Below, in pieces: positions 1 through 64,000 of a DNA stretch of 64,000 bases. Location: positions 97,562-161,561 of the IMG/VR virus record IMGVR_UViG_3300045253_000023; one strand, 5' to 3'. Every line of letters begins with the position of its first letter. Within the stretch, counting starts at the first letter, position 1. The notes under the pieces are model-generated. The model did not search any database. It was not told the origin of the DNA and saw only the letters and a list, made by a program, of their open reading frames with translations. The translations under genes and the position numbers were made by a program. The stretch comes from a virus.

Positions 1-21
1 AACATCAAGGATAACACAACC

Positions 22-144
22 ATGAACGTACTCGTCCCAATTCTGTTTTTCGGCGCACTGATTGCTTTCTTCGGATACAAGTATTACAAGAAGCATCACC
101 CAACTGTTGCCCCACCAGCAGCAACTGACGCAACAAAAAAATAA
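22..144 (+). CDS. small membrane peptide (40 aa)
   Basis: This 40-codon reading frame starts with ATG ten bases after an AAGGA ribosome binding site and ends 12 bases before a tRNA. Residues 3-18 are hydrophobic (one likely membrane helix), followed by a YKYYKKHH basic stretch and an Ala/Pro/Thr-rich tail. That layout suggests an N-out or N-anchored inner-membrane peptide with the basic part in the cytoplasm. I do not recognise a family. It is too short for most gene callers, but the start signal and codon choice look real. Confidence 0.6.
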   Translation: MNVLVPILFFGALIAFFGYKYYKKHHPTVAPPAATDATKK

Positions 145-156
145 CAAGATTCATAT

Positions 157-231
157 GCTCCTGTGGCGCAATGGCAGCGCATTTGTTTGGTAAACAAAAG
201 GTCCTGAGTTCGATTCTCAGTTGGAGCACCA
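157..231 (+). tRNA. tRNA-Thr (anticodon GGT)
   Basis: A cloverleaf can be drawn. The acceptor stem is GCTCCTG with TTGGAGC, including one T-T mismatch and one G-T pair. The anticodon stem TTTGT/ACAAA closes the loop TTGGTAA, giving anticodon GGT. The T-arm is CTGAG-TTCGATT-CTCAG. The CCA end is encoded. The acceptor stem's GGAG also sits ten bases before the next ATG and may double as a ribosome binding site. Confidence 0.93.
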
Positions 232-235
232 CTAT

Positions 236-676
236 ATGATAGAGACAATTGATATCAAGGATGTTGATCCCAAGTTGTTTGTTCAACTTGGCAGAATGAC
301 ATTCCGTGATGGATCATTGATGCGCCAAGCATTGTATGATCTTCGATCTGATCTCTATGGAAAGATGGGTGAGAACACGATGTATCCTCACAAGGGTGTC
401 GTGTTCTTGCTTAAGATCAACAATGAGTTGGTAGGTTGGGCATTGACCCACCGTCAACTCTGCAAGATCACTCGCAAGTACGAGACACTTGGTATGTTGT
501 GGGTCAAGACAAAGCATCGTCGCAAGGGTTATGGAACAGAGCTATACAATGCCATGTTCTATCATCACACCACAATGAGCAAATTCCAAGTCATCCCACA
601 TGATTACACCGCGAAGATGTTCTTCAGGAACTTTGGAATCACATTCAAGGGAGTTGTTCCCATTGAACGCAAATAA
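236..676 (+). CDS. GNAT-family N-acetyltransferase
   Basis: This is a 146-residue GCN5-related acetyltransferase-like protein that would move an acyl group from acyl-CoA to an amine. The acetyl-CoA binding motif A is visible as V-K-T-K-H-R-R-K-G-Y-G-T at residues 90-101, after a beta-strand LGMLWV. A longer reading using TTG at 221 would run into the tRNA, so the ATG at 236 is preferred; its only ribosome binding site is the GGAG inside the tRNA acceptor stem. The substrate is unknown. A second GNAT lies at 4950-5534 in the putative base-modification operon. Confidence 0.75.
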   Translation: MIETIDIKDVDPKLFVQLGRMTFRDGSLMRQALYDLRSDLYGKMGENTMYPHKGVVFLLKINNELVGWALTHRQLCKITRKYETLGMLWVKTKHRRKGYGTELYNAMFYHHTTMSKFQVIPHDYTAKMFFRNFGITFKGVVPIERK

Positions 677-688
677 CAAGAGGACTGC

Positions 689-1018
689 ATGCCAATCTTT
701 GAATATGACTGTGCTGAGTGTCATCAGGCGTCTGATATCCTTGTTAGACATGATTCTGACATTCCCCATTGCACTAAGTGTGGTTCTGTTAGGCTACATA
801 GAAAGGTGTCTGCTCCCGCTTTTCATTTGAAAGGCAATGGCTGGTACAAGACGGACTTTGGTGGCAAGAAGAACCATCACACAGAACGTATTGATCATGA
901 ACCAGTCACCAAGATGGATAGTTACTTGGAAGATCGTTATCGTGCCAATGACAAGGATGCTCATGGCGCCTTGAAGGCTGATGGTGAAAAGAATCTCAAG
1001 GATGGAGGAGTGCGATGA
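689..1018 (+). CDS. FmdB-like zinc-ribbon protein
   Basis: This 109-residue protein opens with MPIFEYDCAEC and has a zinc knuckle formed by Cys8, Cys11, Cys28 and Cys31, the pattern of the FmdB/CxxC_CxxC_SSSS small zinc-ribbon family. The rest is hydrophilic and charged. In bacteria such proteins are called putative regulators, but their biochemical role is not established. An AAGAGGA ribosome binding site precedes the ATG. Confidence 0.7.
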   Translation: MPIFEYDCAECHQASDILVRHDSDIPHCTKCGSVRLHRKVSAPAFHLKGNGWYKTDFGGKKNHHTERIDHEPVTKMDSYLEDRYRANDKDAHGALKADGEKNLKDGGVR

Positions 1019-1101
1019 ACAACGGACAGGGCGATTGCATCGATAAAGGCACTACAGATATCAAAGACCCAACAAGTTGCGATGATTATGAAGGTTTCTG
1101 A
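1015..1101 (+). CDS. 28-aa peptide
   Basis: A short frame begins with ATG overlapping the TGA of the zinc-ribbon gene (ATGA) and has a strong GGAGGAG ribosome binding site, so it is probably translated. The product is hydrophilic and ends DDYEGF. The next few codons of a neighbouring frame end DDFEGF, so this tail seems to be a local duplication. No function can be assigned. Confidence 0.45.
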   Translation: MNNGQGDCIDKGTTDIKDPTSCDDYEGF

Positions 1102-1124
1102 CGACTTCGAAGGCTTCTAAAACA

Positions 1125-1202
1125 ATGTTCGATGATGATTATGAACCAGAGGAAGACATTGATCTCTGGGGCGACTTTCTGCTCTCAAAGCATAACTGGT
1201 GA
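1125..1202 (+). CDS. 25-aa acidic peptide overlapping a tRNA gene
   Basis: This ATG-initiated frame encodes a very acidic peptide (MFDDDYEPEEDIDLWGDF at the N-terminus) whose last seven codons and stop lie inside the 5' half of the tRNA that starts at 1181. The ribosome binding site is weak (GAAGG about 11 bases upstream). It could be a real micro-protein or a chance frame. Confidence 0.3.
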   Translation: MFDDDYEPEEDIDLWGDFLLSKHNW

Positions 1203-1255
1203 TGCAATCGCCTCGTAAGCGATAGAACTGGGTTCGATTCCTAGTGAGAGCACCA
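1181..1255 (+). tRNA. tRNA-Thr (anticodon CGT)
   Basis: The acceptor stem GCTCTCA pairs with TGAGAGC. The anticodon stem ATCGC/GCGAT closes the loop CTCGTAA, giving anticodon CGT, which reads ACG. The T-loop is TTCGATT and CCA is encoded. It is a second threonine isoacceptor besides the GGT tRNA at 157-231, so two Thr codons are served by phage tRNAs within 1.1 kb. Confidence 0.93.
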
Positions 1256-1268
1256 AATTGAGGTTGAC

Positions 1269-1586
1269 ATGATAGATGAGATCACAGTTGAAATCCAAGC
1301 AGAACTGAAAGCAGAATGGCCAGACAAGACCATTGTGTTTGATTCTGAGTACATCAGCAGAAATACTCCAGTTGGATTCTCTACTCGAAAACTCAATCAT
1401 CATGTTGTTGGACCAGTAGAAACACTTATGATCAAACGATTTGGACCAAATGGTCTTTTCGAAGAAGTGAAATATACTGGACCAATGGTCACAGCTTATA
1501 AGATTCGATACAAAGAAGAACAGCACAAGGTGATCATTGCATTGCTTGAAAAGATGCGCGGCCTTCCGGAAGAAACCATAATTTAG
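1269..1586 (+). CDS. hypothetical protein (105 aa)
   Basis: The gene lies between two tRNA genes, with GAGG six bases before its ATG and its stop seven bases before the next tRNA. The product is a soluble alpha/beta-looking protein with a basic, aromatic middle and a C-terminal helix (HKVIIALLEKMRGLPEE). There is no signal peptide, membrane segment or metal motif. I do not recognise its family. Confidence 0.6.
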   Translation: MIDEITVEIQAELKAEWPDKTIVFDSEYISRNTPVGFSTRKLNHHVVGPVETLMIKRFGPNGLFEEVKYTGPMVTAYKIRYKEEQHKVIIALLEKMRGLPEETII

Positions 1587-1592
1587 AACAAT

Positions 1593-1670
1593 GCGCCAGT
1601 AGTCCAATTGGTAGGAGACAACAGGCTTAGACCCTGAACAGTGTCGGTTCGAATCCGACTTGGCGTACCA
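1593..1670 (+). tRNA. tRNA with anticodon TAG (Leu-CUA) but a short variable arm
   Basis: The acceptor stem GCGCCAG pairs with TTGGCGT, with G-T pairs at both ends. The T-arm is GTCGG-TTCGAAT-CCGAC and CCA is encoded. The best anticodon arm is CAGG-CTTAGAC-CCTG, giving TAG, which would read CUA leucine codons. Bacterial tRNA-Leu normally has a long variable arm, but only about five bases separate the anticodon stem from the T-stem here. The D-arm is also slightly irregular. The charged amino acid is therefore uncertain. Confidence 0.85.
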
Positions 1671-1689
1671 AACAACATGGGAATTCACA

Positions 1690-1926
1690 ATGCAACTTGA
1701 CAATGAAGGTTTGACCCCAGAAACCAAGGCGCGAATTGATGCACACCAGATCACTCTCAATGAGATGAAAGTCAAAGACCTTCATTTCTGCTGGGGTCCG
1801 GAAGCGCACAAGAAAACCAAAGAAGAACGTGCAATTGAAGTCTGCAAGGCTTTGGATGCAATCTTTGCTGGTGAATTCACTCCAGCGCCACCAATTGGCG
1901 ATTCGAATCATATGGAGACAGCATGA
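1690..1926 (+). CDS. hypothetical protein (78 aa)
   Basis: The ATG at 1690 follows GGGA and is preferred over a TTG at 1660 that would lie inside the tRNA. The protein is soluble, with a predicted helical N-terminal half rich in Glu/Lys and a Pro-rich C-terminus. Its last four bases overlap the start of the HAD gene, so the two are probably co-translated. No family is recognised. Confidence 0.6.
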   Translation: MQLDNEGLTPETKARIDAHQITLNEMKVKDLHFCWGPEAHKKTKEERAIEVCKALDAIFAGEFTPAPPIGDSNHMETA

Positions 1927-2348
1927 GTAGCAATGGTTGGATTGGGGTTGACTTTGATGGAACATTGGCGTTCTATGAGCGCAAGAAGTATCGCAGCGGT
2001 GAGGTTGGTCCACCAATTCCAAAAATGCTTGCTCGCGTCAAACAGATGCTTGAAGCAGGCAAGACAGTCAAGATTTTCACTGCTCGTGCGTATCCATTCA
2101 CTGATGTGGATGCTGATGCTGACTACATGGCACTGCAGATTTCAGCCAGAGCACTGCGCGGCGAACAAGCAGACAGAGCCAATGATGCGTTGCTGAACAT
2201 TGCTGCCATCAGAACATTTTGTATGGATCATCTTGGACGAGTGCTCACAATCACTTGTGTCAAGGACTTCTACATGGATGAGTTGTGGGATGACCGCGCG
2301 ATCCAGGTAGTTCATAACACTGGAGATCGTGCAGATGGCACTCCGTAA
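1923..2348 (+). CDS. HAD-superfamily phosphatase-like protein
   Basis: The 141-residue protein shows HAD motif I as DFDGT (residues 9-13, preceded by GWIGV) and motif II as FTAR near residue 53. The C-terminal half ends with a D-E-L-W-D-D-R-A-I-Q-V-V motif III/IV-like segment. HAD proteins of this size in phages are often nucleotide or polynucleotide phosphatases. It is small, lacking a large cap domain. A second HAD protein is encoded at 34224-34844. The substrate cannot be read from sequence. Confidence 0.8.
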   Translation: MSSNGWIGVDFDGTLAFYERKKYRSGEVGPPIPKMLARVKQMLEAGKTVKIFTARAYPFTDVDADADYMALQISARALRGEQADRANDALLNIAAIRTFCMDHLGRVLTITCVKDFYMDELWDDRAIQVVHNTGDRADGTP

Positions 2349-2565
2349 GAACGTCATTCAGGAATCAATGCGATTCTTGAAGAAGAGCATTTTGACAGAA
2401 CAGGTTTCCCAGAAAGGCAATGATTTGTACATCAGTGTGTACAATGATCATATGGGTGTCTCCAAGGTTGAAAACTCAGCTGGAATGTTTCGATTCAGAA
2501 TCAATGGTGAATTCATCAGACTGGATCAAAACCAGATGAATGCACTCAGGAAGTTCATTTCATAA
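2335..2565 (+). CDS. hypothetical protein (76 aa)
   Basis: The ATG at 2335 follows GGAGA and overlaps the end of the HAD gene by 14 bases. The protein begins with a basic helix (RKNVIQESMRFLKKS) followed by a beta-rich half (DLYISVYNDH, FRFRINGEFI). It might bind nucleic acid, but this is only a guess from charge. No family is recognised. Confidence 0.6.
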   Translation: MALRKNVIQESMRFLKKSILTEQVSQKGNDLYISVYNDHMGVSKVENSAGMFRFRINGEFIRLDQNQMNALRKFIS

Positions 2566-2577
2566 GGAAGTGGCAAT

Positions 2578-2760
2578 ATGACAACCAAGGTTGTAGTGAT
2601 GCATGATCAACCCGAGTACGACAAGAAATTGCTTGTGCGTACAGTTCAACACGGTTCTGATTCCAATTGCCCTCATTATCAAGAGCAAACAGTTCAACCT
2701 GGTGCTCATCTGACATTCTGGGTGCATGCAAATCAGCACTTGGTGATCAAGGAAATATAG
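2578..2760 (+). CDS. hypothetical protein (60 aa)
   Basis: A good AAGGAAG site precedes the ATG. The 60-residue product is beta-rich with several His residues and a single Cys. It ends five bases before the next gene, so it is part of the same transcription unit. Function unknown. Confidence 0.55.
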   Translation: MTTKVVVMHDQPEYDKKLLVRTVQHGSDSNCPHYQEQTVQPGAHLTFWVHANQHLVIKEI

Positions 2761-2764
2761 GCAA

Positions 2765-3178
2765 ATGAAGTTCAAAGAATTCATTGACTTTTCGCCCGAT
2801 TCAGACTATACTAAGATGAGGCACAGCAAGCCTCAAATCGACGATTACCCTGCCTTTGCGGATGACCTACATGCAAACAACATCGACTCCAGCGTCAGAT
2901 TCGAATCAGCTGAAGACCTCATCCCTACGCAGAAGAATTTCAACGTGGCAAAGGTCAAGAAGTTTTACGATAATGATGAGGCTCGCACAGCTTTCCCTGT
3001 CACTATCTCTGAAGATAATTTCGTTGTCGACGGTCATCATCGCTGGGCCGCATCGCTTCAGCATCGGGAAACAGTGAAATGCCATTGCATTGCGATGACA
3101 CTCCAAGAATGTAACAAGTTCCTCAAGAACAAGCCTTATACAAGCAAGAGGGGTGTCAATGAAGATTTACAGCATTGA
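2765..3178 (+). CDS. ParB/Srx-like domain protein
   Basis: The 137-residue protein carries a ParB/sulfiredoxin-type core: strand FPVTIS, then VVDGHHRWAA (residues 87-96), matching the DGxHR signature of ParB N-terminal domains. In phages such stand-alone domains can be NTPases or nucleases, or part of DNA-modification systems. A second protein with this motif is encoded at 32345-32770. A good promoter-like sequence lies inside the 5' end (2784-2812), with an in-frame ATG at 2816 just beyond, so a protein shortened by 17 residues could also be made. Confidence 0.7.
   Translation: MKFKEFIDFSPDSDYTKMRHSKPQIDDYPAFADDLHANNIDSSVRFESAEDLIPTQKNFNVAKVKKFYDNDEARTAFPVTISEDNFVVDGHHRWAASLQHRETVKCHCIAMTLQECNKFLKNKPYTSKRGVNEDLQH
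2784..2812 (+). promoter_or_regulatory. possible internal sigma70 promoter
   Basis: TTGACT and TATACT are separated by exactly 17 bases inside the 5' coding sequence of the ParB-like gene. The match to the sigma70 consensus is strong, but the GGAAAATTTAGT upstream box of the other early promoters is absent. Because it is within a coding region it may be coincidental. Confidence 0.35.
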
Positions 3179-3272
3179 GAACCTTGCAAATGGCAGGAAA
3201 GATTCTCCAGAAACAACTCAACGCAGAATAGCAGCACAACGTAACAGAAGAAACCGTGAACAAATTCAATAA
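3159..3272 (+). CDS. basic 37-aa peptide
   Basis: This ATG frame overlaps the end of the ParB-like gene, has AGAGGGG as ribosome binding site, and stops one base before a tRNA. The peptide is strongly basic in its C-terminal half (QRRIAAQRNRRNREQIQ), suggesting nucleic-acid or ribosome contact. No family is recognised. Confidence 0.5.
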   Translation: MKIYSIENLANGRKDSPETTQRRIAAQRNRRNREQIQ

Positions 3273-3273
3273 T

Positions 3274-3362
3274 GCCCTCTTGGTGTAATCAGGCAAACAC
3301 GGACGTCTTAAACACGTCTTAAGCCATAAGGCTTGTCGGTTCGATCCCGACAGAGGGCACCA
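3274..3362 (+). tRNA. tRNA-Leu (anticodon TAA)
   Basis: This is a class II tRNA: acceptor stem GCCCTCT/AGAGGGC, anticodon stem GACGT/ACGTC with loop CTTAAAC (anticodon TAA), a long variable arm built from AAGCC-ATA-GGCTT, T-arm GTCGG-TTCGATC-CCGAC, and encoded CCA. The long variable arm is what is expected for leucine and contrasts with the TAG tRNA at 1593. Confidence 0.94.
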
Positions 3363-3395
3363 TCTCTTTTCGTCATATTCAGAAGGGTATTCATG

Positions 3396-4073
3396 ATGTG
3401 CGGAATAATTGGCATCGTTGCCACCAAGTCTTCGTTTCCGCTTGACAAATTCAAAGCACTTCTCCAAGAAGCCAAAATCCGTGGGCTGCATGCCACGGGA
3501 TTGGCTTTTGTCGATTCTGGGAAGCTGGTTTGCGAACGTCAGGCCACCAGCGCAGAAACATTCAAGTTTCCCGAGGCAGTCGCCAAGAAGTCGACGCGGG
3601 TTGCCATTGCGCACACTCGCTACAGCACTTCGGACTTGAAGTTCAATCAGCCTATCTTTTCACCCACCAAAGCAGTTATACTAAACGGAGTGATCTCTCA
3701 AGCCGATCCTTCGGAGTGGAAGAAGCTATTTGGTGTTGAGTGCGAAGGTCGCAATGATGCAGAGATTGTGTTACGCCTGCTTGAGAAGCAAGAACATCCA
3801 CTCAGTGTAGTGGACTCTTCACAGGCATGCATCTATGTTGACACTGAACTCAATGAGTTGAAGTTCTGGCGCAATGAACAGCGTCCACTGTATTGGCTGG
3901 AGACAGAAGATTGCTTGATTGTTGCTTCCACCAAGGACATCTTCAAACGTGCTGGATTCAAACAAGCACCAAGCAATTGCACACCATGCGTGGAGTATGG
4001 CATCAATCTTCAATCTTTCAAACGCACCAGCCAAATCATCCGCAAGGCAAATGAGGATTTACAGAATGTTTGA
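3396..4073 (+). CDS. class II glutamine amidotransferase
   Basis: Starting at the second of two adjacent ATGs, the protein begins Met-Cys-Gly-Ile-Ile-Gly-Ile-Val. Removal of Met exposes the N-terminal nucleophile cysteine of class II glutamine amidotransferases (Ntn hydrolases), which release ammonia from glutamine. HTRYST at residues 73-78, ILNGVI at 95-100 and NDAEIVLRLL near 118 match other conserved GATase-II positions. At 225 residues it holds only the GATase domain, with no synthetase domain, so it needs a partner. The next gene, overlapping by 8 bases, is an amidoligase-like protein. Confidence 0.85.
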   Translation: MCGIIGIVATKSSFPLDKFKALLQEAKIRGLHATGLAFVDSGKLVCERQATSAETFKFPEAVAKKSTRVAIAHTRYSTSDLKFNQPIFSPTKAVILNGVISQADPSEWKKLFGVECEGRNDAEIVLRLLEKQEHPLSVVDSSQACIYVDTELNELKFWRNEQRPLYWLETEDCLIVASTKDIFKRAGFKQAPSNCTPCVEYGINLQSFKRTSQIIRKANEDLQNV

Positions 4074-4953
4074 CCCCAAGACATTCACCTATGGCTTCGA
4101 AATGGAAGTGGGTGATGTGCCTCGTGCACTGATGATTCCTTCACATTTGGGAGAGTGGGAACATTCTGAGCGTGACATTGTCAATGAGCGCGAGCCATAT
4201 CGAGGCATGTGTTCTGATCCAGATGGCATCAATCCACCAGTCGGCGGCGAGATCAACACCAAACCAACATTGGGATGGCCAGCTCAGGTCAAGCGCATTC
4301 TGGACATCAAAGAGTTCTGCGTGCTCTCTGGGCACATGCCCACTTCACCATTCACAACCCACAATCATCTTCATGTGCATGTCCCTGGGTTGATCGAGGA
4401 CATTGGAGCACTGCGTCAATTGATGGCATACATCGGCGACAACCAACAAACAATGGTTGACAGAGCATACCAGTTCTATGATCTGCCAACTATGAAGTTG
4501 GTTCCAAAGATCAAGACCTATTTGCAACATGATGGCGGCCGAATGTTCCATCCATGGCAGATCAAGAACATCATGTCTGCCACCAACTTCTATGACTTCA
4601 TTCGCGAACACAGACGCAATCAGCGTGGCACTGTGCTTGACCGAGTCTTGCGCAATGCAATCAACACATACTGCTTGAAGTTTGTCAAGACGGTGGAGTT
4701 CCGTTGCTTCCGCGCATCATTTGAAGAATCTAAGCTGGAATCATGTTTCAAGGTTGTTGAAGCCTTCATGGACAATGCGCTGAATCATCCAGAGCGCAGC
4801 ATGAATGAGTTCTTCAATGAGACTGAACTTGATTTGCCCATGATGACCTTTGATTTGGAACTGGCCCGAGGCTGGGCAGCAACCAAGGTGCCTGATCTGA
4901 ATGACAACATGGGCACCAGAAAGAATCGCACATATTATGAGGTGGAACAATGA
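4066..4953 (+). CDS. amidoligase-like protein
   Basis: The 295-residue protein has the layout of the glutamine-synthetase/GCS-fold amidoligase family: YGFEMEV at 9-15, GGEINTKPT at 60-68, HNHLHVHV at 99-106 and VEFRCFRASFE around 217. Its acidic and His residues would bind metal-ATP. Such enzymes join an amine to a carboxylate using ATP and often sit beside class II GATases and GNATs, as here. The ATG at 4066 is chosen for GAGGA eight bases upstream, rather than the one at 4051. It overlaps the next gene by ATGA. Family assignment is from motifs and neighbours, so the substrate is unknown. Confidence 0.7.
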   Translation: MFDPKTFTYGFEMEVGDVPRALMIPSHLGEWEHSERDIVNEREPYRGMCSDPDGINPPVGGEINTKPTLGWPAQVKRILDIKEFCVLSGHMPTSPFTTHNHLHVHVPGLIEDIGALRQLMAYIGDNQQTMVDRAYQFYDLPTMKLVPKIKTYLQHDGGRMFHPWQIKNIMSATNFYDFIREHRRNQRGTVLDRVLRNAINTYCLKFVKTVEFRCFRASFEESKLESCFKVVEAFMDNALNHPERSMNEFFNETELDLPMMTFDLELARGWAATKVPDLNDNMGTRKNRTYYEVEQ

Positions 4954-5534
4954 AACTTGGTCCAACAACTCGTGAAGCATTTGTCAAGGCTCTTGAGCTC
5001 ACACATGATCCAAGAGACAAATTTGCCAAGACATTTCTCCGCAAGGGAGATATGGTTGGTGGTTGGGGAGAATGGACTCTTGGAGCATTCTCTGAAAGTG
5101 GTCATCTGATGGGCGCATGCATGTTGTCTGTATCCAAGCGCGAGCCACATGTGATCAATCTGCAGTTGCTTCATACCTTCGCAATGTATCGTGGTTTTGG
5201 TATTGCTTCCAAGCTCATGGCATGGGCAGTGATGTATGGTTGCGCTGTTGCCAAATACTTCCGTGTGTCATCTGAACCAGAATCCATTGAGTTCTACAAG
5301 AAGATTGGATTCTATTTCTGGGGCGAACAGAAGAGTGGTTGTGCATTGTCGATGTTTCGCTATGAAGCAGATGCCAAGTGCGCATATGATCCACATGACC
5401 CAATTATCAGTGCCGCATTGAGCTCCAAGCGTCGCGGTGGTGTTCATCAGATGTATCCAACAGAGTTTGTGACTCTCTCATACGAGCCATACAATCGCTT
5501 CCAGGATGTACCATGTCTGTCGATTACCGTCTGA
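4950..5534 (+). CDS. GNAT-family acetyltransferase in the base-modification operon
   Basis: This 194-residue protein has a GNAT core: strand VINLQLLHTFAM followed by the acetyl-CoA loop YRGFGIA (near residues 79-85), then EPESIEFYKKIGF, typical of GNAT motif B. It starts in an ATGA overlap with the amidoligase gene and overlaps the downstream pyrophosphorylase-like gene by 22 bases, so all four proteins should be made together. It might acylate an amine on a modified base or on an intermediate, or act as an aminoacyl transferase-type GNAT. Confidence 0.75.
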   Translation: MKLGPTTREAFVKALELTHDPRDKFAKTFLRKGDMVGGWGEWTLGAFSESGHLMGACMLSVSKREPHVINLQLLHTFAMYRGFGIASKLMAWAVMYGCAVAKYFRVSSEPESIEFYKKIGFYFWGEQKSGCALSMFRYEADAKCAYDPHDPIISAALSSKRRGGVHQMYPTEFVTLSYEPYNRFQDVPCLSITV

Positions 5535-6568
5535 AAGAAAATCGCAAGCAAGCATTTGTGAAGTGGATGGTGTGGTCAATGCTCTATGAGGATTGCGACC
5601 CATCTTTGTTCATGACCAACTACCTGTTTGATCGCTTTGAAGTCAACTCAGAGCAACGACTCTGGTTGTGCTGGCTGTATGGCACCACGTACTATCTGCC
5701 AACAGCCTGGGTTATCTTCAATGAGTTCCCTGACTTTGAACTGGTGGATCAGAAGCGTCTTGAAGATTGGAACAATGCCAACTACAAGAGGCTCCGCTAT
5801 CAGACTGACACCAAGTACAACAAGGGTCATTTGCCTGCTCAGTTTGCTTCCTATCGCGCATGGATTCATTCCACTGCCAAAACACAGCGCGAGAAGTTCA
5901 AACAGTTGACCACAAACAAATGCCCAGAGAAGAACTATCAACTGGTGTTTGATGAGATCACAGGCAATCTGCACAAGTTCGGCCGATACACTGCATGGTT
6001 CTATATCCAGACCCTCAAGCACTGCGCCAAGATCAATGTTGATGCGCCCAATCTCATCCTTGAGGACTTCTCTGGCAGCAAGAGTCATCGCAATGGTCTC
6101 TGCTATGCAACTGGTCATGATGAATGGGTCAACCAGAAGCTGACCAAGGAACAAACAAACGTTCTCAATGTTGAAGCTGCCAAGATGCTCAAGGAAGTCA
6201 ATCTGTACATGATGCAGCTGGACTTCACGGAGCAGGCTGACTACTTCGCCATGGAGACCTGTTTGTGTTCCTTCAAGAAGCTGTTCCGCAAATCTCGAGG
6301 CAGGTATCTTGGATACTACCTTGACAGACAGGCTGAAGAGATCGCGAAGGTCGAGCAAGATGGTTGGAGCGGCATTTGCTGGAAACCATTATGGGATGCC
6401 CGCAATGAAACCATCAAGCGTCCTGAATTGTTGGGCGGTAATGTGGTGCCAGAGCGAATGGTCCACTTCCTAGACAATGGCTCGCTCGAAAGATTGGACT
6501 ATCTGTGGCCTGAGGACAAGACCAGCACTGAGACACTCTCGTTTGATCTAACTAAATTCTCTGTATAA
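5513..6568 (+). CDS. alpha-glutamyl/putrescinyl thymine pyrophosphorylase clade 3-like protein
   Basis: The 351-residue protein matches my memory of the aGPT-PPlase clade 3 family in several stretches: FDRFEVNSEQRLWLCWLYG (39-57), YLPTAWVIFNEFP (61-73), SGSKSHRNGLC, METCLCSFKKLFR and RYLGYYLDRQAEEI. This family is predicted, from phages such as phiW-14 and SP10, to replace the pyrophosphate of 5-pyrophosphoryloxymethyl-uracil in DNA with an amino acid or amine, giving hypermodified thymine. AGGAT precedes the ATG. It closes the GATase-amidoligase-GNAT operon, after which a fresh early promoter begins. The assignment is by pattern recognition only. Confidence 0.75.
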   Translation: MSVDYRLKENRKQAFVKWMVWSMLYEDCDPSLFMTNYLFDRFEVNSEQRLWLCWLYGTTYYLPTAWVIFNEFPDFELVDQKRLEDWNNANYKRLRYQTDTKYNKGHLPAQFASYRAWIHSTAKTQREKFKQLTTNKCPEKNYQLVFDEITGNLHKFGRYTAWFYIQTLKHCAKINVDAPNLILEDFSGSKSHRNGLCYATGHDEWVNQKLTKEQTNVLNVEAAKMLKEVNLYMMQLDFTEQADYFAMETCLCSFKKLFRKSRGRYLGYYLDRQAEEIAKVEQDGWSGICWKPLWDARNETIKRPELLGGNVVPERMVHFLDNGSLERLDYLWPEDKTSTETLSFDLTKFSV

Positions 6569-6596
6569 TCAATCACTTATTGTAAGTGTTTGAATG

Positions 6597-6643
6597 TTTG
6601 GAAAATTTAGTGCTTGACTTTTGAGAATGACAGGAGTAGAATA
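6597..6643 (+). promoter_or_regulatory. early-type sigma70 promoter, copy 1
   Basis: GGAAAATTTAGTGC is followed by TTGACT (6614-6619), a 17-base spacer and TAGAAT (6637-6642), then AGAGGA for the next gene. A small inverted repeat CACTTA-TTG-TAAGTG lies just upstream at 6574-6588. The same module recurs about ten times in the window. Confidence 0.85.
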
Positions 6644-6672
6644 GCTTCTGTCAATTGAGAGGAATGTATATC

Positions 6673-7101
6673 ATGTCAGACCGCAAATTGCTCACCATTC
6701 GTGAATTTCTCCGTGCCGAATCACAAGGTGCCTTCAAGGCTAGTGATGTGAGCACGCAATGTGCCGCAGGCTGGTATGACTGGTTCTGCCGCGATCATCT
6801 CCTGGTCGACAAGACCGCCAAGCTCACTGGCTTGCTGCGCTCAATCTGCTTGAGCAAGAAAATCAATCTTGATTCGAGCTATGTGTTTTTCAAGAACAAC
6901 TGCCCCATGGTCGGCAAGTTGTATGATCAGTTCTCCATCTGCGATATCGAAACTGGTGATGTGTTGTTCTGTGTGATTCCTTCATGTGGACATACTCGCA
7001 CCAGCGGCGAAGCCCAGGTCTATGCGCGCTCGAATGGATTTGAAGAGCCTGTTGCCAAGGGCAACTGGAATGATGTAGTCGCATACTTCAACGAGGTCTA
7101 A
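6673..7101 (+). CDS. hypothetical early protein (142 aa)
   Basis: Of two in-frame ATGs, the one at 6673 has the correct ten-base spacing to AGAGGA. The protein is soluble, with a helical N-terminal half containing several Cys residues and a beta-rich C-terminal half. It is the first gene after early promoter copy 1. No family is recognised. Confidence 0.65.
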   Translation: MSDRKLLTIREFLRAESQGAFKASDVSTQCAAGWYDWFCRDHLLVDKTAKLTGLLRSICLSKKINLDSSYVFFKNNCPMVGKLYDQFSICDIETGDVLFCVIPSCGHTRTSGEAQVYARSNGFEEPVAKGNWNDVVAYFNEV

Positions 7102-7106
7102 TAGAC

Positions 7107-7286
7107 ATGGCCGTTGTCATCCGTCATTGGAAAACACGCACACGCCTTCAGCATCGTTCTTTCATCTTGCAGGGTGCGCCATGGGTTTCCTTGTACAACA
7201 AGGATGGCAACGTGATGTTCTACGGCACCAAGGCACTGTTTGATGCATGTGTGCAACGTGGTTTCTTTGAGTTCGAGGAAGTTTGA
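7107..7286 (+). CDS. hypothetical protein (59 aa)
   Basis: Preceded by GAGG, this 59-residue product has a basic N-terminus (RHWKTRTRLQHR) followed by an aromatic beta-rich part (WVSLYNKDGNVMFYGTKALF). It could be a small DNA- or RNA-binding early protein. No family is recognised. Confidence 0.55.
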   Translation: MAVVIRHWKTRTRLQHRSFILQGAPWVSLYNKDGNVMFYGTKALFDACVQRGFFEFEEV

Positions 7287-7289
7287 AAT

Positions 7290-7610
7290 ATGAAACATCA
7301 TTCGACCAATGTGATTTGCAACGTCATTCACTCAAGCGACATATTCACTGTGTTTGAAGAAGATGCAGTGATGTTGGCTGACAGGTCGGACCTTGGTCCG
7401 CGTTCTGAATCTCAAATCTACGCCGACGCCTGTGATGTTGGGTTTGGCATTGCGTCAACCAGAACAGGTGAATATGCCTTCTTCTATCGCGATGACACCA
7501 TTCGCGATTCTGAAGGCGAAGAGATATATTCTGACTATCTTCCCATCACACAATCAGTGCGTCTATTTCCACGTCTTGCTGCTTGGAAGGTTCGGGTGTT
7601 CAATGACTAA
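7290..7610 (+). CDS. hypothetical protein (106 aa)
   Basis: GAGGAA lies nine bases before the ATG. The protein is acidic in its middle (DDTIRDSEGEEIYSDY) with no signal peptide or membrane helix. It overlaps the next gene by eight bases. Function unknown. Confidence 0.6.
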   Translation: MKHHSTNVICNVIHSSDIFTVFEEDAVMLADRSDLGPRSESQIYADACDVGFGIASTRTGEYAFFYRDDTIRDSEGEEIYSDYLPITQSVRLFPRLAAWKVRVFND

Positions 7611-7983
7611 CTCACATGATGCACTGGTTGGTTTCTCCATCATTGCCAAATTGTTCGGGACTGATGAAGACAAAATTGAAACAGCACCTGCTGTTGCATT
7701 AGGTCACTATGATACGCAACTCAGAGCCGCATTCGCGTTCACGCTGTTTCCACGCAATGATTCTGCTCTGGTTGAGTTTCACCTGGAACGACTCAAGAAC
7801 GAAATTCGCTTGGGGCTGTCCATAGCAATCAAAACCCTTCGCAACATGGGTATAGACAATGCGCAGTCTCGTTTCCTCAACATGAACAAGCCTCGGCCTG
7901 AAGGCACTACTGCGGAACTGGCCCAGAAGCTGGGCATCTCCAAGAGTGAGGTTCGACGCCGCAAGGCTGCTGGAACACTTTGA
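7603..7983 (+). CDS. helix-turn-helix protein (126 aa)
   Basis: The C-terminal 25 residues (TAELAQKLGISKSEVRRRKA) read as a helix-turn-helix with a basic recognition helix. The preceding part is mostly helical. The start at 7603 overlaps the previous stop, whereas the longer upstream frame would overlap a real gene almost completely. It may be an early regulator. The ligand and target are unknown. Confidence 0.6.
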   Translation: MTNSHDALVGFSIIAKLFGTDEDKIETAPAVALGHYDTQLRAAFAFTLFPRNDSALVEFHLERLKNEIRLGLSIAIKTLRNMGIDNAQSRFLNMNKPRPEGTTAELAQKLGISKSEVRRRKAAGTL

Positions 7984-7987
7984 TTTG

Positions 7988-8033
7988 TTGGAAAATTTAG
8001 TGCTTGACTTTTGCTCTCAATGAGAGTAGAATA
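7988..8033 (+). promoter_or_regulatory. early-type sigma70 promoter, copy 2
   Basis: TTGGAAAATTTAGTGC, then TTGACT (8004-8009), 17 bases and TAGAAT (8027-8032). It begins directly after the stop codon of the helix-turn-helix gene and drives the block from 8061 onward. Confidence 0.85.
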
Positions 8034-8060
8034 GGCTTGTCAATCAAAGGAATCATGCTC

Positions 8061-8285
8061 ATGTTTCGTGCCATCCGCAAGTTCTTCTCCAAAACCACAT
8101 CATATCGCTTTCATTTGATCAGCGGCGCATCAATTGATGTGCATGATGTTCTGAAGCTGAAGATCGAATGGAACAAAGAAACTCAGCATCTCAATTCATA
8201 TCATGTGACTCATTCCAATCCGTCGAGCGCGAAATTGTTTTATCTTCAGGTTGATTCAATCATTGCCATTGAGGAAATCAAGTGA
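8061..8285 (+). CDS. hypothetical protein (74 aa)
   Basis: The second ATG (8061) is chosen because AAAGGA is nine bases upstream. The protein starts with a basic helix (MFRAIRKFFSKTTSYR) and continues as beta-strands, ending with a helix IIAIEEIK. No family is recognised. Its stop overlaps the GTG start of the next gene. Confidence 0.55.
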   Translation: MFRAIRKFFSKTTSYRFHLISGASIDVHDVLKLKIEWNKETQHLNSYHVTHSNPSSAKLFYLQVDSIIAIEEIK

Positions 8286-8539
8286 AACCTTCCATTCCTC
8301 AGCTCAAAATTTTGGCACATCTGAATCGTTCCACTCAATTCGCAGGTCGGGAACCAAATGCAATAGCACTGCGCGCCTGTTTTGAACGTGGTTGGATACG
8401 ACATTTGATCCCTAAGGGAAGTGCTGATTCTGTACCACATATGTATGGAGTTTTCCAGCTGACCAAGAAAGGATTGAATGTTGTGTTTGAACATCGAATG
8501 ACTCCAGACATCTATTTTTGGTACGAGAAACAAACATGA
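8282..8539 (+). CDS. small protein with winged-helix-like pattern (85 aa, GTG start)
   Basis: A GTG start overlapping the upstream TGA has GAGGAA as ribosome binding site. The order of a helix (LKILAHLN), a second helix (ALRACFERGWI) and a strand pair (YGVFQLTKKGLNVV) resembles winged-helix proteins in which a region ends in L-T-K-K-G. The DNA-binding role is inferred only. Confidence 0.55.
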   Translation: MKPSIPQLKILAHLNRSTQFAGREPNAIALRACFERGWIRHLIPKGSADSVPHMYGVFQLTKKGLNVVFEHRMTPDIYFWYEKQT

Positions 8540-8982
8540 GCAAGAAAATCACCATGCGCAACTTCGACCCCAACAAGGCGAAGTGGATTGTTCTGTGCGT
8601 CAACAACATGTACATGAATGGCATTCACAATGGCATTCAGGCCGCACATGCGGCAATCAAGTTGGTGTACGTCAACGCAATTCATGATCCACGTCTTGGA
8701 GCCTGGTGCTGCAATGGTTCTGAAACACTGTGGGTCAAGCGCGGTGGAATGCAGAAAGCCATGCGTGAGTTTCGTGACCTGTTCATGAAGGCATGTCAGA
8801 AACACAAGATTCCGTTGCTGCCAAGCGCATGCTTCTATGAAGAGGCTGATGCACTGAATGGCACTCTGACTTCAATCGCATTCCTGATCCCTGATCCCGA
8901 TGATCTGGCAAACTTCCCGAGCGCATACAAGCGTTTCTGGACTGAACTGGAAACCATCATGCCCAGAGGCTGGGCTTCTTAA
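8536..8982 (+). CDS. possible peptidyl-tRNA hydrolase 2-like protein
   Basis: The 148-residue protein contains NGIHNGIQAAHAAIKL near residue 28 and ALNGTLTSIAFLIPDP near 118. These resemble the GKIAAQ-HA and G-TV-GP signatures of PTH2-fold proteins, which free tRNA from peptidyl-tRNA. The catalytic Lys and Asp of true PTH2 are not clearly conserved, so a PTH2-fold protein with another job is possible. It overlaps the upstream stop by ATGA. Confidence 0.45.
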   Translation: MSKKITMRNFDPNKAKWIVLCVNNMYMNGIHNGIQAAHAAIKLVYVNAIHDPRLGAWCCNGSETLWVKRGGMQKAMREFRDLFMKACQKHKIPLLPSACFYEEADALNGTLTSIAFLIPDPDDLANFPSAYKRFWTELETIMPRGWAS

Positions 8983-9012
8983 AAGAAACACACAACCACT
9001 GGAGTTTTGATC

Positions 9013-9516
9013 ATGTCGCAAAACAAGATTGACGTTGAGGAAATACGCCAGTTCATGGCGACTCAACCTGACACGACCAAGGTGTATCTCGGCTGTGACT
9101 CGGAGCGATTCAAGTCCAAGGGCAAGTGGTTTGCTGACTACATTCTCGCCGTTGTGATCCACATCAATGGTTCCAAGGGCTGCAAGATTTTCGGCGAGAT
9201 TCAGCGTGAGGCTGATCATGACCAGCGCGTCGACCGTCCATTCACTCGAATGATGATGGAAGCGCAAAAGGTTGCTGAGCTGTATCTCTTGCTCCAGGAA
9301 GTGTTCTATGATTTTGAAGTTGAAGTCCATCTGGACATCAACCCAAATCAAAACCATGGTTCCAACTGCGCATTCCAGGCTGCTGTGGGTTACATCAAGG
9401 GCATCTGCAATGTGACTCCAATCGCAAAGCCTCATGCATTTGCTGCATCTTATGCAGCTGACCGACTGCGTGAACTGGGTCATGTTCAGTACATCGACCA
9501 GGTGAAGGTGGCTTAA
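9013..9516 (+). CDS. RNase H-like protein of the YkuK/DUF458 family
   Basis: The 167-residue protein begins its fold with VYLGCDSERF (first catalytic-type Asp), then has EVHLDINPNQ with a second Asp near residue 115, and ends KPHAFAASYAADRL. This is the pattern of the YkuK/DUF458 ribonuclease H-like family (D-S, H-L-D-I, K-P-x-A-x-A-A-S-x-x-A-D). The biological substrate in phages is not known. GGAG precedes the ATG. Confidence 0.7.
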   Translation: MSQNKIDVEEIRQFMATQPDTTKVYLGCDSERFKSKGKWFADYILAVVIHINGSKGCKIFGEIQREADHDQRVDRPFTRMMMEAQKVAELYLLLQEVFYDFEVEVHLDINPNQNHGSNCAFQAAVGYIKGICNVTPIAKPHAFAASYAADRLRELGHVQYIDQVKVA

Positions 9517-9543
9517 TTTCTCTTTCTCAACAGGAGTGTTGTT

Positions 9544-9810
9544 ATGAAGCGTTATTTTGTGTTGCAGATCGCTTTGCTTTCTGCTCTCGTTGCCGTCACC
9601 TTCACTGGTTGCACCAGCAACAATGATGCTCGAAAGGCACTCGATGATCTCGGGTTCAAGGATATCCAGACAGGCGGATATTCAGTGTTTGGTTGTGGCA
9701 AGGAATACAGCTTCCATACCAAGTTCACTGCCACGAATCAGAACGGAAAGATCGTCACTGGCGTTGTTTGCAGTGGCTGGTTGATCGGCACTTCTGTGAA
9801 GTTCGATTGA
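9544..9810 (+). CDS. small lipoprotein
   Basis: The N-terminus MKRYFV plus a hydrophobic stretch and the lipobox VTFTGC (Cys23) predict signal peptidase II processing and a lipid anchor. The mature part has about 66 residues with two further Cys that could pair. AGGAG precedes the ATG. In phages such small lipoproteins can be superinfection-exclusion factors or o-spanins. No partner i-spanin is adjacent, so exclusion or an envelope role is as likely. Confidence 0.7.
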   Translation: MKRYFVLQIALLSALVAVTFTGCTSNNDARKALDDLGFKDIQTGGYSVFGCGKEYSFHTKFTATNQNGKIVTGVVCSGWLIGTSVKFD

Positions 9811-9995
9811 TGAACGATTTTCACAATCCAGACTTTGTTCGTGATTTCGTTGTATGGCACGAACAAAGAATGGTTGAACTTGGATATCCTCCCAAAATCT
9901 GCGATGAACTTCGCAGATACAGGCACAAGTTCGTTCCTCCTGCAACTCGAGAAATATCATTGGGATACAACCATGTCATTCACATATCACCCTGA
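9810..9995 (+). CDS. hypothetical protein (61 aa)
   Basis: The ATG overlaps the TGA of the lipoprotein gene (TGATG). The product is rich in aromatic, Arg and His residues and looks soluble. It overlaps the next gene by 23 bases. Translational coupling is likely because the ribosome binding site is weak. Function unknown. Confidence 0.5.
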   Translation: MNDFHNPDFVRDFVVWHEQRMVELGYPPKICDELRRYRHKFVPPATREISLGYNHVIHISP

Positions 9996-10152
9996 CTTCA
10001 CAGAAGCGATGCGGGATGCCTTCTGCAATGGTGACAAGTGTCCGCAATGCCTGGGCTCCAATGTCAAGTGCGTTGGAGCCGCTCCTGATGGCATCCGCAT
10101 GAATCACTTCTTCGACTGCGAGGAATGCGGTGCGCAGTGGGAAGGCGATTGA
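9973..10152 (+). CDS. zinc-ribbon protein (59 aa)
   Basis: Two cysteine pairs, CPQC and CEEC, about 26 residues apart, form a zinc ribbon in an otherwise short acidic protein. GGGA is located nine bases before the ATG. Such mini-ribbons in phages may bind nucleic acid or host RNA polymerase. The specific role is unknown. Confidence 0.6.
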   Translation: MSFTYHPDFTEAMRDAFCNGDKCPQCLGSNVKCVGAAPDGIRMNHFFDCEECGAQWEGD

Positions 10153-10154
10153 CA

Positions 10155-10337
10155 ATGCGTGTCCACTTCCATAGGCTCACAAGCAACGTTCTTGTACCCT
10201 GTTACCACAGTTGCAAGAACGTCATCTTTTCTGGATCATTTTGGATTGGGGTGACTTGTTCATTTCCACTGGAACATTTCTTGTGGGAGAAGGTATGGCC
10301 ATTCAAACTGCTGACGGCAATCCTCCTGACTCCATAG
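10155..10337 (+). CDS. doubtful 60-aa frame
   Basis: An ATG with GGAAGG upstream opens a 60-codon frame rich in hydrophobic and aromatic residues, overlapping the next, better supported gene by 43 bases. A TTG at 10211 would instead extend the next gene upstream in another frame. The composition is unlike neighbouring genes, so one of these readings is probably not real. Confidence 0.25.
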   Translation: MRVHFHRLTSNVLVPCYHSCKNVIFSGSFWIGVTCSFPLEHFLWEKVWPFKLLTAILLTP

Positions 10338-10531
10338 TTGTGATGTTGTGTTACAAGTGTCGTGAGCCACTCAAGTCTTTTGTCATGGGCAGCTATGAGG
10401 CATGTCCATGCGGTGTTCTTGGATACCTGTCCAATGTGATGCCACTGCCTAAAGATCGTTGGTGGCCAATCACTTGGGCTCAGGGATTGGTCGTCTACAA
10501 ACCAATCAGGGAAACGATTGTCATGAACTAA
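10295..10531 (+). CDS. small Cys-containing protein (78 aa)
   Basis: GGGAG lies five bases before the ATG. The product contains CYKC and CPC (residues 18-21 and about 35-37), a compact zinc-knuckle-like pattern, with a Trp-rich second half. It is the last gene before early promoter copy 3. Function unknown. Confidence 0.55.
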   Translation: MAIQTADGNPPDSIVVMLCYKCREPLKSFVMGSYEACPCGVLGYLSNVMPLPKDRWWPITWAQGLVVYKPIRETIVMN

Positions 10532-10572
10532 ATTTTCCAACGAGTCAATGGCTTAGTGTAAGTCACTGATGA

Positions 10573-10620
10573 TTTGGAAAATTTAGTTCTTGACTTTCTC
10601 GGTCAGTGGGAGTAGAATAG
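10573..10620 (+). promoter_or_regulatory. early-type sigma70 promoter, copy 3
   Basis: TTTGGAAAATTTAGTTC, then TTGACT (10590-10595), 17 bases and TAGAAT (10613-10618). A TAAGTCACTGATGA block upstream is shared with other copies. It directs the helicase gene. Confidence 0.85.
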
Positions 10621-10658
10621 GCTCTGTTGTAAAGCTAAACCACTTCCGAGGAACACCC

Positions 10659-12113
10659 ATGACCAATTGGTCGCCGCTTCAAGCCAACATCTTCCAGTTT
10701 GTGGAAGACCCGAAGGCTGGCAATGCCATCATCAACGCTGTTGCTGGTTCAGGTAAAACAACCACAATCGTTGAAGCACTCAAGCGCGTCAAGGGTACAA
10801 GCATCTTCCTTGCTTTCAACAAAAGCATTGCTGAAGAGCTCAAGAGTCGCGGTGTGAATGCCCGCACGTTCCATTCCCTCACCTACATGCCTGTGACCAA
10901 GTCAAAAGGCACCCACAACGTCGACGTTGACAAGCTCAAGAAGCTGGTCAAGACGTTGTTCTCGTATGATGAATCGCGCGTCTATGGTCTTTTCTGCCAG
11001 AAGTTGGTGGGCCTTGCTCGCCAAGCTGGCTTCGGCTGTTTGGTCACAGAATCCAAGGCAGCCTGGGAAGACATCATCGACCATTACAATCTCGACCTGG
11101 ACAATGAAGGCGCGGACATGGACAAGGCCATTGAAATGGCGTCCTACCTGCTCCAAATGTCCAACAAGTCGTCGCTGGTTGACTTTGATGATCTGCTGTA
11201 CATTGCAGTCAAAGACAACGTCAGCCTGCCGAAGTATGACTTCATCTTTGTTGATGAAGCGCAGGACACCAACGCCATTCAGCGCGCCATCCTGCACAAG
11301 ATCATGAAGCCGAATTCCCGCATCATTGCGGTCGGTGATCCAGCCCAGGCCATCTATGGTTTCCGTGGTGCTGACTCCAACAGCTTGGACCTCATCAAGA
11401 GCGAATTCAAGGCTGTTGAACTGCCGCTGAGCATTTCTTACCGTTGCCCGAAGTCTGTTGTCAAGTATGCCCAGGAATGGGTCAACCACATCCAGGCGTC
11501 AGAGACTGCGCATGAGGGTGAAGTCAAGCACATGAATCAGTCCTGGACCAACCAGCAGTTTGCCATTGGCGACCTGGTGGTTTGTCGTCGCACTGCGCCA
11601 CTGATCAAGTTGGCATATAGCTTGCTGCGTGACCGCATTGGTGTCCAGGTGCTGGGTCGTGACATCGGTGAAGGTCTTAAGTCGCTGGTGCGCATGATGT
11701 CAACCAACACCATTGATCGCCTGATCGACAAACTGGACAAGTATGAAAAGCGCGAAGTCTCCAAGTTCATGCGCAAGGAACAGGAAGCCAAGGCTGAAGC
11801 AATCAAGGATCGCGTTTCTGCCATCATGATCCTGATTGAATGTCTGGGCGAGAACAATCGCTCGGTTGATGCGCTGATCCGCATCATTGATGAGCTGTTT
11901 GCTGACAAGAAGGCTTGCGTCACGCTGTCAACCATCCACAAGGCCAAGGGTCTGGAAGCCGACCGCGTGTTCTGGTTGGACTATGATTGGACTGCTACGT
12001 GGCCGATGGCAGTGTGGCAGAGACAGCAAGAAAGCAATCTGTGCTATGTGGCCGTCACACGCGCCAAGCAGGTCTTGCACACTCTGCAAGTCAAAGACAC
12101 CAAAGCCAAATAA
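10659..12113 (+). CDS. UvrD/Rep-like SF1A DNA helicase
   Basis: The 484-residue protein shows SF1A helicase motifs in order: Walker A AGSGKTT (29-35), FLAFNKS (Ia), DEAQDTN (motif II, near 200), GDPAQAIYGFRGAD (III), SYRCP (IV), a STIHKAKGLEAD motif V near 424, and YVAVTRAK (VI, near 461). It would unwind DNA 3' to 5' with ATP. It is shorter than UvrD, with reduced 1B/2B subdomains, closer to phage Dda-size helicases. The ATG at 10659 has GAGGAA upstream; the longer frame from 10590 lies within the promoter. Confidence 0.92.
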   Translation: MTNWSPLQANIFQFVEDPKAGNAIINAVAGSGKTTTIVEALKRVKGTSIFLAFNKSIAEELKSRGVNARTFHSLTYMPVTKSKGTHNVDVDKLKKLVKTLFSYDESRVYGLFCQKLVGLARQAGFGCLVTESKAAWEDIIDHYNLDLDNEGADMDKAIEMASYLLQMSNKSSLVDFDDLLYIAVKDNVSLPKYDFIFVDEAQDTNAIQRAILHKIMKPNSRIIAVGDPAQAIYGFRGADSNSLDLIKSEFKAVELPLSISYRCPKSVVKYAQEWVNHIQASETAHEGEVKHMNQSWTNQQFAIGDLVVCRRTAPLIKLAYSLLRDRIGVQVLGRDIGEGLKSLVRMMSTNTIDRLIDKLDKYEKREVSKFMRKEQEAKAEAIKDRVSAIMILIECLGENNRSVDALIRIIDELFADKKACVTLSTIHKAKGLEADRVFWLDYDWTATWPMAVWQRQQESNLCYVAVTRAKQVLHTLQVKDTKAK

Positions 12114-12130
12114 TCAAGAGGAATCGTATC

Positions 12131-12304
12131 ATGAGTCGCTATGTGTATGTTGTGTTCAGAGATTGGAATTACGAGGGATATGAATCTCCTGAAGATGTGT
12201 TTGGAACCAAGAAGGCTATGGAAAAGGTCTATCCTGGTATTCAAGACGATTCCCATTGTGTTGATGACGGCACTGCTGTTTATTCCAGAATGAAGGTAAA
12301 ATGA
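12131..12304 (+). CDS. hypothetical protein (57 aa)
   Basis: AGAGGAA precedes the ATG 17 bases after the helicase stop. The short acidic, tyrosine-rich protein has no recognisable domain and overlaps the next start by four bases. Confidence 0.55.
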   Translation: MSRYVYVVFRDWNYEGYESPEDVFGTKKAMEKVYPGIQDDSHCVDDGTAVYSRMKVK

Positions 12305-12588
12305 GCTACATTCTCCCAATCGACTATCGAAAGCTGACGCAGAATGAGCGTCGGCTGGTTCGACTCCAGTACATTGAGCAGCAAGGTGGCAAATGTCACT
12401 ACTGCAAAGGCTCGCTTGAATTCCAGCCGCCTGAAGAGATTCGGATGAAGCCGATTGACTGGTCTTTGTTCCCTGAACTGTTCTTGAAGTATCCTGTTCA
12501 TCTTCATCACAGCCATGTGACTGGGCTCACCATTGGTGCCGTCCATGCATATTGCAATGCGGTTCTATGGGTTTATCATGATGAGTAA
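12301..12588 (+). CDS. HNH/endonuclease VII-like small protein
   Basis: The 95-residue product has KCHYC (32-35), then VHLHHSHVTG (67-76) and AVHAYCNAVLW, the order seen in HNH/endonuclease VII-type His-Me nucleases (Cys pair, DH/HH metal site, C..N). The second zinc Cys pair is reduced to one Cys, so activity is uncertain. It might be a resolvase fragment or a free-standing homing-type nuclease. It starts in an ATGA overlap and is the last gene before promoter copy 4. Confidence 0.55.
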   Translation: MSYILPIDYRKLTQNERRLVRLQYIEQQGGKCHYCKGSLEFQPPEEIRMKPIDWSLFPELFLKYPVHLHHSHVTGLTIGAVHAYCNAVLWVYHDE

Positions 12589-12598
12589 GTGATTGAAC

Positions 12599-12657
12599 TT
12601 TTGGAAAATTTAGTTTAAGAAATCGCTTGACTTTTGCTTCCAATGGGAGTAGAATAG
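12599..12657 (+). promoter_or_regulatory. early-type sigma70 promoter, copy 4 (long spacer variant)
   Basis: TTTTGGAAAATTTAGTTT is followed by AAGAAATCGC and then TTGACT (12627-12632), 17 bases and TAGAAT (12650-12655). The extra 10-base element, about one helical turn, between the A/T box and the -35 is shared with copies at 20265 and 28146. Confidence 0.85.
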
Positions 12658-12686
12658 TTTCTGTCACTTGAGGAAACACCTACATT

Positions 12687-12944
12687 ATGAGCAACCACAT
12701 TCAAACCTTCCTTCATCATGCTACCAACTGTGGCAATGAAGAAGTCGCATTGCACATCACTGCGCTTGAGGGTGATCGCTATCGCGCCGCCATTGTTTCT
12801 GCATCCAATCATGAAGACGTGGTCACCATGGAATCTGATTGGACCATCAACATGGAAGCAACGCATGCGACCATCGTTGGCGCATTGGCGTGCCTTGATG
12901 TTTTGTGTTTTGAAGACCTGTCTTATTCTGGAGCACTCGAATGA
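12687..12944 (+). CDS. hypothetical early protein (85 aa)
   Basis: First gene after promoter copy 4, with GAGGAA upstream. The 85-residue protein is acidic and mixed alpha/beta, with an Ala/His-rich middle. It has no membrane segment. Its stop overlaps the next start (ATGA). Function unknown. Confidence 0.6.
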   Translation: MSNHIQTFLHHATNCGNEEVALHITALEGDRYRAAIVSASNHEDVVTMESDWTINMEATHATIVGALACLDVLCFEDLSYSGALE

Positions 12945-13252
12945 GTTATCCTGGTCCCGTCACTCCTGTTGTTGGTATGGGCGCAACATTGCGCCTTGGT
13001 TCTGACGCCTATCCATACACGATCGTCTACGTGTCACCGAATGGCAAAACCATCCATGTGGTGGCCGATGAGCATGGGCCCAACAAGAAGACATGGCCTG
13101 ATCAGGACTTCGACTACACTCCTGGCAATGGTCCGCCTGAGAAGTACAGCTTGCGCAAGAATGGTCGCTATCATGCTGTTGGTTCGGAAATGGCCACCTG
13201 GAGCGCGATCCACATCGGCAGCCGTCGCTACTATCAAGACCCATCTTTCTGA
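12941..13252 (+). CDS. hypothetical protein (103 aa)
   Basis: The protein is beta-rich with many Gly, Pro and Tyr residues (for example LGSDAYPYTIVYVSPNGK, residues about 19-36) and resembles small SH3-like barrels in composition, though I cannot name a family. It overlaps the previous gene by four bases. Confidence 0.6.
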   Translation: MSYPGPVTPVVGMGATLRLGSDAYPYTIVYVSPNGKTIHVVADEHGPNKKTWPDQDFDYTPGNGPPEKYSLRKNGRYHAVGSEMATWSAIHIGSRRYYQDPSF

Positions 13253-13261
13253 GGATTTGAC

Positions 13262-13459
13262 ATGATTCGCGTCGGAGACACAGTTAAACTTCGCGCACGG
13301 GTTCCGCGCAACACAAACATACCTGAAGGTCGACAAGACTTCCGCACCGCCAAAGTCATTGCATTCTTGGATACACCATACATTGGTGGCGTCCGCGTTG
13401 ATCGTGATCTGAATGGTATGGTGTTTTGGAACGTTCAAGATTTGGAGAAGGCTAAGTGA
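13262..13459 (+). CDS. small beta-barrel-like protein (65 aa)
   Basis: GAGGA lies six bases upstream. The sequence opens MIRVGDTVKLRARVP and is beta-rich with many Arg/Lys, which recalls KOW/SH3-like small barrels. Function is unknown. Its TGA overlaps the GTG start of the next gene. Confidence 0.55.
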   Translation: MIRVGDTVKLRARVPRNTNIPEGRQDFRTAKVIAFLDTPYIGGVRVDRDLNGMVFWNVQDLEKAK

Positions 13460-13584
13460 CACCACGTAGAAAACTCGCTGATCGTATCAAGTTTCTTGAT
13501 GAGCATAAAGACACCATCGCTCTTGTCATCGGCTTCATTGCCGCCACTGTTGTTTGGTTTGCCAAAATCATGGGAACAATATGA
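13456..13584 (+). CDS. single-span membrane peptide (42 aa, GTG start)
   Basis: A GTG start in a GTGA overlap has GGAGAAGG as a strong ribosome binding site. After a basic N-terminus (TPRRKLADRIK), residues 20-36 (TIALVIGFIAATVVWFA) form one membrane helix. Its own stop overlaps the next ATG. It is too short to appear in most gene lists but the coupling on both sides supports it. Confidence 0.65.
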   Translation: MTPRRKLADRIKFLDEHKDTIALVIGFIAATVVWFAKIMGTI

Positions 13585-13826
13585 GCACTCAATCTCTTCG
13601 TCCAGTTTCTGTCATCGCTTCTGAAATCTATCAATGCTGGAAGCCTCGCGTCAACCCAACTGCCGCACCCTATTTGGATGCGATGCTTGATTTGGAAAGC
13701 ATCAACGACAAATACTTCCTGGACAGTGGCCGCAGTGTTGTTTCGTACTTCCTGGCCAATGCTTCCTCATTCAAAGGCGAAGATGCTCGACGCATCAAGG
13801 CTGAACTCAACCAAATGTTGAAGTAG
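13581..13826 (+). CDS. hypothetical protein (81 aa)
   Basis: The ATG overlaps the stop of the membrane peptide. The product is a helical soluble protein with a C-terminal basic helix (GEDARRIKAELNQMLK). No family is recognised. Confidence 0.6.
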   Translation: MSTQSLRPVSVIASEIYQCWKPRVNPTAAPYLDAMLDLESINDKYFLDSGRSVVSYFLANASSFKGEDARRIKAELNQMLK

Positions 13827-13832
13827 ACAATC

Positions 13833-14090
13833 ATGATCCGCGAACAGAAATATGTGATCATGGAGCATGAAGGTGTTGAGAAGGTCTTGACCTTCCCTCG
13901 ACATCAAGAACATGCTGCTACTGCTCATCAACATCCAGGCACGCCAGTTGCCGCAGGTTTCTTCACATTGGAACTGATGTCAGATAGTTCCATTGAATGC
14001 GATGCCTATGGTGAGAGCTATTCACTCAATGGACTCAAGTCACGCGAAGGTGATGGTGAGTTGATCCTCAAACATATGGGAATGGTATGA
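13833..14090 (+). CDS. hypothetical protein (85 aa)
   Basis: The protein contains a His-rich segment (RHQEHAATAHQHPGT) that could bind metal, then a beta-rich C-terminus. Its stop overlaps the RNA ligase start (ATGA), so it may be co-translated with the ligase. Function unknown. Confidence 0.6.
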   Translation: MIREQKYVIMEHEGVEKVLTFPRHQEHAATAHQHPGTPVAAGFFTLELMSDSSIECDAYGESYSLNGLKSREGDGELILKHMGMV

Positions 14091-15010
14091 CAACTGAACT
14101 CATGCGCAATCTGGATGACTTAGTGGTTCGCCGCTACGTCAATCTGCGCGTGAATCCAGAAGGACTGCGCATATACAAGTACAACAAGAATGTGTTCTTC
14201 AAGGATGTTTGGAAACAGAATCCATTGTTGCTTGAGGCGCGCGGCATTGTTCTCGACAAAGAGGGCAACATCGTTTCCTATCCATTCTCCAAGGTTTTCA
14301 ATGATGGTGAGTGGAACCATACATTTGATCGTGGTGACCTAGTCTATGCCTCAACCAAGATTGATGGCTTCATGGCTGTGGTCACTTGGCACAATGGCAA
14401 TTTGTTGGTCACATCCAGCGGCACCTTTGATTCCGACTATGTCAGATATGCAAAGGAATGGTTGCAAGGTGAACGCGTGCGCAAGATGTGCGAACATCAT
14501 CCTTCTACCACATTCATCTTTGAGATCGTGGACTCACGTACATCAAAGGTGATTGATGAACATCTTGGAGCCTATCTCGTTGGTGCTCGTGAGAAGGTGC
14601 TTGGTTCAGAGCTATATTCTGAACAAAACTTGGATGACATCTTTGTTGGTTACATGAAGCACACGTTTCAGTTCTTTCGTCCGAGTTGGAAGCAAGTTCC
14701 GTTTGCTTCAATTGTAGATGCTTGCGATCATGTCGATGGTGAGCATATTGAGGGGTATGTTTGCTACAACAACATTGGTGAATGCGTCAAGATCAAGACC
14801 CAATACTATCTTGTCCAGAAGTTCCTGTCGCGTACCAATCGCAACATGGATGTCATCTGGACTGATCAAGCCAAGGCAATGAAATCATTGCCATATCATT
14901 TTGAGCGCATCATCAAAGAACTGCCTGAATGGCACTCTGCTGAAGAATGGCGCGCGCTTGATGAGAATGGCAAGTTGGCAACTCTTCGTGACATCCTTTC
15001 TGAGGTATAA
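14087..15010 (+). CDS. rnlA: T4 Rnl1-like RNA ligase
   Basis: The 307-residue protein has the nucleotidyltransferase motif I STKIDGF with catalytic Lys91. It also shows ARGIVLD upstream (51-57), SYPFSKVFNDGE, FIFEIVD (motif IIIa-like), HIEGYVCY (motif IV) and VKIKTQYY (motif V). The ARGI/PFSKVFN arrangement is that of the T4 RNA ligase 1 family, which reseals tRNAs cut by host anticodon nucleases. Its partner polynucleotide kinase is not obvious in this window, though HAD phosphatases are present. The phage tRNAs give it an obvious context. Confidence 0.88.
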   Translation: MTTELMRNLDDLVVRRYVNLRVNPEGLRIYKYNKNVFFKDVWKQNPLLLEARGIVLDKEGNIVSYPFSKVFNDGEWNHTFDRGDLVYASTKIDGFMAVVTWHNGNLLVTSSGTFDSDYVRYAKEWLQGERVRKMCEHHPSTTFIFEIVDSRTSKVIDEHLGAYLVGAREKVLGSELYSEQNLDDIFVGYMKHTFQFFRPSWKQVPFASIVDACDHVDGEHIEGYVCYNNIGECVKIKTQYYLVQKFLSRTNRNMDVIWTDQAKAMKSLPYHFERIIKELPEWHSAEEWRALDENGKLATLRDILSEV

Positions 15011-15014
15011 ACAC

Positions 15015-15395
15015 ATGTGCTTGTTCTTCCACAACTGGTATCGCGGCAAGAATGGTTTTGACACTTGTGCCAATTATGGTATCACTGGACCGCTGCCTGG
15101 TGAATTTGCATTTCATCGAACTGATAATGGTGTTTGTGTGTATCGTCGCGAACGCCATTGTCTTGATTGCGATCGTGTGGATTATGCGGTCTTGTTGCCA
15201 TATGAACAACACAGCACTCGTGATTTCACTTGGGTCAACATCAACCACTTGTTGACAGATACAACCATTCGTCGTGCTGCGCTCAAGGTTCAGCAAATCA
15301 ACGACAAGATCAAATATCTACAGGAAATCTTGCCTTTGTTTGAGAAAATACACAAAGAACGATTGAGTCGCCACATCATTCCGGATATGGAGTAA
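15015..15395 (+). CDS. hypothetical protein (126 aa)
   Basis: The ATG at 15015 has GAGG nine bases upstream. The first half contains aromatic and Cys residues (MCLFFHNWYRG, CLDCD) that may form a metal site. The second half is a long amphipathic helix (KVQQINDKIKYLQEILPLFEKIHKE) with coiled-coil character split over two segments. Function unknown. Confidence 0.6.
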   Translation: MCLFFHNWYRGKNGFDTCANYGITGPLPGEFAFHRTDNGVCVYRRERHCLDCDRVDYAVLLPYEQHSTRDFTWVNINHLLTDTTIRRAALKVQQINDKIKYLQEILPLFEKIHKERLSRHIIPDME

Positions 15396-15398
15396 CAC

Positions 15399-15782
15399 AT
15401 GTCACTTCTCGCAACCGCAACAATCCATGCTGATGGTCTTGCAGATATCAACACGCTGACTCCAAAGTCAGCATGGGACAAGAAGGTTCCTGTTGCTGTC
15501 AAACTCACAGAAGAAATGGCTGAACTTAGTCAACAACTTCTCAAGGTCTTCTACTTCGGCAAGTTCGACAACGTCCAGCACATGTATGAAGAGACTGCTG
15601 ATCTTATTCTCTTGTTGGACCAGCATCTGCGCATGATCGACCAGAACCAGGTTGACAAGTGGGTTGTGTTCAAGATCAATCGATACAAGCAACGTGAAAT
15701 CAAGCGCGAAGCACTGGTTACCAACAGGGAAATCAGCTTCATTGATGATGGTGTTGGCGCGGGCGCGAGTCACACGACATGA
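15399..15782 (+). CDS. MazG-like nucleotide pyrophosphohydrolase
   Basis: The 127-residue protein contains LTEEMAELSQQLLKV (the EExxE metal-binding helix) and EETADLILLLDQH (the ExxD helix), the two Mg-binding elements of the MazG/dUTPase-like alpha-helical NTP pyrophosphohydrolases. Such enzymes hydrolyse dNTPs or ppGpp-like nucleotides, and phages use them to remodel nucleotide pools. The length fits a single MazG unit. Its stop overlaps the next start. Confidence 0.65.
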   Translation: MSLLATATIHADGLADINTLTPKSAWDKKVPVAVKLTEEMAELSQQLLKVFYFGKFDNVQHMYEETADLILLLDQHLRMIDQNQVDKWVVFKINRYKQREIKREALVTNREISFIDDGVGAGASHTT

Positions 15783-17011
15783 TAAGAAGCACTGGACGAC
15801 CAACCATCTGTGTGATTGGAGTCACCGTTGATCCATCTCCATTCTTCAAAACTGTTGGAGAGGACTGGGAAGAAAAGGACTTTGATGTGTATTCATGTGC
15901 CTCAGATTCCAATCTCAATCTGATCCTTGAGCAGTATGCTCCACAGGTGATTGTCACCATTGGCAACATCGATGACTTCAAGGAATTGATGAGTGCCACA
16001 TTTGAAGTGCGCCGCCATTGGCTTCACTTTGAATCGCTTGAGACGGTCAACCCTGACGCAGTGTATTGGTGCTATGTGTTGTCATCCATTCCAATCGCTG
16101 AACCTGATGCTCCGCCGCTGGTTTCGGTGTTCACTCCTGTATACAACACAGGCACCCAGAAGTTGTTGCGCGCCTATGAATCACTGAAGAGCCAAACCTG
16201 GACCAATTGGGAATGGGTCATTGTAAATGACTATTCTGAGGACAGTGACACTCAGGAAACCATTCAAGAAATCATCACGGATTATCGCGTGCGCTATGTC
16301 AACATGAATGATCCATGCGGTCGAATTGGTGAGCTCAAGGCGCATGCGTGTCGCAATTCAAATGGGTCGATTTTGGTTGAGCTTGACCATGATGACATGC
16401 TGACACCAAACTGCTTGTTCGACATCGTCAATGCCTTCAGAGAATTCCCAGAGGCAGGCTTTGCTTACACTGACTGGGCTGAACGTTATGAGAGCCACGA
16501 TGGTTGTCATTCCTATGGCGATCACTATGGCTTTGGGTTCGGCTCAGCGGTTCTTCAAGAACATCCTGACTATGAGAATCCTGAAATCACCCAGAAGCGC
16601 GAGTATCTGGTCCAGATTGCTGCTCCAATCAACCCAAAGACCATCCGACACATTGTTGGCATGCCCAATCATGTTCGCGCATTCCGCAAGAGTGTGTATC
16701 AACAGATCGGAGGCTACTCCAAATTGAATGTGGCTGATGACTATGAACTCATGGTCAGAATGTTCCTGGCAACGCGCATGGTCCATATCCCGCGTCTGGG
16801 ATACATCCAGTTCTACAATGACAATTCCATTGGCAATTCACAGAAGACTCGCAATGCTGAAATCCAGCGCGCGGTGAAGTACATTGCTGTCAACTATGAA
16901 GATGCAATCCATGCGCGCCTGACTGAGTTGGGCATTGAGGACTATGCTTGCAGCAACGTCAAACCAGCTTCTGAAGAACAAGCCAATCTCACATCCACTC
17001 TTTCTGATTGA
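15779..17011 (+). CDS. GT2-family glycosyltransferase
   Basis: Residues about 115-400 form a GT-A/GT2 fold: LVSVFTPVYN, then SLKSQTWTNWEWVIVND, ending in the metal-binding LDHDD near residue 203, and later AGFAYTDW and VADDYELMVRM (the ED-type catalytic base region). Residues 1-110 are a separate alpha/beta N-terminal domain. The enzyme would transfer a sugar from a nucleotide-sugar. In this phage it could glucosylate a hydroxymethylated or hypermodified base or a surface glycan. The context does not decide this. Confidence 0.82.
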   Translation: MIRSTGRPTICVIGVTVDPSPFFKTVGEDWEEKDFDVYSCASDSNLNLILEQYAPQVIVTIGNIDDFKELMSATFEVRRHWLHFESLETVNPDAVYWCYVLSSIPIAEPDAPPLVSVFTPVYNTGTQKLLRAYESLKSQTWTNWEWVIVNDYSEDSDTQETIQEIITDYRVRYVNMNDPCGRIGELKAHACRNSNGSILVELDHDDMLTPNCLFDIVNAFREFPEAGFAYTDWAERYESHDGCHSYGDHYGFGFGSAVLQEHPDYENPEITQKREYLVQIAAPINPKTIRHIVGMPNHVRAFRKSVYQQIGGYSKLNVADDYELMVRMFLATRMVHIPRLGYIQFYNDNSIGNSQKTRNAEIQRAVKYIAVNYEDAIHARLTELGIEDYACSNVKPASEEQANLTSTLSD

Positions 17012-17024
17012 GGACATACACATC

Positions 17025-17603
17025 ATGGCCACACGTCTGACATCCACTCACAAGCAACAGATCGTTTTTGCTGTATTGAATCATGCCTTTGGTTATCGCG
17101 AAGGCACAATTCGCACGCGCGAAACGCAGCTGGCACATGAGGTCTATGCCAAGCTGTACACACCAGAGCAACTCAAGCAAATGAATGATCTCGGCTCAGA
17201 ATTCTTTCAACATCGAACTGACATCAACATCAGAATGCCCAAGAAAGATGGGTACAATGTTTGGTTGGAACTGAGGCTCGGTGGTTCCAAACCATTTGGA
17301 CACCAAACACTCCAGAGAAATCTGGATTATGCTGATTTCGGAACTGGACTCCAAGATTCATTGGGCCAGCGCATAGTGGACTTCTACCATGTAACAGAAA
17401 CCATTGGAAAGGAAAAAGAAGATCGTCGTCGCGAGCTCAACAATGCTCTGGATGGTTTTGGCACACTGCGTCAGTTGCGCGAAGCATGGCCTGAGTTGGT
17501 GCCTGTGCTTGACAAGCTGGGTCTTGAGAACAAAACTCGCCAGCTGCCTGTGGTTGTCAATCGTAGCACTCTGAATGCTGCTCTCGGCCTGCCGCCCAAA
17601 TGA
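17025..17603 (+). CDS. hypothetical protein, possibly nucleotide-modification-associated
   Basis: The 192-residue protein begins MATRLTSTHKQQIVFAVLNHAF and is mainly helical, with a polar middle. The opening resembles proteins annotated as nucleotide modification associated domain 5 (Nmad5), but I recall that family only loosely. TGAGGA precedes the ATG at 17025, which is preferred to the upstream extension overlapping the glycosyltransferase. If Nmad5 is right, it would add to the base-modification theme. Confidence 0.55.
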   Translation: MATRLTSTHKQQIVFAVLNHAFGYREGTIRTRETQLAHEVYAKLYTPEQLKQMNDLGSEFFQHRTDINIRMPKKDGYNVWLELRLGGSKPFGHQTLQRNLDYADFGTGLQDSLGQRIVDFYHVTETIGKEKEDRRRELNNALDGFGTLRQLREAWPELVPVLDKLGLENKTRQLPVVVNRSTLNAALGLPPK

Positions 17604-17827
17604 AGGTTGTAGGTTCTACACACCGCAAGAGTTGGCCAGGAGTCGTCAAGGCTCTTGGCCAAATTAAGCGATTGATTAAGCAGCAGAAACTGCCGCAAAG
17701 TTCTGTTGTTGTGACTCCAGGTTGTAACTATTGGAAGATCGTCTGGAGTTATCAAACGCCTGAACCCAAGGACGAAACTATTTTACAAGTGGATGATTCT
17801 CCAAGAAATTTAGTGCTTGACTTTTGA
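17600..17827 (+). CDS. hypothetical protein (75 aa)
   Basis: The ATG overlaps the previous stop by four bases. The N-terminal half is basic (HRKSWPGVVKALGQIKRLIKQQK) and the C-terminal half acidic. Its last codons lie within early promoter copy 5, so the promoter has been fitted into coding sequence. Function unknown. Confidence 0.55.
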   Translation: MKVVGSTHRKSWPGVVKALGQIKRLIKQQKLPQSSVVVTPGCNYWKIVWSYQTPEPKDETILQVDDSPRNLVLDF

Positions 17828-17847
17828 GTTGAATGGGAGTAGAATAG
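17802..17847 (+). promoter_or_regulatory. early-type sigma70 promoter, copy 5
   Basis: AGAAATTTAGTGC, then TTGACT (17817-17822), 17 bases and TAGAAT (17840-17845). The upstream box is slightly degenerate (AGAAATTTAG instead of GGAAAATTTAG) because it overlaps the end of the preceding gene. Confidence 0.85.
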
Positions 17848-17895
17848 TTCCGTTGTTTCGACATTCACATCACTTACTTGAGAGGAACTTTGATC

Positions 17896-18210
17896 ATGGG
17901 TATGCGCGTCTCAACCATTCAACAGAACATCGTCAGTGCCAATCTCAGCGAAAATGACCTGCGTGCGCTCAATGCCACAGTGGTTGGTTTGCTCCGTGCT
18001 CAACATGCCAACACAATTGTGAAGGCTGCTGTGCAGTTCCGTTTTGGTCAGTTGGTTCAATTCCGCAGCAAATATGGTCAACTTGTCAAGGGCAAGGTGC
18101 TCAAGATCAATCCAAAGACCATCGTGGTTGGTGTCACTGCTCCTGGCGCGGTCACTCCGTTCACCCAGAAGTGGACTGTCACACCGACCTTGCTCCAGGC
18201 CGCTGTTTAA
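17896..18210 (+). CDS. hypothetical protein (104 aa)
   Basis: The ATG at 17896 has GAGAGGAAC upstream. The N-terminal half is helical, and the C-terminal half is a small beta-barrel-like region (QFRFGQLVQF, GKVLKINPKTIVVGV) resembling KOW/Hfq-type strand patterns. It may be an RNA- or polymerase-binding early protein. This is a guess. Confidence 0.6.
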   Translation: MGMRVSTIQQNIVSANLSENDLRALNATVVGLLRAQHANTIVKAAVQFRFGQLVQFRSKYGQLVKGKVLKINPKTIVVGVTAPGAVTPFTQKWTVTPTLLQAAV

Positions 18211-18225
18211 TTTCCCAGGAAATTC

Positions 18226-18894
18226 ATGGAATCCCAAGCACACAACACCTGGTTCACTTCTGACACTCACTTTGATCACTTCAACCTGACAAAGTATTGC
18301 CCGCGCACGCGTGGTCACTACAACAAGGAAGGAATGACAAAGACTGCGGTGTCAGAAGCCATGACCAATGATATGGTTGCTGTGTGGAACAGCCGCGTTG
18401 GTGAGAATGACGTCGTGTATCACACTGGTGACTTTGCCTTCATCTATGGCAACGCCAAGGACAAGCTGCGTCATCTGATCTCGCGCCTGAATGGTCGCAT
18501 CTTCCTGACGCTGGGCAACCATGATGAGGACATCATCAACAATCGTGCGGCTCTGACTGGTCATCCAGATCAACCATCACACATTGGACGTTTTGCCGAC
18601 ATTCGCGACTATCGTGAGATCAACATCGCTGGTCAGAAGATTTGCATCTTCCATTTCCCAATGGCCATCTGGCACAAGAACCACAAGGGTGCTTGGCACC
18701 TGTATGGCCATTGCCATGGATCGTATCCTGGTCATGGACGTGGCAAGACCATGGACATCGGTTGGGATACCAATGATCTGGGAACAGATTGGGTGCCTGG
18801 TCCGATCTCCTTTGCCGCAATCAAGCAGGTGATGGACAAGCGTGCAATTGTTGCACTGGATCATCATGACCCTGGTGCTGATCATGACATGTGA
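18226..18894 (+). CDS. calcineurin-like metallophosphoesterase
   Basis: The 222-residue protein has all core metallophosphoesterase motifs: SDTHFDH (12-18), GDFAFIYG (near 68), LTLGNHDED (near 94), a later HFPMAIWH and GHCHGSYPGHG (near 161). These ligate two metals for phosphodiester or phosphomonoester cleavage. Phage enzymes of this type have been linked to nucleotide and DNA-end processing. AGGAAA lies ahead of the ATG. It overlaps the next gene by 11 bases. Confidence 0.85.
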   Translation: MESQAHNTWFTSDTHFDHFNLTKYCPRTRGHYNKEGMTKTAVSEAMTNDMVAVWNSRVGENDVVYHTGDFAFIYGNAKDKLRHLISRLNGRIFLTLGNHDEDIINNRAALTGHPDQPSHIGRFADIRDYREINIAGQKICIFHFPMAIWHKNHKGAWHLYGHCHGSYPGHGRGKTMDIGWDTNDLGTDWVPGPISFAAIKQVMDKRAIVALDHHDPGADHDM

Positions 18895-19102
18895 AGAACA
18901 TCCAGTCCTTCATGCATGGTGCGACAAGTGCAAAGTGTTTCATGCCACTCATTATTGCGAACGCTGTCGCAAGTATCATGAGTTTCATCCAACATGGAAG
19001 GAAACTGAAGAGATGGTGATTCAGCAAATGGCGAATGAAATCACCAAGGAAATTGATGAAAAGGTGGTGCAATACATCATTGAAAAGGCACTCAACTCAT
19101 GA
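18884..19102 (+). CDS. zinc-binding small protein (72 aa)
   Basis: The N-terminal half has a cluster CDKC, H-x-x-H-x-C-x-x-C (residues about 13-30), a double Cys/His zinc knuckle. The C-terminal half is an acidic helix (MVIQQMANEITKEIDEKVVQYII). The start at 18884 is internal to the end of the metallophosphoesterase gene. Function unknown. Confidence 0.6.
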   Translation: MTCEEHPVLHAWCDKCKVFHATHYCERCRKYHEFHPTWKETEEMVIQQMANEITKEIDEKVVQYIIEKALNS

Positions 19103-19326
19103 AACGTCCAGACAACACACGATACTATGGAGGCGACGGAACCATCCATCGCACTGGTGAACTTGATGTTGAAGTTCATGAAGGCAAGGTGGTTGCTGTT
19201 TGGTTTCGTTGCGCGATGCTTCCATTTCGTCAATGCGATTGTGATGCTGATCGCGCTGCATCCATGAATGCTGCGTACTCCGACAATGAGAAACTGTCAA
19301 TTGTCGGCATCGATTTTGCCAAATAA
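19099..19326 (+). CDS. hypothetical protein (75 aa)
   Basis: The ATG overlaps the previous stop (ATGA). The protein is beta-rich (ELDVEVHEGKVVAVWFRC) and ends with a CDCD motif and a short helix. No family is recognised. Confidence 0.55.
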   Translation: MKRPDNTRYYGGDGTIHRTGELDVEVHEGKVVAVWFRCAMLPFRQCDCDADRAASMNAAYSDNEKLSIVGIDFAK

Positions 19327-19342
19327 CCTGTGAGGATTCATC

Positions 19343-19879
19343 ATGTTACTTAATGTCAATGCTTGGTACTCTCGTTCACTGATCGGTTGGAACAAACACA
19401 GCAGAAGTGATCTGATTGAAGGATATCGAGCACCCAAATCGCTATGTCAATTGGTGCGTTCTTTGGTGTTCCTGTATTTTGGTGTCTTCACTGGATTGTT
19501 CTTGGTTGGTTTCTGGGTCGTGATGCCAACCATATTCACCATTGTTTGTTTCATAACTGATCCTGCCACCTGGTGGACTATCAATCTTCAAGAACACACC
19601 AAGCTGTTTTCTAGCGAAGGATTTGTTTCTCTTGGCGCAATTGATATTGGTGCTTCAATTGGTTTGGGAATCATCTTTGGTTTGTTTTGGTTGAGAGAAC
19701 AGTATCGCGAATGGGCTTATCAACGCAGAATTGTCGCGCGTAAGCGTCGTTGGGCTGAGCTTGAAGCACATTATGAAGGACGCGATCCTTTGCCAAAAGA
19801 ACCCAATATCATTGCTGAATGGTTGCGTTCAATCCACAACAAGGTTTGCCCATCCATTGATTTTGTTGAGAAAGATTGA
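19343..19879 (+). CDS. integral membrane protein (178 aa)
   Basis: Three hydrophobic segments are visible: about residues 38-62 (VRSLVFLYFGVFTGLFLVGF), a weaker one at 63-75, and 98-118 (IGASIGLGIIFGLFWL). A long basic-then-acidic cytoplasmic tail follows (RRIVARKRRWAELEAHYEG). TGAGGA precedes the ATG. It may act on the host envelope or in lysis control. No family is recognised. Confidence 0.65.
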   Translation: MLLNVNAWYSRSLIGWNKHSRSDLIEGYRAPKSLCQLVRSLVFLYFGVFTGLFLVGFWVVMPTIFTIVCFITDPATWWTINLQEHTKLFSSEGFVSLGAIDIGASIGLGIIFGLFWLREQYREWAYQRRIVARKRRWAELEAHYEGRDPLPKEPNIIAEWLRSIHNKVCPSIDFVEKD

Positions 19880-19896
19880 TTTTGTTGTGTTTCGCG

Positions 19897-19905
19897 CCTA
19901 AATAG
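19897..19905 (+). promoter_or_regulatory. possible late promoter box
   Basis: CCTAAATAG lies about 30 bases before the ATG at 19933. The core resembles the T4 late promoter -10 element (TATAAATA). Similar boxes precede the genes at 22549, 26569, 38314, 45616 and 56381. Confidence 0.4.
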
Positions 19906-19932
19906 TATGTTCAATACACGGAGCATGCTGTT

Positions 19933-20256
19933 ATGAGTGATGATGTAACTGTTGACACAACTGTCCAAGTCAGTCCAACAAAGCGAAAGGATGGACACAT
20001 CTCAGCTGGCCTGAGCGCGGATCAAACATTGTTTGAGCGCGTTCAGTCAACCAAGTTGTTGTTGGCATTCTTCATTTTCTCAGTTTCGGCCGTCTTCTGT
20101 TGGTTTGGTAAGATTGACGCCAAGGCGTATTCTGACATTGCTGCATGGGTCATCATGGCATATGTTGCAGGTGATGTTGGTACGAGTGCTGTTGATGCAT
20201 TCAAAAGTAAATTCTCCAACAATTTCAACCACGATCATGATAGTGATGGTAAGTAA
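19933..20256 (+). CDS. two-span membrane protein, possible holin
   Basis: The 107-residue protein has a polar N-terminus, two membrane helices (LLLAFFIFSVSAVFCWFG near 44-61 and DIAAWVIMAYVAGDVGT near 68-84) and a His/Asp-rich charged tail. Size and topology fit a class II-type holin, and a late-promoter-like box sits upstream, but the endolysin gene is 7 kb away. The assignment to lysis is only a possibility. Confidence 0.55.
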   Translation: MSDDVTVDTTVQVSPTKRKDGHISAGLSADQTLFERVQSTKLLLAFFIFSVSAVFCWFGKIDAKAYSDIAAWVIMAYVAGDVGTSAVDAFKSKFSNNFNHDHDSDGK

Positions 20257-20264
20257 TTGATGTT

Positions 20265-20321
20265 TTGGAAAATTTAGTTTACGATTTCGCTTGACTTTTG
20301 ATTCCAAACAGCGTAGAATAG
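20265..20321 (+). promoter_or_regulatory. early-type sigma70 promoter, copy 6 (long spacer variant)
   Basis: TTGGAAAATTTAGTTT, then ACGATTTCGC, TTGACT (20291-20296), 17 bases and TAGAAT (20314-20319). TAAGTAATTGATG just upstream is shared with other copies. Confidence 0.85.
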
Positions 20322-20346
20322 GCTCCTCAGTTGAAGGAATGTCTTT

Positions 20347-20583
20347 ATGGAATTTCAGGTGTGGTATGAACAAAATTGTCCTGCCGTGAATTATTCAAGC
20401 TGTCGTGGAATATACAATCAATTGAAGAAAATTGCTGAGCAGGCTTGGATAGAAGCACGCCAACAAGGTATTGAACTTGGCTACAAGAATGGTCACTCTG
20501 AAGGCTATTCTGAAGGTCGAGAAGAAGGATATGATGCTGGTTGGAATGAAGCTGCTACTCATTTCGATGGCGATCAACCGTAA
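20347..20583 (+). CDS. hypothetical protein with G-Y-x-x-G repeats (78 aa)
   Basis: The C-terminal half carries a four-residue periodicity of Gly with Tyr/His (LGYKNGHSEGYSEGREEGYD), like the repeated GYxxGYxxG stretches found in some FliH/YscL-like and phage proteins, where they form a helix with one small face. The N-terminal part has two Cys. The next gene encodes a similarly sized protein with a comparable opening (YEQNCPAV versus VRQTYPGG). Function unknown. Confidence 0.6.
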   Translation: MEFQVWYEQNCPAVNYSSCRGIYNQLKKIAEQAWIEARQQGIELGYKNGHSEGYSEGREEGYDAGWNEAATHFDGDQP

Positions 20584-20593
20584 GGATTACATC

Positions 20594-20782
20594 ATGTTCA
20601 CACAAGATTTTAATACATGGGTGCGGCAAACATATCCAGGTGGTTTAGCCAGGACCGAAGAGGCTTTGGCACGCTCAGCCTGGGATGCAGGTCGTAAATC
20701 TGGATTGGATTGGGGTGCGCACATGGAACGTCATTCCGCAGCAATGCAGTTTGATGCCACTGGCAATCCACATCGCTCATGA
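20594..20782 (+). CDS. hypothetical protein (62 aa)
   Basis: TAAGGA precedes the ATG at 20594. The layout (an aromatic N-terminus DFNTWVRQTYPG, then a helix ALARSAWDAGRKSGLDWG) resembles the preceding gene, suggesting that the two are diverged duplicates. Its stop overlaps the next start (ATGA). Confidence 0.55.
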   Translation: MFTQDFNTWVRQTYPGGLARTEEALARSAWDAGRKSGLDWGAHMERHSAAMQFDATGNPHRS

Positions 20783-21144
20783 CACTCATTATTCACGTTT
20801 CTGATTCCTACCGTCCTCGTCGTAAGTCTCGACGTTCGAAGGGCAAGGTCTGTAGCAAATACAGACCTGAGTTTCGGCCTCTGAAACTCCATGCGGATAG
20901 TCCCTTCCGTCGCCCCGTATCTGATGCGGGCATCCCATCGGGCAGCGCAATGCTGACCGCAACATTCCCCGCCACTCCCCTTCTTCCTTCCTATGAAGGG
21001 GAGCTGGCAGCGCGGGAACAAGCTGCTCAAAAGGAATCACAGAGGCGCAAGAAGATGGTTGCTCCAATGTTCAACAAGGGCGCATATGGCTACATTGGTG
21101 ATGCACCCAAAGAAATCATCCAAGGTCTTGGGAGAAAGCTGTGA
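20779..21144 (+). CDS. basic hypothetical protein (121 aa)
   Basis: The N-terminal 40 residues are strongly basic (YRPRRKSRRSKGK) and likely bind nucleic acid. A Pro/Ala/Ser-rich linker and a short helix with KESQRRKKM follow. The GC content in 20860-21000 looks higher than the surroundings, suggesting an acquired segment. The gene overlaps both neighbours by four bases. Confidence 0.5.
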   Translation: MTLIIHVSDSYRPRRKSRRSKGKVCSKYRPEFRPLKLHADSPFRRPVSDAGIPSGSAMLTATFPATPLLPSYEGELAAREQAAQKESQRRKKMVAPMFNKGAYGYIGDAPKEIIQGLGRKL

Positions 21145-21428
21145 TTGACTACATTGCTCTGGTTGAACGCCTGAACACGCTATGGATCAAGTCAGTCACC
21201 ATCGACTTTGACAATCCAGGTGTTGTTGCGATCGAACTGCGCAAGCACATGGGTGAACCTGAATCTGTCATTCTGCACGTGTATCATGCGCTGCGTGGCA
21301 ACCAAATCAGTCGCAACTCAGTTGAGTATGTTTCTCATGAGGGTCTGGTGTATCGAATCCGCATCCCCATGAGGAAATATCCAAAGCCTGCTGATCCGTT
21401 TCCTGAGATCAAGAAAGGCATTGAATAA
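21141..21428 (+). CDS. hypothetical protein (95 aa, GTG start)
   Basis: The GTG start overlaps the upstream TGA (GTGA), with GGGAGAAAG as the ribosome binding site. The protein is mixed alpha/beta with no Cys, ending in a Pro-rich basic tail. No family is recognised. Confidence 0.6.
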   Translation: MIDYIALVERLNTLWIKSVTIDFDNPGVVAIELRKHMGEPESVILHVYHALRGNQISRNSVEYVSHEGLVYRIRIPMRKYPKPADPFPEIKKGIE

Positions 21429-21429
21429 A

Positions 21430-21645
21430 ATGATCTGTCATTGCGGCCCATACGTCACCAAGGAAATGATTGCGAAAGCAATTGACGCTGGACCGCGCCG
21501 ATCCGTATCTGATATTCGCTACTTGATAGGTGCTGATGAACTTTGCGCCACCTGTCAGGCAACAATTGACACTCTCATTGAAAAGCAACTTCTGGAGATA
21601 TATCATGGCAGTCCGAAACAAGAAAGTCAAGATCACCTTGACTAA
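21430..21645 (+). CDS. Bfd-like [2Fe-2S] protein
   Basis: The 71-residue protein has Cys3-x-Cys5 near the N-terminus and Cys39-x-x-Cys42, with a VTKEMIAKAI helix after the first pair. This is the CxC...CxxC spacing of bacterioferritin-associated ferredoxin (Bfd), which reduces iron stored in bacterioferritin. Length and spacing agree well with the family (E. coli Bfd is 64 residues). A phage copy could mobilise iron or act as a redox partner for a phage oxidoreductase. Confidence 0.7.
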   Translation: MICHCGPYVTKEMIAKAIDAGPRRSVSDIRYLIGADELCATCQATIDTLIEKQLLEIYHGSPKQESQDHLD

Positions 21646-22000
21646 CCGCAAGCGTCTCATTCTCGCCGCAGTTGAAGAACTGGCTTCCAAGCTGGTCTAC
21701 ACTGACCGCAAGAATGATCCTGATCTGTCTGTCAATGATTTTGAATCGGCAATGGTGCTGGGTGAAGTACGCATTGGTGAGATCATCGATGTATTCAAAA
21801 CCCGTCTTAAAGACGGACTCTCCCACCTGAACATTCCAAAGGAAATCAAACATGGCACTGCACAAACTCGCATTGAACGCCCAGATAAAGAGGATCGCGA
21901 CGAAGTATCTTTCGATGGCGAAGTGCTTGACCTTGCAGCACAATTTGCGCGAACTGGTGAGGGAAACAGCGATCGCCATGTTCATGATCCCGAATATTGA
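21605..22000 (+). CDS. hypothetical protein (131 aa) with a long out-of-frame overlap
   Basis: The ATG at 21605 follows TGGAGATATATC. The first 80 residues look like a normal alpha-helical protein (KRLILAAVEELASKLV, VRIGEIIDVFKTRL). From 21852 onward the gene overlaps a second good frame for about 149 bases, and its own C-terminus becomes very charged. Either both overlap, or one continues into the other by frameshift. Confidence 0.5.
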   Translation: MAVRNKKVKITLTNRKRLILAAVEELASKLVYTDRKNDPDLSVNDFESAMVLGEVRIGEIIDVFKTRLKDGLSHLNIPKEIKHGTAQTRIERPDKEDRDEVSFDGEVLDLAAQFARTGEGNSDRHVHDPEY

Positions 22001-22139
22001 TGAGACCACAGAAGCTCATCGTGATGCAAGGATCATTAGGTTGGCATTGGATCACCTAGCAACTCGCGGCGTCATTGAAAATGATGTTTTCTTCATGGAG
22101 GGTCAACCAAATGAATCCATTCGTCTATCTCTGGAATAA
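21852..22139 (+). CDS. hypothetical helical protein (95 aa)
   Basis: AAAGGAAA lies eight bases before this ATG, inside the preceding gene. The translation looks like a real helical protein (LHKLALNAQIKRIATKYL, RDARIIRLALDHLATRG) and fills the 22000-22110 interval not covered by any other gene. It is in the +1 frame relative to the 21605 gene and overlaps the next gene by 29 bases. Confidence 0.55.
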   Translation: MALHKLALNAQIKRIATKYLSMAKCLTLQHNLRELVRETAIAMFMIPNIDETTEAHRDARIIRLALDHLATRGVIENDVFFMEGQPNESIRLSLE

Positions 22140-22509
22140 GCTGTTTGTTGAGCTCCATCCAGATTCACCACTCAATCCAGATCATACTGTTGCGGCCATT
22201 GAACGATATCACACGTTCTTGAATGACCAGCAGTTTGATTCTGTTGTGAATGCGTTTGATGCAGCATTGATTGAGGCTGTGGCTCGACGCCAGCAGTTCA
22301 ACCCAATCATTGAAGTGGATGGCATCCTTAGCCCTGAAGTCCAGCTTGATCTGATCCATCATTACCAAGAATTAGGCTGGAAGAGCCTGAGCTTCAATTT
22401 CATTCCACCACATTATCTGAACAAAGATCACATGTCTGGCAGAACCACCATCGCCTTCAACAAGGTCGATCCTGCCACTGTTGAGCTCACACCACCTGGG
22501 CCTGAGTGA
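22111..22509 (+). CDS. hypothetical protein (132 aa)
   Basis: GGAGGG precedes the ATG. The protein has an aromatic N-terminal segment (MNPFVYLWNKLFVELHP), helices and a beta-rich end (KSLSFNFIPPHYL, RTTIAFNKV). No family is recognised. Confidence 0.6.
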   Translation: MNPFVYLWNKLFVELHPDSPLNPDHTVAAIERYHTFLNDQQFDSVVNAFDAALIEAVARRQQFNPIIEVDGILSPEVQLDLIHHYQELGWKSLSFNFIPPHYLNKDHMSGRTTIAFNKVDPATVELTPPGPE

Positions 22510-22514
22510 CATCG

Positions 22515-22524
22515 CCTAAGTATA
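22515..22524 (+). promoter_or_regulatory. possible late promoter box
   Basis: CCTAAGTATA lies about 25 bases before the ATG at 22549. It fits the TAAATA/TAAGTA pattern seen before several genes in this window. Confidence 0.35.
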
Positions 22525-22548
22525 GCACAACAGAACCAGGAACTTCAC

Positions 22549-22848
22549 ATGAAATTCAAAGCACATCTTGCGGAAGGATTCGCCAATTATCTCGGATACT
22601 CAGGTTCCGGAATGAAGTTGCCTCGTGATCGCCAGAAAGCTGGTGAAATGAATCAAGATGACGTCAAGTACATGAGCGTCGGCAAAGAAACAGACGTGTA
22701 TGAGATTGGCACTGGCGACAAGAAATATGCCAAAGTGGTGTCCATTTTCTCCACGACTGGTGGCGGACATGCTGTCACTGTTCAACTTGCTGATGCCGAT
22801 GGATACTTCAAAGGCAAGAAACTCACATACAAGATCGTCAAAGGATAA
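22549..22848 (+). CDS. hypothetical protein (99 aa)
   Basis: The protein opens MKFKAHLAEGFANYLGYSGSGM, resembling short phage proteins with an N-terminal propeptide-like segment found near structural genes, and continues as beta-strands (YAKVVSIFSTTGGGHAVTVQLAD). It stands alone between a late-like box and the NadM promoter, so late expression is likely. Function unknown. Confidence 0.55.
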   Translation: MKFKAHLAEGFANYLGYSGSGMKLPRDRQKAGEMNQDDVKYMSVGKETDVYEIGTGDKKYAKVVSIFSTTGGGHAVTVQLADADGYFKGKKLTYKIVKG

Positions 22849-22854
22849 TATCGC

Positions 22855-22883
22855 TTTACTTCTTCCTGAACTTCAGGTAGAAT
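22855..22883 (+). promoter_or_regulatory. sigma70-like promoter upstream of nadM
   Basis: TTTACT (22855-22860), 17 bases, TAGAAT (22878-22883). The GGAAAATTTAG box is missing, so it is a weaker relative of the early promoters, similar to the one at 41917. Confidence 0.65.
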
Positions 22884-22930
22884 ATACATCACAATTGAAT
22901 TCACGTCATCACGATAGGGAGTCTATCAAC

Positions 22931-24007
22931 ATGAACAACAAGCCATATGATTTGGCCGTCTACATCGGCCGTTTTCAACCCTTCCACAATGGGCATCTTC
23001 ATGCCCTACTCGAAGCCCATAAGTTGGCCTCGAAAGTCCTGGTGCTCATCGGCACCAGTGAATCTCCTCGCACACCCAAGAATCCATGGACATTCCAAGA
23101 ACGCGCATCCATGATCATGAATGCTGTGGAAATCAGCAATGCGCTGGTTGGCACTGGTGATCTTATTCCAATTCCACGACGCCTGAATGACTTCATGTAT
23201 GATGACACCAAATGGGTGACTCGTGTTCAACAGGAAGTTGATGATTTTATTGAACAAAATGGTGATTTGCGAACAGGCAGAGCGCCAAGGATCGTCATTG
23301 TGGGTCACGAAAAGGACGCATCCTCATACTACCTGCGCATGTTCCCGCAATGGGAATTTGTTGACACTGGCGCAGCCCAAGAGAAACCAGTCTTGGAAGC
23401 AACCAAGATTCGACAGCTGATTTTTGAAGACAACCTGATGTATGTTCAGTCTGTTGTCCCGCCAAATGTATACACATTCCTGAGTGCCTGGTCATCCACC
23501 ACGACCTATGATGGCGTGCGTGCTGAGTATGATCACTACAAAGAATACAAGGCCAAGTTTGCTTCCGCTCCATTTCCACCCACCTTCCTCACCGCAGATG
23601 CCTGCGTGATTCAATCTGGACACGTATTGCTGGTGCGTCGCAAGAGAGAACCAGGAAAGGGATTGTATGCGCTCCCTGGTGGTTTCGTGAATCAACATGA
23701 GACCATGGAGGATGCGGCACTGCGTGAACTCATCGAAGAAACCAACATCAAGCTGCAACCTGATGTTCTCAAGCGTTGCATTCGCTATAGTAAGGTGTTT
23801 GATGCTCCGCATCGATCATTGCGCGGTCGAACTGTCACTCAGGCATTCCTGATTCGCCTCGATGATTCCAAGCCACTGGCCAAGGTCAAGGCAGGAGACG
23901 ACGCTGAGGAGGCAATGTGGGTTCCATTCAATAACGTCATGTCAATGCGTCCAGAGATGTTCGAGGACCATTATGACATGGTGTTCCATATGATCTCAAA
24001 GGCATGA
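22931..24007 (+). CDS. nadM: bifunctional NMN adenylyltransferase / Nudix hydrolase
   Basis: Residues 1-190 are a nucleotidyltransferase domain: GRFQPFHNGH (13-22) holds the HxGH motif, and ATKIRQLI late in the domain corresponds to the ISxTxxR-like site. Residues 210-358 are a Nudix domain with the box GGFVNQHETMEDAALRELIEE (near 252). The first half joins NMN and ATP to NAD+, and the second would hydrolyse ADP-ribose. With NadV at 25107 it forms the two-step NAD+ salvage route from nicotinamide. The ATG at 22931 is chosen because the longer frame covers the upstream gene. Confidence 0.93.
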   Translation: MNNKPYDLAVYIGRFQPFHNGHLHALLEAHKLASKVLVLIGTSESPRTPKNPWTFQERASMIMNAVEISNALVGTGDLIPIPRRLNDFMYDDTKWVTRVQQEVDDFIEQNGDLRTGRAPRIVIVGHEKDASSYYLRMFPQWEFVDTGAAQEKPVLEATKIRQLIFEDNLMYVQSVVPPNVYTFLSAWSSTTTYDGVRAEYDHYKEYKAKFASAPFPPTFLTADACVIQSGHVLLVRRKREPGKGLYALPGGFVNQHETMEDAALRELIEETNIKLQPDVLKRCIRYSKVFDAPHRSLRGRTVTQAFLIRLDDSKPLAKVKAGDDAEEAMWVPFNNVMSMRPEMFEDHYDMVFHMISKA

Positions 24008-24010
24008 TAT

Positions 24011-24250
24011 ATGATGTATCTAATCGTTGAAGATGTGATTGTTTACATTCCTGGTGATGAACGTTCTCGTGAATGTCCTGGCCATGGATATTCTGCGCAC
24101 ACTGAGACATATAAGAATGTCATCATTTGTCACGACAAAGAAGGTTTGCTTGCACAGATAAAACATCGAGACAGATATCCAGGTGGCAAGCCATACAAGA
24201 TTTACGAATGCAATCGCGAACTCAAGATTGTGAAAACAGTGGATTTTTGA
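24011..24250 (+). CDS. hypothetical protein (79 aa)
   Basis: Two adjacent ATGs (24011 and 24014) begin four bases after nadM. The product is a small alpha/beta protein with two Cys and a basic patch. It may be co-expressed with nadM. No family is recognised. Confidence 0.55.
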   Translation: MMYLIVEDVIVYIPGDERSRECPGHGYSAHTETYKNVIICHDKEGLLAQIKHRDRYPGGKPYKIYECNRELKIVKTVDF

Positions 24251-24284
24251 TGTCGCATGAATTATTTTCTAAGTGCTTGATGAT

Positions 24285-24331
24285 TTGGAAAATTTAGTGC
24301 TTGACTTTTCAGTTCAATGGGAGTAGAATAG
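24285..24331 (+). promoter_or_regulatory. early-type sigma70 promoter, copy 7
   Basis: TTTGGAAAATTTAGTGC, then TTGACT (24301-24306), 17 bases and TAGAAT (24324-24329), followed by GAGAGGAAC. TAAGTGCTTGATGA precedes it. Confidence 0.85.
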
Positions 24332-24360
24332 TTCCTGTCATTGAGAGGAACCTTCGCAAT

Positions 24361-24567
24361 ATGAGCACCAAGTCTGAAATCAAAGCCTTCATCCAGGAAG
24401 CTGTTGAGTATCTCGCTGACAACTATGGTGATGCGCCTTTCTGCGAAGCTGCCATCGCCATGGCGCGCGAAGACGGTCGAGATCACTATCTGGCTGAGTC
24501 ATGCTCGGCTGAAGAATTTGCTGAACTTTGTGCTGAATTCGCTGAACTTGAGGCTGGCACCATATGA
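24361..24567 (+). CDS. acidic hypothetical protein (68 aa)
   Basis: The start is the ATG at 24361, since the longer frame includes the promoter. The product is very acidic and helical (EEFAELCAEFAELEAG), with two or three Cys residues. It overlaps the next start by four bases. Acidic early proteins like this may mimic DNA or bind host proteins. Confidence 0.6.
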   Translation: MSTKSEIKAFIQEAVEYLADNYGDAPFCEAAIAMAREDGRDHYLAESCSAEEFAELCAEFAELEAGTI

Positions 24568-24893
24568 AAATGACTTTCTTCAAGGCTGTGGCTGAGTTTC
24601 CAATGCGGGACAAGAAACCTGGCACTGAATTGTTTTATGTTGGCACTGGTTCTTGGCCGCTGACCAAGAACTTCCTCAATTCCAAGGTCTATCCCACTGT
24701 CAAGGCAGCTGACAAAGCATTGGCATCGTTGTCCAAGAACTATGAAGGTTGCATTCGCACGTATGTGCTTCCATTTGAATTGGAGTATGACACGCTGAAT
24801 GACACCGATCAAATGCGCGAGTTCGTTGCTGAATCCATGCGATATCCGCATTCTTCTTCAAACAACAAAACTGAATTCACAGTTACACCGTAA
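24564..24893 (+). CDS. hypothetical protein (109 aa)
   Basis: It overlaps the previous gene by ATGA. The protein is mixed alpha/beta with a conserved-looking aromatic core (TELFYVGTGSWPLTKNFL). No family is recognised. Confidence 0.6.
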   Translation: MKMTFFKAVAEFPMRDKKPGTELFYVGTGSWPLTKNFLNSKVYPTVKAADKALASLSKNYEGCIRTYVLPFELEYDTLNDTDQMREFVAESMRYPHSSSNNKTEFTVTP

Positions 24894-24894
24894 C

Positions 24895-25110
24895 ATGGGT
24901 GTTCATGCACATAATGGCACAATGCCTGGAGCAGTGACGCCGATCTGTAACAACTGCATGATTGCTCTTTGTTTTGACATTGGTGAACAAGAATACAAGG
25001 AAGACAAAGAGTTTTGGGACAATTGGGTCTGTCGCGACTGTAATGGCGGCGAACCCTTATCGCGCCATGTATGGCGTCAACAACACATACAAGAAGGAGT
25101 TTCTGTATGA
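24895..25110 (+). CDS. zinc-ribbon protein (71 aa)
   Basis: CNNC and CRDC about 28 residues apart form a predicted zinc ribbon. The gene ends in a four-base overlap with nadV, so it is probably co-translated with it, but nothing else ties it to NAD metabolism. Confidence 0.6.
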   Translation: MGVHAHNGTMPGAVTPICNNCMIALCFDIGEQEYKEDKEFWDNWVCRDCNGGEPLSRHVWRQQHIQEGVSV

Positions 25111-26543
25111 CAAATCGCAATCCAATTCTATCCACCGACAGCTACAAGTTTTCACATGACAAACAATATCCGGAAGGCACTGAAGACATCTATGCCTATC
25201 TGAGCGCACGCGGGAGCCGCGTTGCAGGCTGCAATGAAGTCGTGATGTTTGGGCTTCAACCCTGGATTCATGATCGCATGTGCACTCCAGTGACGCGCAA
25301 GCATGTTGATGATGCGCGCATGTTTTGTATTGCTCATGGCGTCCCATTCAACTATGAAGGCTGGAAGTACATTGTTGAGAAGCACAATGGTTTCCTGCCT
25401 GTTGAGATTCGCGCTGTGCCTGAAGGCACCGTTGTGCCAGTTGGTATGCCAATGGTCACTGTTCATGCCACTGATCCAAAATGCGCATGGTTGACCTGCT
25501 ACCTGGAAACTGACATCATGCGCGCGGTCTGGTATGGTTCGACCGTTGCCACCATTTCGCGTCATTGCAAGAAGATCATCAAGAGATATCTGGACATCAC
25601 TGCTGACAATCCGGAGCAGGAAATCAGCTTCAAGCTGCATGACTTCGGCTTCCGTGGTGTCTCGTCAACGGAATCAGCGGAGATTGGCGGCGCGGCGCAC
25701 CTGATCAACTTCATGGGCACTGACACCGTTGGTGGTATAACGCACGCAATGGAATACTATGCTGCGGATGTTTGTGGGTTCTCCATTCCCGCATCTGAAC
25801 ACTCCACAATGACTTCCTGGGGTCGTGACAACGAAATCAAGGCATACTGGAACATGTTGGAGCAGTATGCTGGTCAAGGCAAAACATTTGCCATGGTCAT
25901 TGATTCCTACAACTGGCGCGAAGCAGTCGAGAAGCTGTACAACAGCGGATTCTTCGATGAGGTCAAGGCGCGTGGTGCCACCGTTGTGCTCCGTCCCGAC
26001 TCTGGTGATCCAACCAAGGTGCCTGTTGAACTGATTGGGCAGCTGATGTTGCTGCTTGGATATGACCGAAATGGCAAGGGATACAAGGTTCTCCCTTCTC
26101 ATGTTCGAGTCATCCAGGGAGATGGCATCACCTTTGAATCGCTGGAACAGATTCTGATCAAGATGGTGCATCATGGATTCAGCACATCGAACATTGCATT
26201 TGGTATGGGTGCTGGTCTGTTGCAGAAGTGTGATCGTGACACATTCAAGTTTGCCATGAAGTGCTCGGCAATTCAACACTTCAATGGTTTCTGGAGTGAT
26301 GTGTTCAAAGACCCAATTGATGCTCCTGACAAGAAAAGCCTGCGCGGTCGAGTGACCACAATCAAGCATGTGGATGGCACCATGAGTGTCACCACACTGG
26401 ACAAGCTGCGCGAAGAGCATCGCATCCAGATGACTGAAGAAGGCGACATGAACATGCTGAACGTGGTCTATGTGTTGGATCACAATGGAATGCGTGTCAA
26501 GTTCACCAACTTTGAGGCTATTCGTGCTCGCGCTGCCGTCTGA
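25107..26543 (+). CDS. nadV: nicotinamide phosphoribosyltransferase
   Basis: The 478-residue protein matches NAMPT/NadV enzymes throughout: NPILSTDSYKFSH at the start, LHDFGFRGVSSTESAEIGGAAHL near 190, ASEHSTMTSWG, VIDSYNWREAV, VLRPDSGDP and FGMGAGLLQK. It makes NMN from nicotinamide and PRPP in the cytoplasm, and NadM at 22931 turns NMN into NAD+. AGAAGGAG precedes the ATG at 25107. The length equals bacterial NadV. Such a pair is known from a number of large phages. Confidence 0.95.
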   Translation: MTNRNPILSTDSYKFSHDKQYPEGTEDIYAYLSARGSRVAGCNEVVMFGLQPWIHDRMCTPVTRKHVDDARMFCIAHGVPFNYEGWKYIVEKHNGFLPVEIRAVPEGTVVPVGMPMVTVHATDPKCAWLTCYLETDIMRAVWYGSTVATISRHCKKIIKRYLDITADNPEQEISFKLHDFGFRGVSSTESAEIGGAAHLINFMGTDTVGGITHAMEYYAADVCGFSIPASEHSTMTSWGRDNEIKAYWNMLEQYAGQGKTFAMVIDSYNWREAVEKLYNSGFFDEVKARGATVVLRPDSGDPTKVPVELIGQLMLLLGYDRNGKGYKVLPSHVRVIQGDGITFESLEQILIKMVHHGFSTSNIAFGMGAGLLQKCDRDTFKFAMKCSAIQHFNGFWSDVFKDPIDAPDKKSLRGRVTTIKHVDGTMSVTTLDKLREEHRIQMTEEGDMNMLNVVYVLDHNGMRVKFTNFEAIRARAAV

Positions 26544-26548
26544 GCGCA

Positions 26549-26557
26549 CCTAAATAG
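26549..26557 (+). promoter_or_regulatory. possible late promoter box
   Basis: CCTAAATAG lies just downstream of the nadV stop and 12 bases before the ATG at 26569. It is identical to the box at 19897. The short distance to the start leaves little leader RNA. Confidence 0.35.
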
Positions 26558-26568
26558 AAAGAGGATAC

Positions 26569-26811
26569 ATGAGAAGAGTTCTGTTGCTGGTTTTGTTATT
26601 GGTGCTGCAAAGCATCTACGCTGCTGATGCTGGTCTGGTGATCAGTATTCCACCAGAGATGGTCGATTCCATTCTCAAGTGGCGTGTGGCAAACGGGCTG
26701 GACGTTCCATTAAAACAAGCACCAGCGCAGAACGTTCTCATGAACAACGAAATTCACACCAAGATGGTTGATCAAACAGGAAGAGTTGTTTTCATCACCA
26801 CCTCAGTGTAA
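26569..26811 (+). CDS. secreted small protein (80 aa)
   Basis: MRRVLLLVLLLVLQSIYA is a clear signal peptide with a probable cut after Ala18. The mature part is about 62 residues with no Cys, hence periplasmic. AGAGGA precedes the ATG. It may act in the envelope at late times. No family is recognised. Confidence 0.65.
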   Translation: MRRVLLLVLLLVLQSIYAADAGLVISIPPEMVDSILKWRVANGLDVPLKQAPAQNVLMNNEIHTKMVDQTGRVVFITTSV

Positions 26812-26817
26812 ACCCTA

Positions 26818-26846
26818 TTGACGTCTGCCCATGCTATGGGTAATTG
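26818..26846 (+). promoter_or_regulatory. candidate tmRNA promoter
   Basis: TTGACG (26818-26823), a 17-base spacer and TAATTG. The context ACCCTATTGACnTCTG is shared with the promoter at 47144. The -10 is weak, and another choice is TATGGG with too short a spacer. Confidence 0.4.
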
Positions 26847-26939
26847 TTGGTGTCCCAACAGGCCGTCATTGCAAGATGAGTGTATGAAGCGAGCCGAAAG
26901 GTTCTTTGGACGCGGGTTCGATTCCCGCCATCTCCACCA
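26847..26939 (+). ncRNA. ssrA: permuted tmRNA, acceptor (3') piece
   Basis: The stretch ends TTGGACGCGGGTTCGATTCC followed by CGCCATCTCCACCA, which is the 3' end of tmRNA: T-arm GCGGG-TTCGATT-CCCGC, then acceptor strand CATCTCC and ACCA. There is no D-arm or 5' acceptor strand in front of it. The matching 5' acceptor strand GGGGATG is found 116 bases downstream. A GTTGG-TGTC-CCAAC hairpin lies near the 5' end of the piece. This arrangement is a circularly permuted tmRNA gene whose precursor would be cut to two RNAs. The exact 5' end is not determined. Confidence 0.88.
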
Positions 26940-27055
26940 AAATGTATTGTGGCGACCATGGGTTCAATTCCCTTAACTCTTAGGCCGAGTGGAAGCGAAT
27001 GAGGAAAAGAGCTTAGCGGCTCGACAGGTTCAAATCCTGCTCAGTACATTTTGAT
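26940..27055 (+). other. tmRNA intervening segment with tRNA-like hairpins
   Basis: This piece joins the tmRNA 3' end to its 5' end. Its ends pair: AAAATGTATTG (26940s) with CAGTACATTTT (27041-27051), an 11-base helix that extends the tmRNA acceptor stem. Inside are two T-arm-like hairpins (GGG-TTCAATT-CCC and CAGG-TTCAAAT-CCTG) and a GGCCGAGTGG stretch like a class II tRNA D-arm. I could not fold a complete canonical tRNA from it. It is much longer than I expect for such a spacer and may contain a degenerate tRNA. Confidence 0.6.
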
Positions 27056-27246
27056 GGGGATGCCCAGGTTTCGACAGGGGACATGACTAGGCAAGTGGAC
27101 ACTCCGCCGATGTTACTGGCGATTAAAGTGAAACAAAACTCCAAATGCAGCTAACGATGCTGTTTTCGACCAGTCTTCGAACGTTCTTCAGTTCCGCAAG
27201 GCTGCTTGATATCAACTGTGATCCCGAGTGGATTCCTCAACGGGAT
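27056..27246 (+). ncRNA. ssrA: permuted tmRNA, coding (5') piece
   Basis: GGGGATG (27056-27062) pairs with CATCTCC of the upstream piece over seven base pairs. CAGGTTTCGACAGGGG follows the tmRNA D-loop consensus (GGnTTCGACnGGG). After a CACTCCGCC/GGCG...AGTG hairpin comes an A-rich run and the tag frame 27147-27209, which reads AANDAVFDQ ... FRKAA then TGA. The start A-A-N-D and the terminal Ala-Ala are hallmarks of tmRNA tags, but the tag is long (20 residues) and has Lys rather than Leu/Val before the final Ala-Ala. A stem ATCCC.../GGGAT closes the piece. Confidence 0.9.
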
Positions 27247-27250
27247 ATGG

Positions 27251-27279
27251 AAGGGCAGGGCAACCTGCCCTTTCTTTGT
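27251..27279 (+). terminator. intrinsic terminator after the tmRNA
   Basis: AAGGGCAGG, a GCAA loop and CCTGCCCTT form a nine-base-pair hairpin followed by TCTTTGT. It ends the tmRNA transcription unit. Confidence 0.85.
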
Positions 27280-27347
27280 ATGTTGATCATGCTATTACAA
27301 TGAATGTCTTGGTTGAGCGTTTGTCGCCGACAATTCAAAGGAAACTC

Positions 27348-27950
27348 ATGAAGACCAAAGGTCAGATTTTGTATACAGTGATGGACTTCACACTCCGCAC
27401 CTTGTTATCGGCGCTAATGGCGCTCTTGTTCATTCTACTCGCAGTCAAAGCAGCAGAATCTCGTCATCCAGAAACATTTGTCAGCGTGGAGCTATCTGTT
27501 CCAGCATACAAGGGAGTGCAACACTCCTTTGCTGACATTGAGGATATGGCGCGCAACATTTACTATGAGAGCAGAGGCCAACCTGACTTGGGGCAAGTGG
27601 CCGTCGCACATGTTGTACTAAATAGATTGCGAGCAGGAGTGTTTGCGAACACTGTTCATGGCGTGATCTATCAGCGCCTGCCTGTTTGTCAATTCTCATG
27701 GGTGTGCCAACCACGCTATCCAATCCACGACCAAGTGGCATGGACCAAAGCAATGGTGATTGCACAGAACGTGCTTGAAGGCAACATTGCAGACCCAACT
27801 TCTGGGTCCTTGTACTTCCACGTCACAACCCTTGGGCTCTCTTCACAAGACGACAAGATCATTTGCATCAAGGATCATGTCTTCTACAACAAGAAGCCAA
27901 TTGTATATGCAAAAGACAACAACAGAACAACTCCTACACGACGCATTTGA
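27348..27950 (+). CDS. SleB-type cell wall hydrolase (endolysin) with N-terminal membrane anchor
   Basis: The 200-residue protein has a hydrophobic segment at 17-35 (TLLSALMALLFILLAVKAA), then a Hydrolase_2/SleB domain: DMARNIYYESRGQPD with catalytic Glu74, VAHVVLNRLR, CQFSW and a C-terminal DKIICIKDHVFY-like end. SleB-type enzymes cleave the peptidoglycan glycan strand. The N-terminal helix could be a signal-anchor-release (SAR) segment, allowing export without a holin. AAAGGAAA precedes the ATG. The gene follows the tmRNA terminator, so it must have its own promoter. Confidence 0.82.
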   Translation: MKTKGQILYTVMDFTLRTLLSALMALLFILLAVKAAESRHPETFVSVELSVPAYKGVQHSFADIEDMARNIYYESRGQPDLGQVAVAHVVLNRLRAGVFANTVHGVIYQRLPVCQFSWVCQPRYPIHDQVAWTKAMVIAQNVLEGNIADPTSGSLYFHVTTLGLSSQDDKIICIKDHVFYNKKPIVYAKDNNRTTPTRRI

Positions 27951-28134
27951 GTTCAAGCGCAAAGCTGATGCCCTTCGGGTAGTTGCGGGCGAGCTCAAGG
28001 ATGCGAATGACTTCAACACCAAGACCATTGCAGCCTGCTCACTCAGGCTGGATTCTCTTGCAATATCAACCAAGTACATGCTGGATCGCTGCTGGAAGGC
28101 AATGGAAATGACACAACAGCAGACTCCCTGTTAA
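27907..28134 (+). CDS. hypothetical helical protein (75 aa)
   Basis: This frame overlaps the end of the endolysin gene by 44 bases and has only a weak ribosome binding site. The product is helical and charged (FEFKRKADALRVVAGELKDAND). It lacks the membrane anchor or lipobox expected of a spanin. Function unknown. Confidence 0.45.
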   Translation: MQKTTTEQLLHDAFEFKRKADALRVVAGELKDANDFNTKTIAACSLRLDSLAISTKYMLDRCWKAMEMTQQQTPC

Positions 28135-28145
28135 CCTGTTGATTG

Positions 28146-28203
28146 TTTGGAAAATTTAGTTTAAGAAATCGCTTGACTTTTGCTTCTGATGGGAGTAGAA
28201 TAG
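28146..28203 (+). promoter_or_regulatory. early-type sigma70 promoter, copy 8 (long spacer variant)
   Basis: TTTGGAAAATTTAGTTT, then AAGAAATCGC, TTGACT (28173-28178), 17 bases and TAGAAT (28196-28201). It starts the topoisomerase transcription unit and is almost identical to copy 4. Confidence 0.85.
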
Positions 28204-28226
28204 GCTCCTGAGATAGGAGATTTGTG

Positions 28227-28532
28227 ATGGTTACTGCTGAAATGCGTCGTGAGAAGTTTGCCTTTGAATTGGGTCATGAAGATCGTGCGGATTTCAACCC
28301 GCGTGCTCCTTTCGCCAATCGTCCCGCGTTTGAACGCGACTATCATTCAACCCATCGATCCATGAATGGTCGTGCTTCGGTTCCATTTGGAGCCAAGGCC
28401 GAATTCAGAATGGTCTTGGGTCTTGGCAACACGCGTTGGGTTGCTGGTCCAATCTGGGCATATTCGCTCGTTGCGCTTGCTCCTGACAATCAGAAGCAAC
28501 TCGAATCCATTGGTGTGGTGTTCTTGCCATGA
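28227..28532 (+). CDS. hypothetical protein (101 aa)
   Basis: TAGGAG precedes the ATG. The N-terminal half is rich in Arg, Phe, Asn and Pro (RADFNPRAPFANRPAFERDY) and probably flexible; the second half is beta-rich. The gene overlaps the next by four bases. No family is recognised. Confidence 0.6.
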   Translation: MVTAEMRREKFAFELGHEDRADFNPRAPFANRPAFERDYHSTHRSMNGRASVPFGAKAEFRMVLGLGNTRWVAGPIWAYSLVALAPDNQKQLESIGVVFLP

Positions 28533-28855
28533 AATATATCTGGAAGGTCTCCGAAGCCCCAACTGGCCCATATCGCTCATTTCAAAAGCGTGGTTGGCCA
28601 ACTGCCGAAACTCCTGCTGGCGAAGTTGTTGCCACCATCGGGTGCGTCGATGACTATCGTCCTGCTGATGTGAAGACTGGCAAACACCAGCCTCTCATTC
28701 TTCGAGTTCGCCGCAAAACATCCACATCTGAAGAAATTGAGAAGTTTGGTGGATTCCGTTGGTTGCGTATGATCAAGGAGTTCGCTACCCTCGATGAAGC
28801 CAAGGCTGCATTCAAACGTTTTGTTGACAATAACCCTGAACATCCTTTCATCTGA
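28529..28855 (+). CDS. hypothetical protein (108 aa)
   Basis: The ATG overlaps the previous stop (ATGA). The protein contains a basic, aromatic N-terminal segment (WKVSEAPTGPYRSFQKRGWP) and a C-terminal helix (TLDEAKAAFKRFVDNNP) that recalls small WGR- or substrate-adaptor-like modules. Function unknown. Confidence 0.6.
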   Translation: MKYIWKVSEAPTGPYRSFQKRGWPTAETPAGEVVATIGCVDDYRPADVKTGKHQPLILRVRRKTSTSEEIEKFGGFRWLRMIKEFATLDEAKAAFKRFVDNNPEHPFI

Positions 28856-28864
28856 GGATTCATA

Positions 28865-30685
28865 ATGAAGTCAAACATTGTCCGCAAACTCACGGACGTT
28901 GAACACGTTCGCAAGAAGCCTTCAATGTACATCGGTGGTTGTCAGCTTGAGAAGCTGAACCGCTGGACACTTGATGGTGATCAGATTGTTTTCAAGGAAG
29001 TCGAGTTTGTACCTGCGCTCCTCAAGATGTTTGATGAGATCGTGTCCAACTCCATTGATGAAGCAATCCGCACCAACTTCAAGCACGCCAACAAGATCAA
29101 TATCCAAATCAAGCCTGACCACGTCATTGTTGCTGACAATGGGCGTGGCATTCCTGTTGTCGCATCAATCGATGACCCCAATTCCACTTCCGCTGTCATG
29201 GCACTGACCCATCTTCGCGCGGGTGCAAACTTTGAGGATGATGGTGCGGTGTCAATCGGCACGCATGGACTCGGCGCATCACTGGTCAACATCCTGTCGC
29301 GCAAATTCATTGCATGGTCTGATGATGGCAAGAAGCGCCAGCATATCCGTTGCGCTGATCAAATGCGCGAGACCAAGACCTCAATCACCACATCGTTTGC
29401 ATCTGGTGTGTCCATTGAGTATTGGCCTGACTTCTCATTCTTCGATTGCAAGAACATGTCAGGCGACCTGTCAGTGTTGCTGCAAAAGCGTGTCCATGAT
29501 CTGGCGGCAAACTTTCCCCAGATTCAGTTCATGCTCAATGGATCCAAAATCAAGGCAGCCTCCTTCAAGAACTACGTGTCCATGTTGGCACTGCCATTTG
29601 AAATTCATGAGACTGACAAGTTCAAGGTGGCTGTGGTTGCCTCTGAGGAATACAATCAAATCTCCTTTGTCAATGGCATTGACACTTATGAAGGTGGTGC
29701 GCATGTTGACTATGTTCGCGCAGTGCTCATTCCCGAGATTCTTGGACGTCTGAAGAAGAAGTACAAGAAGCTGGACTTGGGCACGCTCGATGTCAAGAGC
29801 AAGCTGACCTTTGTTGTGATGTCAGCATCCATTCCAAAGCCCAAGTTTCGTTCGCAGACCAAGGAATACATCACCAACAGTCCTGCGGAAATGGGCAAGG
29901 TGTTTGCTGGTGTTGCTGATGAGAAGTTTGTTCGACACATCTGCGGCAATGAAGAGATCATCAACAAGATTGTTGAGACCAAGCAGTTCAAGCTGGAGCT
30001 ACAGGAACATCGCGACGCCAATGACAAACAGAAGAACATGAAGAAGGTGCGTGTGCCAAAGCACATCCCTGCTAATGGTGATCCTGCGAAGGCAACTCTG
30101 TTCCTCGTTGAAGGCGACTCAGCAGCTGGTCCATTCACCAAGGCGCGCGATGCCGAGAAACACGGAGCATTCCCGTTGCGTGGCAAGCCTTTGAACACCT
30201 ATGGCGAGAAGCCGAACACAATCCTCGGCAATGCCGAGTTGCTCCAGTTGATGTCGATCCTCAACCTGAAGTTTGGTGATGGACCAGGCACCAAGTTGAA
30301 CTATGGCAAGATCGCGATCATGGCTGATGCCGACGTGGATGGCTATAACATTTGCTGCCTGATGCTGGCCTTCTTCAATCACTGGCCATGGCTCTTCAAA
30401 GAAGGTCGAGTGTTCATTGTGCGTTGCCCGATCATGAAGTGCACCAAGGGCAAGGAGATTCAGCGATTCTATAATCTGGACTCATATGTCAAGGCCAAGA
30501 TTGACTCAACCTGGAAGATCAACTATCTGAAGGGTCTTGGCTCGCTGACGCCTGAAGAATATGAGCTCATGGTGAACCATCCTGTGCTTGAGAAGGTCTC
30601 CTATGACATTGATGCGCCGAAGTATCTTGACATCGCGTTTGGGCCTGATTCCGAAAAGCGCAAAGTCTGGTTGGACAAAATGTAA
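28865..30685 (+). CDS. 39: type II DNA topoisomerase large subunit
   Basis: The 606-residue protein is the ATPase/TOPRIM subunit of T4-type topoisomerase II. The GHKL domain has EIVSNSIDEA and DNGRGIPV (near 98), and GTHGLGASLVN forms the ATP lid. TOPRIM follows with EGDSAAG (near 415), PLRGKPLN and DADVDG (near 488). In T4 this region is split into gp39 and gp60; here it is one uninterrupted frame. TGAGGA precedes the ATG. It works with gp52 at 31032 to start and untangle phage replication. Confidence 0.95.
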   Translation: MKSNIVRKLTDVEHVRKKPSMYIGGCQLEKLNRWTLDGDQIVFKEVEFVPALLKMFDEIVSNSIDEAIRTNFKHANKINIQIKPDHVIVADNGRGIPVVASIDDPNSTSAVMALTHLRAGANFEDDGAVSIGTHGLGASLVNILSRKFIAWSDDGKKRQHIRCADQMRETKTSITTSFASGVSIEYWPDFSFFDCKNMSGDLSVLLQKRVHDLAANFPQIQFMLNGSKIKAASFKNYVSMLALPFEIHETDKFKVAVVASEEYNQISFVNGIDTYEGGAHVDYVRAVLIPEILGRLKKKYKKLDLGTLDVKSKLTFVVMSASIPKPKFRSQTKEYITNSPAEMGKVFAGVADEKFVRHICGNEEIINKIVETKQFKLELQEHRDANDKQKNMKKVRVPKHIPANGDPAKATLFLVEGDSAAGPFTKARDAEKHGAFPLRGKPLNTYGEKPNTILGNAELLQLMSILNLKFGDGPGTKLNYGKIAIMADADVDGYNICCLMLAFFNHWPWLFKEGRVFIVRCPIMKCTKGKEIQRFYNLDSYVKAKIDSTWKINYLKGLGSLTPEEYELMVNHPVLEKVSYDIDAPKYLDIAFGPDSEKRKVWLDKM

Positions 30686-30702
30686 GTGATTGATCTATTG
30701 GC

Positions 30703-30731
30703 TTGACTTTTGGTTTCAATGGGCGTATAAT
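30703..30731 (+). promoter_or_regulatory. sigma70 promoter between topoisomerase genes
   Basis: TTGACT (30703-30708), 17 bases and TATAAT (30726-30731), the only perfect consensus -10 in this class. TAAGTGATTGAT precedes it, but the GGAAAATTTAGT box is absent. Confidence 0.85.
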
Positions 30732-30757
30732 ACCCTCTCTGAATCGGAGTTTACATC

Positions 30758-31039
30758 ATGACTGATCGAAATGAATTGTTGAAAGAATTGCGAATACTGC
30801 CGATGCCGCGCGCTCGTATTGAATCCGATGCATTGCGACGCACCGTCAGCATTTGCGGCGCATCAGTGATCCTCGCTGTTGGTGTCATCTTCGGCCTGTT
30901 CATCACTGCGATCGGCGCATTGTGGGTTCCAACTCCATTGGTGTTGTTCGCAATGAAAGTCGAAGTGACCCTGCTCGGCATCCTGTTGGTTGTGTTTGCT
31001 GGTTCCTTCCTTTTGGGCAAGGTGCTCATCAATGACTGA
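30758..31039 (+). CDS. two-span membrane protein (93 aa)
   Basis: A charged N-terminus (LLKELRILPMPRARIESDALRR) leads into two membrane helices (about 32-56 and 66-87). It sits between the two topoisomerase genes with its own promoter and overlaps the gp52 start by eight bases. Its position might link replication proteins to the membrane, but this is speculation. Confidence 0.65.
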   Translation: MTDRNELLKELRILPMPRARIESDALRRTVSICGASVILAVGVIFGLFITAIGALWVPTPLVLFAMKVEVTLLGILLVVFAGSFLLGKVLIND

Positions 31040-32348
31040 GATTCGCACTGTTCGGGACATCATTGACACGGAATATCGCGAGTATGCGATGTATGTCATC
31101 AAGAACCGTGCATTGCCTTCCTTTGTGGATGGGCTGAAGCCTTCCACGAGGAAGGTTCTTTTCACGGCCATTCAAAAGGCACGCAACCAGATCAAGACCA
31201 TCTCACTGGTGGGTTACACTGTATCCACAGCAAACTATCACCACGGCGATGACTCTCTTGAAGGCGCCATTGTGACCTTGGCCGCCCCATGGGCAAACAA
31301 CGCGCCTCTCCTCGATGGCGAGGGATCATGGGGAGATCGGTTTGATCATACCCCATCAGCCAGCCGTTACACCAGTGTGCAGCTGTCCAAGAACTTTGAC
31401 AAGTTCTTCAAGGATAATGACATCCTGGAAGCTGACATCGATCCAGAAAACAAAGAACCCTTGTACTATCTGCCACTTATACCATGGGTGTTGGTGAATG
31501 GTGTGAGCGGTGTGGCTGTTGCTTATGCTTGCGATATATTGCCCCGCAAGCCTGCTGACTTGGTCAAGGCTGTTGAGAAGGTGCTCAATGGCCAGAAGGT
31601 CAAGGAAACTGACCTGCCGCCATATTTTGAGGCTCATGAGGGCCAAATCCGATTCAACAAGGACCTTGGCATCTATCAAATGTTCGGCACCTTCAAGCAG
31701 CTGAATGCTTCGGAGTTGCAGATCACCGAGATTCCAATGAAGTATGAGCGCGCAGCCTACATCAAGCACCTTGATGCTCTTGAGGATGCGGGCAAGATCG
31801 CGTTCTACAAGGACAAGTCAAACAAGAATGGCTTCAATTTCCTGATCAAGTTTCCGCGCGGCGGAATGCCGAAGAACGCGGAAGGCATCAACAAGATGTT
31901 CAACCTGGTTCAGAACCTCAATGAGAATTTGACGGTGATCGACCAGAATGACCAGCTGAAGGTGTATGCAAGCGCATCGGAGTTGCTGACTGACTTTGTT
32001 GCATTCAGACTCACCAAGATTGCGGCTCGCCTTGCGTACTACATTGATCGCGATGAGAAGCGTTTGTTGATCATGCAGCGCACATATGAGTTTGTGAAAT
32101 TGGCAATGAAAGGGATCATCGACTTGAAGCAAAAGCGTTCTGCGCTGATTGCTCATCTTGTTGATGCATTCTTCTTCCCCAAGGAAGAGGCTGAGCGTGT
32201 CATCAGCATGCCGATGTACTCACTTTGCGAAGACAAGGTGGAGGAACTCGAAGCTGCTATGAGCGAATTGAAGGTCGACATCAAGAAATGGAAGTCCACT
32301 GACCCAACTGAAACCTATCTGGAAGATGTCGAGGGGATCAAGCTGTGA
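31032..32348 (+). CDS. 52: type II DNA topoisomerase medium subunit
   Basis: The 438-residue protein matches the DNA-cleaving subunit (ParC/GyrA-like, T4 gp52): YAMYVIKNRALPSFVDGLKP (19-38), YHHGDDSLEGAI (69-80) and SASRYTSV with catalytic Tyr113 that bonds covalently to DNA. The remainder contains the tower and coiled-coil regions but no GyrA C-terminal wrapping domain, as in T4. Start ATG at 31032 overlaps the membrane protein gene. Confidence 0.95.
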   Translation: MTEIRTVRDIIDTEYREYAMYVIKNRALPSFVDGLKPSTRKVLFTAIQKARNQIKTISLVGYTVSTANYHHGDDSLEGAIVTLAAPWANNAPLLDGEGSWGDRFDHTPSASRYTSVQLSKNFDKFFKDNDILEADIDPENKEPLYYLPLIPWVLVNGVSGVAVAYACDILPRKPADLVKAVEKVLNGQKVKETDLPPYFEAHEGQIRFNKDLGIYQMFGTFKQLNASELQITEIPMKYERAAYIKHLDALEDAGKIAFYKDKSNKNGFNFLIKFPRGGMPKNAEGINKMFNLVQNLNENLTVIDQNDQLKVYASASELLTDFVAFRLTKIAARLAYYIDRDEKRLLIMQRTYEFVKLAMKGIIDLKQKRSALIAHLVDAFFFPKEEAERVISMPMYSLCEDKVEELEAAMSELKVDIKKWKSTDPTETYLEDVEGIKL

Positions 32349-32770
32349 GGGATACCAACTACATTGTGTTGATACCTGCTGTTGATCTTGATCCGCCGCA
32401 TGGGCTTGATCCTCACTCCGAGCGCGACCAGAAGAAGGTTGGCATGTTGCTTCGGGCGTTTGCTCTCAAAGGCTTTAATCCTGCTATGCCCGCACTGGTT
32501 GGCTATCCAAATGGCAAGGGCAGGGTCCAGTTGCTATCTGGAACGCATCGACACATGGCAGCCATGATGCTCAACATGTCACTGCCTGTTACAATCTGGC
32601 CTCGTGCTTATGTGGAGTGCGCATGGGGCACCGAGTACTGGCAAACAATCATTCGTGATATTGCCGTTGCTGAGCTCAAGAACGTCAAGGCTGTCACTGG
32701 TGACCTGATGGATGTGCTGCCTGATCCAGTTGATCCCACCGAATTCGACTATCGAGAACACACATGCTGA
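32345..32770 (+). CDS. ParB/Srx-like domain protein (GTG start)
   Basis: The GTG start overlaps the gp52 stop (GTGA). The 141-residue protein contains VQLLSGTHRHMAAMMLNMSLPV (residues 61-82), with a GTHRHMAA core similar to the DGxHR motif of ParB-like proteins. It differs widely from the one at 2765. Phage ParB-like proteins can be NTPases or nucleases. The role is not known. Confidence 0.6.
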   Translation: MRDTNYIVLIPAVDLDPPHGLDPHSERDQKKVGMLLRAFALKGFNPAMPALVGYPNGKGRVQLLSGTHRHMAAMMLNMSLPVTIWPRAYVECAWGTEYWQTIIRDIAVAELKNVKAVTGDLMDVLPDPVDPTEFDYREHTC

Positions 32771-33315
32771 CCGCAATCCTCGCAACGACTCGTCATGGTG
32801 GCCTTGGTTACCAAGGCGACATTCCATGGCGCAAGGCAGGCATCGCCAAAGAGATCACTCAACCTGACATGAACATCTTCCGCAAGTACACTGATGGCAA
32901 GCTGTGCTTGTTTGGTCGAAAGACCTATCTGGGCATGCGCGGCAATCGCCTTGATGCCACCCCATTGCTGCCCAATCGTCGCACTTGGGTGATTGGTACA
33001 ACCCCAATCAAGGAATTGAGCTCAGCGGACACCCAGTTCGACTCTCTCGACAATCTCAAGGCTGCACTGGCAACGTTGCCTGTTGAACAGGAAGTGGTCG
33101 TCTGCGGTGGTCTCGCACTGTACGATGCGCTGCTATCTCAGATTGACAAAATCATCTGGAATTGCTTCGCATTTGACTGCCCATTTGACGTCCAATGGCC
33201 GCATCATCCAACTCACCTTGAGCAAATGGGATTCGTGCTGACCTATCGTCAGATCGTCTCCCCTGTTCTGGGCACCGCAATTTTCTATCGTGAAGGCACA
33301 AAGGCTCCTTGGTGA
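32764..33315 (+). CDS. frd: dihydrofolate reductase
   Basis: The 183-residue protein begins MLTAILATTRHGGLGYQGDIPW, the DHFR opening with Gly and Trp in the Met20-like loop, continues LCLFGRKTYLGM for NADPH binding and ends with VVCGGLALYDALL. DHFR regenerates tetrahydrofolate consumed by thymidylate synthase-type enzymes, and such an enzyme is encoded at 40260. The gene overlaps its upstream neighbour by seven bases. Confidence 0.88.
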   Translation: MLTAILATTRHGGLGYQGDIPWRKAGIAKEITQPDMNIFRKYTDGKLCLFGRKTYLGMRGNRLDATPLLPNRRTWVIGTTPIKELSSADTQFDSLDNLKAALATLPVEQEVVVCGGLALYDALLSQIDKIIWNCFAFDCPFDVQWPHHPTHLEQMGFVLTYRQIVSPVLGTAIFYREGTKAPW

Positions 33316-33318
33316 CAT

Positions 33319-34221
33319 ATGATCATTCTTGACTTCTCGCAGGTTGTTCATGCTCAGATCGCAATTGAGTTTGAACGCAACAAGAACCAAACAGTGAATG
33401 AGGATGTGCTCAGGCACATGATCCTCAATCAGATTCGCGCGCTGAATGTGAAGTTCCGCGACAAATTCGGCAAGATGATCATTGCTATAGATGGCCGAAA
33501 CTACTGGCGCAAGCAGGAGTTTGAATTCTACAAGGCCAACCGCAAGATTGCTCAGAAGAAAAGCCTGGTGGATTGGACAGCTATCTATCCCATAGTGAAC
33601 ACGATTCGTGAAGAGATCAAGGCCAATTTGCCACTTGCCTACATCGAGATCGAAAGCGCAGAAGCCGATGACATCATCGCCACTGCCGCAAAGCTGGCTG
33701 GATCATCCATTGATCTGTTGATCATCTCATCTGACAAGGACTTCCGTCAGCTTCAGGTCTTCCCAAAGGTCAGGCAGTGGTCGCCGATCCAGGACAAGTT
33801 CATCATCGAGAAGTTCCCACTTGAGTATCTCCATCAGCATGTGATTGGTGGCGATGCTGGTGATGGCATTCCTGATGTGATCAAGCCTCTTGACTACTAT
33901 GTCAACAAGCCAGCCAAGATTCCAAAGATGAGCGAGAAGAGACGCAGGCAGCTGCGCAGCTGGTTCCATCTCGATCCTCAGCATGGCTATGCGCTGAACT
34001 TCTCATTGGATTGTCCTGAGGACATGAAGAAGCGTCTGAGCCTCAACAACACACTGGTCAATCTGGTTTCTGGCAGCATGCCGCCATTCCAAGCCATTGC
34101 CAATGAACTCCTGAATGCCCATGCGAAACCAACTGGACGTTCACCACTGTTCTACTTCAACCAACATGGATTGAAACAGCTTGCCTCGAAGGTGACTGAC
34201 TTCTATCCAAGAGGAATTTGA
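33319..34221 (+). CDS. rnh: T4 RNase H-like 5'-3' exonuclease (FEN family)
   Basis: The 300-residue protein has FEN-family metal sites: ILDFS at the N-terminus, IAIDGRNYWRK (55-65), ESAEADDIIA (near 114-123) with the acidic cluster, SSDKDFRQL and GGDAGDGIPDV (near 176), the last being the helix-hairpin-helix region with Asp residues. T4 RNase H (305 residues) removes RNA primers from lagging-strand fragments. Length and motif order match closely. Confidence 0.92.
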   Translation: MIILDFSQVVHAQIAIEFERNKNQTVNEDVLRHMILNQIRALNVKFRDKFGKMIIAIDGRNYWRKQEFEFYKANRKIAQKKSLVDWTAIYPIVNTIREEIKANLPLAYIEIESAEADDIIATAAKLAGSSIDLLIISSDKDFRQLQVFPKVRQWSPIQDKFIIEKFPLEYLHQHVIGGDAGDGIPDVIKPLDYYVNKPAKIPKMSEKRRRQLRSWFHLDPQHGYALNFSLDCPEDMKKRLSLNNTLVNLVSGSMPPFQAIANELLNAHAKPTGRSPLFYFNQHGLKQLASKVTDFYPRGI

Positions 34222-34223
34222 TC

Positions 34224-34844
34224 ATGATCAAGAACAAAGCATCCGTCATGTTTGACTTGGATGACACTCTCGCCCATCTGGCACCTGCGTTCTCTGACTT
34301 TGTTGCTGATGAAACAGGGCGCACTGAGCTCAAGGACAATCTGGATAAGTGGAACATCTATCCAGACCTGAGTGGTGTGTATCCTGGCCTCAACATCCAT
34401 GAACTGTTCCTGGAGTTTGAACGCAAGGGCCACATGCACAAACTCAAGCCAACCATTCTCAGCAAATTGCTGCATGCCTGCAACAATGGCGGTCGACGCA
34501 TCCATGTAGTCACTGCACGAGGCTGGATGAAGGATGGTGTGGACATCACCAAGCACTGGTTGCGTGAGAACAACATCCCATATCACTCTCTTGATCTGGT
34601 GAATCTGGACTTCTCCAAGACTGACCTGATCAAAGCACGCATGGATGATGGTGAGCACTTCGATACCATTGTTGAAGACAATGTCAAGCATCTGAATGAA
34701 TTGTCTGATCTGGTCAAGTATCAAGTGATTGTGGATCAACCCTGGAATCGCACCATCAGGAACAACAAACTCACTGGAAAATATGGCAATGGCGCAGTTC
34801 GCGTTTATCCTCATTCTAAGTCACTGAATCAGAAAGAAATTTAG
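34224..34844 (+). CDS. HAD-family 5'(3')-deoxyribonucleotidase-like protein
   Basis: HAD motif I is MFDLDDTLAHL (near 9-19) and motif II VVTARGWM (near 93). The last part has VEDNVKHL and VIVDQPWNR, typical of the NagD/5'-nucleotidase C-type HAD proteins in T4-like phages. It has 206 residues with a helical cap. It may dephosphorylate deoxynucleoside monophosphates. AGAGGA precedes the ATG at 34224. The end of the gene overlaps early promoter copy 9. Confidence 0.8.
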   Translation: MIKNKASVMFDLDDTLAHLAPAFSDFVADETGRTELKDNLDKWNIYPDLSGVYPGLNIHELFLEFERKGHMHKLKPTILSKLLHACNNGGRRIHVVTARGWMKDGVDITKHWLRENNIPYHSLDLVNLDFSKTDLIKARMDDGEHFDTIVEDNVKHLNELSDLVKYQVIVDQPWNRTIRNNKLTGKYGNGAVRVYPHSKSLNQKEI

Positions 34845-34878
34845 TGCTTGACTTTCTGGTCCAACAGGCGTAGAATAG
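34838..34878 (+). promoter_or_regulatory. early-type sigma70 promoter, copy 9
   Basis: AAATTTAGTGC, then TTGACT (34848-34853), 17 bases and TAGAAT (34871-34876). Like copy 5, its upstream box is shortened where it overlaps the end of a gene. It drives the ligase unit. Confidence 0.85.
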
Positions 34879-34903
34879 TTTCTATCAATCAAGAGGCATC
34901 GTC

Positions 34904-35104
34904 ATGATCTACGGAATTCAGAACCAAAGCAAGCGTTGGTTTCATGGTTACGACTGGATGACTGGTCGAACGATATTTGGCACCAAGGCATGGGCTTTGT
35001 TTTTCAGTACACGAAAGGCAGCCCAAACAGCATTAAATCGTATCAGTGCTGTTGATTATGTTGATTGCAAGTATCACGACTACACCATCAAGGATGTCAG
35101 ATAA
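34904..35104 (+). CDS. hypothetical protein (66 aa)
   Basis: AGAGGCA precedes the ATG. The product is rich in aromatic and basic residues (NQSKRWFHGYDWMTGRTIFG) and soluble. It is the first gene before the DNA ligase. No family is recognised. Confidence 0.55.
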   Translation: MIYGIQNQSKRWFHGYDWMTGRTIFGTKAWALFFSTRKAAQTALNRISAVDYVDCKYHDYTIKDVR

Positions 35105-35105
35105 C

Positions 35106-36452
35106 ATGAAACCAGAGAACGTAAAGTACACCAACATGTTTGTGACGGAAGTGCTCGACAAGCTACGAGCCACCACATCCACGTTGGACAAGAAGGCGAT
35201 TTTGGCTGAGGCAATTCCAAAGACGCCAATGTTCAAGGAGTTTCTGCTTGCGGTGTTCAATCCGCATGTTCAGTACTTCATCAAGAAGATTCCCGAGTAC
35301 AAGACTCGCAAGGACCAGGGTGAATATCCACTGTCCAGAATCTTCAAGCATGACCTGCTCAAGCCTCTCTACACACGCGCTCGCACTGGCAAAGAGGGCA
35401 TCAAGTACCTCACACAGATGCTTGAGGACCTTGATCCTCGTGATGCGAAGGCACTGGAGCACATCATCCTGCGCGACTTGCGCTGCGGCACTGGTGTTGA
35501 TCTGATCAACAAGGTTCACAAGAACCTCATTCCAGTGTTTCCCTGCATGCTGTGCACCCCATACGATGACGACCTGGGACTCAAGTTTCCTTTTCCAGCC
35601 GTATCACAATTGAAGTGTGATGGACTGCGCGCAGCAATCATCATCGATGAGAACCGTGTTGAAGTCAAGAGCCGCAAGGGTCTTGATCTGAATTTGGGTT
35701 CTGTGTTTGATTTCCTGCCTGCCAAGATTGGCAGCGGCCTGGTGTTGGATGGCGAAATTCTGGTGCGCGATCCATCTGAAGAAGGCAAGTTCCTGCCGCG
35801 CAAGATTGGCAATGGAATCATCAATAAGTGCTCCAAAGGCACCGCAACCGAAGCTGAGAAGAAGCAGGTTGTGATGATTGTGTTTGACATCATTCGTCTT
35901 GATGAATTCAAGAAGAACATTCCATGGAACGTGCCATATGCGGAACGTTTCAAGATGATCGATAAGCTGGTCAAGAAGGCCAGTGACTCGCGTCTGGAAC
36001 TGGTTGAAACCCGCATTGTTGGCAGCATGAATGAAGCCAAACAGCACTTCACCAATGTGGTGGAGCGCGGTCTCGAAGGCACAATCCTCAAAACTGTCGA
36101 TGGCATCTGGAAAGACGGTCGCCCAAACTATCAACTCAAGCTGAAGTTGGAGAATGAGTGCGACCTGTTGATCAAAGGAGTCACCGAAGGAAAGGGAAAA
36201 TACAAGGGCAAACTCGGAACCTTAGACTGCGTGTCCGCCGATGGTTTGCTCAGTGTAAGCGTAAGTGGGATGACCGACGAAGAGCGAGACACGTGGTGGA
36301 AGAATAAGGAACTCGTTGTCGGTCACATTCTCGCTGTCAAGTACAATGAGAAAATCACCAATGCTGCTGGTGGATGGAGTTTGTTCCTACCGCGCATCAT
36401 CGAGATTCGTACTGACAAAGACACCGCCGACAATCTTGGAGACATCAAATGA
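35106..36452 (+). CDS. 30: ATP-dependent DNA ligase
   Basis: The 448-residue protein has the nucleotidyltransferase motif I QLKCDGLRA with catalytic Lys170. Downstream are VEVKSRKG (III-like), LDGEILV, EGTILK (motif IV) and YQLKLK (motif V), followed by an OB domain. It resembles T4 gp30 (487 residues) in layout, including an N-terminal helical domain. It seals nicks, joining Okazaki fragments. The ATG at 35106 follows the stop of the preceding gene directly. Confidence 0.93.
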   Translation: MKPENVKYTNMFVTEVLDKLRATTSTLDKKAILAEAIPKTPMFKEFLLAVFNPHVQYFIKKIPEYKTRKDQGEYPLSRIFKHDLLKPLYTRARTGKEGIKYLTQMLEDLDPRDAKALEHIILRDLRCGTGVDLINKVHKNLIPVFPCMLCTPYDDDLGLKFPFPAVSQLKCDGLRAAIIIDENRVEVKSRKGLDLNLGSVFDFLPAKIGSGLVLDGEILVRDPSEEGKFLPRKIGNGIINKCSKGTATEAEKKQVVMIVFDIIRLDEFKKNIPWNVPYAERFKMIDKLVKKASDSRLELVETRIVGSMNEAKQHFTNVVERGLEGTILKTVDGIWKDGRPNYQLKLKLENECDLLIKGVTEGKGKYKGKLGTLDCVSADGLLSVSVSGMTDEERDTWWKNKELVVGHILAVKYNEKITNAAGGWSLFLPRIIEIRTDKDTADNLGDIK

Positions 36453-36892
36453 GCATGCGCGGTTACAAACCACCTGTTGATCTTTCTGTTGTTACCATCG
36501 ATGGATTGAAGTATAGCAAGGCAATCATCGAAAAACTCTTGCCTCCGTTGAAGGCAACACCAGCAGTGATCATCAATGGTCGTTCCTATTCCATCTTGGA
36601 CATCAAGAACAAACTCCAGCCAATACATGAATACAAGGTTGGCAACATCGTGGAATGTCGAACACACGCCGACAGACGCTACACATTTGTCATTGTTCAC
36701 TCTGGTGATGCTGAGGTTGTTTTGATCAACCTGAAAGATGGAAATGTCTGGGAACCTCATTGCGGCACCACGATGAATTCAAGTGGTGTTATTTCTGGTG
36801 CTGATCTGTTGTTTGGCAATTTGAACGTCACCAATGTTTGGTCAAACATCAAAGATTGGCTCAACCAGACAAATGGATTCAGTTGCAGTTAA
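36449..36892 (+). CDS. tandem paralogue A (147 aa)
   Basis: The first of three consecutive related genes. It has two copies of an I-x-G-x-x-Y-S-x-x-x-I unit (VTIDGLKYSKAIIEKL and VIINGRSYSILDIKNKL), then PIHEYKVGNIVE and later INLKDGNVW. The fold looks like alternating beta-hairpin and helix modules. I do not recognise the family. It begins in an ATGA overlap with the ligase gene. Confidence 0.65.
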   Translation: MSMRGYKPPVDLSVVTIDGLKYSKAIIEKLLPPLKATPAVIINGRSYSILDIKNKLQPIHEYKVGNIVECRTHADRRYTFVIVHSGDAEVVLINLKDGNVWEPHCGTTMNSSGVISGADLLFGNLNVTNVWSNIKDWLNQTNGFSCS

Positions 36893-36922
36893 ACCACACA
36901 ACATTGTAGGAATCACATACAT

Positions 36923-37381
36923 ATGAAAACGAAAAGTGCTCCACTGAATGAAGAAGCGAAGTTGATTGACCATGGCACTGTTGTTGAGATTGACGGCAAG
37001 CGTTATGATCGTCGAGCCATCGAACAGCTGCCTCCGATCAAGCTACCGCGCACAATCACCATTGGCGCGCTGCATTACTCTGTTGAGACCATTCAACGCA
37101 ATGTCACACCCATTGTAGAATACTATGTTGGCAATGTTGTTGAATTTGTTGTTGATGGTGATGATCCTGATGATAAGGTGTTCACATCAATCATTGCTCG
37201 AGTTGGTCCAGGTTTAGTTGGAATGGTTTCTTTGGAAGATGGCAATCTTTGGGATCATCTCAATTTCGTTGAATTGCCTGTTGGACAAAGACCAATTGAA
37301 CACACGAAACTGTTTTCTGGTCTGACCATCGTAAGAAAATACGAAGATGTCAAAACATGGAGCAGGTCAAACAGAAACTAA
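36923..37381 (+). CDS. tandem paralogue B (152 aa)
   Basis: The second of the trio. It contains VEIDGKRYDRRAIEQL, ITIGALHYSVETIQRN, then PIVEYYVGNVVEF and SLEDGNLWDH, lining up with paralogue A over its full length at perhaps one third identity. TAGGAA is upstream. Function unknown. Confidence 0.65.
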   Translation: MKTKSAPLNEEAKLIDHGTVVEIDGKRYDRRAIEQLPPIKLPRTITIGALHYSVETIQRNVTPIVEYYVGNVVEFVVDGDDPDDKVFTSIIARVGPGLVGMVSLEDGNLWDHLNFVELPVGQRPIEHTKLFSGLTIVRKYEDVKTWSRSNRN

Positions 37382-37407
37382 TGCCCTCAATCCGGAGTCA
37401 AACAATC

Positions 37408-37833
37408 ATGAAACGTGTACGTTCTTCCCGCAGCTTCGACAATGTCATTGAACAAGCCATTCAACCTGGTCCAGCCACAATCAGGATCGATGGCAAGCAA
37501 TATCTGATTCAGGACATTGTCAAGTCATGCAGGCCTCTGGTGGAAATCAAAATTGGTTGCGTCGTTGAGATGCTTGATGAGCGTCCTGGCGACAGAACCT
37601 CAACCAACCATTACTTTGTTGCTCGTGTCGCAAGAGACCAGATTGGTTTGGTTGCTGTCACTGATGGCAATCTCTGGAGTTCGAGAAACACAATCACACT
37701 CACTTCCGTCAAGGCTGTTATTTCTGAGCCTGAGCGCCTCATCAGAGGCATGTCTGGTGCAAAGAAATTTGGTCGCATCTGGCCAAGTCTCGAAGCATAC
37801 TTCGCTGACAAAGACAGGGTCACTTCCCTATGA
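37408..37833 (+). CDS. tandem paralogue C (141 aa)
   Basis: The third of the trio, with a basic N-terminus (MKRVRSSRSF) and only one full repeat unit visible (IRIDGKQYLIQDIVKS), then PLVEIKIGCVVE and AVTDGNLWSS. The ATG at 37408 with GGAG ten bases upstream is preferred over 37357 and 37381. The trio probably arose by tandem duplication followed by divergence. Confidence 0.65.
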   Translation: MKRVRSSRSFDNVIEQAIQPGPATIRIDGKQYLIQDIVKSCRPLVEIKIGCVVEMLDERPGDRTSTNHYFVARVARDQIGLVAVTDGNLWSSRNTITLTSVKAVISEPERLIRGMSGAKKFGRIWPSLEAYFADKDRVTSL

Positions 37834-38018
37834 ACAAGGCCCAGTTGGTTCTTGCTGCACAACAGGAAGTCCTTCAAGACCTCCTAGAATATGAAGGTGG
37901 TGAGATGCAAAGCATGCAAGAATCATTTGCTTGTCATGCTCACAACACAACCATCATCACATATGCCAACAAGATTGGCGTCCAACTTGATCTGTCCAAG
38001 ACAGGTCGCAGTCCATAA
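37830..38018 (+). CDS. hypothetical protein (62 aa)
   Basis: Overlaps paralogue C by four bases. The protein is mainly helical (NKAQLVLAAQQEVLQDLLEY) and acidic. No family is recognised. Confidence 0.55.
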   Translation: MNKAQLVLAAQQEVLQDLLEYEGGEMQSMQESFACHAHNTTIITYANKIGVQLDLSKTGRSP

Positions 38019-38036
38019 CACAGGAGTTGAAGTACC

Positions 38037-38252
38037 ATGAGTTCGGAAGAAGACCGCAGCCGCCGAAACAAGCGCCTGAAAGTCAAGAATTCGCATCACG
38101 CATCCCACAAACATGATGGTGCGCCCAAGAAGAAATTGGAACCGCATCATCGCCATGGCCGAATCGACAATGTGCTTCATGAAATTGTCGGCACGGAAAA
38201 GGCAGCAGTCAATGGGAGATTGTCACTTGATCTCCAAATAGATACTGAGTAG
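38037..38252 (+). CDS. His/Lys-rich hypothetical protein (71 aa)
   Basis: The N-terminal 45 residues are extremely basic and His-rich (RSRRNKRLKVKNSHHASHKH), likely disordered and nucleic-acid or metal binding; the C-terminus is a normal amphipathic segment. AGGAG precedes the ATG. Function unknown. Confidence 0.55.
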   Translation: MSSEEDRSRRNKRLKVKNSHHASHKHDGAPKKKLEPHHRHGRIDNVLHEIVGTEKAAVNGRLSLDLQIDTE

Positions 38253-38269
38253 TCCGATCGGCTTCTCTG

Positions 38270-38277
38270 TATAAGTA
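38270..38277 (+). promoter_or_regulatory. possible late promoter box
   Basis: TATAAGTA, the closest match in the window to the T4 late promoter TATAAATA, is 37 bases before the ATG of the outer-membrane protein gene. Confidence 0.5.
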
Positions 38278-38313
38278 ACATCCATCGTGTATCTCAATTG
38301 AGGAGTAACAACC

Positions 38314-38958
38314 ATGAAATTCAAGTTCTATTCAATCTTGTTTGCCATTGTGGCAGCTGTATCCTTCGCAGGATCAGCATTTGCACAGGTAGCAGAATCA
38401 GTTCCTGCTGATGCTCTGTCCTACACATACGTGCAAGGCGCATATCAGTACGACAACATCAACGGCGCAAATGCAGTCAACACCCATGGTGGTGCTGTCA
38501 ATGCTTCCGTGAATCTTGGCACATCGCCATTCTTCGTTGTTGGTAGCTTCGATCGATTGTCCGACGCCAATGCCTTTGCTGGTGGTGTTGACACATATCG
38601 TCTCGGTGCTGGTCTCCATGTTCCTCTGGCCTTGTCGGTGGATGCTTATGGAACCGCTGGTGTATTGAAGACTTCAGTGACTGCTGTTGATCCAAACAGT
38701 CAGTTCAACATCACCATTCCACGTGACTTCACGACCTATGGATATGATTTTGAGGCAGGCTTGCGAGCCGCACTCACAGATCGCATTCAGGTCAAGGGTG
38801 GAGTTCAAGAAGAGCGTTTGACGCGCACTTCTGATTGGACGACATATGGTTTGGGTGAAGTCTTGTTCAAGGTGACAAATCATGTGGACTTGGTGGGTGC
38901 ATTGCGTGCCAATCAGGATGATCGCATCTTGTCAGGTGGAGTTCGAGTCGAACTGTAA
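38314..38958 (+). CDS. outer-membrane beta-barrel protein
   Basis: A signal peptide (cut after Ala24 in GSAFA-Q) precedes a sequence of alternating strands with aromatic girdles (LSYTYVQGAYQY, YRLGAGLHVPL, TYGYDFEAGLRAAL, VLFKVTNHVDLVGAL), compatible with an eight-strand barrel of the Ail/opacity type. The C-terminus is RVEL rather than the usual Phe/Trp. The mature part has about 190 residues. In phages such proteins can alter host adhesion, block other phages or protect from complement. AGGAG precedes the ATG, and a strong terminator follows. Confidence 0.7.
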   Translation: MKFKFYSILFAIVAAVSFAGSAFAQVAESVPADALSYTYVQGAYQYDNINGANAVNTHGGAVNASVNLGTSPFFVVGSFDRLSDANAFAGGVDTYRLGAGLHVPLALSVDAYGTAGVLKTSVTAVDPNSQFNITIPRDFTTYGYDFEAGLRAALTDRIQVKGGVQEERLTRTSDWTTYGLGEVLFKVTNHVDLVGALRANQDDRILSGGVRVEL

Positions 38959-38993
38959 GCCTTGAATTATTAGAGTGACATAATGTAATTGAC

Positions 38994-39020
38994 AAGGCCG
39001 CAGCAATGCGGCCTTGTTTG
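38994..39020 (+). terminator. intrinsic terminator
   Basis: AAGGCCGCA, loop GCAA, TGCGGCCTT, then GTTTGT. It ends the outer-membrane protein unit. Confidence 0.85.
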
Positions 39021-39059
39021 TCTCACAGTCAAATCCCAGTCTCGATGGAGTATGCCAAC

Positions 39060-39248
39060 ATGCTTACCATGTCTCCTGCTGAATTTGAACAACTCCCTGA
39101 TGTTTCGGTGGGTCAACTCTTTGACAACCACATCGGCGAGTACAAACTTTCCAACTCAGTTGCTGTTCACGTCAGTGTGAAAGCGAATGGGCGCAAGTCC
39201 CTCATCTTTGAACCAGTCCAACTTCGCAAGCATTCTCATGACCTTTGA
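39060..39248 (+). CDS. hypothetical protein (62 aa)
   Basis: The ATG at 39060 has GGAG nine bases upstream; an ATG at 39045 is an alternative. The product (LTMSPAEFEQLPDVSVGQLF) is soluble with no known motif. It overlaps the exonuclease gene by 11 bases. Confidence 0.55.
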   Translation: MLTMSPAEFEQLPDVSVGQLFDNHIGEYKLSNSVAVHVSVKANGRKSLIFEPVQLRKHSHDL

Positions 39249-39936
39249 ACTTGATCTCGTCAAGAAAAGCAACATCACATTCAGACGACGCAAGTCTTCA
39301 ATCGGGCGCATATACGAGAATGGTCTTGATCGGCTGGTATCTGTTACCACGTTCTTGGCATTGACATCAGACAAGGATGGCTATCTAGAACAGTGGCGCG
39401 CTCTTGTTGGTGAAGAAAAAGCTGATCTCATCAGCAAAACAGCTGCGGCGCGTGGTCATTCACTTCATCATGCAATGGAAGCATTCCTTCTCGGCAATGA
39501 CAATCCACCCATCATTGGAGCAGATGTGCGCATGCTCTTCAGGAGCCTCAAGGCGCAAATCTCTGCCAATTTAAGCGTGGTCTATGGGATTGAGCTGCCG
39601 TTGTACTCCAAAACTCTAGGATTGGCAGGAACAACAGACTGCATTGGCAGATGGAAGGGCAAATTGGCTGTTGTTGACTGGAAGAACAGTCGCAACGACA
39701 AAGAACTGGACATGGTGCAAGACTACTTTCTCCAAGCTGTAGCATACGCACTGATGTTCTATGATATGTATGGTAAAATGCCAGAGTTGTTAGTGGTTCC
39801 TGTGTTTTGTGTCAACGGGGAGTCTCGAATATTCGAGGCTGACATCAAGGATCATCTGTCTGCATTCCATGCAAGATGGACGAAATTCAAGGAGTTGATG
39901 AATGAAAAGGACTTCCAAATTGGCGAGTACGAGTAA
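39238..39936 (+). CDS. PD-(D/E)XK exonuclease (MGME1/RecB-like)
   Basis: The 232-residue protein has the nuclease core: GHSLHHAMEAFLLG (helix with Glu), AGTTDCIGRW with the first catalytic Asp and VVDWKNS with the D-x-K motif, followed by the QDYFLQAVAYALMF helix. This layout is that of the Cas4/RecB/MGME1 group of PD-(D/E)XK nucleases, which degrade single-stranded DNA from ends. The start at 39238 is internal to the end of the previous gene; the longer frame would cover it. Confidence 0.78.
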   Translation: MTFELDLVKKSNITFRRRKSSIGRIYENGLDRLVSVTTFLALTSDKDGYLEQWRALVGEEKADLISKTAAARGHSLHHAMEAFLLGNDNPPIIGADVRMLFRSLKAQISANLSVVYGIELPLYSKTLGLAGTTDCIGRWKGKLAVVDWKNSRNDKELDMVQDYFLQAVAYALMFYDMYGKMPELLVVPVFCVNGESRIFEADIKDHLSAFHARWTKFKELMNEKDFQIGEYE

Positions 39937-40258
39937 CAGGAAAGCCAAGAAGAAACCTATGAAGAATGCAAAGAAGGTCAGCAAGCAAGCTGCAATGCCA
40001 TGTGCGTTGCCGAAGAAGGGACCAGGCATCTACAAGTTCACCAGAAACAATGTTGAGTTCTATGAATACTGGCGTGAAGTCGTCAATCCAACAACCAACA
40101 AGAAAGAACTCAAGTGCCTCGGAATCACAAATGTTGTTGCACTTGGACAAGATGGGCTGGAATCAATGAAGATGTTTCTTGATGACGCCTGGCAAGAAAA
40201 ACAGCCCGATGAACTCAAGAAGTTTGTCGAAGACATGAAGGCGAAAGGAATTCATTGA
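39902..40258 (+). CDS. basic hypothetical protein (118 aa)
   Basis: The N-terminus is lysine-rich (NRKAKKKPMKNAKKVSKQ) and likely binds DNA. A compact domain follows (IYKFTRNNVEFYEYWREVV). It overlaps the exonuclease gene by 35 bases and ends just before the thymidylate synthase homologue. Confidence 0.6.
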   Translation: MKRTSKLASTSNRKAKKKPMKNAKKVSKQAAMPCALPKKGPGIYKFTRNNVEFYEYWREVVNPTTNKKELKCLGITNVVALGQDGLESMKMFLDDAWQEKQPDELKKFVEDMKAKGIH

Positions 40259-40259
40259 T

Positions 40260-41189
40260 ATGAAGAACCAGTACGAACATGACTATCTCGCATTGTTGCG
40301 CAAGTGCCTTGATGAAGGTGTTGGCGTGGAATCAGATCGCACCAAGATTGGAACCATCCAACTGACTGGTCAGACATTGGTTGCTGACAAGGTGGGAATG
40401 GAGTTTCCGACTCTGACAACGAGACCAACACCATTTCGTATTGCGTTCTGGGAAACAATGATGTTCCTCAATGGCATCACAGACACCAACTTTTTGGTCG
40501 ACAAAGACATCACCATCTGGCAAGCCAACACGACTCGCGAGTTCCTTGATGCTCGTGGATTGATTCATGTTCCGGAAGGCGACATGGGCAAGGGTTATGG
40601 CTTCCAGTGGCGTAATTTCGGTGGCGATGCCATGGGCGATCAGAAGGGTGTTGATCAGATTGCCAGTGTCTTGCACTCTCTTGAGAACGATCCATTTGGT
40701 CGTCGTCATCTCATTTCAACCTGGAATCCACAGCAACTGAATCAAATGGCGCTGCCGCCATGCCACATCATCAACCAATACATGATGGTGGAATTGCGCC
40801 CAGATGATTGCTATCGACTGGATTCGACCTTCTACATGCGTTCATGCGACATGGTGTATGGACTTCCATTCAACATGCAAGCATATGCATTCCTGAACAT
40901 TGCGTTCGCGGATTATCTGTCTCATACCAAAACCTATCGCGCCAAGAACATCAACGTGCTCCCTGGCAAGGTAACATTCATGGGTGGTGATTGCCACATC
41001 TATCGTAACCAGGTTGACATGGTCAGAGAACAGCTTGAGCGCGCACCATATGATGGAACGCAACTCAAGCTGGGCTATCCTATTCTCTCATTCAACCAAT
41101 TGTTGAATCTGTCATACGCAAAGGATGTTCGCATTGCGGCATTCAAGCGTCATGCTCAGTTCGACAATCGTCCGCCAATGGCTCAATGA
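40260..41189 (+). CDS. thymidylate synthase homologue (TS or dUMP hydroxymethylase)
   Basis: The 309-residue protein aligns with the TS family: ALPPCHIINQY with catalytic Cys168, YMRSCDMVYGLPFNMQAYA (192-210), GDMGKGYGFQWRNFGG and GGDCHIYRNQ. Asn205 in PFN is the residue that sets dUMP preference (dCMP hydroxymethylases have Asp). The W-Q-A-N and DMGKGYG stretches and the C-terminus (PPMAQ) diverge from canonical TS (DLGPVYG, MAV). A hydroxymethyl-transferring version making hmdUMP is thus possible, which would fit a modified-thymine phage. DHFR is at 32764. The gene converges with phoH, overlapping by seven bases. Confidence 0.85.
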   Translation: MKNQYEHDYLALLRKCLDEGVGVESDRTKIGTIQLTGQTLVADKVGMEFPTLTTRPTPFRIAFWETMMFLNGITDTNFLVDKDITIWQANTTREFLDARGLIHVPEGDMGKGYGFQWRNFGGDAMGDQKGVDQIASVLHSLENDPFGRRHLISTWNPQQLNQMALPPCHIINQYMMVELRPDDCYRLDSTFYMRSCDMVYGLPFNMQAYAFLNIAFADYLSHTKTYRAKNINVLPGKVTFMGGDCHIYRNQVDMVREQLERAPYDGTQLKLGYPILSFNQLLNLSYAKDVRIAAFKRHAQFDNRPPMAQ

Positions 41190-41866
41190 CCAACTTTAGC
41201 GAAAGCCTCAATCCACATACGACACTGACCACTTCTGACGATGTCATCAAGACAGAACTCAATAACAGGGACGGGAAGCAGTTGGTTTGCGATCATGTTC
41301 AAGACAACCCTGAGCCCACTTCCCTCTTTGAGAGAGCACTGCGCAACATCCCCATCCACGATGGTCTTGGTCCCTTCACCAAGGCGAGTGAGGAACATTT
41401 TCAGTTCGAATGGTGAGGAGTTCTGAGCTTCATCCAGGATGATGAAGGCATTCTTGAATGAGCGACCTTGCATCTGCTCAAATGGCGCAAACTCAATGTC
41501 ATGGTTCTTGCGCGCAATCTCGTATTTGCCTTCACCCAGCTTCTCAAGCAGGACTTCGGTGATTGGACGGAACCATGGCTCAAGTTTCTCATCAAGAGAA
41601 CCAGGAAGCAAACCAGCGCTCTTGCCAACAGGAATCATTGGGCGTGTGAGGATGATCTTGCTGATTGTGCCGCGAATATACAACTCTGCGGCGATCGCCG
41701 CAGCGCAGTAAGTTTTACCTGTGCCTGCTGGACCAAGACAAAAGACTGTGGGGCTGCGATATATCGCCTGAATGTATTCCTTTTGCTTATCATTCAGTGG
41801 TAGAACTGGCTTGGACTTCTCGAGTTGCTGTTCTTTCCAACGGTCTTGCTTGGTCTTTTTGGTCAT
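41183..41866 (-). CDS. phoH: PhoH-like ATPase
   Basis: The 227-residue protein has GPAGTGKTYCAAAIA (45-59, Walker A), LTRPMIPVGKSAGLLPG, FIILDEAQNSSPFELKMFLTRLG (Walker B) and VDGDVAQCSL, all typical of PhoH, an SF1-like ATPase common in phages. It may be an RNA helicase or nuclease partner. It is the only minus-strand gene in the first 50 kb, convergent with the TS homologue and divergent from the SLOG gene. GGAAGGAG precedes its ATG. Confidence 0.92.
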   Translation of the reverse strand: MTKKTKQDRWKEQQLEKSKPVLPLNDKQKEYIQAIYRSPTVFCLGPAGTGKTYCAAAIAAELYIRGTISKIILTRPMIPVGKSAGLLPGSLDEKLEPWFRPITEVLLEKLGEGKYEIARKNHDIEFAPFEQMQGRSFKNAFIILDEAQNSSPFELKMFLTRLGEGTKTIVDGDVAQCSLKEGSGLRVVLNMIANQLLPVPVIEFCLDDIVRSGQCRMWIEAFAKVGH

Positions 41867-41916
41867 GGACTTTCGTCTCCTTCCGTGGTTGAGGAATCAT
41901 GACTACTTACACCAGC

Positions 41917-41945
41917 TTTACTTTTACTTGAATGTCAGGTAGAAT
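41917..41945 (+). promoter_or_regulatory. sigma70-like promoter, probably leaderless
   Basis: TTTACT (41917-41922), 17 bases and TAGAAT (41940-41945). The expected transcription start is about 41952, right at the ATG (41953) of the SLOG gene, so the mRNA may have no leader. Confidence 0.65.
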
Positions 41946-41952
41946 AGGGTCT

Positions 41953-42399
41953 ATGATAGTCAAATCACTAGGGTTTACAGGCACTGCGCTCGGCATGACT
42001 CCAATCCAGAAACATCTGGTAGATAAGTTCGTGCGCATGTATCAACCAGATGAAGCTCATCATGGAGACTGCGTTGGCGCTGATGCACAATTTCACGACA
42101 TTGTTTGCGAACCACTATTCCGCGCGAGTGTGAGAACCATCGTTCATGTTCATCCACCAGAAAATCCAAAAGCAAGAGCCTGGAAGAAAGGTGATCGATT
42201 GCACCCAGAACGAGATTACATCGTACGCAACCATGACATCGTAAAGGCTTCTGCCATATTGCTTGCAACACCTGGACAAATGCGAGAACAACTGAGAAGT
42301 GGAACATGGTCAACAATTCGATACGCATGGTTCAGGAAAGTACCAACTCATGTGATCTTTCCAGATGGATTCATCCAGAATTCGGAAGTGTTTGATTAG
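41953..42399 (+). CDS. SLOG-domain protein
   Basis: The 148-residue protein has SLGFTGTALGMTPIQKHLV and HHGDCVGADAQFHDIV (36-51), then VRTIVHVHPPENPKARAW, the pattern of the SLOG/DprA-YspA-like Rossmann family (G-T/S-G and H-G-x-A-x-G-A-D) that bind nucleotide-derived ligands. The frame could also start at ATG 41932, but that codon lies inside the promoter spacer. There is no good ribosome binding site. It might sense a nucleotide signal in a defence or counter-defence setting. Confidence 0.7.
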   Translation: MIVKSLGFTGTALGMTPIQKHLVDKFVRMYQPDEAHHGDCVGADAQFHDIVCEPLFRASVRTIVHVHPPENPKARAWKKGDRLHPERDYIVRNHDIVKASAILLATPGQMREQLRSGTWSTIRYAWFRKVPTHVIFPDGFIQNSEVFD

Positions 42400-42400
42400 G

Positions 42401-42446
42401 TTGGAAATTTAGTGCTTGACTTTTGCGTTCTATGAGAGTAGAATAG
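42401..42446 (+). promoter_or_regulatory. early-type sigma70 promoter, copy 10
   Basis: TTGGAAATTTAGTGC, then TTGACT (42416-42421), 17 bases and TAGAAT (42439-42444). It precedes a gene block starting with a secreted protein. Confidence 0.85.
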
Positions 42447-42471
42447 TTTCTGTCAATCACTCAGGTGCCAA

Positions 42472-42846
42472 ATGAAATCCACCGCGTTGTTTGTGTGTCT
42501 CGCTGTTTCTTCCTCAGCATTTGCTGATGGTTTGAACTCCATCCACATCGATTACATCGATGGGCATCAAGAAACAGTTTCATGGTGCAGCACACAAGTC
42601 AGTGATGAAGACCTAACTGCCACTTGCGACAACAGCATCTCTTCGACAAACGCAATCCAGGCTCCAATCACGAATGATTCACCCAATGTGAAGCTGACAG
42701 TGATGTCTCCTCATTTTGATTTCGTCCCATCTGATGGGTTCTGCGTCCAAACCAAGTTGACTCAACACACTGATGCGCACCAAACTATCAGCGAATATGA
42801 AGTCAATTGTGGTGACGTGATCTTCCGGAATAGGTTTGACTCATAA
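42472..42846 (+). CDS. secreted Cys-containing protein (124 aa)
   Basis: MKSTALFVCLAVSSSAFA is a signal peptide (cut after Ala18). The mature domain has four Cys (SWCST, ATCDN, GFCVQ, VNCGD) that can form two disulfides in the periplasm. It lies under an early promoter, which suggests an early envelope function such as superinfection exclusion. There is no clear family. Confidence 0.65.
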   Translation: MKSTALFVCLAVSSSAFADGLNSIHIDYIDGHQETVSWCSTQVSDEDLTATCDNSISSTNAIQAPITNDSPNVKLTVMSPHFDFVPSDGFCVQTKLTQHTDAHQTISEYEVNCGDVIFRNRFDS

Positions 42847-43088
42847 TGTACAGACTTTCGTATCAAGTCACCACACCATCTGCGCTGTTTCCCCGAGTTG
42901 GTAATGTGTACGTGATCACCAATTCGTGTCTTGAAACCCTCTGCAATGAGTTCAAAGCAATCCAAGCTGAGTTCCGTGCTGAGGCACACAATGCTGAGAT
43001 TGTTGAAATCATTCGTGTGAGTCCTGTTCACGAAAGTGAATATGAAGACTTCTTGGAGCCACTCAATGTCGCTACCAACACAGGCTGA
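42846..43088 (+). CDS. hypothetical protein (80 aa)
   Basis: The ATG shares a base with the TAA of the previous gene (TAATG). The protein is alpha/beta with a beta-rich start (MYRLSYQVTTPSALFPRVGN). It overlaps the next gene by 23 bases. Function unknown. Confidence 0.55.
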   Translation: MYRLSYQVTTPSALFPRVGNVYVITNSCLETLCNEFKAIQAEFRAEAHNAEIVEIIRVSPVHESEYEDFLEPLNVATNTG

Positions 43089-43224
43089 TTGGGGCAGTCA
43101 AGTCGTATTGCTTCATGCATCGACACCTCAGAAGATTTTCTTCACTGCTCTTGGCGGTGGTTACGCTTTTTCATGCCCACGTGACCAGTGGGAAGCAAAC
43201 AAACTGGTTGACGTTTCTCTATAA
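43066..43224 (+). CDS. hypothetical protein (52 aa)
   Basis: TTGGAG lies upstream of the ATG at 43066, inside the end of the previous gene. The short product is hydrophobic in the middle (KIFFTALGGGYAFSC) but not long enough to be a sure membrane helix. Function unknown. Confidence 0.5.
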   Translation: MSLPTQADWGSQVVLLHASTPQKIFFTALGGGYAFSCPRDQWEANKLVDVSL

Positions 43225-43247
43225 CTCACATATCTGGAGTCTACATC

Positions 43248-43799
43248 ATGTTTCTTGAACACGTTGAACAAGTTCGCACCCCACAAACTGAAGCTGAACA
43301 GCTTTCCAACATGGCCGCTCAGTATCTTTCCGCTGTACCTGTGGTTGGGGCATCGCTCAGTTCTGCAATCAGCAAGGTTGAGAGATATGTTGCTGAGCAT
43401 CCAGAATCCGCGTCTGATGTTGCCAATTCCGAAGGTTTCGGCGCAATGCTCAATGCTCGTGCGCTGATCATCAAGCTGGCAGCAATCAACACCTTGACCC
43501 TGGTTCAGTTCCGTCATCTGGAACGCGAAACTGACACTCTCTCGCTGTTCAGTCAGGCTTTCCGTGAAGACCTGGAGCGTGCGCGCGAAACAATTGCCAA
43601 TGCTGAAGCCGAAGTGGCTCGCAAAGAAGGCGTCATTCAACGTTTGTTGAGTGCCAATGTCCAGAAGGTTCAAGAGCGCAAGGAAATTCTGCTGGGTCTT
43701 GCCACCTGGTTGCTTGAAGGCGTCGAGCGCACTCATGCTGAACTCGATGACACCGAAGCACTGTTGCGCAAGCTGGACACAAACAAACCAAAGGTGTAA
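43248..43799 (+). CDS. coiled-coil protein (183 aa)
   Basis: TGGAG lies ahead of the ATG. Residues 105-175 form a long charged helix (FREDLERARETIANAEAEVA, then VARKEGVIQRLLSANVQKVQ), a probable coiled coil; the N-terminal half is helical with a short Ala/Val/Ser-rich segment. It could be a scaffolding or tail-assembly chaperone-like protein, but its position among early genes argues otherwise. Function unknown. Confidence 0.6.
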   Translation: MFLEHVEQVRTPQTEAEQLSNMAAQYLSAVPVVGASLSSAISKVERYVAEHPESASDVANSEGFGAMLNARALIIKLAAINTLTLVQFRHLERETDTLSLFSQAFREDLERARETIANAEAEVARKEGVIQRLLSANVQKVQERKEILLGLATWLLEGVERTHAELDDTEALLRKLDTNKPKV

Positions 43800-43803
43800 G
43801 AAT

Positions 43804-44169
43804 ATGACACTTGCCAACCATGACTTTGTTGATCCAAACCACACAGCAATGTCTGTGTGGGACTGGAAGAATGCGCCGCAGTGGGCCAAGAACCAGGTGA
43901 ATGTTTCACCTGCCTGGGAAGGCGCATGGGTGGCTGTGCTGGACACTATCAAGTGGCCGAACTGGCGCGACATCCCATTGTTCCAATCTGGCACGCCATT
44001 CGGCGAGTCCGTCGTCTCAACATTTCATGGTTTCTATGTAGTCATTGTGGGTCTCCGTCATCGCAAGAGCACCGTTGTGCCTTTCGATCCAAATGACAAG
44101 ACACCCAACAAATTGAAGGCAGGTGCACAGCTTCAATACGAGCAGGAAGACGTTCGACAAGTGGCTTGA
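43804..44169 (+). CDS. hypothetical protein (121 aa)
   Basis: The ATG at 43804 follows the preceding stop by four bases. The protein is Trp-rich in the first third (MSVWDWKNAPQWAKNQVNVS) and beta-rich later. Its 3' end overlaps the promoter for the dioxygenase gene. No family is recognised. Confidence 0.6.
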   Translation: MTLANHDFVDPNHTAMSVWDWKNAPQWAKNQVNVSPAWEGAWVAVLDTIKWPNWRDIPLFQSGTPFGESVVSTFHGFYVVIVGLRHRKSTVVPFDPNDKTPNKLKAGAQLQYEQEDVRQVA

Positions 44170-44194
44170 CTTTCGGTTTGAAACCTTCTACAAT
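44166..44194 (+). promoter_or_regulatory. sigma70 promoter for the dioxygenase gene
   Basis: TTGACT (44166-44171), 17 bases and TACAAT (44189-44194). The predicted transcription start (about 44201) is only three bases ahead of the ATG at 44204, giving a nearly leaderless mRNA. Confidence 0.7.
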
Positions 44195-44203
44195 AGAGAT
44201 ACT

Positions 44204-45559
44204 ATGAGCAAATCAGTCCAGATTTACAACGCACCACGCAAACTGAACTGTGATCATCTCCTGGGAACTTTCCTGGGAGATGAACATTACAGCATGGTTG
44301 TTGATGATGACGTTGACTTCTATGCACCAACCAATCCACTTCATCCAAAGAACGATGAATCAACCATCCTGTTCAAGTTTCGCAAGAATGTGTTTCCTGC
44401 TGAACTTCAGAACTGCGCCTATGAGGGACTGATCCAGGCTGCTGGTCCATCACAGAATCGCGGTCTCGCTGCTGGTCCTCGCAATGAGAAGCTGCAGAAC
44501 AGGGATTGGGTCACAGCATTCCAGCTTGCTGTTCTCGAAGCATTCCTCGACACCGAGACACGTCTCGACGACAGTGATCCCATTGATCAAGTTATACTAA
44601 ATCAAGCTGCGAACAAGTATAACGGCACTCCATCACGTGGCCTTGTATGGCTTCGCAATCAGATCATCGCATCCGGAGAGACATATGAAGGCTTCTTCGA
44701 CAACTGGTTCGCTCGCACAAAACCCTTATCGCCTGTTGAACGATGCGCTGAGTCGAGGAGACTACAAGACAATTTCATCAGTGACACAACATATGCGAAC
44801 CCTGTCCTCTCAGGAATTGCTGGATTTTTTGATCGATATCCTCGAATTCCATACGGACGTGCGACGTCGTACACGGAAGCAAACCCTGATCTCTTCGCAA
44901 AGTCCTTCCCCTATCTCGCAGCATTGACCACATGCTTCAAGCATTTGTTGCCTCAACGATTTGCGAAGCAACAAGCAGCCTGCGACCAGCTTGATCCTCA
45001 CTTTGTCATTCCTGGTTCAGTGTTCACCACGCTGACAATCAACAAGACCTTCCGCACTGCTGCTCATCGAGACGCAGGTGACCTGGGTCGAGGCTTTTCC
45101 AATCTTGGTGTGATTCAACCACCAGGAAGCCGAGACTTCAAAGGCGGAATGTTGGTGTTGCCTGAGTATGAAGTGGCAATCAATATTCGACCTGGTGACC
45201 TGTTGCTGATTGCGAATCATGATGCAATCCATGGCAACACCGCTATTGAACCTGTCAGAGCAGATTGTTGCCCAGAATGTATTGAGCGTATGAGCATCGT
45301 GGCATACTTCCGCGAGTCCATGCTTGAGCTCGGCTCATGGGAATATGAGCAATATCGCCGCCAGTATGTTGAGCATCGCAAGGCGCTTGGCAAGAAGCAT
45401 CCAGACTCCAATGGTCCTTTGTGGAATGGTATATCGAAAGGAATGTGGGATGGTCCGGAATGGCGTGAGTTCTTGAGTTCAAAGGATGGTGGTCCAGAGA
45501 TGCTGGAGAAATACCACCCTCTATCAGCTGAAGGCAATCTCGAATCCTTCTTTACATAA
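44204..45559 (+). CDS. TET/JBP-family 2OG-Fe(II) dioxygenase
   Basis: The 451-residue protein carries the core of TET/JBP oxygenases: TLTINKTFRTAAHRDAGDLG with His288 and Asp290 (iron), GRGFSNLGVIQ, GGMLVLPEYEVAINIRPGD, NHDAIHGNTA with His343 (third iron ligand) and ERMSIVAYFRE with Arg362 (2-oxoglutarate). JBP enzymes hydroxylate thymine in DNA and TET enzymes oxidise 5-methylcytosine. Phage relatives make hydroxymethylated bases for hypermodification. Residues 1-240 are a separate N-terminal region. The kinase at 46056 and the PPlase-like operon at 3396-6568 fit a shared pathway. Confidence 0.82.
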   Translation: MSKSVQIYNAPRKLNCDHLLGTFLGDEHYSMVVDDDVDFYAPTNPLHPKNDESTILFKFRKNVFPAELQNCAYEGLIQAAGPSQNRGLAAGPRNEKLQNRDWVTAFQLAVLEAFLDTETRLDDSDPIDQVILNQAANKYNGTPSRGLVWLRNQIIASGETYEGFFDNWFARTKPLSPVERCAESRRLQDNFISDTTYANPVLSGIAGFFDRYPRIPYGRATSYTEANPDLFAKSFPYLAALTTCFKHLLPQRFAKQQAACDQLDPHFVIPGSVFTTLTINKTFRTAAHRDAGDLGRGFSNLGVIQPPGSRDFKGGMLVLPEYEVAINIRPGDLLLIANHDAIHGNTAIEPVRADCCPECIERMSIVAYFRESMLELGSWEYEQYRRQYVEHRKALGKKHPDSNGPLWNGISKGMWDGPEWREFLSSKDGGPEMLEKYHPLSAEGNLESFFT

Positions 45560-45566
45560 ACAACAG

Positions 45567-45573
45567 CTAAATA
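45567..45573 (+). promoter_or_regulatory. possible late promoter box
   Basis: CTAAATA, 43 bases ahead of the ATG at 45616, in the same position class as the other TAAATA boxes. Confidence 0.35.
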
Positions 45574-45615
45574 CTCATACAGGGTCAATTATTTGCTGTT
45601 TGGAGATGTACCGAA

Positions 45616-45852
45616 ATGGAAAAATTCAGAGCCTTCTTGTCTGATCTCAGAAAATCAAGCGTGACAGCACTTATTCTGCTGGCCATCATCGGAATGTTTG
45701 TGTACAACAACACTTCCCGATTGAACAACATCGAACACGCCTATTGTGAGAACGGAATTCTCGTGCTCCAGAAGCAAGACCAGGATTTGTACATGGTACT
45801 TGACTCTACGAACAAACCTGTCACATGTAAACTAAAGGATGAAGCACAATGA
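45616..45852 (+). CDS. single-span membrane protein (78 aa)
   Basis: Residues 15-31 (SVTALILLAIIGMFVYNN) form one membrane helix after a short basic N-terminus, so the C-terminal domain with two Cys is probably periplasmic. Its TGA overlaps the next ATG. The topology resembles an i-spanin, but it lacks a long coiled coil. Function unknown. Confidence 0.6.
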   Translation: MEKFRAFLSDLRKSSVTALILLAIIGMFVYNNTSRLNNIEHAYCENGILVLQKQDQDLYMVLDSTNKPVTCKLKDEAQ

Positions 45853-46028
45853 ACAAAGGAAGATACATTCCATTGCCAGCCACACCAAAAGGCGTGACAT
45901 CGCGCATTCCAACTCGTCAAGTTGGTGTGTTGTCTCAAGATGAAGCTATCAAGCAAACCCAGCGTGTAGCACTTGAGTGTGCACGTGCAATTGCCTCTGG
46001 CAAGAATCCAAAGCTGGTGGGCCGCTAA
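45849..46028 (+). CDS. hypothetical protein (59 aa)
   Basis: Starts in an ATGA overlap with the membrane protein gene. The product is basic at its N-terminus (MNKGRYIPLPATPKGVTSRI) with a helix EAIKQTQRVALECARAIA and no membrane segment. It is followed by the kinase gene. Function unknown. Confidence 0.5.
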   Translation: MNKGRYIPLPATPKGVTSRIPTRQVGVLSQDEAIKQTQRVALECARAIASGKNPKLVGR

Positions 46029-46055
46029 ACCCTCTTTTTCGTCATATAGGTTATC

Positions 46056-46649
46056 ATGAAAACTGTGATCGCGATTGGCGGGCAACCCGCCACAGGCAAG
46101 ACGACCCTCATGAAAGGGTTGATGGCTTTCCTGGACAAGAAATACGGCAAGAATGAGTTTGGTCAACAGGCTGAACTCATCACTGCGCATCACTGGAAGC
46201 ATGGTGGTGTCTACATTCTTGGAAGCTACAAAGAAGACCAGACATTCTCTGGCACCGACACCTTCTCAATGGCTGTTCAGCCAAAAGCCTTGCCGTGGCT
46301 CAAGAGCCTGCGCGATGGATCAACTGTGATCTATGAAGGTGATCGACTCTTCAATCAAACAATGCTTGAATCCATTGCAGATGAATGCGATGACTTCGCT
46401 CTGGAATGCATCATGCTGGATGTTCCAGAAGAAACACTGCATCAGCGCCATATCAATCGTGGCGACACACAAACGGCTCAGTTCCTCAAGGGTCGCGCAA
46501 CCAAATATCTTGGCATCGACATGAATATGATGCTTCAAGGTTACATCAACCATTACCCTCACGAAACCCCAGAACAAGGCATCGCTATCATCTATCATAT
46601 CCTTGATGTGATTGAGAAGACAGTCGAAGCTGAAGAACTTCCATTCTGA
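46056..46649 (+). CDS. P-loop kinase, candidate 5-hmdU DNA kinase
   Basis: The 197-residue protein has an N-terminal Walker A IGGQPATGKTT (7-17), a DRLFNQ segment after VIYEGD (Walker B type), and LDVPEETLHQRHINRGD with lid arginines, as in deoxynucleoside or nucleotide kinases. The short G-x-P-A-T-G-K-T motif resembles kinases that phosphorylate 5-hydroxymethyl-uracil in phage DNA, and the neighbours (TET/JBP upstream, TS homologue, PPlase-like) fit. The assignment to DNA bases rather than free nucleotides is inference. Confidence 0.65.
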   Translation: MKTVIAIGGQPATGKTTLMKGLMAFLDKKYGKNEFGQQAELITAHHWKHGGVYILGSYKEDQTFSGTDTFSMAVQPKALPWLKSLRDGSTVIYEGDRLFNQTMLESIADECDDFALECIMLDVPEETLHQRHINRGDTQTAQFLKGRATKYLGIDMNMMLQGYINHYPHETPEQGIAIIYHILDVIEKTVEAEELPF

Positions 46650-46667
46650 TCAACAAGGACATATAAC

Positions 46668-47003
46668 ATGGCTGAATACAACGTTCACTATCTGCGCTTC
46701 CGCTACACCATGGAAGAAATCATCGCCAAGATCACCAGCGAAGATGACAACTCCATCAGCATCGAGAATCCAGTCACACTGGTTCCTGATCCATCCAAGC
46801 CAAACAGCTTGCGCTTCTTGCCATGGTCCATTCTCTGCGGCAAGCGCGAAATGACCTTCCCGCGTGGTGATTTCCTGTTGATCGGCCCAGTGCCTGAATC
46901 ACTGGCGAAGGGTTATGTCGGCGCCACCAGCGGCATTGAAATTGCCAACGTGGTTCCAATCAACCGCAAGCTCAATGCTGGCTCCAGCGAGATTCATGGT
47001 TGA
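46668..47003 (+). CDS. hypothetical protein (111 aa)
   Basis: AAGGA precedes the ATG. The middle is beta-rich with a Sm-like feel (ENPVTLVPDPSKPNSLRFLP), resembling small T4-type phage proteins that often lie next to replication genes, but I cannot name the family. It ends three bases before a stem-loop (47006-47027). Confidence 0.55.
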   Translation: MAEYNVHYLRFRYTMEEIIAKITSEDDNSISIENPVTLVPDPSKPNSLRFLPWSILCGKREMTFPRGDFLLIGPVPESLAKGYVGATSGIEIANVVPINRKLNAGSSEIHG

Positions 47004-47005
47004 GG

Positions 47006-47027
47006 AAAGTACTCTATAGCGTACTTT
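47006..47027 (+). terminator. stem-loop, possible terminator
   Basis: AAAGTAC-TCTATAGC-GTACTTT with a following T. The stem is A/T-rich and short, so it may be a weak terminator or an operator. A near-copy lies at 47036-47054. Confidence 0.5.
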
Positions 47028-47111
47028 TGATCATGAAAGTACTCTATACAGTACGTCACAAGGTGCTCTTAAGGAGACATTAAGTCACTTTATTAGCTCT
47101 TAAGAGCACCT
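47006..47111 (+). repeat. cluster of inverted and direct repeats
   Basis: Two copies of GTACTCTATAnnGTAC (47009-47024 and 47039-47054) are followed by a 13-base perfect inverted repeat, AGGTGCTCTTAAG (47061-47073) and CTTAAGAGCACCT (47099-47111), spaced by 25 bases. The 195-base interval carries no gene. It is the largest clearly regulatory-looking interval in this half of the window and could bind a regulator, end transcription or be a recombination site. Confidence 0.75.
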
Positions 47112-47143
47112 GTTATCCAGTTATCGTATCGAGTAAGACCCTA

Positions 47144-47172
47144 TTGACTTCTGATTCATTTCACACTATGCT
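47144..47172 (+). promoter_or_regulatory. sigma70 promoter
   Basis: TTGACT (47144-47149), 17 bases and TATGCT (47167-47172), preceded by ACCCTA. The upstream 11 bases are shared with the tmRNA promoter candidate at 26818. Confidence 0.75.
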
Positions 47173-47198
47173 AGTCTTATCACATCGAGGCATTCATC

Positions 47199-48053
47199 AT
47201 GACCACCAACTTGAAAGACAATTCAATCATCTTCCGTATCCAGAACAGGAACAGCATGCCGTGGAAGTTTGTCGATCCGACTGTCCGCTATTCCCGATTC
47301 TCGAAAGCGGGCAAGTTCTGGGCTGGTGCGGGCCCACTCCTGCAACACATCAACCTGAATTCTGATCGTTACTTCAACGACGGATTTGTGGTCTTGGCAT
47401 ATGATGCCAACACACTCCAGGCCGCAACCAACCATCCATACAACTCTGTTCCTGCCAAGGACATTTATGCCATTCGCGCAAAGCTGAAGAACCGCAAGCC
47501 TGATCGTCAAATCCTGTTTGCTATTCGATTCAACAATTCCACCCCAATCACATACAGCCGATTCAAAGGATGGGGCGGAACAGATACAACCATGCGTATG
47601 GTTGATCTCACTACGGTGAAGCGTTTCCTGCGACGCAAAACACGTTTCAATCATCGCCCAGCCACACAATTCAACAACACTTCCATTGTCGTGTTCTCAG
47701 TCATTCCTGACGTTAGCATCATCAACAAGGTGTATGAGCAGGATTTGTATCGTGGCGAAATTGGCTTTGATCGCAAGTATGTTGATCAACTCCTTGATGG
47801 TCTGGAGAAGGTGCGTGATTTCTATGCCTATTCCGAGAACTATCAGGCTCCCATCAATATTCCTTCCGTCTGGTATCCTGATTCAATCAAAAATGCTCAG
47901 GGCATCAGCTATGAACTGACAACCACACACCACCAAGCCAAGGACGGATTGTCTTGTATTGGTGCAGTCGGTCATGTTCCTGTTTTCCCATCTGCGCCTG
48001 GTGCAAATGGCGCATCTGATCCAAACGCAGCAGGCACCAGCCGCTGCTTCTGA
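47199..48053 (+). CDS. hypothetical protein (284 aa)
   Basis: GAGG precedes the ATG. The 284-residue protein is soluble and rich in Arg, Asn and aromatic residues, with VRYSRFSKAGKFWAGAGPLL near the start and a Gly/Ala/Pro-rich tail (SAPGANGASDPNAAGTS). It has its own promoter after the repeat cluster. It is long enough to matter yet has no motif I recognise. Confidence 0.65.
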   Translation: MTTNLKDNSIIFRIQNRNSMPWKFVDPTVRYSRFSKAGKFWAGAGPLLQHINLNSDRYFNDGFVVLAYDANTLQAATNHPYNSVPAKDIYAIRAKLKNRKPDRQILFAIRFNNSTPITYSRFKGWGGTDTTMRMVDLTTVKRFLRRKTRFNHRPATQFNNTSIVVFSVIPDVSIINKVYEQDLYRGEIGFDRKYVDQLLDGLEKVRDFYAYSENYQAPINIPSVWYPDSIKNAQGISYELTTTHHQAKDGLSCIGAVGHVPVFPSAPGANGASDPNAAGTSRCF

Positions 48054-48087
48054 GTAACACAACCCCAACAATACTGGAGTTTATATC

Positions 48088-48402
48088 ATGCCAAAGGGTA
48101 TTCCAAAGAACGCCAAGCCGAAGGTCATTCGCACCAACGACTTGCCATCCTCAGTTGCAGATCAGAAGAAGCTGCTGAAGATGATTCGCGAAGCCTCTGA
48201 TGCAACAACCATGATCGCTGCTCAGCGCGACAAGCTGAATGACGTCAAGGCCAACATCCAAGAGGAATTCCCAATCACAGTCAAGCTGATGAACAAGCTG
48301 ATTGACTTTGAATATCGCCAGAACTTCGACCAGGTGTATGGTGAATGGGAAGAGATCGCACATGCCCATGAAAAGCTGGTCACAGCTGGAGAAGCAAAGT
48401 GA
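48088..48402 (+). CDS. hypothetical helical protein (104 aa)
   Basis: TGGAG precedes the ATG. After a basic Pro/Lys-rich N-terminus (PKGIPKNAKPKVIRTN), the product is helical (KLLKMIREASDATTMIAAQR) and charged. It lies just before the exonuclease gene and overlaps it by four bases. No family is recognised. Confidence 0.6.
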   Translation: MPKGIPKNAKPKVIRTNDLPSSVADQKKLLKMIREASDATTMIAAQRDKLNDVKANIQEEFPITVKLMNKLIDFEYRQNFDQVYGEWEEIAHAHEKLVTAGEAK

Positions 48403-49022
48403 TACAGGAAAAGCAGAAGACACAACTTGTCTTCGACATGGAATCACTTGGCACCGAGGACAGAAGTGTCATTTTGTCCTTTGCCGCCATTCCATACCAT
48501 CTCGAAGCGGACGCAGAACGTCCACTCGCAGACTTCGTCGACCGTGCATTCTATTGTAAGTTCGATGTGACTGAACAGGTCAACAAGTACAAGCGATTGA
48601 TTGATCCATCCACTGTTGAATGGTGGGCTCAGCAATCACTTGAGGCACAGAAGGTATTGCGCCCATCTGAACAAGATGTTTCTGTTGAATGGTTCTACGA
48701 CAACCTGAAGACATGGACCAAAACAGTTGGCTATGATCCTCGCAAGGGACTCGCATGGCAACGCGGCACTATCGACATTGCGTGGCATGACAGTCTGATG
48801 CGTGATCTGGGCGTCCAATTGCCTGATCGTAGTCTGATTTGGTATATGATCCGCGACATCAGAACCGCAGTGGATTGTATGGCGCCAACGCAGAAGCTGA
48901 ATGGTATGCCAGATGGATTCGATGAATCACTCGCGAAGGCATTCCCGAATGTGATCGACCATGATCCTGTTCATGACTGCATCAAGCAGCTTCACCAGTT
49001 GCGTATGATTGGGGTCTGGTAG
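48399..49022 (+). CDS. dexA: DexA-like 3'-5' exonuclease (GTG start)
   Basis: The GTG start overlaps the upstream stop (GTGA), with TGGAGAAG as ribosome binding site. The 207-residue protein has FDMESLGT (Asp13, Glu15: exonuclease motif I), GYDPRKGLAWQRGTIDIAWH in the middle and a C-terminal DHDPVHDCIKQ (motif III H-x-x-x-x-D). That is the DEDD-fold pattern of T4 DexA (227 residues), which degrades single-stranded DNA and has been linked to host DNA breakdown. Confidence 0.78.
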   Translation: MIQEKQKTQLVFDMESLGTEDRSVILSFAAIPYHLEADAERPLADFVDRAFYCKFDVTEQVNKYKRLIDPSTVEWWAQQSLEAQKVLRPSEQDVSVEWFYDNLKTWTKTVGYDPRKGLAWQRGTIDIAWHDSLMRDLGVQLPDRSLIWYMIRDIRTAVDCMAPTQKLNGMPDGFDESLAKAFPNVIDHDPVHDCIKQLHQLRMIGVW

Positions 49023-49023
49023 A

Positions 49024-49263
49024 ATGGCATCGGAAACCACGAAGAATGAGTTCTCAATGGCTGTTGAGAAGAAGGCAGTTGAGGAAGGTATTTCTCATCT
49101 GTCTGCTCTCGCAGCTGTAATGACCGAATGCCACATTGAAGTGGAGCGAGTCGCCAAGCATATCAACAAGTCCCTCAAGGACAAGATTGAGGCTGAAGGT
49201 CTCGAAACACGGATGTTGAAGGGCGCCAGTCTGAAGGGAGCAAACATTTTCGACAAGGTGTAG
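49024..49263 (+). CDS. 33: gp33-like late transcription coactivator
   Basis: The 79-residue protein shows FSMAVEKKAVEEGISHLSAL followed by CHIEVERVAKHINKSLKDKI and a short tail. This fits the gp33 family pattern (Ile/Val-E-K-x-V-x-E ... C-E-x-x-x-I-E-x-x-x-A-x-x-I-N). gp33 bridges RNA polymerase and the sliding clamp to activate late promoters. T4 gp33 has 112 residues. It lies with dexA, 59 and 32, consistent with a T4-type late-expression system. Confidence 0.72.
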   Translation: MASETTKNEFSMAVEKKAVEEGISHLSALAAVMTECHIEVERVAKHINKSLKDKIEAEGLETRMLKGASLKGANIFDKV

Positions 49264-49267
49264 AACC

Positions 49268-49900
49268 ATGAATGCGCAAGAGTTCTTTGAATTGTATCTA
49301 GCAATGCGTGCTCATTTCAACACCAAGAGCTATGATTTTGTCAAGTATCTCGGCAAGCTCAAAAGTGTTGGTAGAGTCACAACCAGAACAGACCGATATT
49401 GGTTTGAAAAGGTTGCTGCTCGACTAAATACTAAACATGAGGCCATCGGCTTCCTGCTGTCAAACTTTTTCAAGCAGAAATCATTCTGGATCGGTGATCC
49501 AGAAGCATTTCAAGTCTATGAATCCTGGCAGTCAAGGAATGGGAACCTCGGATACACCGTTTCTGAAGACCTATCTAATCTGAATGAAACGATGTATAAT
49601 AAGGGAGTTGACTTTGATAAGCTGATTGAAGTCAAACCACTATCTCATCCTGCTTTGATCCGTCTGTACACATCAGGAACCATTACACCAGAGACAGCTT
49701 CGATGCTTATGATCGGGCTCAAGATAGATCAACGGTGGCTCCAGACTCATCTCAGCAAGGATGTTTTAGTCTCACAAGAGTTGGAAAGGCTCAGGAAGTA
49801 TTCACTATTTCTTGATCTGCCTATCCTGCTCAAGCAGCATGAAGAAGCAATTATATCATTGTTCAAACAACACAAATCCAATACGGGTGAATCCCACTAA
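49268..49900 (+). CDS. 59: gp59-like helicase loader
   Basis: The 210-residue protein starts NAQEFFELYLAMRAHFNTKS and YDFVKYLGKLKS, matching the conserved opening of T4-type gp59 (YLAxxxHF...DYDFFKYNGK), then has KDRYWFEKVA-like text and FLLSNFFKQKSFWIGD. gp59 loads the gp41 helicase on forked DNA coated with gp32. T4 gp59 has 217 residues. The 32 gene follows at once. Confidence 0.82.
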   Translation: MNAQEFFELYLAMRAHFNTKSYDFVKYLGKLKSVGRVTTRTDRYWFEKVAARLNTKHEAIGFLLSNFFKQKSFWIGDPEAFQVYESWQSRNGNLGYTVSEDLSNLNETMYNKGVDFDKLIEVKPLSHPALIRLYTSGTITPETASMLMIGLKIDQRWLQTHLSKDVLVSQELERLRKYSLFLDLPILLKQHEEAIISLFKQHKSNTGESH

Positions 49901-49913
49901 CAAGGAGACGTCA

Positions 49914-50924
49914 ATGTCCTCATTTCTTCAGATGAAAAAGAACCGTGCTCAAGCAACTGGCAAGTTGGTTGAGAATCTCAAAAATGCAGCAACAGGCGGA
50001 CAGTCATTCAAAGACGACCGCATTTACTACCCTGAGCGCGACGCACAGGGCAATGGTTTCGCAATCATCCGCTTCCTTCCTACTGCGAAGGACAATGATG
50101 CGGAATTCGTCAAAGTGTTCAACCATGGCTTCAAGACACCTGCTGGCAAGTGGTTCATCGAGAACTGCGCGACCACCCTTGGTCAAAATTGCCCTGTCTG
50201 CGAAGCAAACAGTGAAATCTACAACCGTTCCAAAGAAGAGTACGAGCGTACTGCGCGCGATCGTAAGCGCAAGACGACATTCATCTCCAACATTCTGGTT
50301 GTTTCTGACAAGAAACATCCTGAGAATGAGGGCAAGGTGTTCTTGTTCAAGTACGGCAAGACCATCTTTGACATGATCTCGGCAAAGGCAAATCCGCCTC
50401 CTGAGTTCGATGACAAGCCTGTGGATGTGTTCTCGTGGGACGAGGGTGCGAACTTCAAGTTGAAGATTGTCATCAAAGACAAGCAAACCAACTATGATCG
50501 TTCTGAGTGGGAAGCACCATCGGCAATTGCTGATGGCGATGAGGCTGCTCAAGAAGCAATCTACAACACCATGTATGATCTGCGTGAGTTTGTTGATCCG
50601 AAGCTCTTCAAGTCCTTCGAGGACATGGAGAAGAAGTTTCAAACCGCAATGGGTCGCGCTGGTGGTCGCACTGGTCCATCGAATGCTGAGGAAGTTGGCG
50701 AAACACCTGCACCAACGAGCAAGAGCTCAGGCGCACCAACCAACAAACCTGCGGCAGACAAGAAAGCGGAGAAGGCTGCACCTGCGAAAGCAGACAAGGC
50801 AACTCCAGCTAAGGCAGCGCAGGTCAAGGCTGAGCCTGTGGAAGACAACAGTGGCGAAGAGCCAACGGCAGAGAGCGATCCTGTCGCATACTTCCGCAAT
50901 CTGGCCAAAGGCGCGGCTGCGTAA
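49914..50924 (+). CDS. 32: gp32 single-stranded DNA-binding protein
   Basis: The 336-residue protein has the gp32 architecture. The N-terminus is basic (MSSFLQMKKNRAQ). A core OB domain carries the zinc site formed by His71, Cys85, Cys93 and Cys96 (CPVC). An Ala/Lys/Pro-rich low-complexity linker follows (ADKKAEKAAPAKADKATPAK), then an acidic tail ending DPVAYFRNLAKGAAA. It coats single-stranded DNA during replication and binds gp59. AAGGAGA precedes the ATG. Confidence 0.93.
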   Translation: MSSFLQMKKNRAQATGKLVENLKNAATGGQSFKDDRIYYPERDAQGNGFAIIRFLPTAKDNDAEFVKVFNHGFKTPAGKWFIENCATTLGQNCPVCEANSEIYNRSKEEYERTARDRKRKTTFISNILVVSDKKHPENEGKVFLFKYGKTIFDMISAKANPPPEFDDKPVDVFSWDEGANFKLKIVIKDKQTNYDRSEWEAPSAIADGDEAAQEAIYNTMYDLREFVDPKLFKSFEDMEKKFQTAMGRAGGRTGPSNAEEVGETPAPTSKSSGAPTNKPAADKKAEKAAPAKADKATPAKAAQVKAEPVEDNSGEEPTAESDPVAYFRNLAKGAAA

Positions 50925-50957
50925 CCACAAGCAAATTATAAACAGCTTCAACATTAA

Positions 50958-50984
50958 AAAGCCCAGCAATGCTGGGCTTTCTTT
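50958..50984. terminator. bidirectional terminator between convergent genes
   Basis: AAAGCCCAGC-AAT-GCTGGGCTTT with T-rich flanks on both sides (AAAAA before and CTTTT after). It separates the plus-strand gp32 and minus-strand tape measure genes and can end transcription from both. Confidence 0.9.
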
Positions 50985-50996
50985 TGTCTGCAATCT

Positions 50997-53780
50997 TTAC
51001 ACTGATGTGTGTGGAGTGTAGTTGTTGAAGATGGTTGGATCCATGTTTGATGGAGTACCAACAGAACCTGAGTCGGAAGGTTGTTGAGCTGATCCACCGC
51101 CACCACCTGCCGAACCACCTGAGTTGTTCACGACAGCAACATTCTGACCACCGCTTGATTCTGCCTTGGCCTTGTCAATATTGTCTTGAGCAGAAATGAT
51201 TGAGTTAGTCACTCCTTCCTTCTGAGCATTGGTTGTCAGCGCATCAAACACTGCCTTTCCGGACACATTGGCGCGATTCAATCCAATGCCATCATCTTGT
51301 CCCTTGCCACTCAAGTCCTTGACTGATGCCCATGTTCCAGAGACCTTTCTCATGAATTTCTCTGGAGACATCTTGCCACTCAACACATCCTGCATGCCCA
51401 AATCATTGAGCTTCTGTGTGATGAGTTTGTTCTGGTTGCCTTGATCAAACAACTCATTGTCTTTGATTCCAGCCTTGCTCTGCGTCTCTGCGAGCGTACC
51501 AGAGATGAATTGACCCTTACCTGCGGCCGATGAGCGCATTGAACCAGGAACACCTGCGGCAACCTGAGCCTGAAGGTTCTTGTGCTGCCATTCCTTGACC
51601 TCGCCAAATGTCAACTGAGTGAGTGGCTTACCGAACATCTCCTCTGGCGTTCCAAACTTCTTGGCTCCGCCATAGACTTGATCATATCCAGCAGCTCCCT
51701 TCTTGGTTTCGCCTGCTGTCAATGCCTCAATGCCTTCATTGCTGACATTTCCGCCGCCAAGGAATCCACCGAAACCAAGTTTCTTGGCAACACCACCAGC
51801 AGATGCCAATCCAGACTGAATCTGTGATTGTGCAGCATAGTTGAAGTCAATCTGCTTGTTTGATGCGGCACGAGCTGCGTCAGGAGCAGGCAGCTTACCA
51901 GCAACTGCTGCCAAATCATCCACAGATGACACACCATTCATCTGAGCTTCATGCACAGCCTTCATCTGACCAACAGACAGGTTCTTCTGATTCAACTTGG
52001 TGGCAATCTTCTCAGAGGCTTCTCTGACGTTGTCTGGTGTGTTGCGATCTGCAATATAATCAATCTGATTGTTGTCTGTCGCCAGAGCAATTTCCTTGTC
52101 GTTCTGTTTCTTGACAAGCAAATTGATGTCTTCCTTGGTCTGCATCTGGGCCAAGATGGTCATCAGGTTCTCCCAAGGCAAATGCATCTGGGACAACTGA
52201 TCGAATGCGTCATCTTGTTGTTTATTCAGGCGAAGTTGGCCCAGTGACTTGGCAGCCTTGATCTTGTCTGATTGATTGAGCCTGTCGCGTGCGTCACGGG
52301 AGAATGGAGATGCCAGACTGTCTGCCAGGTATCCAATGCCATTGGACAATCCTGTTCCGAACTTGGTATTCTCAACAGATTTGTATGCGGCTGTGCCCAA
52401 CATTGTGCCGCCTTTCCATGCAGCGGCACCACCAAGGGCGACAGGAGCAGAGATTGCTCCCGCAGCCGCTAAGCCTGTTGCGCCGAGACCCACGCCCATA
52501 TTCAGGGTGTCAACTCCGGAGCCTTCCTGCGCACGAGTAGAGGGCAGATATTTGTCAGTCAGAGCGTCGCCTGCCATGTTGATTCCTGCCACGCCTAAGC
52601 CAACAGGGAGACCGCGCCCGAGCGCGCGCATACCACCGCCCAGGAGGCTCTTGCCCATGCTTAGGATGCCGCCTATACCAGAGGCTGCAATGAGCTTGCC
52701 GAAGATGGCCTGACCAATTCCACCCTCAATCATTCCAGCAATTCCGCCACCGCCGCCGCCCATGGCGCCAGCAGCCATACCTGCCATCAGACCACCGAAC
52801 AGACCATGCTTCTTCATGAAGCCCAGCTGTTCGCTGTGTGATCCCAGAATGCGGCGGAGCAAACCAGTCTGCTCTTTGCCTGTCTTCTTCATTTCCTCTT
52901 TTTCAGTAAACTTTGGAAGACCAGCCTTGATATCCTTCTGGACACCAGTGATTGATTGTACAGAAGGAGCCGCAGTGACTCCACCAGCTGTTGCTGGTTC
53001 AATCTGCTTCGCAGGCTTCAACTCATCAACGTGTAGCGAACCAACCTCAAGCCTTTCAATCTTACCACCTGCTCCCAATCCTGCTGCGCCAAGGGTCTCA
53101 GTAGCCTGAGGCATCATGCGTTCACGAACAGCCTTGTGATGATGTTGAACTGTAGCGAAGTGATCACTCTGTTCATCATATGTCTTGTTGGCAATAGCCA
53201 AAAGGTCTTTGGTATGTCCAGCAACAGATGACTTCTTCTCGAATGATGGCAATAGATTGACCAATCCCTTGCCCAACATTCCGGACATCTTGCCCAGGAA
53301 GCGTGAGCCAGTGAACTCAGAAACCAAGTCATTCAGCTTCTCTGGAATCTGGTCCTTGCTTTGAGAATAGATGCGCTTGAACAGCGATCCATTGCTCTTG
53401 ACACTGGTCTTGACTTCATCAATCAACTTGTTCAGTGATGCGCGATCATCATCTGTCTTACCAGCAACATCCACAGAACGCTGGAGCGAAATCAACTTCG
53501 CAAGCATCTCTTTGGATTCTTCCGTGTCAGCAGTCAATGCATCTTCAGCAAGGTCTTTCAATTGCTCAAGAATGTATTCTGTTCCCTCATTCGCATGCTT
53601 GAGAGTTGGCGCTGCCAATTCATCCTTGATGTCAGCCAATGCCTTGAGGATGTTCACGTCATTTGAACGTGAACTGGATGCGTATGATCCGCCCTCATAC
53701 TTGACTGTCTTGATCTGATCTGCGATTCCATGTACTACCTTCTGGAATTCAGTCAGTTCTCTTAGTTCCTTGAGAATCAT
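50997..53780 (-). CDS. tape measure protein with embedded lysozyme-like domain
   Basis: The 927-residue protein is long and helical in its first third (coiled-coil: EQLKDLAEDALTADTEESKE). A hydrophobic Gly/Ala-rich centre covers residues about 325-460 (LFGGLMAGMAAGAMGG). Around residues 715-800 a lysozyme/transglycosylase-like stretch follows (TFGEVKEWQHKNLQ, SSAAGKGQFISGTL), then a low-complexity C-terminus. That is typical of tail tape measure proteins, which fix tail length and travel into the cell envelope. The embedded peptidoglycan-lytic region would help penetrate the cell wall. It is the last gene of the minus-strand tail operon. Confidence 0.78.
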   Translation of the reverse strand: MILKELRELTEFQKVVHGIADQIKTVKYEGGSYASSSRSNDVNILKALADIKDELAAPTLKHANEGTEYILEQLKDLAEDALTADTEESKEMLAKLISLQRSVDVAGKTDDDRASLNKLIDEVKTSVKSNGSLFKRIYSQSKDQIPEKLNDLVSEFTGSRFLGKMSGMLGKGLVNLLPSFEKKSSVAGHTKDLLAIANKTYDEQSDHFATVQHHHKAVRERMMPQATETLGAAGLGAGGKIERLEVGSLHVDELKPAKQIEPATAGGVTAAPSVQSITGVQKDIKAGLPKFTEKEEMKKTGKEQTGLLRRILGSHSEQLGFMKKHGLFGGLMAGMAAGAMGGGGGGIAGMIEGGIGQAIFGKLIAASGIGGILSMGKSLLGGGMRALGRGLPVGLGVAGINMAGDALTDKYLPSTRAQEGSGVDTLNMGVGLGATGLAAAGAISAPVALGGAAAWKGGTMLGTAAYKSVENTKFGTGLSNGIGYLADSLASPFSRDARDRLNQSDKIKAAKSLGQLRLNKQQDDAFDQLSQMHLPWENLMTILAQMQTKEDINLLVKKQNDKEIALATDNNQIDYIADRNTPDNVREASEKIATKLNQKNLSVGQMKAVHEAQMNGVSSVDDLAAVAGKLPAPDAARAASNKQIDFNYAAQSQIQSGLASAGGVAKKLGFGGFLGGGNVSNEGIEALTAGETKKGAAGYDQVYGGAKKFGTPEEMFGKPLTQLTFGEVKEWQHKNLQAQVAAGVPGSMRSSAAGKGQFISGTLAETQSKAGIKDNELFDQGNQNKLITQKLNDLGMQDVLSGKMSPEKFMRKVSGTWASVKDLSGKGQDDGIGLNRANVSGKAVFDALTTNAQKEGVTNSIISAQDNIDKAKAESSGGQNVAVVNNSGGSAGGGGGSAQQPSDSGSVGTPSNMDPTIFNNYTPHTSV

Positions 53781-53950
53781 CTGTATTGTGCCTTACGTCT
53801 TTGTTGTTCCATTATCTCGTTCTCTTTCTGCACGGCATGATTGACCAGGCCGATGTAGAAGTCCCTTTCGAATGGCATCATGCTCTCAATTTCAGTCAGC
53901 GAGATTTGATGGTTCCTCGCAATTTCAAAGTTTGTCCTGAAGAAGGACAT
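53777..53950 (-). CDS. small tail protein, possible frameshift extension of the g26-like gene
   Basis: From ATG 53950 this frame gives a 57-residue protein (MSFFRTNFEIARNHQISLTE, then ESMMPFERDFYIGLV and a charged end), typical of small T4-type baseplate hub-associated proteins. In the same frame the sequence is open back through the T8 run at the end of the upstream gene (see the frameshift feature), so it can also be made as a C-terminal extension. It overlaps the tape measure start by four bases. Confidence 0.6.
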   Translation of the reverse strand: MSFFRTNFEIARNHQISLTEIESMMPFERDFYIGLVNHAVQKENEIMEQQRRKAQYR

Positions 53951-53973
53951 AACCGTTTCATCATTGAGAGCTA

Positions 53974-54759
53974 TCAAAAAAAATCTTGGAATCCTTCTAA
54001 GTGAATTGTTTGCTTGTATCCGCACTTGTCGCATTTGTATGGTACATCTTGCGCCAGTACAGGGAACTTGTCGAAGAAGAAGTGCTTGATCTCATCAGAC
54101 ACAGAACCAACGATCTGATCATAGAACGTCATGAATTCCTCTGGAGTGAAGTCCTTATAGACTTCCTCACCAACGGTGATCATGTCCACGCAGTTCTGCA
54201 ACATCAATTCATCAATCTTGCTTGATTCCAATTGCTTACCCGAAGCCAACGCAGCATCTGCCGCAGCAGCAATATCCTCATCCACCTTGATGGTTGGATA
54301 CTTCATGTGTATCACCATCTTGCTGTTTGGAATAGCAAATTCTTTCTTGTGCTCTGGATCATTTGTCAGTTCGACCTTCTCCAGATTCACGTCGATTGGA
54401 ATGACCGCACCACACTCAGCTCCAGCTGTATTCTCTTCACCATCAATCTTGTCTGGAACATTCTCGCAACGATAGATGAGGCGCGATGTCTTACCTTTCG
54501 AGAGTGATCGAATGTTCAAGAACAGATACTCAAGGTCTGCCAGAGGAATCTTCTTGACATCCAGCTTGTTGCTAATGCAACCAGAGGCGACATCAACAAT
54601 ACAATTCAGAACATCCTGAGCTGTTTTGTCCTTGGACTCACGCAACAAAATCATGTTCTTCTCTTCCTTGACGATGAAGGGACGGAACTTGACTTTCGCT
54701 TTGCACAATGGCAGGGTGATGGTCTTGGTTGGGTATGCTGTAACTGTTGGCAATGGCAT
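53974..54759 (-). CDS. 26: gp26-like baseplate hub subunit
   Basis: The 261-residue protein has VKFRPFIVKEEKNMILL (residues about 23-39), EYLFLNIRSLSKG, several Cys in the middle (CENVPD, AECGA) and a C-terminal zinc motif CDKCGYK. The KFRPFLVKEEK signature is that of T4-type gp26/gp51-group baseplate hub proteins. It lies directly before the tape measure gene, the usual position of tail assembly chaperones. Its last codons GAT TTT TTT TGA lie on a T8 run. Confidence 0.75.
   Translation of the reverse strand: MPLPTVTAYPTKTITLPLCKAKVKFRPFIVKEEKNMILLRESKDKTAQDVLNCIVDVASGCISNKLDVKKIPLADLEYLFLNIRSLSKGKTSRLIYRCENVPDKIDGEENTAGAECGAVIPIDVNLEKVELTNDPEHKKEFAIPNSKMVIHMKYPTIKVDEDIAAAADAALASGKQLESSKIDELMLQNCVDMITVGEEVYKDFTPEEFMTFYDQIVGSVSDEIKHFFFDKFPVLAQDVPYKCDKCGYKQTIHLEGFQDFF
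53977..53983 (-). promoter_or_regulatory. candidate -1 ribosomal frameshift site (T TTT TTT)
   Basis: In the minus strand the end of the gp26-like gene reads GAT TTT TTT TGA. T-TTT-TTT is a perfect -1 slippery heptamer placed one codon before the stop. After a -1 slip, reading continues TTG ATA GCT for another 66 codons in the 53777-53950 frame. The arrangement (chaperone-like gene, -1 extension, tape measure) mirrors lambda G/GT and P2 E/E'. No downstream stem-loop was assessed. Confidence 0.5.
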
Positions 54760-54774
54760 GATATACTCCAGAAA

Positions 54775-55269
54775 TTACTCGTGCGTCATGAATTCAAAAT
54801 AGAATAAAACAGGGAATTTGTTGACCATACTCTTGTTCTCATACGACAATGTCTTGGCGCCGATTGAGAGAGGATAGCAGTTAAAATACTTGTATGTGCC
54901 GATGGTAGCACCTTGGCGGTTCTGTTCCATCACGATGATGTTGTTGCCAGAAGCATAGTTGTCGAAGTCCTGAAACAGGAAGTTCTCATCAGTGATGCGA
55001 CTCTGCCAATCAAACAGTTTGTTGTATGGAGCACCATCATCCGCGCAATAGAATGTCATCGGAAGTGGCTCATACCTCAGCTCGTATGGCAGTGTGACAT
55101 ATGGGCGTTGGCCTGTCCATCTGAATGTCTCGAAACCATCTGATTGCAGATCAACCTGGCAGCAGAGAGCATTCTCTTGCTCTGTCAGGAATGGAATCTG
55201 AACAGCGTAACGATTACCTGCGGACATACCGATGCCATCGACATATGACTTAAAACCTTGAAAATCCAT
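54775..55269 (-). CDS. 19: tail tube-like protein (gp19-like)
   Basis: Starting at ATG 55269 with AGGAG upstream, the protein has 164 residues (T4 gp19: 163). It begins MDFQGFKSYVDGIG and has NRYAVQIPF, ETFRWTGQRPYVTLPYELRY, KLFDWQSRI and a final strand KFPVLFYFEFMTH, similar in order to the tail tube fold of gp19. A longer frame from 55425 would overlap the upstream gene by 154 bases and is not needed. It may be gp19 or the related gp54-type initiator. Confidence 0.68.
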   Translation of the reverse strand: MDFQGFKSYVDGIGMSAGNRYAVQIPFLTEQENALCCQVDLQSDGFETFRWTGQRPYVTLPYELRYEPLPMTFYCADDGAPYNKLFDWQSRITDENFLFQDFDNYASGNNIIVMEQNRQGATIGTYKYFNCYPLSIGAKTLSYENKSMVNKFPVLFYFEFMTHE

Positions 55270-55271
55270 GT

Positions 55272-55850
55272 CTAGAACTTGCTCCTGCTGTGACGATACA
55301 CCGCTGTTGGCTTGATATTGCCGACCCAGCGAGCTGTTGGCAACATGATTGCGTTGGTCCATTCCGATGGAGGAACGCGCTGAAATTGTGCTGTCATATG
55401 ACTGTACAGATATCGCTTCACGCATGGCTGGAACATTGATGCTCTGGCCAATGCGTTGAGCTTCTTGTATGTGGCTCTGATGTATCTGGTCTCTTGATCA
55501 CCCTTGCCGAATGCCTCAATCATGAGCTTCAACAAGGCTGCTCTGTATGTGGCGGATATGTAATGTAGGTTGAGTCCAAGGAATCCATCTTTGTAGTATC
55601 CAATTGGAATCACAAGAGGCGCAGTGTCCCAATAGGGCAGAGTGTCTTTTGTTTTTGGGTCATACCTGAACATATACATATGCCCAACAGTCAACGTTTT
55701 GTCAGCTGCGTTGACACTTACCTTGATCTTCTTCTTCATTCGATCAACAAACCACTTGATCGCCTTCTTGGTATCTGGCTTCTCTGGCGCCATAACCTCG
55801 GCGTCTTCAAGAATGCCTGTTGTACCAATTGGATTGTCTTTGTTTGCCAC
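55272..55850 (-). CDS. T4-type virion-associated protein of unknown role (192 aa, GTG start)
   Basis: Starts at GTG 55850 with AGGAAGAG upstream. The 192-residue protein contains TLPYWDTAPLVIPIGYYKDG and LNLHYISATYRAALLKLMIE, a conserved pattern I have seen in structural gene blocks of T4-type phages (Y-x-x-P-L-V-I-P-I ... G-F-L-G-L-N-L-H-Y). It may be a neck, baseplate or DNA-end-protecting protein; I cannot tell which. The C-terminus is basic. Confidence 0.6.
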   Translation of the reverse strand: MANKDNPIGTTGILEDAEVMAPEKPDTKKAIKWFVDRMKKKIKVSVNAADKTLTVGHMYMFRYDPKTKDTLPYWDTAPLVIPIGYYKDGFLGLNLHYISATYRAALLKLMIEAFGKGDQETRYIRATYKKLNALARASMFQPCVKRYLYSHMTAQFQRVPPSEWTNAIMLPTARWVGNIKPTAVYRHSRSKF

Positions 55851-55852
55851 GT

Positions 55853-56302
55853 TTATCTCTTCCTGGTGTATTTGCCGAGCTTCAAGGTGCGCTCTGTGAT
55901 GATGTAGAAATCAAGACCGCGCTCAGCGCAGAACTTGCGAGCCGCAGCCCATTTGGCTTGATTCTTGATCCAAGCCAAGCATTCATGTCTCCAGCTGCTG
56001 TCCTTCTGATTGCGACGGACAGGAGGAACAGTCTCTTTCTCAGGTTTGACTTCAAGCAATGCTTCTTTTGTGGTTCCATCTGGACGTTTGACCTGAATCC
56101 AGAAATCAACGTGGTATTTGTGTGCTCTGTTGTCTGTTCCGCATATGTATGGAATGCGAATGCCTTCACTATTCCATGCAACGATTGCGGAATTGTAGTC
56201 AATCCATATCATACACAGCCGTTCCCAAGATGATCTGTAGACAATCTTGTTGACGTTGCCGCGATACTTATGGGGATGCTTCGGAGTGTATAAACCTCTC
56301 AT
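55853..56302 (-). CDS. 4: gp4-like head completion protein
   Basis: From ATG 56302 (149 residues; T4 gp4 has 150) the protein starts MRGLYTPKHPHKYRGNVNKI, then VYRSSWERLCMIWIDYNS, WNSEGIRIPYICGTD, RAHKYHVDFWIQ and EALLEVKPEK. The GxYxPKxPxKYxG...YRSxWE...D...EVKP pattern is that of T4 gp4, a nuclease-fold protein needed to finish DNA-filled heads. The larger frame to 56527 uses a non-ATG start across the intergenic region. It is the first gene of the minus-strand unit. Confidence 0.85.
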   Translation of the reverse strand: MRGLYTPKHPHKYRGNVNKIVYRSSWERLCMIWIDYNSAIVAWNSEGIRIPYICGTDNRAHKYHVDFWIQVKRPDGTTKEALLEVKPEKETVPPVRRNQKDSSWRHECLAWIKNQAKWAAARKFCAERGLDFYIITERTLKLGKYTRKR

Positions 56303-56332
56303 GATGTCCTGTGAAAATCCAATGATTTCAGA

Positions 56333-56342
56333 ACTAAGTATA
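56333..56342 (+). promoter_or_regulatory. possible late promoter box
   Basis: ACTAAGTATA, about 39 bases ahead of the ATG at 56381, in the divergent gap between the minus-strand tail genes and the plus-strand baseplate genes. It would be the natural place for a late promoter. Confidence 0.4.
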
Positions 56343-56380
56343 TGCGCTGATTCCCAAACAAAACACAGCAAGGAAGCAAC

Positions 56381-56566
56381 ATGGCTTTTGATGCAAAAAC
56401 GCAGGCTCTTTTGGACGCAACAAGAGAACTTGCCGACAGGTTCTTTGGAAGAATCCCGAACTCCACTCTGAAGAAGAAGTTTCAGATGAAACCCACTTAT
56501 CTTGTCTTGGACTTCCGTCCAAAGCAATTGTCGCGCCCAACGAAATACCCAAGAGTGAAGCAGTAA
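56381..56566 (+). CDS. small hypothetical protein (61 aa)
   Basis: AGGAAG precedes the ATG. The 61-residue product is helical then basic (FGRIPNSTLKKKFQMKPTYL). As the first gene of the baseplate unit it may be a minor tail or assembly protein. No family is recognised. Confidence 0.55.
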   Translation: MAFDAKTQALLDATRELADRFFGRIPNSTLKKKFQMKPTYLVLDFRPKQLSRPTKYPRVKQ

Positions 56567-56569
56567 GCC

Positions 56570-57244
56570 ATGGCAACTGGAACATCAGCACAAGCAACTG
56601 GATATGCCGAATACTCGGCCGATGGCGTGGACTTGCTCTTGCCTTTGCCAGATCAACTTCAGTTCGACACAGAATACAACTGGGAAGCAGCAGACACAGG
56701 TATGATGGGAGCATTGCTCGAGAAGTATCGAGGCAAGAGCTTCACAAACATGTTGTCTGGTGCTAATCTTGGTGGCGACATCAAGGACTTGTTGACTCGC
56801 GCAGCAGCTCAGCCAGGTTCAGAAGCAGCAAACGTCCTCGCAGAGAAGTTTGGCAAGGTGGTTAATCCAAAGACAGAAATCCTGTTCCGCGGAGTCAGAC
56901 AGCGTGAATTTGTTATGGACTTCTCCATCGCATACAAGGCTCAGGAAGACATGGCAACATTCTTCGAGAAGCTGAATCAGCTGTACTATGCTTGCGCTCC
57001 TTCTGTCGATGGTGAAATCTTCTTCACAGCTCCAAAGACAGGACAACTCAACGTCTTTGATCAAGATGGCAACAACATCATCATGCCACGTACATGCGCT
57101 GTCAAGCGTATCTCTACCAATCTGACTCCAGACAATGTCTTTGCTTGCTATACCAATGGCAGACCTCTCCACGTCAAGTTGTCTCTTGGCTTCATTGAGC
57201 TGACACCGCCAACCAAAGACACCGATCAACACATCTTCTATTAA
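56570..57244 (+). CDS. baseplate tail tube junction protein (gp48/gp54-like)
   Basis: The 224-residue protein carries VVNPKTEILFRGVRQREFVM and DFSIAYKAQEDMATFFEKL, the conserved region of T4 gp48/gp54, the proteins that cap the baseplate and start the tail tube. T4 gp54 has 320 and gp48 364 residues, so this is short. It sits before gp53 and gp27-like genes as expected in the baseplate cluster. Confidence 0.75.
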   Translation: MATGTSAQATGYAEYSADGVDLLLPLPDQLQFDTEYNWEAADTGMMGALLEKYRGKSFTNMLSGANLGGDIKDLLTRAAAQPGSEAANVLAEKFGKVVNPKTEILFRGVRQREFVMDFSIAYKAQEDMATFFEKLNQLYYACAPSVDGEIFFTAPKTGQLNVFDQDGNNIIMPRTCAVKRISTNLTPDNVFACYTNGRPLHVKLSLGFIELTPPTKDTDQHIFY

Positions 57245-57255
57245 AAGCAGAGTCT

Positions 57256-57840
57256 ATGTCGTATTTTCAGTACTTTCCTACAACGCTGTACACTGCTCAG
57301 AATGGCAATGTCTATGACATCGTGGACATTACCAAGAGGATTGCATTCTTTGAACGCTACAGACAGAATGATCAATACACCTCTGACTATCTGGTTCAAG
57401 AAGGTGAGTCTCCTCAGTCATTAGCTCAGGACTTCTACAACGATCCAGAACTCGACTGGGTTCTATTGTCTCTCAACAAGGTGATTGATCCATTCTACGA
57501 TTGGGTCATGAGCAGCAACGTGTTTGAAGAGTACCTGGACAACAAGTATCCAATCGGAAGCACTTACATCGGCGGACCAGATACCAACTATCTCTGGGTC
57601 TTACCAGACGGAAGGTTCTTTCCATACAACCAGAATGGTCCAGACACTCAAGTCGGAAACAGCGTTGATCTGGATGCTACTGGTCTGTCGAACTTTGCTT
57701 TCCGAATCACATATCGACAATACGAGAACGACAAGAATGAAGCACGTCGCATGATTCGTGTCGTACAACCTACTCTCGTTTCCTCTATCGTCACCGAATT
57801 CAAGCTAGAAATGAAATCAATGATTGCTTTACAGGCATAA
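57256..57840 (+). CDS. 53: gp53-like baseplate wedge subunit
   Basis: The 194-residue protein (T4 gp53: 196) begins MSYFQYFPTTLYTAQNGNVY and has a LysM-like part ESPQSLAQDFYNDPELDWVL near residues 50-70, as in gp53. It continues with SSNVFEEYLDNKYP. gp53 bolts neighbouring wedges to the hub. AGAG-type ribosome binding site precedes the ATG. Confidence 0.88.
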   Translation: MSYFQYFPTTLYTAQNGNVYDIVDITKRIAFFERYRQNDQYTSDYLVQEGESPQSLAQDFYNDPELDWVLLSLNKVIDPFYDWVMSSNVFEEYLDNKYPIGSTYIGGPDTNYLWVLPDGRFFPYNQNGPDTQVGNSVDLDATGLSNFAFRITYRQYENDKNEARRMIRVVQPTLVSSIVTEFKLEMKSMIALQA

Positions 57841-57843
57841 ATA

Positions 57844-59094
57844 ATGGCTCTTAATACATACACTGATCGCAGAACGTCTGTCCAAATCAAGGACATCTAT
57901 ATTGAGTCCGAGCAGTGGGACTTGAAGAACTTCTTTGTTCGCTGTCTGATCTTTGAAGACATGTACACTCACTTTATGACTGGGCAGGTGTTGATCCTTG
58001 ATGCTATCTCTATGACAGAGAAGATTCCTCTGACTGGATGGCAGAAGCTCGTCATTACTTTCCAATCAAACGCAGACGGCCCATTTGTTACATGGTCAAA
58101 GACCTTCCGTATCTACAAGATCGGCAATGCTTCTCCTGATTCCAACTCAGGCACGCGTTCTCGCTCGTATATGCTGTACTTCATATCAGATGAAGCCAAC
58201 AAAGAGATGTCCAATCGCATCTCTCGTTCCTATGTCAACATGACTGAAGACCAGATTGTAAATGACGTTGGCACCAATGTACTCGGTTGCTCCAATCTCG
58301 AATGCGAGCCTGCGAAGTATCCAAAGAGCCTCATCGTTCCCAATTGGAAGCCTGTGCAGTTGATTGATTATTGCTGCAAGACTGCTATTCGCGCCAGCGG
58401 ATATGAGGCCGCGAACTTCATGTTCTATGAGACTATCGATGGCTACAAGTTCAAGAGCCTTGATTCTATTGTAGAGAGTGGAGCTGACTCTGTACACGTC
58501 ACGTCTGGCGCAGTTGCTCAATTGTTCGGTCAAGACGACAGTATGACGTCAACAACTCGTCAAGCCAAGTCATTTAACAGCAAGAACAACTTTGACTTCA
58601 TTGCATCGTCAAGGCGCGGAGCCTTCGGCACTCGCTTCTCTGGACTTGATACAATATCCAAGAAGTGGAAGAACTTTGACTATGTGTATTCCTCGGACTT
58701 CGGTGCTATGCCAAAGATCGATGGAGGAAATCAGATACTCACGGACAACACTATTGATGTCCCTGATCAATTCCAGAAGTTCGGACCATGGCAGTCTGAG
58801 CCTCGTGGATACAATTCAGACTACAATCACAAACACGTGCACAAGCGCAAGGGTCATATGGGACTCTGGGAGAACATTGTATATCATGCAGATATTGACG
58901 GAGATACCAGAGTGAAGCTGGGAAGCAAAGTGGCCTTTGATCTGCCTTCCTATGACGGAACCAATCCTGAATCACAGAACCTTGATTCGCAACACTCAGG
59001 CAATTACATCGTGACGCAGATTGCGCATTCATTCAACTCAATGCAGCATCGCCAGACACTCGGCCTGCGCAAGCATATGCTGAAGGGAGGCTAA
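57844..59094 (+). CDS. 27: gp27-like baseplate hub protein
   Basis: The 416-residue protein (T4 gp27: 391) shows IESEQWDLKNFFVRCLIFED, the hub domain opening, VPNWKPVQLIDYCCKTAIRA in the centre and GNYIVTQIAHSFNSMQHRQT near the end, as in gp27-type hub proteins that hold the spike. It is followed by the gp5-like spike gene with a three-base gap. Confidence 0.8.
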   Translation: MALNTYTDRRTSVQIKDIYIESEQWDLKNFFVRCLIFEDMYTHFMTGQVLILDAISMTEKIPLTGWQKLVITFQSNADGPFVTWSKTFRIYKIGNASPDSNSGTRSRSYMLYFISDEANKEMSNRISRSYVNMTEDQIVNDVGTNVLGCSNLECEPAKYPKSLIVPNWKPVQLIDYCCKTAIRASGYEAANFMFYETIDGYKFKSLDSIVESGADSVHVTSGAVAQLFGQDDSMTSTTRQAKSFNSKNNFDFIASSRRGAFGTRFSGLDTISKKWKNFDYVYSSDFGAMPKIDGGNQILTDNTIDVPDQFQKFGPWQSEPRGYNSDYNHKHVHKRKGHMGLWENIVYHADIDGDTRVKLGSKVAFDLPSYDGTNPESQNLDSQHSGNYIVTQIAHSFNSMQHRQTLGLRKHMLKGG

Positions 59095-59096
59095 TC

Positions 59097-60263
59097 ATGG
59101 CACAACCAGAAAGCCTCGGAGGCATCATCTCTGGCAACTTCTGTTGGTTTATGGGAGTGGTTGAGGATATCACTGATCCAAAGAAATGGGATCGTGTTCG
59201 TGTCCGCATTCACGGACTCCATACAGATCAGACAGTTGTTGATCCTTCCTCAGGAAAGGGCATTCCACCACCAGACCTTCCATGGTCAAAGGTGACAGGA
59301 ACCTGCCTCGGACCTCGCATTCATGGCTTTGGAACCAATCATGGATTGGTTGAAGGAACATGGGTGTTCGGCTTCTCTATGGACGGAGAGTCCTACAACG
59401 ATCTGTATATCGTGGGAACTATTCCAGGCGTACCAGAGGACAAGAATCCAAACCCTACAACACCACCAGCAGCCTTCTTCGGACAAGACGGCAAGTATCC
59501 GCTTGAGGAATATCTGAAGGAACCAGATGTTCATCGTCTTGCTCGCAACATCCTCAAGTACAACAAGGCTCCGTGGAAACCTATTCCTCTCGTCAAGCAG
59601 GCTGAGGCCAAGAAACAGATTCCGACTGCGGCTGGCGACAAATGGGATGAAATGGATCCTGCTTATGCTGCCGAGTATCCAAACAACCAGGTGACTGAAT
59701 ATCCTTCAACAGATACCATCGGTCATACAACAGAATTCGATTCGACTCCTGGCAAAGAACGCATCACTCTATGGCATGGTCCATCGCATTCATATCGAGA
59801 CTATCACTCTGATGGTTCTCGCATGACCAAGATTGTTGGCAAGGACTACACTATTGTCTTGAAAGACAACAATCTCTTTGTCGGAGGCAACCTAAATATC
59901 ACGGCACAAGGTAATGTGAACATCTTGTCTGTCGGCAATACTCATGTCAAGAGCGACACGTCAATCTTGGTTGAGGCTTCAACCACTATCACTGCCAAGG
60001 CTGGCGCAGCGATCACCGTAGAGGCTGGCGCGGCTGTTACTGTACAGGCTGCTGCTGAATGTACTGTGCGCGCAGGAGCGGCTGTTACGATTGAGGCTCT
60101 TGGTGACGCTACACTCCAGGCCGCAGGTGTCGTGAATGTAGATGCGGGCGGAATTGTCAACGTCACTGCTGGACTCGGAATCAGTCTGATTGCGCCAGCC
60201 TTTGTTAACATTGACGCCGCATTGATCACCTTGGTCGGCGAAGTTGTGATGGCGAGCGTATAA
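59097..60263 (+). CDS. 5: gp5-like baseplate spike protein without lysozyme
   Basis: The 388-residue protein has an N-terminal OB-fold domain (FMGVVEDITDPKKWDRVRVR near 19-38), a middle region, then a beta-helix of repeating V-x-V/A pairs (GNVNILSVGNTHVKSDTSIL and so on to residue 388) like T4 gp5 and VgrG. T4 gp5 (575 residues) has a lysozyme domain between the two; none is visible here. The tail lysozyme may instead be in the tape measure protein. Confidence 0.85.
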   Translation: MAQPESLGGIISGNFCWFMGVVEDITDPKKWDRVRVRIHGLHTDQTVVDPSSGKGIPPPDLPWSKVTGTCLGPRIHGFGTNHGLVEGTWVFGFSMDGESYNDLYIVGTIPGVPEDKNPNPTTPPAAFFGQDGKYPLEEYLKEPDVHRLARNILKYNKAPWKPIPLVKQAEAKKQIPTAAGDKWDEMDPAYAAEYPNNQVTEYPSTDTIGHTTEFDSTPGKERITLWHGPSHSYRDYHSDGSRMTKIVGKDYTIVLKDNNLFVGGNLNITAQGNVNILSVGNTHVKSDTSILVEASTTITAKAGAAITVEAGAAVTVQAAAECTVRAGAAVTIEALGDATLQAAGVVNVDAGGIVNVTAGLGISLIAPAFVNIDAALITLVGEVVMASV

Positions 60264-60274
60264 CAGGAAGAACA

Positions 60275-60700
60275 ATGGCTTACGGAAGAGACAGAGAAGG
60301 AATCTATACAGCGAAGCAACCCTTTCAGGACTTCGATGTTGCGTTCGCTCGCAATCCCATTACAAATGATCTAGTTGTTCTATCCCCGCAGAAGAGCATC
60401 GAACAGAGTGTCCGATTGTTGGTTCTTACACAGTTCTATGAGAGAGCATATCGTCCATATCTCGGAACCAAGATAGCAGGAGCCTTGTTTGAATTGCCAG
60501 GAGCCAGCATCCTCAAGACTTTGGGTCGTGATTTGACCACCTACATAAACAGGTATGAACCACGCGTCATTGTACAGAGCGTGGACGTATCTCCTCTATC
60601 CGCATTTGATGCAAACAGCATTTCTATTGACATATCATACACAATTCGTGGACAAACGAAAGTGTATGATGTCCAAGTCATCCTCAAGAGAGTCCGTTAA
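60275..60700 (+). CDS. 25: gp25-like baseplate wedge subunit
   Basis: The 141-residue protein (T4 gp25: 132) contains KSIEQSVRLLVLTQFYERAY, RPYLGTKIAGALFELP and the signature INRYEPRVIV. The E-P-R motif is the hallmark of the gpW/gp25 family, which nucleates sheath assembly. AGGAAG precedes the ATG. It shares its last base with the next gene (TAATG). Confidence 0.92.
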   Translation: MAYGRDREGIYTAKQPFQDFDVAFARNPITNDLVVLSPQKSIEQSVRLLVLTQFYERAYRPYLGTKIAGALFELPGASILKTLGRDLTTYINRYEPRVIVQSVDVSPLSAFDANSISIDISYTIRGQTKVYDVQVILKRVR

Positions 60701-62511
60701 TGACAACACCAGTAATCAATACGAGAGACTTCTCGAAACTCGACTTCTCAGACCAACGTCAGAAGCTGGTGGACTTTCTGTCTACGCAAACCGAATTCCA
60801 GGACTTCAATTTCAATGGTCCTGCTATCTCAATCCTGATTGATGCTCTCACATACACCAATCTACAACTCTCGACATATGCCAACTTCTCTCTGTCTGAA
60901 GTATTTCTTGACTCTGCACAGATTCGTGGTTCGGTTGTCTCGCGAGCAAAGGAACTCGGATATACACCTCGCTCTGTCTCTGCTGCCTATGCAGAGCTGC
61001 GATTGACTGTTGTCCTTGGTTCTGCTAACACAGGCATCACCAACTTCTATATTCCTGCTTGGTCGAAGTTTGCAGCAAATGTGAACAATCAAGCATTCAC
61101 ATTCATGACCACCAACAGATACCAATTGTTGGAAGAGCGTGATTCGAACAACATCGTTATCAATCCAGGAACCTATGTCGCAGACGTAGTTGTCTATGAA
61201 GGATTGTTGACGCAACAGTCGTTCCTGTATACATCAGACACGCTACAGCAGCTGTTCACCTTCACCAATCAAATGATTGATACTCGCTTCATGACGGTGA
61301 CAACAACAGAAGCAAACAATTCGACAAACATCTTGACATGGGTTCAGAGCCCAAACATCGTCAAGGTCGGACCAACAGATCAAGTGTACTTCATACAGGA
61401 AGGTCCTGATGGGTTCTGGCAAATGTATTTTGGCGACAATATTGTTGGCGCTGCTCCATCGGTCAACTCCCGCATCAAAGCTCAGTATCTGGCAACGCAA
61501 GGCGCGGGCGCGAATGGCATCAGCGTATTCGCCCTTGTAGATACCATTTCGTATCTGTCTCCGCTGTCTTCATCGAATGTCAACGTTCCTGGAACCGCAT
61601 TCGCAGTGACAACCGTCACTCCTTCTGGATATGGCGCGGACAGAGAATCAATTGACTCGATCAGAGACGCCGCACCAAAGGCATACAAGGCTCAGAACCG
61701 AGCAGTCACTGTTCAGGACTACATCTCTATCCTACAGAATCAATATGGATACATCGAATCTGCAGCCGTATGGGGTGGACAGGACAACATTCCTCCATTC
61801 TATGGTAAGGTCTTTGTCTCCGTCAAACCGAAGTATGGAAACTATCTGTCTCCATTGACCAAGGTAGCCATTGAGAACAACCTTTCGCAGAACTATTCTG
61901 TGGTTGGAATCACTCCTGTCGTCGTTGATCCTGACTTTACATTCGCATTCATCACGTCAAATGTGTTCTACAACCAAACAATGACGACCCTGACGTCAGG
62001 AGACCTCAACAATCTGGTTACAAAGACAATTGATGACTTCTTCACATCAAATGTATCATTCTTCTCTGGTGTATTCCGCTATTCAAAGTTGCTCGGAGCA
62101 ATCGACGACACCGATCCTTCGATTCAAGGCAACGATACAACAGTACAGATGGCAAAGATATTCACTCCGACACCAGGAGTGCTACAAGAGTGGAATTTCC
62201 AGTTCTACAATCCGATTGTTCCTGGTTCCGTCATTACTGACGTGTTCACTGCCTCATCGAATCAAGGCGTCACGCTACAAGACGATGGAGCAGGACATCT
62301 GAATCAATATGTTCTCGGCGTTCTTGTTGCGACTGGCATCGGCACCGTCAATTATACAACAGGAATCATCAATCTGAATTCCTTTGTCTTCAACGTTCCA
62401 GCAAATACGACAATCACGATGCGAGCAAAGCCTGCGACAAATGACCTCGTCACAGTCCGCAACAATCTGATTGTTCTCCAGAAAACCAACGTCCAGGTTC
62501 AGAGCATCTAA
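60700..62511 (+). CDS. 6: gp6-like baseplate wedge subunit
   Basis: The 603-residue protein (T4 gp6: 660) has features of the baseplate J/gp6 family: FNGPAISILIDALTYTNLQL at the start, LDSAQIRGSVVSRAKELGYT, GADRESIDSIRDAAPKAYKA and RAVTVQDYISILQNQYGYIE (near 345-365). gp6 dimers form the wedge ring. Gene order gp25-gp6-gp7 is the T4 order. Confidence 0.92.
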   Translation: MTTPVINTRDFSKLDFSDQRQKLVDFLSTQTEFQDFNFNGPAISILIDALTYTNLQLSTYANFSLSEVFLDSAQIRGSVVSRAKELGYTPRSVSAAYAELRLTVVLGSANTGITNFYIPAWSKFAANVNNQAFTFMTTNRYQLLEERDSNNIVINPGTYVADVVVYEGLLTQQSFLYTSDTLQQLFTFTNQMIDTRFMTVTTTEANNSTNILTWVQSPNIVKVGPTDQVYFIQEGPDGFWQMYFGDNIVGAAPSVNSRIKAQYLATQGAGANGISVFALVDTISYLSPLSSSNVNVPGTAFAVTTVTPSGYGADRESIDSIRDAAPKAYKAQNRAVTVQDYISILQNQYGYIESAAVWGGQDNIPPFYGKVFVSVKPKYGNYLSPLTKVAIENNLSQNYSVVGITPVVVDPDFTFAFITSNVFYNQTMTTLTSGDLNNLVTKTIDDFFTSNVSFFSGVFRYSKLLGAIDDTDPSIQGNDTTVQMAKIFTPTPGVLQEWNFQFYNPIVPGSVITDVFTASSNQGVTLQDDGAGHLNQYVLGVLVATGIGTVNYTTGIINLNSFVFNVPANTTITMRAKPATNDLVTVRNNLIVLQKTNVQVQSI

Positions 62512-64000
62512 TGGCAGTCGTCACCCCAGCATCCAACAAGTCGCTTGAATGGTTTGTCAGCAAAGTCATTCCATCCTACATCATTGAGAACTTTTCCGGA
62601 ACTCCTGGCGCACCCTCATTGCCTCTTTTTGTGCAAAAGTTCTTTGAGTTTCTGAATCATAACTACATCGACACTGTTCGAGATGAATCAGGAAACATTC
62701 TCTCGCAGACGATCACGTGCCAAGGCGCATATCTGATCATCCAGAACCTGATTTCGTATGCGGATATTGATCAGACAATCACTGGATTCCTTCAGCACTT
62801 CAAAAATGAATATGCAGACAGCTTTCCATTCGTGGGAGACTTCGACGATCCTCAGAATTCAATAACTACAGACATTCGTCGTCTTATCAAGCACATCCGT
62901 GACTTCTATTTGTCGAAGGGAAGCATCTCATCGCTCAAGTTCTTCTTCATGGCGGCCTTCGGACAGGAGATATCTCTCTACTTTCCGACCGTTGATATCC
63001 TGCGAGTCTCAGATGGTAAATGGTTCCAGCCTGTCTATCTCGGAGCAATCAATCTCGACAATACTGCGCTCACAGATGTGCAGCTCGCCAATCTCCCTGA
63101 TCGCTACATCATCGGACAGACCTCGCTCGCTTCTGGATATATCCAGAAGATTGATACGGTCATCATTCCGAATGGCGTCGTTGATACTGCGCTCCATAAT
63201 TGGATATCGCTTGCGACCGTCAAGGGAACATTCCTCGATGGTGAGCAGATCAAGGTTTATGATTCAATCACAAATCAAGTCCTCTATACGCTGAAGCTAC
63301 AGGACAGAGGCTATTCGACTCTTGATGGAACCTATCCTGCGCGCCCATATCACTACAAGGGACTCTGGGAAAATGGATTCCACTACAAGACTGGCGATGT
63401 CGTTGCTGTTCTTGCCTCGCAGTTCTCTGTTCCTCCTGCGGCCTGGAATCATTCGACATCCTATACAGTCGGCAATCAAGTAACAGTTTCTGGTTCGCCA
63501 TATATTTGGCAGTGCACAGCAAATGTCGGCCCTGTCGGAACAACCGTCACTCCACCGACTGATCTCTCACATTGGACAAAGATTGTTTTCTGGGTAGCAA
63601 AAGAGGAATTCACCTCGCTGACTCAGCCCCAGTGGCAGGTCGGCTTCTACTCGCATGCGTCAATCGTTGTATATTCCGGACAGGTGTATCAAGTCAAGAA
63701 CAATCGACAGACGTGGAAGGGAGCAGTCTCTCCAAATCTGGACGCAAACAATTGGGCTCCTCTCGGTTTGATTTCCGGAACCGTCACTCCGAACGTTTGG
63801 TCCGCATCAAACACCTACACGAATGGAGACATCGTACAATACAATCTCGGCACATTCTGGGTCGCATATCAGCTCAGATACTTCCGATCGCAATTTGTTA
63901 ACAACTCCAATCCATCGGTTGATACAATCAATTGGAATCATCTCTCCTCGGACTCGGCTGCGAACTACACTCTTATTCCTCCTGGAACCGTCTACAATTG
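62511..64000 (+). CDS. 7: gp7-like baseplate wedge protein with carbohydrate-binding-type repeats (partial)
   Basis: The ATG overlaps the gp6 stop (TAATG), and the frame is open to the window's end, so the protein is cut at residue 496. The N-terminus (NKSLEWFVSKVIPSYIIENF, then IRRLIKHIRDFYLSKGSISS, SLKFFFMAAFG) matches T4-type baseplate proteins that follow gp6 (gp7/gp8). From residue about 310 there are at least three CBM5/12-like repeats (SYTVGNQVTVSGSPYIWQ, IVVYSGQVYQVKN, TYTNGDIVQYNLGTFWVAY), which may bind cell-wall sugars. Confidence 0.78.
   Translation, partial: MAVVTPASNKSLEWFVSKVIPSYIIENFSGTPGAPSLPLFVQKFFEFLNHNYIDTVRDESGNILSQTITCQGAYLIIQNLISYADIDQTITGFLQHFKNEYADSFPFVGDFDDPQNSITTDIRRLIKHIRDFYLSKGSISSLKFFFMAAFGQEISLYFPTVDILRVSDGKWFQPVYLGAINLDNTALTDVQLANLPDRYIIGQTSLASGYIQKIDTVIIPNGVVDTALHNWISLATVKGTFLDGEQIKVYDSITNQVLYTLKLQDRGYSTLDGTYPARPYHYKGLWENGFHYKTGDVVAVLASQFSVPPAAWNHSTSYTVGNQVTVSGSPYIWQCTANVGPVGTTVTPPTDLSHWTKIVFWVAKEEFTSLTQPQWQVGFYSHASIVVYSGQVYQVKNNRQTWKGAVSPNLDANNWAPLGLISGTVTPNVWSASNTYTNGDIVQYNLGTFWVAYQLRYFRSQFVNNSNPSVDTINWNHLSSDSAANYTLIPPGTVYN

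What the first reader, a model, noticed from the sequence alone, without database searches (positions are those of the whole stretch)
44204..46649. TET/JBP dioxygenase next to a P-loop kinase, joining the base-modification set
The dioxygenase has a full HxD...H...R iron/2-oxoglutarate site in the TET/JBP sequence context (TINKTFRTAAHRDAGD). About 0.5 kb downstream lies a small P-loop kinase resembling those that phosphorylate hydroxymethyluracil in DNA. With the TS homologue (40260), GT2 enzyme (15779) and PPlase-like operon, the phage holds several enzyme types predicted to hydroxylate, phosphorylate and decorate a pyrimidine. Having both a TS-type route and a TET/JBP route to a hydroxymethyl group would be unusual.
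Basis: partly seen in the sequence, partly recalled or inferred. Interest (0 to 1): 0.85.

Follow-up and report, generated by a model that had tools for sequence, protein, structure and literature searches.

The report
TET-initiated thymine hypermodification pathway in phage
This phage carries a TET/JBP enzyme, a DNA-base kinase and four further enzymes that together most likely decorate thymines in its DNA with a tailored amino acid, and in related phages the decorating genes are swapped as a block while the TET gene stays, as if the phages were changing the disguise on their DNA.

Summary
In detail: 44204-45559 is a TET/JBP dioxygenase (Pfam, conserved HxD/H/R, fold search) and 46056-46649 a P-loop kinase whose family profile matches phage M6's putative 5-hmdU DNA kinase. 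They belong to one six-gene module. Its other half is at 3396-6568: class II glutamine amidotransferase, glutamine-synthetase-fold amidoligase, GNAT and ADDT (amino acid:DNA transferase). In IMG/VR relatives the six form one operon. Starting from the amidoligase, 27 of 27 well-flanked loci hold TET, kinase, ADDT and amidotransferase; starting from the kinase, 17 of 17 hold TET and ADDT.

'Two routes to a hydroxymethyl group' is not supported. The TS homologue has Leu, not Asp/Glu, three residues before the catalytic Cys, so it looks like ordinary thymidylate synthase. TET is the only candidate hydroxylase for this step. No cytosine-C5 methyltransferase was found here or in 20 TET-bearing contigs, which favours thymine as substrate. 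The GT2 gene is not part of the module.

Unexpected: next to nearly identical TETs (92-95.5%), the ADDT/kinase cassette is replaced by one of two glycosyltransferase cassettes, never two together, with at least ten changes on the TET tree.

TET + PPlase + kinase was already predicted as a thymidine-hypermodification set (Rhodococcus phage Tonitrus), so this is a new variant. No activity was tested.

The parts
3396..4073 (+). class II glutamine amidotransferase (starts MCG: N-terminal nucleophile Cys after Met removal)
   Evidence: PF13522 GATase_6 E=4e-9, above cut-off; homologue in 45 of the ADDT/kinase-bearing TET loci; sequence from ATG 3396 read
4066..4953 (+). glutamine-synthetase/gamma-glutamylcysteine-ligase-fold amidoligase, 295 aa
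   Evidence: no Pfam match; weak phrog_2443 'amidoligase' E=0.002; AlphaFold pLDDT 92.8; the top 50 PDB matches are GS, YbdK or GshA folds, YbdK/YbdK-like prob 0.98-0.99, best E=7e-3
4950..5534 (+). GNAT acetyltransferase
   Evidence: PF13673 E=3e-6, PF00583; homologue in 26 of 50 ADDT loci
5513..6568 (+). ADDT, amino acid:DNA transferase ('PPlase-like')
   Evidence: PF18724 E=2.5e-21, 77 bits against a cut-off of 26
44204..45559 (+). TET/JBP 2-oxoglutarate/Fe(II) dioxygenase
   Evidence: PF12851; invariant HxD/H/R; fold search; 59% identity to DLP6 AAY80_030
46056..46649 (+). P-loop kinase, 5-hmdU-DNA-kinase-like
   Evidence: PF18751; family profile against M6 gp054: prob 96.6, E=5e-10; unrelated P-loop controls at most 45, E at least 2e-4
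40260..41189 (+). thymidylate synthase (ThyA), probably ordinary dTMP synthesis; not a hydroxymethylase and not part of the module
   Evidence: PF00303 E=2.5e-61; Leu at Cys-3 (ALPPCH), Trp80 and Asn177 kept

Best explanation
A post-replicative thymine hypermodification pathway. (1) The TET/JBP enzyme oxidises the methyl group of thymine in phage DNA to 5-hydroxymethyluracil (inferred). (2) The P-loop kinase phosphorylates the hydroxymethyl group (inferred from resemblance to 5-hmdU DNA kinases). (3) ADDT displaces the phosphate with an amino acid (inferred from the family). (4) The glutamine amidotransferase with the GS-fold amidoligase amidates or extends the carboxyl group of that amino acid, and GNAT acylates its amine, either on the DNA or on the donor before transfer (inferred; the least certain step). 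Shown here: family membership, operon coupling, lack of a phage-encoded alternative source of the hydroxymethyl group, and block exchange of the decorating cassette. The purpose is presumably escape from host restriction, with the exchange changing the exposed group.
For: Family and fold assignments. Coupling: amidoligase-centred 27/27 well-flanked loci with TET, kinase, ADDT and GATase, 26/27 with GNAT; kinase-centred 17/17 with TET and ADDT; TET-centred 50/80 with ADDT, 48 of these also with the kinase. Thymine: no C5-methyltransferase PF00145 in G000, DLP6, Cr30, C48C1, S-CBWM1, Zemanar or Adawi nor in 20 TET-bearing contigs of 34-173 kb, which also hold no TS-family protein. Complementarity: 6 phages without TET (M6, Vi01, Cygsa01, 1.244.A, D506, VPALA) all have a divergent TS homologue, with Asp at Cys-3 in M6, Vi01, 1.244.A and D506; TET-bearing Cr30 and G000 have an ordinary TS, Zemanar, Adawi and Melnitz none. 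M6 gp054 profile match with controls.
Against: No biochemistry or mass spectrometry. 5mC could be supplied by a host methyltransferase. Melnitz, with a related TET and kinase, has an adjacent C5-methyltransferase, so the same enzyme types can probably serve cytosine. The module is split by 38 kb in the window. Amidoligase fold E-values are weak (7e-3). ADDT and the 5-hmdU DNA kinase are assigned by family, and the identity of M6 gp054 as the kinase rests on memory of Lee et al. 2018. Loci were the best-scoring 80 per query, so they are not an unbiased sample, and many contigs are short fragments.
Confidence: 0.74

Rival explanations
1. The TET acts on 5-methylcytosine (made by a host methyltransferase) and the kinase and ADDT decorate 5-hydroxymethylcytosine.
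For: Characterised TETs and, from memory, tested phage TETs (Burke 2021) act on 5mC; Melnitz has C5-methyltransferase, TET and kinase genes close together.
Against: No phage-encoded C5-methyltransferase or TS-type dCMP methylase in G000 or 20 TET contigs (G000's own TS looks ordinary). ADDT, as known, works in thymidine pathways and is shared with TS-hydroxymethylase phages.
Confidence: 0.18
2. TS-type route: the ThyA homologue makes hydroxymethyl-dUMP and TET has another role, such as further oxidation.
For: A TS homologue lies 3 kb from TET.
Against: Leu at Cys-3, Trp80 and Asn177 kept (residue rule from PMC6400193); 20 of 20 related TET contigs show no TS homologue.
Confidence: 0.04
3. The kinase and 2OG enzyme are unrelated housekeeping genes (dNMP kinase, other 2OG oxygenase).
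For: P-loop kinases and 2OG oxygenases are common in T4-like phages.
Against: TET-first fold matches, kinase with TET and ADDT in 17/17, poor match to the dNMP kinase control (prob 3).
Confidence: 0.04

Closest known systems
Thymidine hypermodification of phages M6, ViI, phiW-14 (Lee 2018, 2022; partly from memory)
   Same: hmU in DNA, kinase, amino-acid transfer, tailoring enzymes including acetyltransferases
   Different: there the hydroxymethyl group comes from a TS-family hydroxymethylase before replication; here TET replaces it, and tailoring uses an amidotransferase and amidoligase
TET-like + aGPT-PPlase2 + 5-hmU DNA kinase set of Rhodococcus phage Tonitrus (PMC11955845) and mycobacteriophage Zemanar gp2-gp4
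   Same: TET, PPlase/ADDT-type transferase and kinase genes together
   Different: amidotransferase, amidoligase and GNAT are not described there; distant sequences; ParB-like gene at the head
Phage TET-C5-methyltransferase-glycosyltransferase cytosine systems (Burke 2021, from memory) and base J (JBP plus glucosyltransferase)
   Same: TET/JBP oxidation on DNA followed by decoration; TAGT next to TET in relatives
   Different: no C5-methyltransferase; amino-acid rather than sugar decoration in this phage

Membership tests
TET/JBP dioxygenases | Pfam Tet_JBP above cut-off, with HxD...H...R | tested here: met
TET/JBP dioxygenases | TET-type fold closer than to AlkB/FTO | tested here: met
   ranks 1-26 TET family, FTO from rank 27
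TET/JBP dioxygenases | oxidises 5-methylpyrimidine in DNA | not testable with these tools
   needs an enzyme assay
5-hmdU DNA kinases | sequence kinship with a characterised member (M6 gp054, identified from memory) | tested here: inconclusive
   profile match prob 96.6, clearly above controls; pairwise BLAST not significant
ADDT amino acid:DNA transferases | PF18724 above cut-off | tested here: met
TS-family pyrimidine hydroxymethylases | Asp/Glu three residues before catalytic Cys | tested here: not met
   Leu in the window; Asp in M6, Vi01, 1.244.A, D506 (rule in PMC6400193)
Class II glutamine amidotransferases | Pfam GATase_6 and N-terminal Cys | tested here: met
GS/GCS-fold amidoligases | fold match | tested here: met
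   all top matches of this fold though best E=7e-3
TET-C5-methyltransferase cytosine pathway | phage-encoded cytosine C5-methyltransferase | tested here: not met

The most novel reading that the evidence does not exclude
A TET-based platform for thymine hypermodification: TET makes 5hmU in DNA, and interchangeable, mutually exclusive cassettes next to it (kinase + ADDT + amidotransferase + amidoligase + GNAT; TAGT; GT-B glycosyltransferase) decide the decoration and are exchanged by recombination between near-identical phages, giving among others a new amide- or peptide-like thymine.
Probability: 0.55. Interest if true: 0.78.

Novelty: new variant of a known kind. Interest (0 to 1): 0.66.

Why it matters
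It would show that phages can start thymine hypermodification by oxidising thymine in finished DNA instead of making hydroxymethyl-dUMP, predicts an undescribed amidated or acylated amino-acid thymine, and gives a directly testable case of phages swapping DNA decorations, a likely answer to restriction enzymes that attack modified DNA. Such TETs and kinases would also be useful enzymes.

Tried and rejected
A single-sequence search of viral contigs found nothing; the alignment query worked. phmmer of TET against PDB found nothing; the profile reached TET2 at E=0.003. GT2 (15779) as a module gene: no homologue near TETs. TAGT in the own genome: none. M6 neighbouring genes (gp049, 051-053, 055, 056) as tailoring genes: no homologue in the own gene set. 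DLP6 restriction panel: the published sentence is garbled and gives no result. The core papers (Iyer 2013, Burke 2021, Lee 2018/2022) are not held, so statements on them are from memory.

Full report
Setting. The window is the right-hand 64 kb of a 161,561-bp virus record, GC 47%, of the T4 superfamily, with Stenotrophomonas phage DLP6 as a distant annotated relative.

Observation. 44204-45559 encodes a TET/JBP dioxygenase (PF12851, 70 bits, cut-off 34.9). H288, D290, H343 and R362 are invariant in 31 relatives; the predicted structure (pLDDT 86.9) matches TET-family structures first, with FTO and AlkB behind. 46056-46649 encodes a P-loop kinase (PF18751). Its family profile aligns with M6 gp054, annotated 'terminase small subunit' and, from memory, the 5-hmdU DNA kinase of Lee et al. 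2018, at prob 96.6 and E=5e-10; unrelated P-loop proteins reach at most 45.

The rest of the module. 5513-6568 is ADDT, preceded without gaps by a GNAT (4950-5534), a 295-aa protein (4066-4953) and a class II glutamine amidotransferase starting MCG at 3396. The 295-aa protein has no Pfam family, but its model (pLDDT 92.8) matches only glutamine synthetase, YbdK and glutamate-cysteine ligase folds among the 50 PDB matches listed: an amidoligase. Caulobacter phage Cr30 holds TET, ADDT, a TAGT-like protein and the kinase within 9 kb; Zemanar gp2-gp4 are TET, ADDT and kinase.

Coupling. A TET alignment found 80 IMG/VR loci: 50 have ADDT, 48 of these with the kinase, and 45 of the ADDT/kinase loci have the amidotransferase, all on the same strand. 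Starting from the amidoligase, 27 of 27 loci with at least 4.5 kb on both sides have TET, kinase, ADDT and amidotransferase. Starting from the kinase, 17 of 17 loci with at least 6.5 kb on both sides have TET and ADDT and 16 the amidotransferase. In the window the six genes lie in two groups 38 kb apart; in the nearest relative with the whole set (L040) they are one operon.

Which base, which route. The window's TS homologue has Leu three residues before the catalytic Cys, where hydroxymethylases have Asp/Glu (rule in PMC6400193) and where M6, Vi01, 1.244.A and D506 have Asp (VPALA has Ala; Cygsa01 was not aligned). All six tested phages without TET have a divergent TS homologue; TET phages have an ordinary TS or none. 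Twenty TET contigs contain neither TS nor C5-methyltransferase; many are partial. So TET is the probable source of the hydroxymethyl group and thymine its probable substrate. A host-made 5mC substrate is not excluded, and Melnitz, with a C5-methyltransferase next to TET and kinase, shows a likely cytosine version.

Cassette exchange. Beside TET lies either ADDT/kinase (51 loci), TAGT (11) or a GT-B glycosyltransferase (12), never two. Chance of no TAGT/ADDT overlap is 3e-5 after 95% dereplication. On the TET tree the ADDT label needs 15 changes, at least 10 forced by supported branches. L056 and L060 are 98.7% identical over 6.0 kb upstream and 95% from TET on, but a 3.4-kb ADDT/kinase segment replaces a 2.6-kb TAGT segment between; L049 differs from L043, L045 and L046 likewise, with a GT-B segment.

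Standing. TET-like + PPlase + kinase has been annotated as a thymidine hypermodification set (PMC11955845), so the basic idea is known; the amidotransferase-amidoligase-GNAT tailoring, the TS/TET complementarity and the cassette exchange are the additions. All catalytic steps are inferred.

Noticed in passing
window 26878-27209: Permuted tmRNA gene in a phage (Rfam RF04321, 102 bits against a gathering score of 47; ARAGORN tag AANDAVFDQSSNVLQFRKAA).
   Followed up: partly
window 22931-24007 and 25107-26543: Homologues of DLP6 'ADP-ribose pyrophosphatase' and nicotinamide phosphoribosyltransferase (45% and 51% identity): probable NAD salvage pair.
   Followed up: no
L007 15070-16473 (genome 91070-92476): DUF2828/DUF7788 vWA-like protein, 54% identical to DLP6 AAY80_139, unusually conserved, function unknown.
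   Followed up: no
window 38314-38958: Outer-membrane beta-barrel protein (PF13505 E=5e-8) encoded by a phage.
   Followed up: no
L048 1804-3072, L054 13495-14769, L062 14695-15432: Three further protein families found only in ADDT-type TET loci (11, 10 and 12 loci); one has ParB-like and homing-endonuclease-like matches, the others none.
   Followed up: partly
L050 and L113: TET loci with about 5-10 kb on both sides but no recognised decorating cassette.
   Followed up: no
KU682439.2 AAY80_030 and KF301602.1 AGS81014.1: TET/JBP proteins annotated 'SNF2 DNA repair protein' in public phage records; the kinase is often called 'terminase small subunit' or 'adenylate kinase'.
   Followed up: yes
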